A stretch of 24,274 bases of DNA. Source: a virus. Below, one piece after another: positions 1 to 24,274 of the stretch; within the stretch, counting starts at the first letter, position 1, and each line of letters begins with the position of its first letter. The stretch covers positions 1 to 24,274 of the IMG/VR virus record IMGVR_UViG_3300046507_000037; one strand, written 5' to 3'. Below the pieces are notes generated by a model, which saw only the letters and a program-made list of their open reading frames with translations, was not told the DNA's origin and ran no database searches. Both the position numbers and the translations under genes were made by a program.

Positions 1-2
1 AG

Positions 3-236
3 CGCGCCCACATCGCCGCGGTCAAGGAAATGGACTGCGGCGTTTGCGGAGCGACGGGCCCGAGCGACGCTCACGAACTGAAGCAGGGGCAATGGTTCAC
101 GAGCATCCCGCTGTGCAAGGACTGCCACCAGGGATCTTTCAACGGAATCCACGGCCAGCAGCGCATCTGGAAGGTGCTGAAGAAGGATGAGTTGTCGGTG
201 CTGAACGAGACGATAGAGAGGGTGGTGTACGGATGA
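3..236 (+). CDS. HNH/DUF968-like nuclease, 5' end outside window
   Basis: The reading frame is open from the first base of the window, so the gene starts upstream; an internal ATG at 30 is probably not the start. The visible part has two zinc-knuckle pairs, CGVCG and CKDCH, then a GIHG motif. This resembles the compact HNH-fold nucleases of the DUF968/Ref type found in phage recombination regions, where paired Cys/His residues hold a structural zinc and a His acts in catalysis. Its stop overlaps the start of the next nuclease gene in an ATGA, so the two are translationally coupled. A role in DNA processing is inferred from the family; the fragment is too short to name the member. Confidence 0.6.
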   Translation, partial: RAHIAAVKEMDCGVCGATGPSDAHELKQGQWFTSIPLCKDCHQGSFNGIHGQQRIWKVLKKDELSVLNETIERVVYG

Positions 237-541
237 AATACGCCCGACGCGCCGATGGCAACCAGGCAAAGATCGTCGAGGCATTGCGCGCGGCCGGCTG
301 CCGTGTGGTGCCCACTCATACGATCGGCCAGGGATTTCCTGACCTCATAGTCGATTACCACGGCCGCACTTGCCTGATCGAGATCAAAGACCCGACGCAA
401 GACCTCAACAAACGCAAGCTCACGCCCGCGCAAATAGAGTTTCACCGCATATGGACTGGGCCGCTTTACGTCGTCGAGACACCAGAATTCGCGGTGCTTT
501 GCGCGACCGGCAAGCCAATGGAGAAAGCAGCATGCCCTTAA
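233..541 (+). CDS. VRR-NUC domain nuclease (Holliday-junction-resolvase-like)
   Basis: A 102-aa protein covering almost exactly one VRR-NUC domain. It carries the PD-(D/E)XK-type pattern GFPDLIVDYHGRTCLIEIKD: Asp in the PDL strand, then the E-x-K of EIK, which coordinate metal in this nuclease superfamily. Stand-alone VRR-NUC proteins in phages are thought to cut branched DNA during replication or before packaging, in the place RusA or RuvC-like enzymes hold elsewhere. The start lies in an ATGA overlap with the preceding nuclease gene, and the end overlaps the next gene by 10 bases. The family assignment is good; the substrate is inferred. Confidence 0.8.
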   Translation: MKYARRADGNQAKIVEALRAAGCRVVPTHTIGQGFPDLIVDYHGRTCLIEIKDPTQDLNKRKLTPAQIEFHRIWTGPLYVVETPEFAVLCATGKPMEKAACP

Positions 542-744
542 CCGACTGGATCCCCTGCAAAACTGCGCCCGTGAGAGACGGCTGGTACGACGTGCAGCGA
601 AGGTTGCTCTGTGGCAGCGCGATTGCACCTGTTGAGCGAGTGCGATTCGCCAGCGGTAAATGGGACTGGAGAGCGTCCGAATCGAAGATGTCGGTATGGG
701 TAGGGATGGACTACTGGCGCGGCGTGACTGAGGAGAGCAAGTGA
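532..744 (+). CDS. Small conserved-type phage protein, 70 aa
   Basis: The ATG at 532 is preceded by a purine-rich GAGAAAG and begins ten bases before the VRR-NUC stop. Earlier in-frame starts would lie deep inside that gene. The protein is Trp-rich (DWIPC, GWYDV, KWDW, YWRG) with the layout W-x-P...G-Y/W-V...W, seen in many short proteins of phage early regions that are vaguely DUF551-like. No catalytic residues can be pointed to and no function is proposed. Its stop shares a base with the next ATG (TGATG), which supports it as a real operon member. Confidence 0.55.
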   Translation: MPLTDWIPCKTAPVRDGWYDVQRRLLCGSAIAPVERVRFASGKWDWRASESKMSVWVGMDYWRGVTEESK

Positions 745-848
745 TGACGGGATTCGTATGGTTCATGGCGTTCGCGTCGCTATGCGTTGGCAACGGTGGA
801 ACAGCGTTGGTCTGTTTCATCGCGCTAGCGCTGCATTACTTAGGCTGA
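744..848 (+). CDS. Tiny hydrophobic protein, 34 aa
   Basis: The ORF starts in a TGATG overlap with the upstream stop and encodes 34 residues, most of them hydrophobic, which could form a single membrane-spanning helix (MTGFVWFMAFASLCVG, then a second hydrophobic run ending ALHYLG). It fills the gap between two better-supported genes exactly, with a 11-base interval to the next start. Small membrane peptides are common in phage accessory operons, for example as holin-like or inner-membrane modulators, but nothing here fixes a role. It is real by position and coupling only. Confidence 0.4.
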   Translation: MTGFVWFMAFASLCVGNGGTALVCFIALALHYLG

Positions 849-859
849 CCGGAGAAAGC

Positions 860-1066
860 ATGAAACTCTGCAAAGACTGCAAATACTTTCAATCCAATGA
901 CTCGTACACCGGATTCCCTTTGTGTACACATGTCAATGCGCCGGTGAATCCGGTATGGGGACACAAAGACGGGTCGTGTCAACTGATGCGCAGCCCTAAC
1001 TGCCTGATCGCCAATTGCGGCCCTGATGGAGACTGGTTCGAACCAAAGCAACCGCAGCAAAACTGA
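860..1066 (+). CDS. Cys-rich putative zinc-binding phage protein, 68 aa
   Basis: The ATG at 860 follows a good ribosome-binding site (GGAGAAAG). The protein opens with MKLCKDCKYF and has further cysteines in PLCTH, GSCQL, SPNC and ANCGPDGDWFEP. The CxxC pair followed by spaced cysteines and a terminal CG..G.WFE motif is typical of small zinc-binding proteins in phage early operons. No enzyme motif is visible. It is probably a structural zinc protein that binds nucleic acid or protein; that is inference from the cysteine spacing. Confidence 0.6.
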   Translation: MKLCKDCKYFQSNDSYTGFPLCTHVNAPVNPVWGHKDGSCQLMRSPNCLIANCGPDGDWFEPKQPQQN

Positions 1067-1072
1067 CCGCTC

Positions 1073-1091
1073 GCCATCTGCGCACGATGGC
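1073..1091 (+). terminator. Hairpin, possible weak terminator
   Basis: GCCATC and GATGGC form a perfect 6-bp stem with a 7-base loop just after the stop at 1066, followed by only TTT. The short T tract makes strong intrinsic termination unlikely. It could instead be a processing or attenuation stem between two small genes. Confidence 0.3.
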
Positions 1092-1109
1092 TTTCAACGG
1101 GGAATGAGC

Positions 1110-1271
1110 ATGAAAGTACGGCAACGCATCAGGCTGACGCAGAAACGCCGCTGGCGTCCGTCGCTATGCGATCTGGTTAGCAGAACCATCAGAAAGAACC
1201 TGCCTGACCTGCTCGATACGATGGCGAGACATAACCCGCTGTTTCAGCGGCTGCAACGAATAGACGGCTGA
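1110..1271 (+). CDS. Small basic protein, 53 aa
   Basis: Two in-frame ATGs lie at 1104 and 1110. The GGGGA ribosome site directly abuts the first, so 1110 has the better spacing. The product is strongly basic at its start (MKVRQRIRLTQKRRW) with Arg/Lys throughout, compatible with nucleic-acid binding or a ribosome-associated role. No known family is recognised. The gene sits between a hairpin and a 20-base gap before the next start, in the same direction as all neighbours. Confidence 0.45.
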   Translation: MKVRQRIRLTQKRRWRPSLCDLVSRTIRKNLPDLLDTMARHNPLFQRLQRIDG

Positions 1272-1291
1272 CATATTAATCGGGGAATCAC

Positions 1292-1639
1292 ATGCGACCA
1301 CGCAAAAACCTACTTGTCCTGTCGCCCGATAACCTCAAGGCGAATCTGATCCCCGGTCGCCTCTACACGACGGCGAAGCTTTCATGCATGTTCGACGCTT
1401 CGCCGTCCGCCATCGCCGAAGTTCTCATTACGCTCGAAGCATCCGGCATCGTCAACACCTCCCAGCCGATCTGTGGCCGCGCGCGAGACATGAGACCGGA
1501 GCGCCGCATCTACTGGATTCCGCTCTACACCCGCACCGATGTCGCCGCGCGCCGGATTGGCCCGGCTGAATCCAAAGCCGAACTCACAGGTTATGACCTG
1601 ACACGATTCCAACGGCTTGCAATGACCTCTCGCCGCTGA
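1292..1639 (+). CDS. Winged-helix-like small protein, 115 aa
   Basis: The ATG is preceded by a clear CGGGGAA site. The central segment runs GRLYTTAKLSCMFDASPS, then AIAEVLITLEASGIV, then a basic strand containing RRIYWIP. That order (helix, turn, recognition-like helix, hydrophobic strand pair) resembles a winged helix-turn-helix, so it may bind DNA and regulate. The match is by pattern only and no family name is assigned. It is the last gene before a putative promoter at 1641, so it probably closes the upstream operon. Confidence 0.45.
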   Translation: MRPRKNLLVLSPDNLKANLIPGRLYTTAKLSCMFDASPSAIAEVLITLEASGIVNTSQPICGRARDMRPERRIYWIPLYTRTDVAARRIGPAESKAELTGYDLTRFQRLAMTSRR

Positions 1640-1640
1640 G

Positions 1641-1666
1641 ATTGGCGCTATCTACAATTTTCGGCA
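1641..1666 (+). promoter_or_regulatory. Repeated intergenic element, copy A (putative promoter)
   Basis: Copy A reads ATTGGCGCTATCTACAAT with a downstream CGGCA. It shares ATT..CGCTA.CTA...T...C.GCA with copies at 9601 and 16112 in ungapped alignment. TACAAT at 1653-1658 matches a sigma-70 -10 box at five of six positions. There is no convincing -35 box (TCGCCG at 1630), so an activator or phage-specific factor may be needed. It lies ahead of the RMF-like and terminase genes. Confidence 0.5.
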
Positions 1667-1688
1667 TCCACCTGATGGAAAACTGGCG

Positions 1689-1865
1689 ATGCTGAGCCGC
1701 GAGCAGATCGAGACATTAATGCGCGAGGGAGCCGAGGCTTTCGAGCGCGGCATGTCCAAAGGCAATTGCCCTTATCCGGTTCTAAGCACGCCATTCGCAA
1801 CCTGGATGCGTGGCTATCAAAACGCGGCCTACGGGGCTGCACAACTGGAGAAGCACCATGTCTGA
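1689..1865 (+). CDS. RMF/CrpP-like small protein, 58 aa
   Basis: A 58-aa protein with the ribosome modulation factor pattern: EGAEAFERG, then GNCPYPV, then WMRGYQNAAY, i.e. A..G...CPY......W..G(W/Y)..A. In Escherichia coli RMF the same CPY and WxxGW features help dimerise 70S ribosomes in stationary phase; phage and plasmid relatives are called Rmf/CrpP family and their functions are mostly untested. The start is chosen at 1689 behind a weak GGAA; an ATG at 1675 stops at once. It is the first gene after promoter-like element A and overlaps the next gene by 8 bases. An effect on host translation is inference from the family. Confidence 0.65.
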   Translation: MLSREQIETLMREGAEAFERGMSKGNCPYPVLSTPFATWMRGYQNAAYGAAQLEKHHV

Positions 1866-2331
1866 TCCCGTCGCAGAGGCAGCAGCACAATTGGCCGAAC
1901 AGGCAGAACAGACGCAGGAGGCTGGCACGGCCACTGTGGGGGAGTCCAATGTTGCCGCTGGTGCGGCTGTGACACCCGCTGGTTCGGATGCTTCTGCGAA
2001 CGTCGCTGGTGGTGACCTCCCAAACGCTGCACCGGCTGCGGTCGAATCTACAACCGAGCCGGGCTCTGCACCGTCTGCCGATGGCGCAAATACCACGTCG
2101 CCCATCGCCGAAAGTTCCGTTGAGCCGCTGCATGTTCGCGTAGCCGCGCATCTCGAAGCCATTTTCCAGATGGTCAAGATTGACGCAGAGCGCGCACCGA
2201 CAGAAGCCGAGTCGCACGCCGAGCACGTCAAGACGCACATCGGCGACGTGCTGCACCGGATCAGCAATGGCATGGCAGTCGCTGAGGGCGAGCTGGTGCA
2301 GAAGCTCGAAGCGCTGTATCGGATGCTGTGA
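1858..2331 (+). CDS. Acidic Ala-rich hypothetical protein, 157 aa
   Basis: The ATG at 1858 has a GGAGAAG site at good spacing and overlaps the RMF-like stop. Residues 1-90 are Ala, Thr, Ser, Glu and Pro rich and probably disordered; the rest (from about VEPLHVRVAAHLEAI) looks like one or two amphipathic helices ending EALYRML. The composition recalls small accessory proteins upstream of terminase genes. No catalytic motif or known family is recognised. It ends one base before the terminase small-subunit ATG, which places it in the packaging operon. Confidence 0.55.
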   Translation: MSDPVAEAAAQLAEQAEQTQEAGTATVGESNVAAGAAVTPAGSDASANVAGGDLPNAAPAAVESTTEPGSAPSADGANTTSPIAESSVEPLHVRVAAHLEAIFQMVKIDAERAPTEAESHAEHVKTHIGDVLHRISNGMAVAEGELVQKLEALYRML

Positions 2332-2332
2332 A

Positions 2333-2593
2333 ATGGCTGCCCGTCTCCGCAAAACGCATCAGGAGGAAGTGCGCACCAAGATTCAGGTGAGTCAGCTTCT
2401 GAACGTTTTGCAAAATCATGCACTTGGTACGTTGGAGGAATTGGCGCCGACGCGCCTCCGCGCCATCGAAATCCTGCTGAAGAAAACACTGCCCGACCTG
2501 TCTCAGACCGAGCTTACAGGCGCTGATGGCGGGCCGATCCAAGTTGAGCGCGTGCGACTGAAGATGACTCCGGTACAGGAACTGCCGGAATGA
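2333..2593 (+). CDS. terS: Terminase small subunit
   Basis: An 86-aa protein placed just upstream of the large terminase. It follows the pattern of short phage TerS proteins: a basic N-terminus, KIQVSQLLNVLQNHALG, then TRLRAIEILLKKTLPDLSQT, ending in a GGPI segment. TerS recognises the phage pac site and loads DNA into the TerL motor. The segment between about residues 15 and 65 probably forms the helical DNA-binding and oligomerisation core. The ATG at 2333 is separated from the previous stop by a single base. Its end is an ATGA overlap with the next gene. The call rests on sequence pattern and position together. Confidence 0.8.
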   Translation: MAARLRKTHQEEVRTKIQVSQLLNVLQNHALGTLEELAPTRLRAIEILLKKTLPDLSQTELTGADGGPIQVERVRLKMTPVQELPE

Positions 2594-2787
2594 ACGACGA
2601 GCGCGACCACTTCGACGAACGATTGGGGAACAGCCGCATGGGTACGCAAGCGAAACCGCATCTTCGAAAGTTCATGGGTGGATGGTGCTGCTTTCTCAGG
2701 GTTGCTGATCTCGGCTATCAATGGGTTGGCATTGGCGCAAGTATGCGCGGCGCTTATGACGACTGGTGCGAACGACCGTTGCCATGA
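2590..2787 (+). CDS. Small protein between TerS and TerL, 65 aa
   Basis: The gene is joined by ATGA overlaps at both ends, to terS and to terL, which makes it a convincing member of the packaging operon despite its size. The N-terminal third is charged (NDERDHFDERLGNSR); the second part, GGWCCFLRVADLGYQWVG, is hydrophobic and contains a Cys-Cys pair, then YDDWCER. I do not recognise a family. Its position suggests a packaging accessory role or simple translational relay to terL. Confidence 0.5.
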   Translation: MNDERDHFDERLGNSRMGTQAKPHLRKFMGGWCCFLRVADLGYQWVGIGASMRGAYDDWCERPLP

Positions 2788-4247
2788 ATGCCGATGAGAT
2801 CGAGATTCCCCACAACTGGAGCCCACGCATCTATCAGGGGCGGCTCTGGAACGCGATGATCGGCGGCTGCAAGCGCGCCATTGACATCGCGCATCGTCGC
2901 TGGGGCAAGGATGACGTGTGCCTTCATTGGACGTGTCTTGCTGCCCATGATCGTATCGCCAGCTACTGGCACATGCTGCCCATGGCATCGCAGGCACGTA
3001 AAGCGATCTGGGAAGCCATCAACCCGCACACAGGCCGCCGCCGCATTGACGAAGCGTTCCCGCACGAGCTGCGCGCCAGCACGCGGGAAAACGACATGAT
3101 GATCAAGCTGAAGTGCGGATCGACATGGCAGGTGCTCGGCTCGGACAACTTCGATAGCCTGGTCGGTTCGCCGCCGGCGGGTCTCGTGTTCTCCGAATGG
3201 GCACTGTGCAATCCGGCCGCATGGGCTTATCTCAAGCCGATTCTCGACGAAAACGGCGGCTGGGCGATGTTCATCACGACGCCGCGGGGAAAGAACCACG
3301 CCTACCAGATGTATCAGATGGCGAAGAACAACCCGAAATGGTTCGCCGAGGTCTCGAACGTCCTGAAAACGGGCCGTTTCTCGCGTGCTGAGCTTGAAGA
3401 GCAGCGCTCTGAATACGTCGCCATGTACGGCGAGGATCAGGGCAACGCGATGTTCGAGCAGGAGCTGATGTGCAGCTTCGACGCCGCGATCCTGGGTGCC
3501 TACTACGGCATGGAAATGAGCGCCGCGGAGAACGAAGGGCGCATTACCAGCGTTCAGCATGATCCGGCGCTGCCTGTCTACACGGCATGGGACTTGGGAC
3601 GGACGGACGACACCAGCATCTGGTTCTTCCAGACGCATTGGGGCGAGATTCGCATCATTGACCACTACAAGGCGAGCGGGAAAGACCCGAAGCATTACGC
3701 CGAGGTCATTCACGGCCGGAAGATCGAGGTATCAGAGTATGGCGAGAACGGCAAGCCGGTGAAATGGAAGCTCGGCGAACCGATTCCCGAACATGCTCAC
3801 CATATCGCCTACCGGTACGGTCGGCACTGGCTGCCGCACGACGCGCGCCCCAAGAGCTTCGCATCGCCGCGCTCGGCGATCGAGCAACTGAACGATTTCA
3901 ACGTCAAGTCGTTCATCGTGCCTAGCCTCAGTGTTCAGGACGGCATTCAGGCCGCGCGCGCCACGCTCAAGCATTGCTATTTCGATGAGAAGCGCTGCGA
4001 GTTCGGGATCGAGTCGCTGAAGAACTACCGTCGGGAGTGGGATGAGGACGCGAAGATCTTCACTGACAAGCCGGTCCATGACTGGACGAGTCATGCCGCA
4101 GACGCGTTCCGCTACATGTCGCTGGTATGGCGCAATCCTGAGAGCGAAAAGCCGGTCGAGAAGCCGCGATTCCTGCATGACATGACGGCGAATGAAATCT
4201 TCTGGCCGCAGCAGAACGCCAACGCGCCGGCTCGGGAGCGCATCTGA
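2784..4247 (+). CDS. terL: Terminase large subunit (packaging ATPase and nuclease)
   Basis: A 487-aa motor protein that drives DNA into the prohead and cuts the concatemer. The N-terminal ATPase has a deviant Walker A, HRRWGKDD (about residues 37-44), Walker B GLVFSEW (133-139) with Glu138 as likely catalytic carboxylate, and the coupling motif ITTPRGKNH (164-172). The C-terminal RNase-H-like nuclease shows AWDLGRTDD (Asp270), LPHD (Asp353) and HAADAFRYM (Asp440) as plausible metal ligands. The start at 2784 is preferred over a GTG at 2766 because it forms an ATGA overlap with the preceding gene. The length is usual for this family. Confidence 0.95.
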   Translation: MNADEIEIPHNWSPRIYQGRLWNAMIGGCKRAIDIAHRRWGKDDVCLHWTCLAAHDRIASYWHMLPMASQARKAIWEAINPHTGRRRIDEAFPHELRASTRENDMMIKLKCGSTWQVLGSDNFDSLVGSPPAGLVFSEWALCNPAAWAYLKPILDENGGWAMFITTPRGKNHAYQMYQMAKNNPKWFAEVSNVLKTGRFSRAELEEQRSEYVAMYGEDQGNAMFEQELMCSFDAAILGAYYGMEMSAAENEGRITSVQHDPALPVYTAWDLGRTDDTSIWFFQTHWGEIRIIDHYKASGKDPKHYAEVIHGRKIEVSEYGENGKPVKWKLGEPIPEHAHHIAYRYGRHWLPHDARPKSFASPRSAIEQLNDFNVKSFIVPSLSVQDGIQAARATLKHCYFDEKRCEFGIESLKNYRREWDEDAKIFTDKPVHDWTSHAADAFRYMSLVWRNPESEKPVEKPRFLHDMTANEIFWPQQNANAPARERI

Positions 4248-4456
4248 TGTACAGCACGAACGATCTTCAGAAGCTCGTGCAGATGCTGTCATTTCTCGGC
4301 TATTCGCCGAGTCCGGTTTCGTGGGGCGGCGGGGCGGTAAGGCCGGCATCACCGACGCTCTATCAGCAATGGTTCGACACAGCAATAGGGCAGCCAGTGT
4401 GGTGCACACAAACATCGCCCGCTATATGGGTTAACGCTGCCGGGGTGCAGGTATGA
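4247..4456 (+). CDS. Small phage protein with fibre-type FDTxIGxPVW motif, 69 aa
   Basis: The start shares a base with the TerL stop (TGATG), and the stop overlaps the next start (ATGA). The second half, RPASPTLYQQWFDTAIGQPVW followed by AIWVNAAG, is the common phage module RP..PT....FDT..G.P.WW.G..WV.A.G, usually found at the ends of tail-fibre-like or neck proteins. The first half is a short helix-like segment. The protein is complete and not an obvious fragment. Its exact role in the virion is unknown; the coupling suggests joint expression with the signal-peptide genes downstream. Confidence 0.6.
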   Translation: MYSTNDLQKLVQMLSFLGYSPSPVSWGGGAVRPASPTLYQQWFDTAIGQPVWCTQTSPAIWVNAAGVQV

Positions 4457-5589
4457 AGCGGATTTTTCTAATTGCTCTCGCGCTGGTAAGTGGAATCTGC
4501 TCGGCGCAGACCTTCAATGTCAATAACCTCGCGGTGGCGGGCACGTCTACGCATACCGGCGCGGCGACATTCTCTATCCGGCCGACGTTCAACGGGAACA
4601 CGCCGTGGGATAGCGGAAATTTCAATCCGTCGAGCTATGCAACGCTGGCTAGCCCTGCATTCACTGGTGTTCCTGTAGCCCCCACGGCAGCGGTCGGCAC
4701 GAATACCACACAGGTTGCGACGACAGCTTTTGCAAATAGCGCTGCGCAGAATCCATCGGCAGTCAACGTTGCTTACCAGAACACATATGCACCCGGTGTT
4801 CGGGCGCCGCTGTTTATCTGGCAGAACCCGAATGGATCGACTGCGGCTGGGTATAACTCCGGCCTGCAAATATGGATTGGCAACAATCCAACTGCCACGC
4901 CCGGAGCGAACGATACTGTCGCCTCTACGATGGCAGTAACCAATGGGAATAACAGGTTCAACCTGTGGGATCAGAATCTTCTTGTAGGGTTGTGCGGTCC
5001 CGCCGAAGGGTGCTCGACCAGTGATTATTTGAATGGCCCTGTGACAGGCCAGGAGATCGATGTTTATGGTTCTGCTTCATGGACGCCGACGAATAGGGCA
5101 TTCAACCCTACGGTTGGAACCTATCCAATAGAAGGTCAGCAGGTCTACTGCCAGGGCCCGCAATACTGCACGACAGCCTATTCAGCATGGTCTACCGCTT
5201 CCAATGGCTCTAACTGGTGGAAAGAAGGGATAGCTCTAAACCGGATAGCCGATATCGGTCTGCATTTCGTCATCACGCCAGGGGATACGGGGGCATCTTT
5301 CGGCACTGCGGCAATTCAGGATGACAGCAACAGCGTTAATGTCATTGGTGTTGGAAGCGGCACGCATACGAACATTCTCAGTGCCCCAAACATCACCATC
5401 AAGAATTCCGGTGTCGTCATCCCTGGCTCATACAACGTCGCGACGCTGCCCACATGCAACGCTGGCATTCAGGGTGGCATTGCATATGTGCATGACGCGA
5501 GTGCCCCGGCCTATAACTCTGCGCTCGTGGGCGGCGGAACCGTCGCTGTCCTCGCGTTTTGCACTGGCTCTGCGTGGACTGCTCACTAA
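4453..5589 (+). CDS. Fibre-like protein with N-terminal signal peptide, 378 aa
   Basis: The protein begins with a classic Sec signal peptide: MKR, a hydrophobic core, and a cleavage-like site GICSA|QTF near residue 18. Residues 67-97 form a fibre-type module (ASPAFTG.P.APTA, then NTTQVATTAFANSA). The middle is Asn/Gly/Thr rich, and the end (SYNVATLPTC...FCTGSAW) is a typical fibre C-terminal domain. The mature form has six cysteines, arranged as C181/C187, C233/C239 and C335/C370, consistent with disulfides formed after export. The gene lies between terminase and portal in a stretch of lower GC than its neighbours. It could be a virion fibre or an exported lysogenic-conversion protein; the sequence does not decide. 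Confidence 0.65.
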   Translation: MKRIFLIALALVSGICSAQTFNVNNLAVAGTSTHTGAATFSIRPTFNGNTPWDSGNFNPSSYATLASPAFTGVPVAPTAAVGTNTTQVATTAFANSAAQNPSAVNVAYQNTYAPGVRAPLFIWQNPNGSTAAGYNSGLQIWIGNNPTATPGANDTVASTMAVTNGNNRFNLWDQNLLVGLCGPAEGCSTSDYLNGPVTGQEIDVYGSASWTPTNRAFNPTVGTYPIEGQQVYCQGPQYCTTAYSAWSTASNGSNWWKEGIALNRIADIGLHFVITPGDTGASFGTAAIQDDSNSVNVIGVGSGTHTNILSAPNITIKNSGVVIPGSYNVATLPTCNAGIQGGIAYVHDASAPAYNSALVGGGTVAVLAFCTGSAWTAH

Positions 5590-5599
5590 GGAAACGACT

Positions 5600-6529
5600 A
5601 TGAAAGCTCTTATTGCATTGCTGGCGTTCGTTGCATCAACTGCATTTGGCACGACGCTTAATCCTGTTCAACTTCTCAATCCTGCTGGATCGACTAGCGG
5701 ACAGGCGATTGTTTCAACGGGCGCATCGAGCGCCCCAGCCTGGGCAAATGTGGCCGCTACGGCGCTTGCAGCGCAAGCTGCAAATACGGTGGTGGGGAAT
5801 GCTACTAGCTCAAGCGCGAGTCCCACGGCAATAACCGTGACGGGTTGCAACGGTGCCGCACAAGCCCTGCAATGGACGAATGGGTCTGGATTTGGCTGCA
5901 ATTCGGCAATCGCCACGTCTGGAGCAAACAGCAACATCACCAGCCTTAACGCGCCGGCTCTTGGTGCCGCGACTGCAACGACCGCTGCGGCCACCACAAA
6001 CACCACCCAGGTCGCCACGACGGCGATGGTTAATTCAGCGATTACCGGCGGCAGTCTTGCGGGCACTTTCACGAAACTGGTCGCAAGCGGAAATGATGCG
6101 CTCAACTATTACACCGTTTCCGGTCAAACAATTGCTTCATCGACAAATGTCACTCTGACCGGCTACACGAAGGTATATGACAGAGTCAATTTGAACTTTA
6201 ATGCCTCGACTGGAACATTTACTGCACCTTCCGAGTGTTCAGTGACCTGCTATTACCAGGTTTCGGGGCAGGTCGTTTATGCGGCTGCCGCTGGGGTAGT
6301 AAATGCCCAATATTCTGCAAGCGTTGTCGTCAACGGATCTCCGGTATGCAACGGTCAGGTATTTCAACAAAGTACTGGCACCGAGGCTATTACAGTTCCA
6401 TTTAGTTGTACGGTTGCAGTCACTAACGGGCAGACGATACTGATTCAGGCATTTCAGAACACTGGAGCAAGTAGAACTCTCGGGACAATTGCTAATACCA
6501 ATATGCTTTCCATTGCCCGCCTTCCTTAA
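5600..6529 (+). CDS. Signal-peptide protein with C-terminal C1q-like domain, 309 aa
   Basis: The ATG at 5600 follows AAGGAAA; longer in-frame starts lie inside the upstream gene. Residues 1-17 (MKALIALLAFVASTAFG) look like a Sec signal peptide. Residues 134-147 repeat the NTTQVATTA..NSA module of the preceding gene. From about 190 to the end the pattern STGTFTAP, YYQVSGQVV, GQTILIQAF and MLSIARLP matches C1q/TNF-like jelly-roll domains, which form trimers at phage fibre tips and in secreted adhesins. Six cysteines are present in the mature region (83, 100, 203, 207, 230, 250). Several 60-base lines here are only 42-50% GC, against about 65% in the portal line at 7201, suggesting separate acquisition. 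Confidence 0.65.
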   Translation: MKALIALLAFVASTAFGTTLNPVQLLNPAGSTSGQAIVSTGASSAPAWANVAATALAAQAANTVVGNATSSSASPTAITVTGCNGAAQALQWTNGSGFGCNSAIATSGANSNITSLNAPALGAATATTAAATTNTTQVATTAMVNSAITGGSLAGTFTKLVASGNDALNYYTVSGQTIASSTNVTLTGYTKVYDRVNLNFNASTGTFTAPSECSVTCYYQVSGQVVYAAAAGVVNAQYSASVVVNGSPVCNGQVFQQSTGTEAITVPFSCTVAVTNGQTILIQAFQNTGASRTLGTIANTNMLSIARLP

Positions 6530-6539
6530 AGGAATTGCC

Positions 6540-6815
6540 ATGAACCACACCACAGCAGGCTTCACCTACAAGCAGATCAGTGCATCGGGCAACGTGTGCG
6601 CGGTTGACGGCGTTCTCGCGGGGATCTTCGTGAGTTCGACCACATCGGGAACCGTCACCATCTACGACGACGCCGCGACGGGCACCACCACGAAGATGGT
6701 CGATACGGCGACGCTCGCGCTCGGCTGGAATCCGATGCCGTTCGCGTTCTCGAAGGGCTTGAACATCGTCGTCGGCGGAACTCTGTCGGCAACTGTCGGC
6801 TTTATCTCGGGCTGA
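6540..6815 (+). CDS. Small beta-rich virion-type protein, 91 aa
   Basis: The ATG at 6540 is preceded by AAAGGAA. The protein has the pattern SASGNVCAVDGVLAGIF, then GTVTIYDDAATGTTTKMV, then a final GGTLSATVGFISG, a short beta-sandwich-like layout common in small phage proteins next to portal genes. Similar proteins are usually annotated as structural without a tested role. GC rises again here compared with the gene before it. It ends four bases before the portal start. Confidence 0.5.
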   Translation: MNHTTAGFTYKQISASGNVCAVDGVLAGIFVSSTTSGTVTIYDDAATGTTTKMVDTATLALGWNPMPFAFSKGLNIVVGGTLSATVGFISG

Positions 6816-6819
6816 AATC

Positions 6820-9051
6820 ATGACTGAAGCGCGCGCACAGGGCGACACGCAGCTCTCGACCGACAACACCGTCACGCGATGGGTGAAGGAGATCGAGCTA
6901 TACGAATCCAAGGCTTCCGAATGGGAGACCAAGGCGAAGAAGATCCTGCGCCGGTACAAGGACGAGCGTAACGCGCGCGAGACGAAGGAAAGCCGCTACA
7001 ACGTTCTGTGGTCGAATATCCAGACCCTGCTGCCCGCGCTCTATTCGAAGAACCCGAAGCCTGATTTTCAGCGCCGGTTCCTTGATGCCGATCCGGTCGG
7101 TCGTGTGGCGTGTCAGGTTCTGGAGCGTGCGACGAGTTTCACGCTCGACAAGGAAGATTTCTTCCTGACCGCGCGCCAGTGCGTGACCGATCGCCTGCTG
7201 CCGGGTCGTGGGACGGTCTGGATTCGCTATGTCCCGCACTTCGCTGAAGGTGGCGAGGGCATGCTGGGAAACGAAGGCCCGGAAATCGACGACGACGCGG
7301 ACGCCAATCAGGCGCCCGACGTGCCGCAGACCGCATCCAGTGGCGAGCCCATCGTTGATGTCGAATATGAAGAAATTGACATCGATTACGTCCACTGGTC
7401 GGACTTCGGACACACCATTGCACGGACCTGGCAGGAAGTGCGCGCTGTGTGGCGCATCTGCTATCTGACGCGCGAAGAGCTGGTTAAGCGCTTCGGAGCG
7501 GATAAAGGCCGGCGCGTTCCGCTCGACTACAAGCCTGAGGATCTGAAGGGGCAGGAAGTCACGGAATACCAGCAGAAGGCCCGGATTTACGAGATCTGGG
7601 ACAAGAGTACGAAAAAGGTCTATTGGCTGTCCAAGGGGATGATGTTCGAGCCGCTTGACGTGCGCGACGACATGCTGGGGCTTGAGGATTTCTTTCCGTG
7701 CCCGCGCCCGATGCTGCCGAACCACGCGAACGACACGGTTATCCCGATCCCTGACTACGCGATGTATCAGGATCAGGCGAACCAGCTTGACGATTTGACC
7801 TCGCGCGCGAAACTGCTTGCAGACGCGCTGCGCGTGGTCGGCGTCTACGATTCGAGCACGCCCGGTTTGCAGCAGCTTCTGTCGGGCGGCTATGAAAACC
7901 GGCTTGTTCCGGTTGATTCGTGGGCCGCATTCGCTGAGAAGGGCGGTATGAAAGGCGCGGTCGAACTCCTGCCGATGGACATGATTGCGCAGACGCTCCT
8001 GAGCCTCTACGACACGCGCGAGAAGGTCAAGCAGGACCTTTACGAGATCACCGGCATGGCAGACATCATTCGCGGCTCGACGGACCCGGATGAGACCTAC
8101 GGCGCGCAGAAGATCAAGAGCAACTGGGCATCCATCCGGCTCGTTGACATGCAGGCTGAGGTTCAGCGCTTCGCTCGGGATGTCGTTGTGCTGGTGGCTG
8201 AAGTCCTGGCGAACCAGTTCGACATCAAGACGCTTGCCGAGATTTCCGGCTATCCGCTGATGACCGCGCAGGAGAAGCAGATCGCGCAGATGATCCAGCA
8301 GGCAGGCGGCCAGCTTCCCGACGATATGGAAAAGCCGTTCAGCGAACCGACGTGGGAAGAAGTCGATAAGCTCTTGCGCGATTCAAACATGCGCCATTTC
8401 CGGCTCGACATCGAAACCGATTCAACGCTGAAAATGGATCAGATGCAGGAGAAGCAGGACCGCACGGAATTCCTGACGGCCGTCGGCGGCTTCCTGAAGT
8501 CTGCTGAAGGTGCCGATCCTGCGCTGATGCCGCTGCTGGGTCAGATGCTCATGTTCGCTGTTCGCGCGTTCCCTGTTGGCAAGCAGATGGAATCCTGCCT
8601 GCAGGAGACTGTTGACGCGCTTGAGAAACGCGCCAAGCAGGCGATGCAGAATCCGCCGCCTAACCCGGCCCAGATCAAGGCGCAGACGGATATTCAGATT
8701 GCGCAGGCGAAGAATCAGAGCGATCTGCAGCAGAATCTTGCCGAGATCCAGGCGCGCGTCAAAGCGGACGAAGCCGAGCGCGTTGCGCAAGCTCAGGCGG
8801 ACGCCGCAGAACGTCAGGCGCAGATGATCGCGGATCAGGCAAAGATGCGCATGGAGGCACAGCTTGAGGCGATGAAGGCGCAGCAGGACGCGCATCTAGA
8901 GCAGCAGCGGATGATGTTCGAAGGCCAGATGAAATTGCTGCTGGCTAAGATCGACGCTGCCACGAAGATCGAGACCGCAGAGATTGCGGCCGGCGCGACG
9001 CTCGACGCCGCCGAGATCAGCGCGGCGAATGCTGCTACCTCGGGGGAATAA
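6820..9051 (+). CDS. Portal protein (P22-like)
   Basis: A 743-aa protein of the size and layout of P22-type portals, the dodecameric ring at the capsid vertex through which DNA enters and leaves. The segment with SDFGHTIARTWQEVRAVWR and LTREELVKRFG is typical of the family, as is the DPDETYGAQKIKSNW region near the middle. Residues from about 603 onward are a long Gln/Ala/Glu-rich coiled coil, comparable to the helical barrel that extends into the P22 capsid. The start has only a weak ribosome site after the GGGCTGA stop of the previous gene. The stop shares a base with the next ATG (TAATG). Position between terminase and scaffold supports the call. Confidence 0.9.
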   Translation: MTEARAQGDTQLSTDNTVTRWVKEIELYESKASEWETKAKKILRRYKDERNARETKESRYNVLWSNIQTLLPALYSKNPKPDFQRRFLDADPVGRVACQVLERATSFTLDKEDFFLTARQCVTDRLLPGRGTVWIRYVPHFAEGGEGMLGNEGPEIDDDADANQAPDVPQTASSGEPIVDVEYEEIDIDYVHWSDFGHTIARTWQEVRAVWRICYLTREELVKRFGADKGRRVPLDYKPEDLKGQEVTEYQQKARIYEIWDKSTKKVYWLSKGMMFEPLDVRDDMLGLEDFFPCPRPMLPNHANDTVIPIPDYAMYQDQANQLDDLTSRAKLLADALRVVGVYDSSTPGLQQLLSGGYENRLVPVDSWAAFAEKGGMKGAVELLPMDMIAQTLLSLYDTREKVKQDLYEITGMADIIRGSTDPDETYGAQKIKSNWASIRLVDMQAEVQRFARDVVVLVAEVLANQFDIKTLAEISGYPLMTAQEKQIAQMIQQAGGQLPDDMEKPFSEPTWEEVDKLLRDSNMRHFRLDIETDSTLKMDQMQEKQDRTEFLTAVGGFLKSAEGADPALMPLLGQMLMFAVRAFPVGKQMESCLQETVDALEKRAKQAMQNPPPNPAQIKAQTDIQIAQAKNQSDLQQNLAEIQARVKADEAERVAQAQADAAERQAQMIADQAKMRMEAQLEAMKAQQDAHLEQQRMMFEGQMKLLLAKIDAATKIETAEIAAGATLDAAEISAANAATSGE

Positions 9052-9452
9052 TGCCGCTCTACAGTTACCGTTGTCCGTCGTGCAATTCAACCTGCACTGA
9101 GTTTCGCAAGATTGACGAGCGTAACCAAGTGCCGAAGTGTGAATCTTGGATCATCCTTGCTGATACTCCCGGAGAATCACAGGAATGTGGCGTCGAAATG
9201 GAGCGCATCATCGAAGCGCCCATGGTCGCGCCCGACATCGGCCCATATCAGGCGGTCGCAATCGATGTCGCAACCGGCAAGCCGCCCGTCATCAACAGCC
9301 GCAGCGCGCACCGCGACTTCCTGAAGCGCAACGGCTACACCGAAGTGGGCAATGAGCGCGTCGGCCGGCAAGCTGGTGAAGTCCGCGGGGATTTCAATCT
9401 GCGCAAGGAATTGACGCAGGCCACGCGCGAAGTACTCGGGAGACAGAAATGA
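9051..9452 (+). CDS. FmdB-type zinc-ribbon phage protein, 133 aa
   Basis: It starts MPLYSYRCPSC, the signature of FmdB-family zinc ribbons, with C8 and C11 as the first knuckle. The second knuckle is unusual: C30 and C46 are separated by SWIILADTPGESQE, where relatives have C-x-C or C-x-x-C. The remainder (IIEAPMVAPDIGPYQAVA, then SRSAHRDFLKRNGYTEVGNE) is the region that follows the ribbon in phage homologues located after portal genes. The function is unproven; a head-assembly or packaging accessory is likely by position. Both ends overlap neighbours (TAATG and ATGA), so it is co-translated with portal. Confidence 0.7.
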   Translation: MPLYSYRCPSCNSTCTEFRKIDERNQVPKCESWIILADTPGESQECGVEMERIIEAPMVAPDIGPYQAVAIDVATGKPPVINSRSAHRDFLKRNGYTEVGNERVGRQAGEVRGDFNLRKELTQATREVLGRQK

Positions 9453-9589
9453 TCGGCGCTTTCATGCCGCGCCTTCTGGCGCAACTTCAGCAGATCAAGA
9501 TGCAGGCCATGCAGCAGGCGATGCAGCAACAACAACAGCCGCCGCAAGCGCCACCGATGCCACCGCAAGGCATGCCACCGCAACATTGA
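9449..9589 (+). CDS. Met/Gln/Pro-rich peptide, 46 aa
   Basis: It starts in an ATGA overlap with the zinc-ribbon gene. The peptide begins MIGAFMPRLLAQLQQIKMQA, an amphipathic helix, followed by a Gln run and a Pro/Met-rich tail (PPQAPPMPPQGMPPQ). Low complexity prevents a family call. Short Gln/Pro-rich peptides often sit before scaffold genes in phages of this type. It ends just before promoter-like element B. Confidence 0.5.
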   Translation: MIGAFMPRLLAQLQQIKMQAMQQAMQQQQQPPQAPPMPPQGMPPQH

Positions 9590-9600
9590 TTGCCGCACAG

Positions 9601-9626
9601 ATTCCCGCTACCTAGCATGTACCGCA
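9601..9626 (+). promoter_or_regulatory. Repeated intergenic element, copy B (putative capsid promoter)
   Basis: Copy B reads ATTCCCGCTACCTAGCAT with a downstream CCGCA. It matches copy C at its first ten bases and shares the same invariant columns with copy A. TAGCAT (9613-9618) is the -10-like hexamer. TTGCCG (9590-9595) sits 17 bases upstream as a partial -35, the best of the three copies. It precedes the scaffold, capsid and decoration genes. Confidence 0.5.
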
Positions 9627-9648
9627 TGCAAATAAGCGGGGATTGGAA

Positions 9649-10671
9649 ATGACGGTCGAAAGTCAGGTAGGCGAAACGGGCGAAGTCGAGCAGGAAACAG
9701 AGCTTTCTCTGCGCGACGAACTGGTCAGGAATCTCGCCGAATTGAAGGGCGATCCTGAGACTGTCGAACCCGTTGCAAAGCCGACGGAAACGAAGGTCGA
9801 GCCCGCTGACGCCGCACCGGAAAAGACCGAGACGAAAGAGGCAACCCCAGCCGAACCGTCAAACGAGTCGAAAGCCAAAGCCCCGCAATCCTGGTCGGCC
9901 GCCGAAAAGGCGCATTGGGACAAGATCCCGCCCGAAGTGCAGGCCGTCATTGCGCGCCGCGAAGAAGAAGCACACCGCGGCATCACGACGCTCGGCCAGG
10001 ACGCAGCCCTCGGCAAGAAGCTGAAGGATGTCATTAACCCATACCTCCCTATGATCCGCGCAGAAGGCGGCGATGAAGCCGGCGCGGTTCGGGATCTTCT
10101 CCAGACTGCCTACATCCTGCGCACGGCAAGCCCCGAGCAGAAGATCGGCGTTTTCCGGCATCTGGCAGGACAGTTTGGAGTGGATTTAGCAGTCGCTGCT
10201 CAAGGCGTTCCACAGGTTGACCCTCAGTTGCAATCACTCCAGCGCGAGCTTGCTCAACTGAAAGGCCATCTGACGAGCGCCGAGCAGCAGCAACATCAGC
10301 AGATACAGGGGCAGGCTCAAGCCATGATCGAAGCCTTCGCTGCCGATCCTAAGAATGAGTTCTATGAACAGGTGAAGCCGCTCATGGCCCATCTCCTGGT
10401 CGCAGGACAGGCTAAGGATATGCAGGAGGCGTACGACATGGCGTGCCATGCGAACCCTGATGTTCGTTCCACAATTCTGACCCGCCAGCAGGCGGAATCA
10501 GAGGCGAAGCGGGCAGCCGAGGCGAAAGCCAAAGCTGATGCGAAGCGTAAGGCGGCAGGATCGATTAGCGGATCACCGGCGGGCACTGTCTCGACGACGA
10601 TCGCAGCGAACCCGGACCTCTCACTACGCGATCAATTGCGGCAAGCGATGCGAGCCGCGACAACTTCGTAA
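9649..10671 (+). CDS. Capsid scaffold protein
   Basis: A 340-aa acidic, Ala/Glu-rich protein directly upstream of the major capsid gene, where scaffold is expected. It has a disordered N-terminus (about 1-85), a conserved-type core PQSWSAAEKAHWDKIPPEVQ followed by ARREEEAHRGI, a helical middle, and a basic C-terminal helix (SEAKRAAEAKAKADAKRKA) that would bind capsid shell subunits. Scaffold guides prohead assembly and then leaves. The ATG at 9649 is preferred over a TTG at 9643, because GGGGA at 9638-9642 is six bases from the ATG. Confidence 0.8.
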   Translation: MTVESQVGETGEVEQETELSLRDELVRNLAELKGDPETVEPVAKPTETKVEPADAAPEKTETKEATPAEPSNESKAKAPQSWSAAEKAHWDKIPPEVQAVIARREEEAHRGITTLGQDAALGKKLKDVINPYLPMIRAEGGDEAGAVRDLLQTAYILRTASPEQKIGVFRHLAGQFGVDLAVAAQGVPQVDPQLQSLQRELAQLKGHLTSAEQQQHQQIQGQAQAMIEAFAADPKNEFYEQVKPLMAHLLVAGQAKDMQEAYDMACHANPDVRSTILTRQQAESEAKRAAEAKAKADAKRKAAGSISGSPAGTVSTTIAANPDLSLRDQLRQAMRAATTS

Positions 10672-10689
10672 CCCCATTGGAGTCACATC

Positions 10690-11679
10690 ATGGCCCTGCA
10701 AAATCCGTCGAGCACTCTCACGGAAATTGTCACGACCACGCTTCGCAACCGCACCGGGAAGCTGGCTGACAACATCACGAAGAACAACGCCCTGTTGTTC
10801 CGCCTCCGCAAACGCGGCAACGTCAAGACCGTCTCCGGCGGTCGGACCATCGTTCAGGAACTCGAATATGCCGAAAACGGCACGTTCAAGCGCTACAGCG
10901 GTTATGAAGCGCTGAACATTTCGCCGTCCGACGTGTTCACCGGCGCGGAATACAACTACGCGCAGGCAGCCGTGGCCGTCTCGATCTCCGGTCTGGAACA
11001 ACTCCAGAACACCGGCGAGGAAGCGATCATCGACCTGCTCGAATCGCGTATCAAGAACGCAGAGAAGACGCTCGTCAACAACATCGCGCTCGACTGCTAT
11101 TCGGACGGCACCGCTGACGGCGGCCGGCAGATTGGCGGCCTCGCGCTGCTCGTGTCGAACACGCCGACGACCGGCGTTGTGGGTGGTATCGACGCATCGA
11201 CGACCGTCGGCAGCTTCTGGCGCAACCTGAAGTTCTCGGGTGTCACGGACGGCGGCGGCGCCACGACCTCGGCGAACATCCAGTCGTACATGAACCGCCT
11301 GTACGTGCAGCTCGTGCGTCAGACGGACAAGCCCGACCTGATCATCGCCGACAACAACTATTTCCGCCTGTATCTGGAATCGTTGCAGGCCATCCAGCGC
11401 ATCACGTCGAACGAAATGGGCGAAGCGGGCTTCGACTCGCTGAAGTACATGAATTCGGACGTGGTTCTGGACGGTGGTTTCGGCGGCGGCGCACCGGCAA
11501 GCACGATGTATTTCCTGAACACGGATTACATCTACTTCCGCCCGCACGTCGATCGCAACTTCGCACCGATCGGTGACGACCGGTACGCAGTCAACCAGGA
11601 CGCGATGGTCAAGCTGGTCGGCTTCGCCGGCAACATGACCACGTCCAATCGCCGCCTTCAGGGCGTTCTGATCGCCTAA
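10690..11679 (+). CDS. Major capsid protein
   Basis: A 329-aa protein following scaffold with a good TGGAG site. It has the sequence style of a short HK97-fold capsid subunit: NPSSTLTEIVTTTLRNR, then KTVSGGRTIVQELEYAENGT, a central helical spine (GEEAIIDLLESRIKNAEKTL), and a beta-rich P-domain ending RRLQGVLIA. The length is close to the roughly 330-residue capsid protein of BPP-1-type podophages, whose HK97 fold is circularly permuted; whether that holds here needs a structure prediction. GC and codon use are uniformly high-GC with many C-ending codons, as expected for an abundant protein. Confidence 0.85.
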   Translation: MALQNPSSTLTEIVTTTLRNRTGKLADNITKNNALLFRLRKRGNVKTVSGGRTIVQELEYAENGTFKRYSGYEALNISPSDVFTGAEYNYAQAAVAVSISGLEQLQNTGEEAIIDLLESRIKNAEKTLVNNIALDCYSDGTADGGRQIGGLALLVSNTPTTGVVGGIDASTTVGSFWRNLKFSGVTDGGGATTSANIQSYMNRLYVQLVRQTDKPDLIIADNNYFRLYLESLQAIQRITSNEMGEAGFDSLKYMNSDVVLDGGFGGGAPASTMYFLNTDYIYFRPHVDRNFAPIGDDRYAVNQDAMVKLVGFAGNMTTSNRRLQGVLIA

Positions 11680-11692
11680 AGGGAGAAACGAA

Positions 11693-12274
11693 ATGTCTTT
11701 CATTGCATATGACAACACCCTGGGCGTCGTCAAGCTGACCGATGTCGATACGGTCGGTCCGGGTCCGGTCAACCTCGTGGCAGGCACCGGCGCGGGTCGC
11801 CAGTCGTTCTCGTTCGAGATCATGCGCGGCTATGACGCGGCATTGGGCGGCGGCGAATTCGTCTACGCCCAGGCAACGGGCACGATTGCGGCCGGTACGG
11901 TCTGCCAGTTCAACCAGTCGCTGACCAATGGCGCGATCATCAACGGCGCTGCGGCATGGGCTGGTACGGCCAATAGCGGCGACGTGATCGGCGTCGCTGT
12001 AGCGGCCATGACGGCCAATCAGTGGGGCTGGTTCCAGGTGAGCGGCAACGCCATCGTCACCTGTCAGGGTGCGCCGGTTGCAGGCAATCCGGTGTACTGG
12101 CAGGCCGCTGGTGTCGTCAGCCCGACCGCAGTCGCTGGCAAGCAGTTGCTCGGTGCAAAGTTCGCCACCGCGCCTGCTGTCACGCTCGGCACGGGTTCGA
12201 ATGCGGTCGTCCTGTCGGCCACGCAGGCAGTTGTTCTGCTTGACCGCTGCACCGCACAGCCGGCTATCACGTAA
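11693..12274 (+). CDS. Capsid decoration/cement-like protein, 193 aa
   Basis: A strong AGGGAGAA site precedes the ATG 13 bases after the capsid stop. The protein is Gly/Ala/Val-rich with alternating beta-type segments: IAYDNTLGVVKLTD, GGEFVYAQATGTIAAGTV, GDVIGVAVAAMTANQWGWFQ, GNPVYWQAAGVV. The second half resembles DUF2190-like capsid cement proteins that sit between capsid subunits and stabilise the shell. A jelly-roll cement protein occupies the same neighbourhood in BPP-1, so the same role is inferred here. The gene is followed by a strong terminator, closing the capsid operon. Confidence 0.65.
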   Translation: MSFIAYDNTLGVVKLTDVDTVGPGPVNLVAGTGAGRQSFSFEIMRGYDAALGGGEFVYAQATGTIAAGTVCQFNQSLTNGAIINGAAAWAGTANSGDVIGVAVAAMTANQWGWFQVSGNAIVTCQGAPVAGNPVYWQAAGVVSPTAVAGKQLLGAKFATAPAVTLGTGSNAVVLSATQAVVLLDRCTAQPAIT

Positions 12275-12293
12275 TTCTCGCTGCTGCATCTTC

Positions 12294-12318
12294 GCAGGGC
12301 TTCGGCCCTGCTCTTTTT
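12294..12318 (+). terminator. Rho-independent terminator after the capsid cassette
   Basis: GCAGGGC and GCCCTGC form a perfect 7-bp GC-rich stem closed by a UUCG tetraloop (12301-12304), followed directly by TCTTTTT. This is a textbook intrinsic terminator, located 19 bases after the decoration-protein stop and 22 bases before the next start. It should limit read-through from the capsid genes into the tail genes and help keep capsid mRNA abundant. Confidence 0.9.
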
Positions 12319-12340
12319 CCTCATCTGGAGACTCATCACC

Positions 12341-12946
12341 ATGGATTTCGCACCGGCGCGCATCACCGAACAGGGCAATTCGCTGCACGTCTCACACGGC
12401 GACGATAGCCGTCTCTACGTGGAATTCACGATGGAGGCCATCCATCAGACCGCGAAATCGGAAGAAGAAGGGCGCCCGATTTTCAAGGACGTGCCGCATG
12501 TGCGTATTCATTTTCCAGGTGACCGCACCAAACAGATTTTCCGTCCGGTGAAGTTCGAGGACGATCATCAGGGACCGGCCGATCCGCGCCGCTTCCCGCA
12601 GCAGTGGAAAGCCTTCGAGGCTCAGCAGGAACAGGTTCAGACGGGAACGCCGATCGAGCAATGGGGTCCGCTGACGAAATCGCAGGCGATGGAATTTAAG
12701 GCGATGCACATTCACACGGTCGAGCAACTGGCCGGTGTGGCGGACAGCAATCTGTCATGGCTCGGCGCGCGCGAACTGCGCGACAAGGCGATTGCATGGC
12801 TCGCGCAGGCTGACGGCGGCAAGGAAGTGAGCCGCCTCACTGCCGAGAATGCCGCGCTTAAGTCGGACGTGGATGACCTGAAGCGCCAAGTCAAGGAACT
12901 CGCAGCGCTCGCGCAGGCCGGCGCAGAATCCAAAGCGAAGAAATAA
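12341..12946 (+). CDS. Coiled-coil head-tail region protein, 201 aa
   Basis: The ATG follows CTGGAG just after the terminator. The first half contains RPIFKDVPHVRIHFPGD and RPVKFEDDHQGPADPRRFPQ, a layout seen in virion-region proteins of unknown function. Residues about 120-155 (KAMHIHTVEQLAGVAD, then SWLGARELRDKAIAWL) resemble a helix-hairpin-helix or SAP-like fold, which often binds DNA or protein. Residues 160-195 form a coiled coil (LTAENAALKSDVDDLKRQVK). It may be a minor head or connector protein. No function is assigned. Confidence 0.55.
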   Translation: MDFAPARITEQGNSLHVSHGDDSRLYVEFTMEAIHQTAKSEEEGRPIFKDVPHVRIHFPGDRTKQIFRPVKFEDDHQGPADPRRFPQQWKAFEAQQEQVQTGTPIEQWGPLTKSQAMEFKAMHIHTVEQLAGVADSNLSWLGARELRDKAIAWLAQADGGKEVSRLTAENAALKSDVDDLKRQVKELAALAQAGAESKAKK

Positions 12947-12949
12947 GAC

Positions 12950-13900
12950 ATGACCCAGCCCATTACCTCTCTTGGACAGAAAACCATCCTGCGGATCATT
13001 CAGGAGGTCATGGGCGACTTCGGGTTGCCGCAACCGACACAGATCATCGGCAACACGGACAAGACGGTCTCGCAGATGCTCATTCACGCGACGCGCGTCG
13101 GTGAGGATCTGGCAGCGCGCGGCGGTATGAATGATGGCTGGCCCGCGATGCGCAAGGAATACACGTTCAACCTCGTGGGGTACGGCGGTTATAGCGGCAA
13201 CACGACCGCAGGATCGAACGTCATCACGAACATGAACACGGTGGCGAATATCGCCGTCGGCATGGTCGGCACGAGTACGGCGACGCCCTACGGTGTCACG
13301 GTGACTGCGGTCGATCCGGTCGGGATGACGGTCACGCTGAACCAGAGCGCGCTGAACACGGCGACCGGCGCGCTGTTCTCGTTCGGCAATGAAAGCTACG
13401 CGGTACCGACGGATTGCGACCACTTCATCCAGCAGACAGGCTGGGACCGGTCTTTCCGCTGGCAACTGGTTGGCCCGCTAAATGCGCAGGAATGGCAGGT
13501 GCTGAAGTCAGGGATCAGCCCTACAGGCCCGCGGCTGCGTTGGCGCCTGATGGATAACAAAATCTTCGTCAACCCGGTGCCGGCGTCTCTGGACAGCCTG
13601 GTGATGGAGTACTACTCGACGGGCTGGTGTCAGTCCGCCGCGGGGGTGCCTCAAACGGCATGGGCAGCCGATACGGATACGCCAGTGCTTCAGGACCGGC
13701 TCTTTATCCTCGGCATCATCGCGCGCTTCCTGAACCGCAAGGGCTTCGATTCGAGTTCTGCGCAGCGCGAGTATGACGATGCAGTCGAGGCAGCAATTGG
13801 CCGGTCAGGTGGATCGCGTGTGCTGCCGATCAACGCCCGCGCCGAGCCGCCGATTTTGATTGGATCGGCAAATTTGCCCGACACAGGTTACGGATCGTAA
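12950..13900 (+). CDS. Head-to-tail adaptor protein
   Basis: A 316-aa protein of the adaptor type that sits under the portal ring and links it to the short tail (compare P22 gp4 or T7 tubular protein A). The N-terminus has an adaptor-like helical start, then the strand AMRKEYTFNLV. The next motif, ESYAVPTDCDHF, is where relatives carry Y.LP.D. Between them (about residues 78-146) is an extra beta module, GSNVITNMNTVANIAVGM...VTVTAVD...VTLNQSA, of a kind widespread in phage tail proteins. The C-terminal part (PVLQDRLFILGIIARFLNRKG) is helical, as expected. Gene order between capsid and tail hub supports the call. Confidence 0.7.
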   Translation: MTQPITSLGQKTILRIIQEVMGDFGLPQPTQIIGNTDKTVSQMLIHATRVGEDLAARGGMNDGWPAMRKEYTFNLVGYGGYSGNTTAGSNVITNMNTVANIAVGMVGTSTATPYGVTVTAVDPVGMTVTLNQSALNTATGALFSFGNESYAVPTDCDHFIQQTGWDRSFRWQLVGPLNAQEWQVLKSGISPTGPRLRWRLMDNKIFVNPVPASLDSLVMEYYSTGWCQSAAGVPQTAWAADTDTPVLQDRLFILGIIARFLNRKGFDSSSAQREYDDAVEAAIGRSGGSRVLPINARAEPPILIGSANLPDTGYGS

Positions 13901-13903
13901 GCT

Positions 13904-16111
13904 ATGCGCCGACCCGTCAACCGCGCGCCCCGCCTGCAAACAGAAACGCTTCCGCCGCCCGTCGGCGGCCTGAATACGCTAGATGCGGTGTCGAACATGC
14001 CGCCCACTGATGCGGTCATTCTGGACAACTATTTCCCCGGCACCGCAGATGTGCCGCTGCGCAATGGTTACCAGACGTGGGGCTCTGGCCTGACGAACGT
14101 CGAAACGTTGGCTGTCTATACGGCCGGAACGATCAAGAAGATGTTCGCGGTGTCGAAGGGCAACGTCTACGACGTGTCCGCGAATCAGCCGATCGGCGCC
14201 GGGAATGTCGTCGTTGAAGGCCCATTTGTGGCCGGCGCGCAGTTCACCGGCGGCGTCACGACGACTCTTCCGCTATCTAAAACCTACGCAAAGTCCGCCG
14301 ACATCATAGTCCACTTCGACGGCCAGTATCAGGGCTACGACCAGTACACAGTAGGTCCGAACAGCATCACGTTCACGTCGCCGATACCGGTCGGTGTGAA
14401 TCAGGTCTACATCGAGAGCATCGGCGCGCTGACAGCGAATATCGTTGCCGAGGGGCCATTTACCGGCGTCGGCGGTCAGACATCGCTCACCCTCTCCCAG
14501 CCCTACGCAGGCCCGACAAACCTGCTCGTATGGTTCGACGGCACGTATCAGGGACCTGACCAGTACACGCTCGCCGGCAAGGTGCTGACCTTCACCTCGG
14601 CGATTCCCACGTTCACATCGACGGTCTATATCGTTGCAGTGGCGGTCGGGAATGTCGTGCAGGAAGGGCCATTCGCTGCAAGTGGACAGACCACGCTTAC
14701 GCTATCGCAAGGCTACCCGAGTTCGGCGAACCTGCTGGTTCACTTTGATGGCGTGTTTCAGAGCCCGGATCAGTACACGCTCAGCGGCAAGACGCTGACG
14801 TTCACCGCAGCGGTCCCGACGGGAATCAGCAAGATCTATCTGATAGCGATCGGCGCTCCAGTCGTCTCAGGGCTCACGAATTCCCGCTGGCAGTATGTGA
14901 ACTTCAGCAACGCCGGTGCGGATTTCCTGGTGATGGTGAATGGGGTAGATGCGCCGCTCGTCTATAACGGCACAGGCTGGCAGCAGATTACCAACTCATC
15001 GACCCCGATTGCGATTACCGGCGTCGATCCTTCGACATTCGTCAGCGTCAACGTATTCGCCCAGAGGCTGTGGTTCGCCAAACTGAACACGACGCAGGCA
15101 TGGTATCTGCCGGTCGGTCAGGTCGGTGGCGCGGCCAATGTGCTCGACATCGGTTCGGAATTGACGCTGGGCGGTTTCCTGGCTGGCATGGCGACATGGA
15201 ACATTGACGACTCGGCGGGCCTGAATCCTTACCTCGTGCTGGTGAGTTCGGTCGGTGAAGCTGTGGTGTATCAGGGCTCCGATCCTTCGCAGGCGAATGC
15301 CTTCGGGATCTCTGCACACTTCCGCATTGGCGCGCCGACTGGCCGCCGCTTCTATGAGAAGTACGGTTCGGACATCGTATTCATCGGGGCGGACGGCCTG
15401 ACGCCGCTCAGCAAAGCCTTGCTAAGCGATCGTTCCGAGCGCAATGAAACGCTCACGCGCAAGATCAGCCCGAGCGTTACCGCAGACGTGGCTGCGTATG
15501 GCTCGCATTTCGGCTGGCAGGTGATTCTGTATCCCGACGGCAATAAGCTGCTGGTGAACGTGCCGACGGCTGAGGATTCGGTCTCCTACCAGTACGTCAT
15601 GAACACGCTGACGAATGCATGGTGCCGCTTCACCGGGTGGAATTCGACCTGTTTTGCCTATTACAACAGCGGCCTGTTCTTCGGCGGCCCGAACGGTGTC
15701 GCGCAGGCGGATGTGGGCAATGACGATGGCGGCAACGCGATCAACGCGGACATCAAACCGGCGTTCAACTATTTCAACATGCGTGGCGTGCAGAAGTATT
15801 TCAAGATGGTCCGCCCGGTGTTCCTCGCCAATTCGCCATTCTCGTTGCAGATGGATCTATCGGTCGATTTCAGCAATTCTTTGCCGACTTCGACGCCTGG
15901 ATTCTCTCAGGGCTTCTCGACGCCATGGGACACAACGCCCTGGGATCAGGTGCCGTGGAACGGTGCGCAGATCATCCAGTCGGACTGGCAATCGATCGAC
16001 GGTATCGGATACGCGGCGACCTACCGCATGCGAACCCAGACGAAAGGCGTGGCCTATTCAATCGAATCCGCAACTTTCATGTACGAGCCGCAGACACAGC
16101 TAACGCTCTGA
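13904..16111 (+). CDS. Tail hub / tubular-B-like protein with triple repeat
   Basis: A 735-aa beta-rich protein placed after the adaptor, where short-tailed phages encode the tail nozzle or hub. The N-terminus (PPPVGGLNTLDAVSNMPPTDAVILDNYFP) and the later blades with WQYVNFSNAGADFLVM, RLWFAKLNTTQAWYLP and GADGLTPLSKALL resemble tail tubular protein B-type beta-propellers. Residues 101-319 interrupt this with three tandem copies of a 70-78 residue domain (see repeat). The C-terminus ends in a sandwich-like region (TYRMRTQTKGVAYSIE). It would form the lower tail tube and attachment platform for fibres. The ATG is preceded by a modest ACGGA site three bases from the adaptor stop. Confidence 0.7.
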   Translation: MRRPVNRAPRLQTETLPPPVGGLNTLDAVSNMPPTDAVILDNYFPGTADVPLRNGYQTWGSGLTNVETLAVYTAGTIKKMFAVSKGNVYDVSANQPIGAGNVVVEGPFVAGAQFTGGVTTTLPLSKTYAKSADIIVHFDGQYQGYDQYTVGPNSITFTSPIPVGVNQVYIESIGALTANIVAEGPFTGVGGQTSLTLSQPYAGPTNLLVWFDGTYQGPDQYTLAGKVLTFTSAIPTFTSTVYIVAVAVGNVVQEGPFAASGQTTLTLSQGYPSSANLLVHFDGVFQSPDQYTLSGKTLTFTAAVPTGISKIYLIAIGAPVVSGLTNSRWQYVNFSNAGADFLVMVNGVDAPLVYNGTGWQQITNSSTPIAITGVDPSTFVSVNVFAQRLWFAKLNTTQAWYLPVGQVGGAANVLDIGSELTLGGFLAGMATWNIDDSAGLNPYLVLVSSVGEAVVYQGSDPSQANAFGISAHFRIGAPTGRRFYEKYGSDIVFIGADGLTPLSKALLSDRSERNETLTRKISPSVTADVAAYGSHFGWQVILYPDGNKLLVNVPTAEDSVSYQYVMNTLTNAWCRFTGWNSTCFAYYNSGLFFGGPNGVAQADVGNDDGGNAINADIKPAFNYFNMRGVQKYFKMVRPVFLANSPFSLQMDLSVDFSNSLPTSTPGFSQGFSTPWDTTPWDQVPWNGAQIIQSDWQSIDGIGYAATYRMRTQTKGVAYSIESATFMYEPQTQLTL
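14204..14860 (+). repeat. Three tandem domain repeats within the tail hub gene
   Basis: Units begin at 14204, 14438 and 14651 (residues 101, 179 and 250). Each starts N(I/V)V.EGPF, continues through L-LS-.Y...., a strand ending in FDG.(Y/F)Q, then DQYT, ITFTS or LTFT, and a final strand (VYI, VYI, IYL). The layout is like fibre-attachment or adhesion domains with a V.(F/L)DG...P..Y signature. Copies 2 and 3 are more alike than copy 1. The codons have diverged, so the duplication is not recent. Confidence 0.85.
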
Positions 16112-16137
16112 ATTCCCGCTATCTACACTAAGCGGCA
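16112..16137 (+). promoter_or_regulatory. Repeated intergenic element, copy C (putative promoter)
   Basis: Copy C reads ATTCCCGCTATCTACACT with a downstream CGGCA. It shares CGCTATCTACA with copy A and its first ten bases with copy B. TACACT (16124-16129) is the -10-like hexamer; the region 17 bases upstream (TAACGC) is not a recognisable -35. It begins at the tail hub stop codon and precedes the acetyltransferase and ejection-protein genes. Confidence 0.5.
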
Positions 16138-16144
16138 GATTTTC

Positions 16145-16203
16145 CATCTTCATGCATGCGGGGTTCCCCGCGGTAAAAGATGCGCTCAGCAGACGCGCAT
16201 CTT
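16145..16203 (+). promoter_or_regulatory. Structured leader with alternative pairings
   Basis: Downstream of element C, AAGATGCGC (16177-16185) pairs perfectly with GCGCATCTT (16195-16203) across a 9-base loop. The same AAGATG could instead pair with CATCTT at 16145-16150, enclosing a GCGGGG/CCCCGC hairpin (16158-16171). The two folds exclude each other. No T tract follows, so any control would act on translation or mRNA stability rather than by simple termination. Confidence 0.45.
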
Positions 16204-16233
16204 CGTCCAGCTTTGCGCATCGGGAAAGCACTG

Positions 16234-16680
16234 ATGAAACGCATTGTCTGGGATCAACCCGAACGGATTATGAGGTTTGTCGCTGATCGCGTAGGCGAGG
16301 AATCGTTTCGCGATTACACGGCGCTTGGCCTTGAAAAAGACGGCGAACTGACCGCGGGCGTGCTGTTCACCAATTACACGCAGGCGTCGATCGTGATGCA
16401 TGTCGCCTCTGATGGCTCGCGTCACTGGATCACGCCGGCTTTCCTTGCAGCCACCTTCCGCTATCCCTTTGTGCAGCTCGGTGTTCGTCGAGTAACGGGC
16501 CTCGTGCGCGCGGATAACGCGGATGCACAGCGCTTTGACGAGCACCTCGGATTCCGGCGTGAAGGAATCCTGCGCGAAGGCACGACGGATGGATGCGACC
16601 TGATTCTTTACGGCATGCTCAAGAGCGAATGCCGCTTCCTACAGGAGAGGCTGCGTGCGGCACTTCAACGAATTTCCTGA
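16234..16680 (+). CDS. GNAT-family acetyltransferase, 148 aa
   Basis: The ATG at 16234 has a CGGGAAAG site; an earlier in-frame ATG at 16180 lies within the leader hairpin and is less likely. The protein follows the GNAT fold: a strand with ELTAGVLFTNY, then ITPAFLAATFRYPFVQLGVRRVTGLV, and the C-terminal signature ADNADAQRFDEHLGFRREGILREG. GNAT enzymes move an acetyl group from acetyl-CoA to an amine; the pyrophosphate-binding loop is weak here, as in several phage members. The substrate is unknown. Its place ahead of virion genes is seen in related podophages and suggests modification of a virion or host protein. It overlaps the next gene by 26 bases. Confidence 0.75.
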   Translation: MKRIVWDQPERIMRFVADRVGEESFRDYTALGLEKDGELTAGVLFTNYTQASIVMHVASDGSRHWITPAFLAATFRYPFVQLGVRRVTGLVRADNADAQRFDEHLGFRREGILREGTTDGCDLILYGMLKSECRFLQERLRAALQRIS

Positions 16681-17842
16681 TCTGCCAGAGCGCGCATTCA
16701 CGCGCGCATTCGGCAAGAATCGGCCGGCGACGCTTGAAGGCGGCGGGAAGGGCGGCAGCGCGCCGCAGGCTCCTGATCCGTACAAGGTTGCGGACGCAAC
16801 GACGCAGACGAACGAGCAGACAGCGCAGTTTAACAAGGCGCTGAACCTCAATAACTATTCGAACCCGTTCGGCTCGCAGCAGAGCAACGTGGTCGGCACC
16901 GATGCCACCGGCGCGCCGATCTACCAGACCACTATCAGCGCGAGCCAGCCGCTCCAGAACCTGCTGAATAGCTCGATGTCGGCGGCCGGCAACTCCAATG
17001 CAACCGTCGGCAACTCGATATTCGGGCTCGGCGGCATCAATTCTCAGCTCGCGGGACTTGGATCGCAGATCAGCCCGACTGCCGCGCAGGATGCCAACCG
17101 GCAGGGGCAGCAGGCCGCGTATGCCGCGCAAACCCAGTATCTCGATCCGCAGTTCAAGCAGCAGCAGTCGAGTCTGGAGTCTCAGCTTGCCAATCAGGGG
17201 CTTGTCCCCGGTTCGCAGGCATACGACAACGCCATGACGAATTTCAACAATTCGAAGAATCAGGCGTATAGCAATGCGGCGAATCAGTCGGTCCTGACGG
17301 GATCGCAGATCGGCTCGCAGATGCTGAACAACAACCTCGCCGCGGTGGGCGAGCAGGGCAATCTGCTGAACCAGCAGGGGGTGAATTACGGCCAGCAGGC
17401 ATCGCTGTCCCAGCTTCCATACTCGCAACTGTCGAGCCTCGCGGGGCTCGTGCCTGGAAACACAGGGACCGCCCAGTCTGCGGCGAACCCGGCAAACATC
17501 GCGCAGGCATTCCAGAACCAGTACCAGGGTCAACTGAATGCATACAACGCATCGACCGGAGCGTCGAACTCTTCGAAGAGCGGGCTCTTTGGCCTGGGCG
17601 CTGCGGCTATGCCGATGATGGGGCAGATGATGTCCGATCGTCGTCTGAAAACGGATATTGAGGCAGTCGGCCCGCTGAAGGATGGCGTGAACTTCTACCG
17701 CTACCGGTATGTATGGGACGAACCCGGCACGGTGCGTCATGGCGTGATGGCGGACGAAGTAAAGCGCGTCGATCCGCAGGCTGTCGTCCGCACGCCGAGC
17801 GGCTTCGATGCGGTGAATTACGACCGCCTGCTGGGAGACTGA
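16655..17842 (+). CDS. Virion protein with C-terminal S74 chaperone-type domain
   Basis: The start is a GTG at 16655, supported by a strong AGGAGAGG site inside the acetyltransferase gene. Residues 1-320 are Gln/Asn/Ser/Gly-rich and helical to disordered, in the style of ejection proteins rather than beta-helical fibres. Residues 327-395 match a short Peptidase_S74 intramolecular chaperone: SDRRLKTDI, YRYRYVW, HGVMADEV and FDAVNYDRLL. Ser327 and Lys332 keep the S-D-x-x-x-K spacing of the self-cleaving endosialidase dyad. Such domains aid trimer folding and are sometimes released by autocleavage. Whether cleavage occurs here is unknown; this version is shorter than most. Confidence 0.65.
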   Translation: MRHFNEFPDLPERAFTRAFGKNRPATLEGGGKGGSAPQAPDPYKVADATTQTNEQTAQFNKALNLNNYSNPFGSQQSNVVGTDATGAPIYQTTISASQPLQNLLNSSMSAAGNSNATVGNSIFGLGGINSQLAGLGSQISPTAAQDANRQGQQAAYAAQTQYLDPQFKQQQSSLESQLANQGLVPGSQAYDNAMTNFNNSKNQAYSNAANQSVLTGSQIGSQMLNNNLAAVGEQGNLLNQQGVNYGQQASLSQLPYSQLSSLAGLVPGNTGTAQSAANPANIAQAFQNQYQGQLNAYNASTGASNSSKSGLFGLGAAAMPMMGQMMSDRRLKTDIEAVGPLKDGVNFYRYRYVWDEPGTVRHGVMADEVKRVDPQAVVRTPSGFDAVNYDRLLGD

Positions 17843-17843
17843 T

Positions 17844-18833
17844 ATGTCCTGGCTCTTTGGCGACTCACTGAGCGGCAACAACTACGAAGATCCGCTAGGA
17901 ATGGCGGGCTCGAAGTTCCAGCGATGGACCGATCCGCTTTCGTGGATTGGCGGCCAGAAGTACATCGACCTCACGAGCAAAAAAATCCCCTCGCTGGTCA
18001 ATGAGGGACTGTCGAAGGTCATCACGCCAATAGACAAGGCGACATCGTATATCGATCCGCTGTACTCGCAGACGGCCGGCATCCATAACTGGGTCGATCA
18101 CAAACCCGGCTCGACCGTCGGCGCGGTGGTCGGCTCGATATTCACTGGCGGCGCATTGGGCGGGGCGCTCGGTGCGGGCGCTGGTGGTGCGGGCGGTGGC
18201 GCTGCTGCAGGCGCCGAAGGAGCAGGCGCGGCAGGTGCGGGTAGTGGAGGCTTGTCGGGACTGTTCGGTCTTGGCGGTGGGCTCGGTGCGGATGCAGGGG
18301 CTGGTGGTGCAGGGGCGAGTGGCCTGACTGGTTTCTTCGGCGGTCCTGCTGCCGTAGGCGACGCCGGCATGACTGGAACGGTATCAGCCGGCAGCAGCGG
18401 TCTCGGGACCGTAATGGGCGGCGACATGGGCGGTGCTCTTGGGTCGTCTCCGACCGGGCTCTTTAGCGGCCTTCTGCCTGGCGGTGGCATGAGCGGCACG
18501 GCAAGCGGTGCGCTTGGTGGTGGCATGTCGGGCGAAACCGCGGGCCTGTCGAACATCGGCGGCGCTTCGATGGGCGGCCTGAACATGGGCAACTTCACGA
18601 ACCTCGCCCAGCAGGTCATGCAGCAGCAAAGCCAGCTTGCGCAGCAGCGCGCGAATCAGGCGAACAGTCAGCAGGACAACTCGACCGCCTACCAGAACCC
18701 TACGGCGACGCTGCTCGCTCCACCGCAGGCGATGCCGGCGCGCACCGGCTATGCCCAGACGCCACAACAGCAACTGGTCGGCCAGATGATGCTGCAAGGC
18801 ATGGGCGGTCTCGGTCTGTACGGAGGATATTGA
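17844..18833 (+). CDS. Gly/Ala-rich ejection-type protein, 329 aa
   Basis: Good GGGAG site, one base after the S74-gene stop. The N-terminus (MSWLFGDSLSGNNYEDPLG, then KFQRWTDPLSWIGGQKYID) is the only complex region. Residues about 95-240 are almost entirely Gly, Ala and Ser (GGALGGALGAGAGGAGGG), then the protein ends in Gln-rich helices (QQVMQQQSQLAQQRANQ). It lies first in a run of three large proteins of the kind that leave the virion with DNA in podophages and build a channel across the host envelope. The repetitive Gly codons make length variation among relatives likely. Confidence 0.55.
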   Translation: MSWLFGDSLSGNNYEDPLGMAGSKFQRWTDPLSWIGGQKYIDLTSKKIPSLVNEGLSKVITPIDKATSYIDPLYSQTAGIHNWVDHKPGSTVGAVVGSIFTGGALGGALGAGAGGAGGGAAAGAEGAGAAGAGSGGLSGLFGLGGGLGADAGAGGAGASGLTGFFGGPAAVGDAGMTGTVSAGSSGLGTVMGGDMGGALGSSPTGLFSGLLPGGGMSGTASGALGGGMSGETAGLSNIGGASMGGLNMGNFTNLAQQVMQQQSQLAQQRANQANSQQDNSTAYQNPTATLLAPPQAMPARTGYAQTPQQQLVGQMMLQGMGGLGLYGGY

Positions 18834-18834
18834 A

Positions 18835-20739
18835 ATGCCGACTCAGCCCACTATGGGGATGAATCCGATGCTGGCGCTGCTGCCGCCTGACCAGCAGCAG
18901 AACCTGATGCAGTTGCAGCAGCAGCAGGCTATCGGGCAGGCGCTGCTTCAGCAGGGATTGCAGCCGATCGACACGAGCAATCGTCAGGTCGGCGGCATGG
19001 GCTATCGCATCAGCCCGCTCGAAGGTCTCGCCAAGATGGCGAACATGTACGTCGGCAACAAGATCTCGCGGGACTCGATGGGTCAGCAGGCGCAGATCAT
19101 GGGGCAGATGTACGGGAATGCGTTCGGCGGTCAACCTCAGGCGCCCCAGGCTGCCCCGGTTGATGCTGGCGGAATGACGGGCGGCCAGTCTGGAGAAGGC
19201 GTCGTATCGGCTCCTATCGCAACGCCTGGCGCTGCCGATCTCGGCGCGGCGATGGGCGGCGGAACGCAGGTCGGCCCGCAGACACAGATGGCAAACGGCG
19301 TGCTGACGATGCCGGGGAAAACGCCGCAGCAGTCGATGATCCTTTACGGGATGCTGGGGCCTGAAGCCTACGCGAAGATGCTTGAAGCGCAGACCGCGCC
19401 GACGGCGGCCACGCTTGCCGCGCGCCAGGGTGGATTCGATCCGATGGTTGCGAACCAGCGGCAGTTCATGCACGACTCATACAACGCGCCGCTGACCGGA
19501 ACTGGCACGTTCCGCGATCCCTATTCTCTCAAGCCTGTCGCATTCACTGCGTCCGATATTCCCGGCACGCGCCAGCTTTATGATGCGGCCGGCAACTCGG
19601 CCGGCGTTGAGCCTCTTTCTGGCGCACAGGCAGCGATGCAAGGGAATGCCGCGGCAACTGCTGCCGGTGGCGCACAGTTCAAGCCGATTCAGGTCTACAA
19701 CCCGCAGACGCAGCAGATGGAGTATTCCAACGAAGCTGCGGTAACGAATCCGAGCGCGCCTGCTCCGGTACGCAACAACAACCCAGGCGCGATGATGCCT
19801 GGCGGAAAACTCGCGCAGTACCCGGATATGCAGACGGGCCTGAAGGCACTGGACGACAATCTTGCCTCCTATGGAAAGCAGGGTGTCAATACGCTTTCGG
19901 GCGTTATCTCGAAGTGGGCACCTCCCAACGAGAACGACACGCAAGCGTATATCAAGGACGTGTCGCAGCGCCTCGGCATCAGCCCGAACCAGAAGATCGA
20001 CCTGTCGAATCCTCTCGTTCGTCAGTCGCTGAGCACGGCGATTTCCATTCATGAGAATGGCCCGCAAGGCGTCTTTGGTGGCGGAGCACCGGCCGCAGCA
20101 CCTCCGCTGGGCGCGCAAGCTGGGGCAGAAACGGGCTCGCGCAACCTTCAGGATGAGTTGTCCAAGAAGTGGACCGATCTGAATGCGCAGAACCAGCAGG
20201 CGCAGGGCGTCATTTCCAATCTGCAAAACATCAAGACGCTCGCATCGAAAGCTGCGGTCGGCCCGCAGTCGGATCGGCTGAATTACGTCAACGGCCTGTT
20301 GTCTCTCGCCGGCAGCGAGAAGGCAACAGACGCGGTAACGGCAAACGACCTGCTGAACAAATACTCGAATCAGATCACCGCGCGCCTGAGCGCTGGCGGC
20401 ATGGGTACAGATGCGGCGCGCTCAATCCTGCAATCGGCCTATCCGAACTCGCACATGACGCCGCAGGCGATCAACGAAGCGGCCGACAATCTTCAGGGCG
20501 CTAGCCAGATGATACAGGCGAAAACGCGCCTGCTTGCGCCGCTTCGAAATAAGGGCGATGCGCAGGGATACAACAACACAGAAATGCAGTTCGACCAGAA
20601 CGCAGACCCGCGCATCTTCCAGTACGCGAATATGAAAGACCCGGCCGCGCGCGCCTCGTTCGCTAAAAATCTGATGCAGCAGGACCCGACGATCGTGAAC
20701 AAGATCCAGGCTCTGCAAAAGCTGGGGGCACTCCAATGA
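18835..20739 (+). CDS. Ejection protein with peptidoglycan-hydrolase-like domain
   Basis: A 634-aa protein with a strong GGAGG site. The first 300 residues are Gln/Met/Gly-rich. Residues 313-412 form a compact domain: RNNNPGAM, YPDMQTGLKALDDNL, YGKQGVNTLSGVISKWAPP, then NDTQAYIKDV and HENG (Glu407). This set is found in phage virion lysozyme-like proteins often called structural protein P5, and should open the cell wall locally as DNA enters. The C-terminal third is helical. Neighbours on both sides are ejection-type proteins, which fits delivery with the genome. Catalytic activity is inferred from the family. Confidence 0.7.
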   Translation: MPTQPTMGMNPMLALLPPDQQQNLMQLQQQQAIGQALLQQGLQPIDTSNRQVGGMGYRISPLEGLAKMANMYVGNKISRDSMGQQAQIMGQMYGNAFGGQPQAPQAAPVDAGGMTGGQSGEGVVSAPIATPGAADLGAAMGGGTQVGPQTQMANGVLTMPGKTPQQSMILYGMLGPEAYAKMLEAQTAPTAATLAARQGGFDPMVANQRQFMHDSYNAPLTGTGTFRDPYSLKPVAFTASDIPGTRQLYDAAGNSAGVEPLSGAQAAMQGNAAATAAGGAQFKPIQVYNPQTQQMEYSNEAAVTNPSAPAPVRNNNPGAMMPGGKLAQYPDMQTGLKALDDNLASYGKQGVNTLSGVISKWAPPNENDTQAYIKDVSQRLGISPNQKIDLSNPLVRQSLSTAISIHENGPQGVFGGGAPAAAPPLGAQAGAETGSRNLQDELSKKWTDLNAQNQQAQGVISNLQNIKTLASKAAVGPQSDRLNYVNGLLSLAGSEKATDAVTANDLLNKYSNQITARLSAGGMGTDAARSILQSAYPNSHMTPQAINEAADNLQGASQMIQAKTRLLAPLRNKGDAQGYNNTEMQFDQNADPRIFQYANMKDPAARASFAKNLMQQDPTIVNKIQALQKLGALQ

Positions 20740-22844
20740 CCGATCTCGCCGCACAGTTCCTGGCTGATGCGGGCGCAGCGCCGGCGAGCGCGGGGGCTGC
20801 GCCCGCACCGGCGGCGACCGGTCTTGCGGCGCAATTTCTCGCTGACGCAGCGGCACCAGTCCCGGCGTCGGCAGCGGGCGGTACGGGAGCCGCGGCAAAA
20901 CCCTCCGCTGCCGGGCAACTCGCGCATCAGTTGGGGCTCACGGCGCGCGCGGGCATTACCGGTATCACATCCTTGCCAGCGATGGCCGGCGACGCGCTCA
21001 ATGCAGGCATCAATAAGGTATTCGGCACGCACCTTGCGCCCGTCTCGCAGTCGGTACAGGACATTGAAAACAGCATTGGACTTCCCCAGCCTCAGAACGC
21101 AACCGAGCGGGTAGTTCAGGACGCCACGAGCGCAATGGCAGGCGTCGCTCCGTCCGTCGGCATTGGCAAGATGCTCGCCGGTGCTGCTTCGCCGGTCGCG
21201 CAGGCAGTCGGACAAGGATTGCAGGCAACGCCCGGTGCGCAGATTCTCGGCTCTGCCGGTGCGGGTGCTGGTTCCGGCTCCGCACGAGAACTCGGGCTTG
21301 GTCCAGGCTATCAGATTGGCGCGGCCCTTCTTGGCGGTACTGCAGGGGTCGGTGCTGGCTCTCTTGCAACGGCTGGCGCGCGCGCAATCGCACCGCGCGC
21401 GATGATGGCCCCCAAGGTGACGCCGGCTGCCGCCGCCTCCCTCGCTGATTCTGGCGTCGATCAGGTGGTCAATGAGCTTGGCCCGCAAGCACGGCTTTCG
21501 TATGCGCCTGAAGCGTCGATGACGGGTCCGGTTGACCCGAACAATCCCGGCGCCATGATGTCGCCGATGAAACAGCAGGTTGCCGCGGCGATCCAGCAGA
21601 ATCCCGGTCTTAGTCCTGCCGCCGCGCTGCGAAATCAGGACTTCCAGGCACTCGGCATTCAGCCGACGCTCGGCCAGATCACGCGCGATCCGACGCAGTT
21701 CGCGCAGGAACTGAACATGCGCGGCGTGAGCGGCGTCGGCGAGCCTCTGGCGAACCGGTTCAACCAGCAGAACACGCAGCTTCAGCAGGCGCTCTATGGG
21801 CTCGCTGGCAACCCTTCGGACACATATCAGGCCGGCTCTGCAATCAAGGGCTCACTGAAGGCGATCGATAACCAGATGTCGCAGCAGGTTAGCGAAGCCT
21901 ACGCCGCGGCGCGCGCATCGAGCGGCAAGAATCTGGATGTTCCACTGACGGGTCTCGCGCAGGACTATGCACAAGTCCTGAACGACTTCGGCGACAAGGT
22001 TCCGAGCGGCGTGCGCAATAACTTCAATCAGCTCGGGCTGATGGGCGGGACTCAGCAAAAGACGTTTTCGATTGAGAACGCTGAGAATCTGCTGAAGGTC
22101 ATCAACGCGAACCAGAGCAACGACCCGGCGACGAACGCCGCGCTTGGCACGCTTCGCAACAGCGTCAAGAACGCGATTCTCTCCGCTGACGACAAGGGCG
22201 GCGTCTATGCGCCGGCGCGCGCGCTCGCCGCGCAACGCTTCGCCTTGCAGGATCAGATCCCGGCTCTTGAGGCTGCGGCGACTGACAGCATCAACCCTGA
22301 CGACTTCGTGCGCCGGTATCTCATCGGCGGGAAAACGGATCAGGTTAGCGCGCTGGCGAATCTCCTGAAGTCGCACGATCCTGGCGCCTTCAATGAGGCG
22401 CGCAGTCAGATCGGCGCGCAGCTCGCGCTGAAGGGGTTCGGGAATAACGTCGCCGGCGATGCGCCGTTCAAGCCTTCCGGCTATGCGCAGCAGATGCAGG
22501 CATTCGGCCCGACGAAGCTCGCGGCGTTCTATACGCCCGACGAACTGGCGCAGCTCAATGCAATCGGCCGCGTCGGCTCGTATATGAACGCTTTCCCGTC
22601 GTCGGCGCCGGTCAACACGTCAAACACGGCTTCTGCCCTTGGTTCGCTCGTCGGCTCGGGGGTGAAGAAGATTCCGTATGTCGGTGGCCTGATCGAGAAC
22701 GCGCAGAACCGCGCGCTCGTGAATCGGGCTTTGGCAGCGCGTCTTTCAGATGCGGCGCAGCAGCCGGTTAATTCCCCGACGCAGAACGCCTTGGGGGCGC
22801 TGCTGTTGCAGCAGGCGCCACGCACGCCAGGCGGTAACCGATGA
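20736..22844 (+). CDS. Large Ala-rich ejection protein, 702 aa
   Basis: It begins in an ATGA overlap with the hydrolase gene. The N-terminus holds two exact copies of LAAQFLADA (residues 4-12 and 29-37) separated by Ala/Pro linker. Then come helical and hydrophobic Gly/Ala segments (GAALLGGTAGVGAGSLATAGARAI), which could insert into a membrane, and long helical regions (SDTYQAGSAIKGSLKAIDNQ, NAENLLKVINANQSN). Length and composition suit an internal virion protein like P22 gp16 or T7 gp16, but no recognised catalytic domain is seen. It closes the three-gene ejection set before the fibre. Confidence 0.6.
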   Translation: MTDLAAQFLADAGAAPASAGAAPAPAATGLAAQFLADAAAPVPASAAGGTGAAAKPSAAGQLAHQLGLTARAGITGITSLPAMAGDALNAGINKVFGTHLAPVSQSVQDIENSIGLPQPQNATERVVQDATSAMAGVAPSVGIGKMLAGAASPVAQAVGQGLQATPGAQILGSAGAGAGSGSARELGLGPGYQIGAALLGGTAGVGAGSLATAGARAIAPRAMMAPKVTPAAAASLADSGVDQVVNELGPQARLSYAPEASMTGPVDPNNPGAMMSPMKQQVAAAIQQNPGLSPAAALRNQDFQALGIQPTLGQITRDPTQFAQELNMRGVSGVGEPLANRFNQQNTQLQQALYGLAGNPSDTYQAGSAIKGSLKAIDNQMSQQVSEAYAAARASSGKNLDVPLTGLAQDYAQVLNDFGDKVPSGVRNNFNQLGLMGGTQQKTFSIENAENLLKVINANQSNDPATNAALGTLRNSVKNAILSADDKGGVYAPARALAAQRFALQDQIPALEAAATDSINPDDFVRRYLIGGKTDQVSALANLLKSHDPGAFNEARSQIGAQLALKGFGNNVAGDAPFKPSGYAQQMQAFGPTKLAAFYTPDELAQLNAIGRVGSYMNAFPSSAPVNTSNTASALGSLVGSGVKKIPYVGGLIENAQNRALVNRALAARLSDAAQQPVNSPTQNALGALLLQQAPRTPGGNR

Positions 22845-22877
22845 CTTCAGGATCACGTAAATGGCGACACACATCAT

Positions 22878-22891
22878 CGGCGCGAGCGCCG
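22878..22891 (+). other. Short hairpin before the fibre gene
   Basis: CGGCG and CGCCG pair across a CGAG loop in the 74-base gap between the ejection and fibre genes, followed by TTATCGAATTTT. It could be a weak attenuator. The stem is only five pairs and the T run is interrupted, so this is tentative. Confidence 0.25.
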
Positions 22892-22918
22892 TTATCGAAT
22901 TTTGCATAGGGGTCTGAG

Positions 22919-24043
22919 ATGCCTTTTAACGGTTCCGGGTCGTTCAGCACGGTATACAACTGGCAAACGGATGCAGCCAATGGCCTGAATATCAGCTCGT
23001 CGCGCATGCAAGGTCAGGACGCCGATTTCGCCGCCGGCCTATCCATCTGCATGACGAAAGACGGTCAGCAGCAGGCCGCGGCAAATCTGCCGATGGGCGG
23101 CTTCACGCTCACGAACATTGCGAACGCAACGGCACAGAAGCAGCCGATCTCGGTTCAGGACTTCCAGAATGGTACTCCTACCTGGCTCGGAACAGTGTCG
23201 GGAACCGACACGATTACAGGTGCCGCGAATATCGCGCCGTCAGCCTATGCGCGCGGGCAGCGATTCCGCTTCATTTCTGCCGGCGCCAATACGACTTCAG
23301 CCGTCACGCTGAACGTCAACGGGCTCGGCGCGGTGAGCGTCACGAAGCTCGGAGCAACAACTCTGGCGGTCGGTGACATTCGTTCAGGTCAGATCGTCGA
23401 AGTGACCTATGACGGCACGAACTTTCAGGTATCGGGCTCGACTGGTGGCCGCGGCTCCCTGCTGAATATCCAGAAGATCACAGCGAGCGGGACTTATACC
23501 CCGACTCCCGGCGCTACTGCCGCGCGCGTGCGTGGGGCTGGTAGTGGTGGTGCGGGCGGTGGTGGAGCGGCTACAGGAGCATCCCAGACATCGGCTGGTG
23601 CTGGAGGTGCATCCGGTTCATACGGAGAGATCTGGATCGCAAGCGGACTCTCAGCACAGATGGTCACGATCGGCGCCGGTGGAGTCCCAGTATCCGGCAA
23701 CACCGGCGGCGCCGGTCAACAGTGCTCGTTCGGCGCATTGCTTGTGCTGCCAGGCGGCCCCGGCGGCATGTCCACGCTTGCCTCGACAAGCGCAGTGTTT
23801 GCTGGCCCCAACGGACTTGCGGCCGCTCCATCAGGAAGCGGCACGTTCCTCACTTCCAGTAACGGACAGGCCGGCCAAATTGGCGTCGGCGGAATTTCTG
23901 CTCCGATCGGAGGCTATGGCGGTCAGACACCGCTTGGATCTTTGGGGCAGGGCGGTCTGGGTGCGGTTGTTTTTCCGAACAATTCCGCTGCGGCAGGCGT
24001 AGCAGGTAATACAGGTGGATTCATTGTCGAAGAGTATGCATAA
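22919..24043 (+). CDS. Tail fibre protein, 374 aa
   Basis: The ATG follows AGGGG. The N-terminus (MPFNGSGSFSTVYNWQTDAANGLNISSSRMQ, GFTLTNIANATAQ) is a common virion-attachment region of podophage fibres. Residues about 100-180 are a beta module, with GQRFRFISAGANTTSAVTLNVNG and QIVEVTYDGTNFQVSG, seen in many Burkholderia and Pseudomonas phage fibres. The rest is Gly-rich (GAGSGGAGGGGAATGA) and ends GNTGGFIVEEYA, a typical fibre C-terminus. It would bind the host surface. No enzymatic depolymerase motif is visible. No template or variable-repeat system is seen near it. Confidence 0.8.
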   Translation: MPFNGSGSFSTVYNWQTDAANGLNISSSRMQGQDADFAAGLSICMTKDGQQQAAANLPMGGFTLTNIANATAQKQPISVQDFQNGTPTWLGTVSGTDTITGAANIAPSAYARGQRFRFISAGANTTSAVTLNVNGLGAVSVTKLGATTLAVGDIRSGQIVEVTYDGTNFQVSGSTGGRGSLLNIQKITASGTYTPTPGATAARVRGAGSGGAGGGGAATGASQTSAGAGGASGSYGEIWIASGLSAQMVTIGAGGVPVSGNTGGAGQQCSFGALLVLPGGPGGMSTLASTSAVFAGPNGLAAAPSGSGTFLTSSNGQAGQIGVGGISAPIGGYGGQTPLGSLGQGGLGAVVFPNNSAAAGVAGNTGGFIVEEYA

Positions 24044-24055
24044 CGGGGAAATAAA

Positions 24056-24274
24056 ATGCTCAACTTCATCTTGAGATACACGATGAACTGGCTCCTGCTT
24101 CTCGACCGCGCGTTAAACGTGGCGGGCGGTGGGTCCAGCGATGAAACGCTCAGCAGCCGCGCCGGCAAGGGCATGAAGGAAGGAAAGCGCTGGGCCTGCG
24201 TGCTGTGCAAGTTTCTGAATATCTTTCAGAAAGACCATTGTCTGAAGTCGATCGACGCGGACGACGGCAAGAAC
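24056..24274 (+). CDS. Small phage protein near lysis region, 3' end outside window
   Basis: The ATG follows CGGGGAAATAAA. The frame stays open for 73 codons to the window edge. The protein has MLNFILRYTMNWLLLLDRALN, then SSDETLSSRAGKGMKEGKRWACVLCKFLNIF and DHC. The DET-SSRAGK...RWACVLCK...DHC pattern is familiar from short proteins found between fibre and holin/endolysin genes in phages of Gram-negative hosts. The first part is hydrophobic and could contact a membrane. Function is unknown. It suggests the lysis genes lie just beyond this window. Confidence 0.55.
   Translation, partial: MLNFILRYTMNWLLLLDRALNVAGGGSSDETLSSRAGKGMKEGKRWACVLCKFLNIFQKDHCLKSIDADDGKN

Follow-up and report, generated by a model that had tools for sequence, protein, structure and literature searches.

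The DNA analyzed here, called the window, is the stretch of 24,274 nucleotides of IMG/VR virus record IMGVR_UViG_3300046507_000037. On the plus strand, positions 1689–1865 encode a 58-residue protein, MLSREQIETLMREGAEAFERGMSKGNCPYPVLSTPFATWMRGYQNAAYGAAQLEKHHV, which carries CPY at residues 27–29 and W-x-x-G-Y (WMRGY) at residues 39–43, as a preliminary description of the locus had reported. A promoter-like element lies directly upstream (1640–1663, plus strand; window copy GATTGGCGCTATCTACAATTTTCG); it is probably the "element A" after which that description had placed this gene as the first one.

The genes from 1689 to 4247 share one strand and abut or overlap their neighbors. The second encodes an Ala/Glu-rich protein of 157 residues (1858–2331) with no assigned family; no PHROG matched it at E ≤ 0.01, and Pfam gave a weak Apolipoprotein match far below the cut-off. 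The ATG of this gene falls within the final 8 nt of the 58-residue frame, which also contains a GGAG ahead of it, and this suggests translational coupling of the two genes. An 86-residue product (2333–2593), without a family match in the PHROG or Pfam searches, may be a small terminase judging by its position, and the next reading frame codes for a 65-residue protein (2590–2787) with no assigned family and no PHROG match. The large terminase (2784–4247) was recognized by phrog_2 (E 1.3e-27) and by tblastn to annotated terminases, and had no Pfam match at E ≤ 0.5. Within 1689–4247, the large terminase and the protein related to ribosome modulation factor (RMF) were the only products identified by profiles. 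The gene at 1689–1865 stands at the head of the unit on the same strand as the terminase, so that its assignment to a packaging operon holds, and it may be expressed late, as had also been proposed. Upstream of the unit, the product of positions 233–541 is small and resembles nucleases (E 2.5e-10 with the endonuclease family phrog_93; the VRR-NUC and Hjc profiles scored below their cut-offs). A near-identity search of the whole window against the phage collection gave no match.

Relatives of the 58-residue protein were found in IMG/VR (n = 19: 16 by protein search, two by family alignment, and one, on a contig whose 38,083 bases equal contig 39 of G059 in length, by way of a distant member), on a contig of Paraburkholderia madseniana RP11, and on a 3.2-Mb replicon of Burkholderia cenocepacia (58% identity, E 3e-11). 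The start position is conserved, with a Val codon replacing ATG in L008, L017, L020, L021, and L023 (GTG in L008 and L021, the two whose bases were inspected). Over codons 2–50 of 17 distinct sequences (136 pairs), mean pS was 0.567 and mean pN 0.198; in the 55 pairs kept, those with pS < 0.6 and more than three synonymous differences, dN/dS had a median of 0.22 and a maximum of 0.48. The gene is under purifying selection. The tail LEKHHV overlaps the start of the next gene, and other tails occur in L017, L020, L021, L023, and L037. Because the ATG at 1858 overlaps this tail and the tails of distant members differ, LEKHHV is unlikely to be a signature of the protein. The short length of the frame and a C-terminus constrained by the next gene's start would fit a spurious ORF, open by chance or through the overlap, but this reading has next to no probability and is refuted by the profile matches described below, the 19 IMG/VR relatives, a dN/dS of about 0.22, the conserved start, and the confident predicted fold. 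ORF 1689–1865 is a real, conserved gene.

Family assignment and predicted fold

The preliminary description had related the protein to RMF and CrpP, and had proposed a profile search against the RMF family, with a lack of any similarity counting against the claim. Similarity was found: Pfam PF04957 (RMF) matched with 32.2 bits (E 1.1e-7), over its gathering score of 27.9, and NCBIfam NF041886 (Rmf/CrpP) with 36.2 bits (E 3.2e-9), over its cut-off of 28. All 11 aligned clade members match NF041886 at E ≤ 1, and some are under the Pfam RMF cut-off as six-frame matches (G003, 24.4 bits; G004, 26.3 bits). The narrower models were missed. The protein obtained 24.9 bits with the equivalog of true RMF (NF011162, cut-off 40), 20.2 with the CrpP family (NF033696, cut-off 55), and 18 with the CrpP-related family of NCBIfam (cut-off 35). 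The equivalog named for phage Rmf-like proteins (NF041887, "Rmf/CrpP fold protein") also matched (E 2.1e-6) and the protein differs from its members by a score, 27.1 bits, under the cut-off of 40. Judged by these profiles, NF041886 is the level at which the protein is to be filed, and with the fold prediction in agreement the family name is right at the Rmf/CrpP level.

AlphaFold2 models built from an 11-sequence alignment had mean pLDDT values of 91.9, 91.1, 89.6, 72.3, and 71.1, and the best of them consists of helices 4–19 and 34–56. In a Foldseek search of the PDB, RMF chains took ranks 1–3 with probabilities of 0.99, 0.95, and 0.87, at poor E values (0.2–1.0); the remaining matches had probabilities of 0.09 or less. 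VIA-align 2 superposed the model on four RMF chains (Z 7.5, 6.7, 6.7, and 6.2; rmsd 2.1–3.4 over 51–57 residues), and the unrelated chain 8r5w also reached Z 6.5, with the others listed at 3.5 or less. Values of Z below 8 can reflect a common arrangement of helices, and since all of these are below 8, the call of an RMF fold rests on fold and profile together. On that joint basis, the predicted structure is the two-helix RMF fold. It shares this fold (Z 6.2–7.5) with Escherichia coli RMF (PDB 6h4n, 9iot, and 4v8g) and Vibrio parahaemolyticus RMF (2jrm), together with the glycines G16 and G23 of RMF, CPY, and the W..G motif.

In a library of viral structures, the best E value was 2.6e-3, many phage proteins matched with a probability of 1.00, and four of the 50 matches listed were named "Ribosome modulation factor". 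Phage-borne proteins with this fold are thus an already known kind, since the library holds many and some are so named. In the open-access literature, we recognized no account of an RMF-like protein carried by a phage.

Distribution in phages and the upstream element

A search based on the terminase yielded 58 loci, 17 of them at ≥86% identity and 41 at ≤64%. The RMF-like gene was present in 15 of the 17 close relatives (14 by hmmsearch and L016 by protein search); the contigs of the other two (L088 and L095) begin too near the terminase to include its place. In the 41 distant loci, of which 34 had at least 2 kb upstream, there was no RMF-like match at E ≤ 1, so packaging by this type of terminase needs no RMF-like gene. 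The same gene order was found in L017, L020, L021, L023, and contig 39 of G059, whose terminases are 66–79% identical. Given its presence in 15 of 17 close loci, the lack of a match in the 41 distant ones, and the maintained order, the gene belongs to the core of one Paraburkholderia/Burkholderia phage clade. Among the seven best-ranked named terminase relatives, the six covered (H86–H89, H91, and H92) had no RMF-like gene over the cut-off, in a search whose control also gave matches below the cut-off in eight genomes besides E. coli; one of the six had a 12.7-bit RMF match that contains stops. An apparent second copy in G006 (L032, 11.6 bits) was rejected by eye as spurious, as it is antisense to what appears to be a low-complexity, Gln-rich coding stretch. 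In G002, the terminase match (L066, 7802–10096) is in two pieces about 800 nt apart, and this terminase gene may therefore be interrupted.

The upstream element is shared by the window and the 21 loci aligned, with 18–25 nt from the element to the RMF-like start, and is most divergent in L037. In L003, L009, and L012, about 100–360 extra nt separate the upstream gene from the element, which still lies 18–25 nt ahead of the RMF-like gene. The consensus is TTsCCGyTrcCTAnnAT, where TAnnAT has the shape of a −10 hexamer. A position weight matrix (PWM) trained on 13 upstream copies, with a threshold of 16 bits that was picked after the scores had been seen, found 25 sites in eight phage contigs (three or four in each of seven, and two in contig 39 of G059) and none in 40 Markov-1 simulations. 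Eight of the 25 lie beside the RMF-like gene and are training copies or equal to one; the other 17 are new. Two plus-strand copies recur in the window. Copy 2 (9600–9623; 25.2 bits, outside the training set, and also a pattern match with two mismatches) precedes the gene at 9643–10671 and the major head protein (10690–11679). Copy 3 (16111–16134) is weaker, at 16.0 bits, and precedes the gene at 16180–16680; in G002, G003, G005, G006, and G007 it has counterparts that are followed by similar sequence, and the counterpart in G004 has diverged further. Both element copies in G059 contig 39 carry CCCGGGGTCTA, a variant absent from the other 23 sites, which would follow if a single factor read every copy in a genome. 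Only two of the 41 distant terminase loci had a plus-strand site of ≥14 bits.

We infer that the element is a phage late promoter. A scan for consensus sigma-70 promoters found one site in positions 1–6000 (2.3 expected) and none at 1640–1663, so that an activator or another sigma factor would be needed. The profile of single-subunit phage RNA polymerase (PF00940) had no match in seven records, but likewise none in the 14 control genomes, so that this result carries no weight on what reads the element.

Genes for RMF-like proteins are also present in other phages. The products of gene 5/6 of the Streptomyces phages Cumberbatch, Tubberson, SV1, and relatives are 34–46% identical over 76–95% of the query (E 4e-4 to 0.7). 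Like the gene in the window they are among head genes, but their hosts are actinobacteria and they follow the portal and protease instead of preceding the terminase. In the three Streptomyces phages inspected, the gene lies between the capsid maturation protease and the scaffolding protein; in Alderaan the annotations at these positions are minor capsid protein (the protease place) and nuclease (the scaffolding place). Among 36 Streptomyces records, which include many GenBank/RefSeq duplicates, 35 have the gene at a similar coordinate. In the T4-like phage Muldoon the gene is between helicase and primase, and in Caulobacter phage CcrBL9 and a Rhizobium phage it is among genes mostly without known function. 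Because these three lie outside annotated head operons, an RMF fold does not by itself imply a role in head assembly.

Functional residues of RMF and the host genus

In E. coli, RMF binds the ribosome through R3, K5, and R11, of which R3 and K5 contact helix 28 of 16S rRNA, and dimerizes through G23 and R45; its partner is HPF (excerpts of PMC8778775). In our alignment with E. coli RMF, K5 corresponds to S3, R11 to T9, G23 to G21, and R45 to Q44. R3 corresponds to M1, as the structural ranges of three RMF chains start at residue 1 of the model and residue 3 of the chain. The ribosome-binding residues thus have no equivalents in the window protein, and the dimerization pair is broken: G23 alone of the five is retained. 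All 11 clade sequences have Q44, and nine keep the glycine equivalent to G23, which is lost in L023 and L037.

The charge of the protein also differs. Residues 1–15 carry a net charge of −1 in the window protein and of −2 to 0 across the clade (n = 11), against +5 in E. coli RMF. Over the whole length, the clade sequences range from −3 to +2 (n = 11), and the window protein, with a net charge of 0 and a pI of 6.7, is not the small basic protein that RMF is (+7, pI 10.9). Two of the 11, L023 and L037, are basic, with calculated pI values of 9.1 and 9.4.

The residues common to RMF relatives that are kept are G14, G21, C27-P28-Y29, W39, and G42. The strongest conservation lies in a clade-specific string of helix 2, RGYQNA (R41-G42-Y43-Q44-N45-A46), identical in all 11 clade sequences. 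With four of the five residues changed and the basic charge lost, the residues that make the fold are kept and most functional residues of RMF are gone. Residues and profiles together indicate that this is probably not a canonical RMF. The preliminary description had suggested a hibernation factor that slows translation or protects ribosomes; on these residues, the neutral charge, and the 24.9 bits against the cut-off of 40 of the true-RMF equivalog, such a function is doubtful. Of that account, family and placement stand, and the residues do not support the hibernation function.

In the genus of the P. madseniana record, at least 17 of 97 genomes had an RMF-profile match at E ≤ 0.01 and at least two were over the cut-off. 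The corresponding figures for Burkholderiaceae were at least 22 and at least nine of 200 genomes, with prophage and chromosomal matches pooled except in G059, where the contig with the RMF-like gene also carries the terminase and portal of this phage type. In the P. madseniana genome itself (G001), the sole match at E ≤ 0.01 was the phage gene (24.4 bits, under the cut-off). The host genus likely has no core RMF, in which case there is no host RMF for a phage factor to imitate. This is likely and not proven, because the family and genus searches scored, in most genomes, only some of the first-look candidates (31 and 60 per genome), and because members of the clade can score under the cut-off. 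The S30AE (HPF) domain was present in 21 of 21 genomes of the genus, and the C-terminal domain of long HPF in none of the 21 (the control was positive in eight of 14 genomes). The host therefore seems to have a short HPF and neither a core RMF nor the C-terminal domain of long HPF, which raises the question of 100S formation in this genus.

Possible roles of the protein

Precedent exists for RMF relatives that may have other jobs. The Pseudomonas aeruginosa homologue PA3049/BatR is described, in the excerpted text of PMC13411936, as having no RMF hibernation role and as interacting with the Ser/Thr kinase SrkA; it differs from the window protein in being chromosomal and gammaproteobacterial and in its C-terminal extension of 15 residues.

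A protein that still modulates the ribosome would bind the 30S platform near the anti-Shine-Dalgarno and slow or bias late translation, with or without 100S particles. The RMF fold, the Pfam score over threshold, the retained equivalent of G23, and the HPF domain in all 21 host-genus genomes, HPF being the partner of RMF in E. coli (PMC8778775, in excerpt), are in its favor, and contacts with the ribosome could still be made by other residues. We nevertheless regard it as rather unlikely, given the loss of R3, K5, R11, and R45, an N-terminus that is neutral or acidic in 11 of 11 clade sequences, the low score with NF011162, and a host genus that likely has no core RMF (at least two of 97 genomes over the cut-off), so that no host RMF would be mimicked. 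A more particular proposal is improbable: a host with only short HPF would receive an RMF-type partner from the phage, and its ribosomes would be silenced late through contacts made without a basic N-terminus. If true, infection would switch on a form of ribosome silencing of which the host alone is incapable. Much less credible is a protein of the CrpP type, relatives of Rmf reported to modify ciprofloxacin: the window protein matches the same NCBI superfamily model but falls far from both CrpP cut-offs (20.2 of 55 and 18 of 35), and crpP-like genes are reported not to be tied to resistance in every case (PMC7918633, in excerpt).

The protein might instead act on the host, for instance as an inhibitor or adaptor of a host enzyme, and merely be sited at the head of the late unit. 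Its small size, the position of RMF-fold genes outside head operons in other phages, the binding of a host kinase by BatR (PMC13411936, in excerpt), and the joining of the RMF fold to FtsK_gamma, which suggests a reusable module, would agree with such a role. The strict position beside the terminase and the core status are more typical of a late-phase function (a timing that is itself presumed), and we hold this host-directed role to be unlikely, slightly more so than ribosome modulation.

We tentatively favor, ahead of both ribosome modulation and host-directed regulation, an accessory protein of the late phase that has the RMF fold, binds a protein partner in packaging or head assembly, and does not form 100S particles. 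The protein would be made first, from the presumed late promoter, and the face of helix 2 that bears RGYQNA would bind its partner in the late phase without any formation of 100S particles. To guess from the position of the gene, the partner would probably be a packaging or head-assembly product of the same unit; that a protein is bound at all is a prediction. For the accessory role speak the profiles and the fold, the changed residues and lost charge, the invariant RGYQNA string, the core status of the gene, the second lineage (Streptomyces phages) with such a gene among head genes, and the BatR precedent. The element at 1640–1663 also stands ahead of two further blocks of genes in this phage. 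We count against the accessory role the RMF-like genes outside head operons, the 41 distant terminase loci without the gene, and the pI values of L023 and L037.

Small RMF-fold genes turn up here and there among phages, either under the name "ribosome modulation factor" or uncharacterized. The present case shows that such a label can fit the fold and yet be at odds with what the residues say about function. Being a core gene that opens a packaging unit, in phages of a host genus showing no core RMF, it makes a compact system in which this can be tested.

The RMF-like stretch also occurs in larger proteins. Two Burkholderiaceae proteins of 286 and 294 residues (L039, 988–1848; L045, 1276–2160, minus strand) combine it (26.8 and 22.3 bits, where Pfam requires 27.9) with FtsK_gamma (89 and 81 bits, over the cut-off), and an RMF fold beside a DNA-binding domain was unexpected. 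Other parts of L045 have relatives in Pseudomonas phages annotated as FtsK-like. By eye, L042 and L046 resemble these two proteins, and L038 and L047 consist of the RMF-like part without FtsK_gamma. A protein of 118 residues (L041, 1426–1782, minus strand) has two stretches that match the RMF profile (37.8 bits for the whole protein), and L054 looks alike by eye.
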